5,722 bases of DNA from Actinomycetota bacterium. Its GTDB lineage: Bacteria; Actinomycetota; Acidimicrobiia; Acidimicrobiales; Ilumatobacteraceae. This document shows, in pieces, positions 1 through 5,722 of this stretch. The notes beneath the pieces are model-generated. The model was given only the letters and a program-made list of their open reading frames with translations, ran no database searches and was not told where the DNA came from. The number at the start of each line of letters is the position of its first letter. Position 1 is the first letter of the stretch. The stretch is taken from the NCBI GenBank assembly GCA_009701105.1, contig WLKU01000091.1, forward strand, positions 1 to 5,722, in the 5' to 3' direction. The position numbers and the translations under genes were made by a program.

Positions 1-174
1 CTCGTCTTGCTCGGCTGCTGCTGGTGCTGCTGCTCCGCCGCCGGCTATTGCAACTGCCGCTGGGGCTGCTGCTGTTACACCGAACTTCTCTTCGAATGCA
101 TCAAGGAGGTCCTTGAGCTCGATAACGGTCAACTCTGCGATTCCGTCAAGAATCTGGTCTTTGGTAATTGCCAT
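1..174 (-). CDS. rplL: 50S ribosomal protein L7/L12, N-terminal part (cut by window edge)
   Basis: L7/L12 forms the mobile stalk of the large subunit, where it recruits translation GTPases; it is anchored as dimers on L10. The 58 visible codons begin [20 protein letters not shown], the N-terminal helical dimerisation domain (about residues 1-32, ending near EEKFGV). An Ala/Pro/Gly-rich flexible hinge follows from about residue 33. The C-terminal GTPase-contacting domain, normally about 70 residues, lies beyond the left edge. The ATG at 172-174 is preceded by a strong AGGAG site. The gene follows rplJ in the conserved rplJ-rplL order, which supports the call. Identification rests on the N-terminal sequence, the hinge and the synteny, and is secure. 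Confidence 0.97.
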
Positions 175-182
175 GATTATTT

Positions 183-187
183 CTCCT
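183..187 (-). promoter_or_regulatory. Ribosome binding site of rplL
   Basis: The transcript reads AGGAG eight bases before the rplL ATG. It is the strongest Shine-Dalgarno in the window and fits the need to make several L7/L12 copies per L10. Confidence 0.85.
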
Positions 188-220
188 GTTTTCTGTATTG
201 ATCTGGTTATTGGATCTGTT

Positions 221-236
221 TGGTTAATTGGTTAAT
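221..236. repeat. Tandem 8-bp direct repeat in the rplJ-rplL spacer
   Basis: Two perfect adjacent copies of tggttaat (221-228 and 229-236). A related tggttat lies at 204-210. The repeat is short and AT-rich, with no known function; it may reflect replication slippage. Confidence 0.7.
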
Positions 237-253
237 GAATTACAACGTGTGCT

Positions 254-784
254 TTATGCGGCTTCTTTGGACTCGATAAGTGACTTGAGACCGTATGCAA
301 CCTTGCGCAATGGTGCTTGCAACAAGTTGGCCGTCTTGTTGAGCGGTGCTTGCAACATGCCAGCAAACTGGGCAAGGAGAACTTCGCGTGGTGGCAAGTC
401 GGCCAATACTTTGAGTTCTCTTGCATCGACGGTTTTGCCGCCGATAACTCCACCCTTGAGCAACAACAATGGGTTTTCTACGGCATGATCGCGCAGAGCT
501 TTAGCTACTGCAGATGCGTCACCCTTAACAAACGTGATGGCTGTTGGGCCAACAAGCATGTCGTTCAAACCTTCAAAACCCGCTTGTGTTGCTCCAAAAC
601 GAGCAAGTGTGTTTTTGTAGACCTTGTACTCTGCGCCATGCACGCGCAATGAGCGGCGCAATTTGGCCAACGAACCTACGGACATGCCGCGGTACTCGGT
701 AACCAATGCTGCGTCAGCAGCGGCAAACTTTGCTGCGACTTCCGAGACGACTGCAGCTTTTGCTGCGTTTGGAGTTGTTGCCAT
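254..784 (-). CDS. rplJ: 50S ribosomal protein L10
   Basis: L10 forms the base of the L7/L12 stalk, binds 23S rRNA next to L11, and represses its own operon as an L10-L12 complex. The 176-residue protein shows the N-terminal RNA-binding domain with the typical YRGMSVGSLAKLRRSLR segment (residues 31-47) followed by EYKVYKNTLARFG (52-64). The C-terminal helix (about 138-170) holds three consecutive 11-residue units, two of them ending in LQAPL. E. coli L10, from memory, is 165 residues, so this one is about one unit longer. The ATG at 782-784 has GAGG six nt upstream (791-794). The upstream RNA leader is the expected autoregulatory target. Identification is secure. Confidence 0.98.
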   Translation of the reverse strand: MATTPNAAKAAVVSEVAAKFAAADAALVTEYRGMSVGSLAKLRRSLRVHGAEYKVYKNTLARFGATQAGFEGLNDMLVGPTAITFVKGDASAVAKALRDHAVENPLLLLKGGVIGGKTVDARELKVLADLPPREVLLAQFAGMLQAPLNKTANLLQAPLRKVAYGLKSLIESKEAA

Positions 785-790
785 GATGAT

Positions 791-794
791 CCTC
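791..794 (-). promoter_or_regulatory. Ribosome binding site of rplJ
   Basis: GAGG on the transcript, six nt before the rplJ ATG. It directly follows an AAACGA block (793-798, overlapping its first two bases) that can pair with UCGUUU at 835-840, so its accessibility could depend on leader folding. Confidence 0.8.
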
Positions 795-822
795 GTTTAT
801 TTGGTTCGTGTAGCGCGAGTGC

Positions 823-840
823 TCGTTTGACGTGAAACGA
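823..840 (-). promoter_or_regulatory. Stem-loop just upstream of the rplJ ribosome binding site
   Basis: The transcript reads UCGUUU-CACGUC-AAACGA, a 6-bp stem with a 6-nt loop. The same UCGUUU could instead pair with the AAACGA that abuts the rplJ Shine-Dalgarno (793-798), giving two mutually exclusive folds. The pairing is visible; any switching role is inference. Confidence 0.4.
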
Positions 841-848
841 ACACTTCA

Positions 849-877
849 AGCGCTGCAACCGAATTGCCGGTCGCGCT
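849..877 (-). promoter_or_regulatory. Stem-loop in the rplJ 5' untranslated region
   Basis: AGCGC (873-877) pairs with GCGCU (849-853). An inner ACCG/CGGU helix (868-871 with 858-861) has a GCAAUU loop. It lies between the L10 leader and the start codon. No U-run follows, so it is not an intrinsic terminator. Confidence 0.45.
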
Positions 878-886
878 CTTCAAAGG

Positions 887-960
887 ATCCGCCTCGTTTG
901 GTAGAACCGAAGTTCTGTTATTCACTCGCTTTCGCTTGTGAACCAAATGTCTGTGGCGAG
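887..960 (-). ncRNA. L10 leader: kink-turn and three-way junction (autoregulatory site of rplJ-rplL)
   Basis: Read on the transcript strand, this segment folds into a coherent structure. A basal helix pairs CGCC (958-955) with GGCG (893-890). An asymmetric internal loop follows: 5' ACA-GA-CA, 3' C-GA. This is a 3-nt bulge plus tandem G951-A894 and A950-G895 pairs, the signature of a kink-turn. Next comes UUUGGU (947-942) paired with ACCAAA (902-897). That helix encloses two flush hairpins: 922-941, with a GAAA loop and tandem purine mismatches, and 903-916, AGAAC-UUCG-GUUCU. L10 leaders that bind the L10(L12) complex are known to use a kink-turn with a branched helix mimicking the 23S site. 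Position before rplJ and architecture agree; no covariance test was possible. Confidence 0.85.
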
Positions 961-1021
961 CAGCTCTCACTTGTTGGTTATGTGGTGAGTTCTGATATGT
1001 AGGTTGGTCAGGTTAGCGGGA

Positions 1022-1801
1022 CTAACGCCCCTTGCCACCTCTAGAAATCTTGCGAAAGATGGGTCTTGGAAGGTGGCGTAAAACAAACATTAACCAGCGA
1101 AGTTTGCCGGGAACCCAGACTGTGACTGGCCCACGGCTCAACCTCCTAGTTATAACTTTGGCTATATCATCCGGATTGGACGTCAGGGGGGCTTCTGGAA
1201 TCCCTGCAGACATCCGTGTTCTCACCATTCCAGGGCGCACAACAAGCACTCGTACGGCAGTTCCCGCAATCGCATCTGCAGCACCATTCGCCCAAGCGTC
1301 AATACCAGACTTCGCCGACCCGTATACATAGTTATCTTTCCGCGGACGCTCTGCAGCGACCGAAGAAATAACCACAAGGGTTCCATGACCTTGCTTTTTA
1401 AACCGACCTAATGCTGCCGTACCGATTTCGAGAGGTCCAAGAAAATTGACTTTTGCAGACTCAACCGCATACTCCGCGTCATTCATGACTCGGGCAGCAT
1501 CTGGCAGTACACCAGCAGCTAATACGACTACATCAATACGTCCACCATCAAAAATTTCATCAATAATCGATGACAACGTGCCCGACTCGACCATATCCAT
1601 GTGAAACTGCTCGATCTTTGCTTTTGCAAATTCGACTGACAATGTTTCAGCAGTACGCTGCAAATTTTCTGATTGGCGACCACAAAGCACAACTCGTTGC
1701 AAACGTTTACGCCTGCCCATCTCGCGAAGCGTTGCAATCCCAATTTCTGAAGTTCCACCGATTAAAACAACAGATTGCACATTTCCAAGTCCGTCGATCA
1801 C
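1022..1801 (-). CDS. dprE2: Decaprenylphosphoryl-2-keto-D-erythro-pentose reductase DprE2
   Basis: DprE2 is the NADH-dependent short-chain dehydrogenase that reduces the 2'-keto intermediate made by DprE1, giving decaprenylphosphoryl-D-arabinose. The 259-residue protein has the nucleotide-binding motif GGTSEIG (residues 15-21), AAG (95-97), catalytic Ser146/Ser147, and YGSAK with Tyr160 and Lys164. The RPGMVRTRMSAG segment (189-200) and the C-terminal LRHLPRPIFRKI (241-252) match what I remember of the M. tuberculosis DprE2 C-terminus almost word for word. The start is GTG at 1799-1801, overlapping the dprE1 stop as GTGA, with GAGG at 1810-1813. It is last in the cassette and adjacent to its partner DprE1. 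The main alternative, a generic SDR, is unlikely given these matches. Confidence 0.95.
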   Translation of the reverse strand: MIDGLGNVQSVVLIGGTSEIGIATLREMGRRKRLQRVVLCGRQSENLQRTAETLSVEFAKAKIEQFHMDMVESGTLSSIIDEIFDGGRIDVVVLAAGVLPDAARVMNDAEYAVESAKVNFLGPLEIGTAALGRFKKQGHGTLVVISSVAAERPRKDNYVYGSAKSGIDAWANGAADAIAGTAVRVLVVRPGMVRTRMSAGIPEAPLTSNPDDIAKVITRRLSRGPVTVWVPGKLRWLMFVLRHLPRPIFRKISRGGKGR

Positions 1802-3132
1802 AACCCAAGCCTCAGTGAAAGATTTGAGGTAAATATATGATCTGGATCAATTCGGATTTTCACCGCAAGGAATTCGTTTAAGCGTGGATACATGGCTCCA
1901 AGATAGTACGGGTCCATCCGAGAATCTTTAGACAAGTAGATGCGTCCCCCAGCCTCGACTACGCGAGAGTCCATCTCGTCGAGTAATTCGGATAAACCAT
2001 AAAACGAAGCAGAGACATCCACTGCAAGTGTCCAGCCTTTTAATGGAAACGACAGCAGTCCATTGTTCTGATCCCCAAATCTTTTGAGCACTGACAAAAA
2101 TACTGGACACTTTGCTCGAACAAACATTTCAATGATTTCTGGCACGAGATGAGCCGCACTTTCTGGAACCACGAACTGATATTGAATAAATCCAGCCGAA
2201 CCGTACATTCGATTCCAACCTTCAACCCCATCAAGTGGATGGAAGAACTTGCTAACCGTTTGAATCGCGATCTTTGGTCGACGGGGAGATTTTTGAAACC
2301 ATAACTCATTGAACAGTCGCACTGTCAAGTTGTTGAGCAGACCATTAGGAAACCACTTCGGACTATGAATGCGTTGCTTTGGAAAATAGTCCAGGAGGGT
2401 TTTTCGATCTCGTTTTGAAAGGTCAGAAATCGAAGCATGATCTCCGACAGACAAAACTGCCCGCCCCAGATTTTTGCCTTTAGCCAACATGTCTATCCAT
2501 GCCACTGAATACTTATTCTCTCTGTCGCTCGTAATCATCGCCGACATTAAGTCGTGAACATTTGAATACCTTGAAGTGACAGTGCGCATGCGAGATGTCT
2601 CAACTTGAATCATGCGAATCTTGGCAGAAATGATTACACCAGTTAGTCCCATGCCACCAACGGTTGCCCAAAAAATTTCTGAGTCGACTTGAGGACTTAC
2701 TGTGAGCACCTCCCCATTTGCAATTAAAAGATTCAGTTGCACAACGTGAGCTCCAAAAGTCCCATCTTTATGATGATTCTTCCCGTGAATATCAGAAGCT
2801 ATTGCACCACCAACCGTCACAAATCGTGTTCCAGGTGTGACTGGCACGAACCAACCATGAGGTAACCACTGCTCAATAATTGACTCAAGTGTCACACCGG
2901 ATCCTGCAGTCAATATTCCATTCTCCATTGACATGTCAAGCCAAGTGTTCGTTTTAATTGTCTGGCCGCCAGCAATTACTGCACAATCTCCATAAGAGCG
3001 GCCAAGTCCACGTGTAATCATCGGCTCTTGTTCAGCAAGGCCATTTACCAATTCATCACAATCGACACTCAACAAATGTGTCTCTGACCAAGCAGTTCGT
3101 CCCCAACCACTCAACTTCGTAGATGAATTCAA
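1798..3132 (-). CDS. dprE1: Decaprenylphosphoryl-beta-D-ribose 2'-oxidase DprE1
   Basis: DprE1 is the FAD enzyme that oxidises the 2'-hydroxyl of decaprenylphosphoryl-ribose, the first half of the epimerisation to DPA, at the outer face of the membrane in mycobacteria. The protein has 444 residues against 461 in M. tuberculosis. It shows LSGWGRTAW (7-15), RGLGRSYGD (41-49), PGTRFVTVGGAIASDIHGKN (100-119) and ATVGGMGLTG (156-165) in the FAD domain, then YGSAGFIQYQFVVP (310-323), SKDSR (401-405) and a C-terminal RIDPDHIF. By my alignment from memory, Tyr60, His132, Lys134, Trp230, Gln336 and Lys418 are kept as Y47, H116, K118, W212, Q319 and K402. Cys387, the benzothiazinone target, is Ala370 (codon 2023-2025), and Asn385 is Thr368. 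The start is TTG, overlapping the ubiA stop as TTGA, with GAGGG upstream. Confidence 0.96.
   Translation of the reverse strand: MNSSTKLSGWGRTAWSETHLLSVDCDELVNGLAEQEPMITRGLGRSYGDCAVIAGGQTIKTNTWLDMSMENGILTAGSGVTLESIIEQWLPHGWFVPVTPGTRFVTVGGAIASDIHGKNHHKDGTFGAHVVQLNLLIANGEVLTVSPQVDSEIFWATVGGMGLTGVIISAKIRMIQVETSRMRTVTSRYSNVHDLMSAMITSDRENKYSVAWIDMLAKGKNLGRAVLSVGDHASISDLSKRDRKTLLDYFPKQRIHSPKWFPNGLLNNLTVRLFNELWFQKSPRRPKIAIQTVSKFFHPLDGVEGWNRMYGSAGFIQYQFVVPESAAHLVPEIIEMFVRAKCPVFLSVLKRFGDQNNGLLSFPLKGWTLAVDVSASFYGLSELLDEMDSRVVEAGGRIYLSKDSRMDPYYLGAMYPRLNEFLAVKIRIDPDHIFTSNLSLRLGL
1810..1813 (-). promoter_or_regulatory. Ribosome binding site deciding the GTG start of dprE2
   Basis: GAGG lies inside the last codons of dprE1, 8 nt before the GTG at 1799-1801. 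With the 4-nt overlap it supports the GTG start over any internal ATG. Confidence 0.75.
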
Positions 3133-3986
3133 CTAAACACCCTCACGGCAAAAAGCAACGCCCAGAACAACACCAACACTTGTATGCCGACATCTCCTAG
3201 TACTACATCTTCTGGTGATTCAGCGTCACCACTATCAATATGATGCGCGTATCGAAGCAATACAAGGGTGAATGGTAATGCTGTCAAAAGTGCCAACCAA
3301 TGTTTTCCTTCTACACCAATTTCCACAGACCATAGAACATAAAAAACTAGTGCCAACCCCATGGACGAAGTCCACAACACTCTCAAATATGACTCGCTAT
3401 ACGTACGGAGAGAGTTACGAGTCTCCCCATTCTCACCGTGATTGCGGAATTCACAAAAGCGTTTACCTGAAACGATGAACATCGCAGATGCGGCAGTCAC
3501 TGTAATGAACCATGGCGAAATCAGAATTCCAGCTGCGAGGCCTCCAGCCATTGCCCGCAAGACAAATCCCGAGGAAACCACGACAAGATCAATGAGGGCA
3601 ATGTTTTTTAGAACGAGCTGATATCCAACCTGCAGTGTTGCATACGCAGAAAGAACTGCGACTAAATTCCAAAGGCTAAAAAAAATCGGAAGTGAAATAC
3701 CAGCTGCCCCAAGAACGATGCTCGTCATAATCGCGCGCCGAATAGATAACTGCCCGGAGGCAATGGGTCGATTCTTTTTCTTGGGGTGCAGTCGATCTTG
3801 CGCTACGTCTCTAATGTCATTAATAAGGTACGTTGCCGCGCTAAGGGCAGTAAAAGCAATAAACGCAAGGAGCGATTTAAATACAGCATTGCTATTTCCC
3901 AAATCGCCCGATGCCAATGGAACTGCAAATACAAGTAGATTCTTGATCCATTGTTTTGGCCGAGTGGCGCGCAGTAGTTGAATCAA
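3129..3986 (-). CDS. ubiA: Decaprenyl-phosphate phosphoribosyltransferase (DPPR synthase, UbiA family)
   Basis: This integral membrane prenyltransferase-fold enzyme joins decaprenyl phosphate and PRPP to give 5-phosphoribosyl-decaprenyl phosphate, the committed step of DPA synthesis. The 285 residues open with RATRPKQWIKNLLVFAVPLA (6-25), the family N-terminus also seen in mycobacterial Rv3806c. The acidic motif N56-D57-x2-D60-x3-D64, followed by HP and NRPIASG, is the metal/diphosphate site. Further landmarks are SSGFVLRAMAGG (138-149), SGKRFCE (173-179) and SPEDVVLGD (257-265). About eight or nine hydrophobic segments fit the UbiA fold. The start is TTG at 3984-3986, overlapping the upstream stop as TTGA, with only a weak GGA 8 nt before it. 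A different UbiA prenyltransferase is possible but unlikely beside dprE1-dprE2. Confidence 0.93.
   Translation of the reverse strand: MIQLLRATRPKQWIKNLLVFAVPLASGDLGNSNAVFKSLLAFIAFTALSAATYLINDIRDVAQDRLHPKKKNRPIASGQLSIRRAIMTSIVLGAAGISLPIFFSLWNLVAVLSAYATLQVGYQLVLKNIALIDLVVVSSGFVLRAMAGGLAAGILISPWFITVTAASAMFIVSGKRFCEFRNHGENGETRNSLRTYSESYLRVLWTSSMGLALVFYVLWSVEIGVEGKHWLALLTALPFTLVLLRYAHHIDSGDAESPEDVVLGDVGIQVLVLFWALLFAVRVFS
3140..3144 (-). promoter_or_regulatory. Ribosome binding site deciding the TTG start of dprE1
   Basis: GAGGG within the 3' end of ubiA, 7 nt before the TTG at 3130-3132. The first in-frame ATG lies well inside the FAD domain (M38), so TTG is the credible start; it also retains the conserved GWGRT segment. 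Confidence 0.8.
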
Positions 3987-5356
3987 CTTTTAAATCCATA
4001 AATAATCAATGTCGCGGCAATAGGACCATTCAACGAGACCACCACACCCAACATAATTGCCTTGGCGCGTTCTCCGGTCTTTCGTAATTCAAAAATACGT
4101 TCTAGTAAAATTCCTGCCCAAATTGCGATGACTAAATTTGATGAAAAAAACAAATCTATATCTGCTTTTGGGCCAAGTTTTGGAATCATAAAAAACATGT
4201 AGAGCAAATTCCAAGCTACGAAGACGAACGGTAACGACACCATGCGCTTTAGTCCATTGGGTGTGTATTTCGCTTTGACGGATCCAAGTCTCAAATTCAT
4301 ACCGACAAGAAATATGAGTGCAATTGTGGCTATGCCTCCTGCGAAAACTCCAACAAAGACTAAGTCCCGAATGTGGAATGAGGAAAATGCTGACGACAAA
4401 GAATAAAACGGGGACTTATCCGACATCGAAGTACCCTGATAATTATGACTTCCAAAGTCTCCAAGATTCATATCATCTGTTAGTAACGCTAGATAATTGC
4501 TGTGCCCAACCGGCCAACCAATTTCTATTGCAATGAAATATGCCAGAACTGATACAGACATCCCAAATAGTCGACTTCTGAAGGATGTTGCTTTACTAAA
4601 TAGTTTCATCCATACAAAAAGAGTCAGTGGCACAAATCCGACATATAGAGCGGGTAGAAGTCCAGCAACTACAAAAAGAAAATTGGAGGCCTCGATGTCT
4701 TCATCGGAAAAAATCCAAAGGGCAAGCAACAGAAAAAGACCTGCGACAAATGGGTAATACTCGTCATACCCGAGACTAAATGCAAGCCATATCGGAGAAG
4801 TAAGTGGAAAAACAACAAAGGCCTTTGATCCATAGTGTCGAGCGATCGCAACTGTTGAAGCGCACATAATTGTTGCTGATGCGATGGGAACAAATTTTTG
4901 CGAGGAAATAGAAATTACAAAATGATTCAAAAGACCATAAAAATCAATCATCGCAGTTGTCCCAAGAAGCCATCTCGTAAATGGCTTACTTTCATTAATG
5001 GCAGTGCTGAGCGCGCCGCCATCTCCATAGCTCTTAAACCACCAACCGCCCTTATAAGTCTGAATAAACGCAAATACAAACAACCCACAAGGAATGACCA
5101 AAGAAAAAGATAATCCCTCGACCCATTTTGTCCTTTTCCAAAACAGTTGCACATAGCCATACAGCACAACAGATATGAGAAGTGAAATAGATATGTAGCC
5201 CGAACCACTTCTCAATGAAGTAAAAGAAGCGCCGTTTAAGTCAACAACACTAAGACAAACTGCACAAATTGATACATACACGAAAAGTACTGCTGCTGCG
5301 ATACCAATCTTCGAGTTAAGTCTCAATGGCACGGCCATGGATTTAACATTAGCCAT
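3983..5356 (-). CDS. Polytopic membrane protein of unknown function, candidate GT-C-type glycosyltransferase
   Basis: I do not recognise this 457-residue protein. It has about 12 to 13 hydrophobic segments (roughly 18-40, 53-72, 83-100, 130-150, 157-173, 178-195, 200-216, 226-250, 264-282, 331-354, 372-391, 403-420, 433-453). The extramembrane loops are short, apart from about 101-129 and 283-330. The first carries SYGDGG (109-114, Asp112); LGYDEYYP (195-202) holds a second acidic pair (D198, E199). Many TM segments with acidic residues in loops suit a GT-C glycosyltransferase using a polyprenyl-phosphate sugar. The gene overlaps ubiA by 4 nt and heads the DPA operon, so a DPA-dependent arabinofuranosyltransferase is a reasonable guess; a flippase or transporter remains possible. 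The ATG at 5354-5356 lacks a clear Shine-Dalgarno, and Met7 (5336-5338) is an alternative start. Local GC is low (20 of 60 in 4561-4620). Confidence 0.8.
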   Translation of the reverse strand: MANVKSMAVPLRLNSKIGIAAAVLFVYVSICAVCLSVVDLNGASFTSLRSGSGYISISLLISVVLYGYVQLFWKRTKWVEGLSFSLVIPCGLFVFAFIQTYKGGWWFKSYGDGGALSTAINESKPFTRWLLGTTAMIDFYGLLNHFVISISSQKFVPIASATIMCASTVAIARHYGSKAFVVFPLTSPIWLAFSLGYDEYYPFVAGLFLLLALWIFSDEDIEASNFLFVVAGLLPALYVGFVPLTLFVWMKLFSKATSFRSRLFGMSVSVLAYFIAIEIGWPVGHSNYLALLTDDMNLGDFGSHNYQGTSMSDKSPFYSLSSAFSSFHIRDLVFVGVFAGGIATIALIFLVGMNLRLGSVKAKYTPNGLKRMVSLPFVFVAWNLLYMFFMIPKLGPKADIDLFFSSNLVIAIWAGILLERIFELRKTGERAKAIMLGVVVSLNGPIAATLIIYGFKS

Positions 5357-5389
5357 TTGTTTTTAGCTGTCTTTGAATACCAAAGGGTA
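5357..5389 (-). other. Short rplA-cassette spacer without terminator
   Basis: Only 33 nt separate the rplA stop from the membrane-protein start. There is no U-tract terminator and no recognisable promoter, so read-through from the ribosomal transcript into the cassette is likely. The stretch before the ATG is A-rich with no clear Shine-Dalgarno. Confidence 0.6.
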
Positions 5390-5391
5390 TT
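5376..5391 (-). repeat. Small inverted repeat over the rplA stop codon
   Basis: The transcript reads AAUACC-CUUU-GGUAUU, a perfect 6-bp stem with a 4-nt loop that includes part of the rplA UAA stop. The bases after it (CAAAGACAGC) are not a U-run, so it is not a standard terminator. It may act as an RNA processing or stability element, or be chance. Confidence 0.45.
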
Positions 5392-5722
5392 AGAAGTTGC
5401 TGGTATCGATCTTGATGCCAGGTCCCATTGTTGAGGACACGTTGATCTTCTTGATGTAGCGACCCTTGGCCGAAGCTGGGCGGGCGCGCTGCAACTCGTC
5501 TAACACTGCAGAAAAGTTGGCTTCAAGAGCTGACAATTCAAAACTGGCCTTGCCGATTGGCACTTGTACGTTGCCGTACTTATCGGTGCGGTACTCCACT
5601 TTGCCACCCTTAAATTCGGTGACTGCGCGAGCAACGTCCAACGTGACGGTGCCGGTCTTTGGGTTTGGCATCAGACCACGTGGTCCGAGTGCGCGACCCA
5701 ATTTTCCGACCATTGGCATCAA
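5390..5722 (-). CDS. rplA: 50S ribosomal protein L1, C-terminal part (cut by window edge)
   Basis: L1 forms the L1 stalk of the large subunit, binds 23S rRNA, and helps eject deacylated tRNA from the E site; in several bacteria it also represses its own mRNA. The visible 110 residues carry the family signature region [20 protein letters not shown] (residues 2-21 of the visible part). The conserved [21 protein letters not shown] region and a C-terminal [19 protein letters not shown] follow. Full L1 is about 230 residues, so roughly the N-terminal half lies beyond the right edge. The first visible codon (5720-5722) is TTG, an internal leucine and not a start. The expected next gene would be rplJ; instead a membrane gene follows 33 nt after the TAA at 5390-5392. 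Confidence 0.97.

Follow-up and report, generated by a model that had tools for sequence, protein, structure and literature searches.

A decaprenylphosphoryl-arabinose gene cassette between rplA and rplJ as probable accessory cargo at a variable site in small-genome Ilumatobacteraceae-type actinobacteria

The window, by which we mean the whole stretch of 5,722 nucleotides from an uncultured actinobacterium analyzed here, holds four genes between the ribosomal protein genes rplA and rplJ, three of which belong to the families that make decaprenylphosphoryl-arabinose (DPA). On balance, we favor the view that this cassette is accessory envelope-glycan cargo, occupying a variable slot that forms the tail of the rplK-rplA transcription unit in small-genome Ilumatobacteraceae-type actinobacteria, and that rplJ-rplL is transcribed separately. 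In order of transcription, the locus reads rplA, a 33-nt spacer, the gene for a 457-amino-acid (aa) membrane protein, ubiA, dprE1, dprE2, a 237-nt spacer, rplJ, and rplL, with all of these genes on the minus strand; genes, strand, order, and coordinates, as well as the 33-nt gap after rplA, are as an earlier note on this DNA had described them. The features are as follows.

5390..5722, minus strand: rplA (L1), 3' part, cut by the window end (Pfam Ribosomal_L1)
5357..5389, minus strand: spacer between rplA and the cassette, 33 nt, without a listed promoter-like or terminator-like site
3983..5356, minus strand: 457-aa multi-pass membrane protein, predicted GT-C-fold glycosyltransferase (predicted fold)
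3129..3986, minus strand: ubiA-type decaprenyl-phosphate phosphoribosyltransferase, TTG start, 4-nt overlap with the preceding gene (NF008978)
1798..3132, minus strand: dprE1, TTG start, 4-nt overlap (NF053785)
1022..1801, minus strand: dprE2, GTG start, 4-nt overlap (NF053786)
1033..1038, minus strand: weak -35-like hexamer GTGGCA within the end of dprE2, 17 nt from the -10 element and matching the consensus at only 4 of 6 positions
1010..1015, minus strand: -10 element TAACCT of a putative rplJL promoter, at a conserved aligned position
785..1005, minus strand: conserved rplJ leader (identity to relatives; no Rfam match)
254..784, minus strand: rplJ (L10; NF000955)
1..174, minus strand: rplL (L7/L12), 5' part, cut by the window end (read by eye)

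All three junctions inside the cassette overlap by 4 nt, and the four genes therefore look like one translated unit. DprE1 scored 529.9 bits against a curated NCBIfam cutoff of 500 (NF053785) and matched PDB entries of DprE1 at an E value of 5.4e-103 over nearly its whole length, while DprE2 reached 279.7 bits (cutoff 250; NF053786) and UbiA 306.4 bits (cutoff 207; NF008978, decaprenyl-phosphate phosphoribosyltransferase or DPPR synthase). Among the ribosomal proteins, L10 was clear (170 bits against 85; NF000955), and L1, which fell under the TIGR01169 cutoff because its gene is cut by the window end (165.6 bits against 216.3), passed Pfam Ribosomal_L1 (117.9 against 32.2). Judged by family membership only, UbiA, DprE1, and DprE2 are enzymes of DPA synthesis and together would make this donor. 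The first cassette protein has no Pfam or NCBIfam family at an E value of ≤0.001 and no PDB sequence match; its predicted structure is a GT-C fold with multiple transmembrane segments, and any likeness to the AftA, AftB, and Emb arabinosyltransferases was seen at the level of fold only. Its residue D112 is invariant in 27 aligned sequences and sits between helices 84-102 and 115-121, making it a candidate for the acidic first-outer-loop residue of the GT-C type. The protein probably uses a lipid-linked sugar, with DPA as the putative donor, and may put DPA or a similar lipid-linked sugar onto a surface glycan. Thus, the earlier description of a four-gene DPA cassette is apt for three of the genes and slightly broad for the first, which is probably a sugar user. 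No relatives of this protein appeared in 395 genomes of the class or in 12 close genomes, a search that had no positive control and whose emptiness shows little.

A trivial explanation would be that a DPA operon was joined to a ribosomal contig during assembly. The G+C content of the cassette (0.41 to 0.49) is indeed lower than that of rplA and rplJ (0.52 to 0.53), and the contig of one relative, L001, begins within the -10 box, a distance of about 11 nt from the point at which the window's dprE2 ends. However, among the relatives compared (an L10 search of species genomes, with the best 80 of 140 loci kept), the adjacency of dprE2 and rplJ, tested for restriction to one assembly, was also present in two further ones. 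Locus L074 reads rplA, L-2-hydroxyglutarate oxidase (549.7 bits against a cutoff of 299), ubiA, dprE1, dprE2, and rplJ, and the contig of L007 begins within dprE2 and continues into rplJ. Their sequences are related to those of the window but diverged (DprE1 55% identical in L074; DprE2 52% identical in L074 and 59% in L007). Since separate assemblies share the adjacency in diverged sequence, a chimera is very unlikely, and we give this explanation next to no weight. The first cassette gene differs between the window and L074, and the unit is therefore modular.

The boundary toward rplJ is conserved irrespective of cargo. A TANNNT motif occurs at the aligned -10 position (1015-1010 in the window) in 45 of 51 loci, and the rplJ leader is conserved in blocks over 54 loci, that of the window being 98% identical to L001 and 96% identical to L002 over 200 nt. 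Both elements are kept behind the cassette, in carriers and noncarriers alike. Rfam gave no match in the window at an E value of ≤1 and no L10 leader in nine relatives, where only tRNAs reached the gathering score. In L074, the stop codon of dprE2 forms part of the -10 box, and the dprE2 frame of L007 runs to just past this box, so that the cargo is packed tightly against the putative rplJ promoter. Conservation of the -10 element between cassette and rplJ points to a putative rplJL promoter, and rplJL would keep this promoter and its leader. The earlier idea that transcription running on through the cassette supplies rplJ loses its necessity here, as a conserved -10 element and leader stand between dprE2 and rplJ.

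The earlier note had also reported no terminator at either boundary, and our scan agrees, finding no T-tailed site in the spacer between rplA and the cassette or in that between dprE2 and rplJ. Terminator-like sites in the window numbered 7 against 6.0 expected from shuffles, the one nearest a boundary being a 5-pair site inside dprE2 (1110-1094). Folding of 21 loci, with the L005 piece discounted, showed a strong hairpin before the -10 element in seven relatives with an empty gap (z scores of -4 to -5 in L002, L004, L006, and L008 to L011), a weaker one in the other valid empty loci (z scores of -2.6 to 0.5), and none between rplA and the cargo in the window, L003, and L074; in L007 it is kept behind dprE2. 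In a larger test, 15 of 40 empty loci reached 0.05 when compared with 60 shuffles, and the hairpin was retained in 2 of 10 carriers, a mixed outcome on which we do not claim the hairpin as a general terminator. The empty terminator scan, and the absence from the window of the hairpin of its nearest empty relatives, would allow some read-through into rplJ. They thereby lend something to the idea of a single transcript that runs from rplA across the cassette into rplJ, with a selected growth-rate link between the supply of arabinan donor and the production of ribosomal proteins; the conserved -10 element and leader behind the cassette speak against it, as does the patchy occurrence described below.

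On the rplA side, cargo at the rplA-rplJ interval of small-genome relatives lies on the operon strand and starts 18 to 47 nt after rplA in 8 loci including the window, which leaves little room for a promoter. Given this spacing, the 33-nt gap, and the 4-nt overlaps, the cassette is probably transcribed by read-through from rplKA, its genes being read as a 3' extension of that operon, and this half of the run-through coupling proposed earlier is supported. Alternatively, a promoter of the cassette's own might lie within the 3' end of rplA and allow independent regulation, the position of the cassette being incidental. Only the last 333 nt of rplA lie in the window, which leaves some room for this option; yet no sigma-70-like site was listed there by a scan that covers one promoter type, and the five kinds of cargo found over the 8 loci all start within the same short distance of rplA, as expected if they depend on rplKA. 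We regard an own promoter as rather unlikely. With read-through from rplKA as the preferred reading, the ribosomal string would be functionally split into rplKA plus cargo and rplJL.

Presence and absence of cargo alternate between close relatives. A tree built from L1 and L10 groups the window with the empty L002 (100/99), L074 with the empty L005 (98/92), and L007 with the empty L008 (97/41), and the cargo-bearing L003 is identical to the empty L006 in the columns used. For each of the three DPA carriers there is therefore a close relative whose gap is empty, and all four pairs are of species-level genomes, not strains. Nucleotide identity is 91 to 93% between the window and L002 in rplJ and rplA, 98% between L003 and L006, 99% in rplJ between L007 and L008, and 85 to 86% between L074 and L005; the rplJ of the window is 93% identical to that of L001, the locus whose contig begins inside the -10 box, versus 91% to that of L002. 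Across the 12 close genomes, DprE1 exceeded its cutoff only in that of L074. The other 11 include G001 and G007, whose contigs break at the rplA-rplJ junction, and G007 carries dprE2. DprE2 matches at an E value of ≤1e-30 were confined to the genomes of L007 (176.5 bits, a cut gene) and L074 (244.6 bits), both below the family cutoff of 250.

The slot enzymes themselves are related to each other. DprE2 of the window, L007, and L074 forms one clade (100/100), as does DprE1 of the window and L074 (100/100), which falls outside a main clade (100/100) holding 29 of the 31 other rows from the family; the placement of the remaining two, L128 and L134, near the slot pair lacks support. These trees include 53 of 60 DprE2 rows (those under 120 aa dropped) and 59 of 60 DprE1 rows (those under 250 aa dropped) and omit L155, which shares its place with L130, and L129, a presumed near-copy. 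Such a pattern fits a single origin, after which the genes were lost repeatedly or exchanged by way of the ribosomal flanks. In our reading, the slot picks up, drops, or exchanges cargo from one close relative to the next, and homologous recombination in these flanks may be the means. A search for border repeats in the window, L074, and L003 found none. A scan of IMG/VR for DprE1 returned one stretch that matched a pattern and none that encodes a relative, giving no sign of a viral carrier.

How rare the arrangement is became apparent from a survey of 221 genomes of the family to which the genome of L074 belongs. DprE1 exceeded its cutoff in 109 of them. In the 117 genomes whose rplA and rplJ share a contig, the gap was shorter than 600 nt in 93 cases and larger in 24, and DprE1 lay within the gap in a single genome, that of L074 itself, and outside it in 67 (67 of the 68 with DprE1 and an intact contig). 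This count omits second-fragment rows of G015, G103, G147, G130, and G205 and the partial L1 of G190, which was consequently scored as having L10 only. DPA units recur at the rplA-rplJ interval of relatives (L074 and L007) but are rare, the interval being mostly empty or filled with other cargo. That DprE1 occurs in the interval of 1 of 117 family genomes, that close relatives have an empty gap, and that different cargo sits at the same place all weigh against the single transcript introduced above, which we hold to be distinctly unlikely. A growth-rate link, as suggested earlier, would be possible for the rplKA side only, and as a designed, conserved feature it is weakened by this patchiness, DprE1 being below its cutoff in 11 of 12 close genomes and other cargo being present elsewhere. 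The slot looks like a variable site at the rplKA tail, not a fixed growth-rate device.

The alternative cargo of the small-genome loci consists mostly of what appear to be glycan genes, from few events: a TIGR04372 glycosyltransferase in L013, L016, L023, and L027 (with profiles run for L013 and L027), a set of GNAT, DegT aminotransferase, and GT2 genes in L003, and an O-methyltransferase in L043. The cargo oxidase and O-methyltransferase are not clearly glycan genes. In large-genome relatives, 16 of the 17 intervals of more than 500 nt were fetched (G137, with 26.7 kb, was left out) and nine cargo genes were profiled. Six intervals open with a profile-supported antisense gene and three with same-strand genes, which encode a PKD-domain protein in L161, starting 118 nt after rplA, and in L166, starting 42 nt after it, and methylmalonyl-CoA mutase in L173, where the distance is 22 nt; in the other 7, the first gene was left unassigned because mechanical open reading frames are unreliable in G+C-rich DNA. 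Genes appended to rplKA are therefore not limited to glycan functions, the mutase in particular weakening a glycan-only reading of the slot, and the glycan bias is confined to the small-genome clade and to few events. A bolder version of our proposal would make the rplA-rplJ junction of small-genome Ilumatobacteraceae a dedicated operon-tail glycan slot, whose alternative surface-sugar modules are swapped by homologous recombination in the almost invariant ribosomal flanks and expressed from rplKA at a high, growth-linked level, setting the glycotype while leaving rplJL untouched; we put this forward only tentatively, as somewhat doubtful.

If the variable-slot reading is true, small-genome bacteria could diversify their surface without a classical island, through cargo on a strongly expressed, conserved operon whose ribosomal flanks could act as recombination arms. 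DPA synthesis would then be an optional trait of one lineage that its near relatives were not found to share, and would occur in genomes where the arabinosyltransferases Emb and AftA were not found, making arabinan decoration outside mycolate-bearing actinobacteria testable. Neither family was found in the 12 close genomes, including the carriers G007 and G012, with a positive Corynebacterium glutamicum control. In 10 further DprE1-bearing genomes, Emb was present in 2 and AftA in none, so that this absence is not special to the slot.

Variable envelope-glycan cargo is of a known kind, and it is the address within the ribosomal string that is unusual. Our search of the open-access literature, with subscription papers outside its scope, found no description of DPA genes between rplA and rplJ. 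DPA genes of Corynebacteriales and other Acidimicrobiia belong to the same three enzyme families, and the order ubiA-dprE1-dprE2 is frequent among the class loci fetched; unlike here, DprE1 of the family otherwise lies elsewhere (67 of 68) and in another clade (29 of 31). The rplA-rplJ interval of Mycobacterium also holds envelope genes, which modify mycolates; those are antisense and concern lipid, in contrast to the same-strand arabinan-donor genes of the window.

According to one account, rplA is cotranscribed with rplK in most bacteria and autoregulated by L1, and the rplJ-rplL mRNA is autoregulated via its leader by L10(L12)4 (PMC10931766), which fits two separate units, rplKA and rplJL. 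The rplK-rplA and rplJ-rplL(-rpoBC) operons as outlined there share their genes and a long conserved rplJ leader with the window, which differs in having envelope genes appended between the units and no Rfam leader match. A close parallel is offered by the flexible envelope-glycan ("glycotype") islands of streamlined aquatic actinobacteria, such as fGI1 of "Ca. Actinomarinales," an order in which small envelope-sugar cassettes are gained and lost (PMC7771536). Such an island shares with the present slot a fixed location, envelope-sugar genes, variation from relative to relative, and turnover of small cassettes. In contrast to fGI1, the present slot lies inside a ribosomal operon string and has 1 to 4 genes on the operon strand, with no flanking repeats found and no tRNA at its borders in the loci scanned. 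The nearest preceding tRNA in L003, L004, L009, L010, L018, and L022 is tRNA-Trp, upstream of the rplKA region.

Within the window, each cassette gene after the first begins inside a 4-nt overlap with the gene before it: TTG at 3983-3986 and at 3129-3132, and GTG at 1798-1801. When the DprE1 encoded at 1798-3132 is aligned with solved DprE1 chains, an Ala faces the Cys of their NVCVDF/NICVDF stretch, the residue that binds benzothiazinones. Among the relatives, the DprE1 match of genome G141 (G141:C14:18867-19910) looks broken as judged from its sequence, because three TGA and one TAG lie within it.

The contig of L001, the relative nearest to the window in rplJ (93% nucleotide identity), starts (L001:1) within the -10 box, close to the point at which a cassette junction would be expected; it looks as though a polymorphic junction had broken the assembly here.

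In three large-genome relatives, the interval between rplA and rplJ holds the following genes:

L161:889-6513, same strand, PKD-domain protein of 1874 aa
L166:816-6659, same strand, PKD-domain protein of 1947 aa
L173:755-2386, same strand, methylmalonyl-CoA mutase gene (676 bits)

The mutase gene, whose start lies 22 nt past rplA, is operon-tail cargo of a non-glycan kind. In two large-genome relatives, the distance from the rplA match to the rplJ match reaches 26.7 kb (G137, contig C20) and 11.5 kb (G138, contig C402).

Genes of glycan type are also found a few kilobases ahead of the rplA slot, where they adjoin tRNA-Trp and secE on the upstream side in two relatives:

L003:17-4814 and L004:5-1214, rhamnosyl O-methyltransferase-like protein, hexapeptide transferase, GT2, ABC transporter and SIS-domain protein

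At two other loci of relatives, L014 and L015, the rplA-rplJ gap measures 384 and 375 nt, respectively, and this spacer carries tandem GGGTTAATGTCGC-like units in both. The gap is similarly long in L059, which groups with L014 in the L1 + L10 tree.
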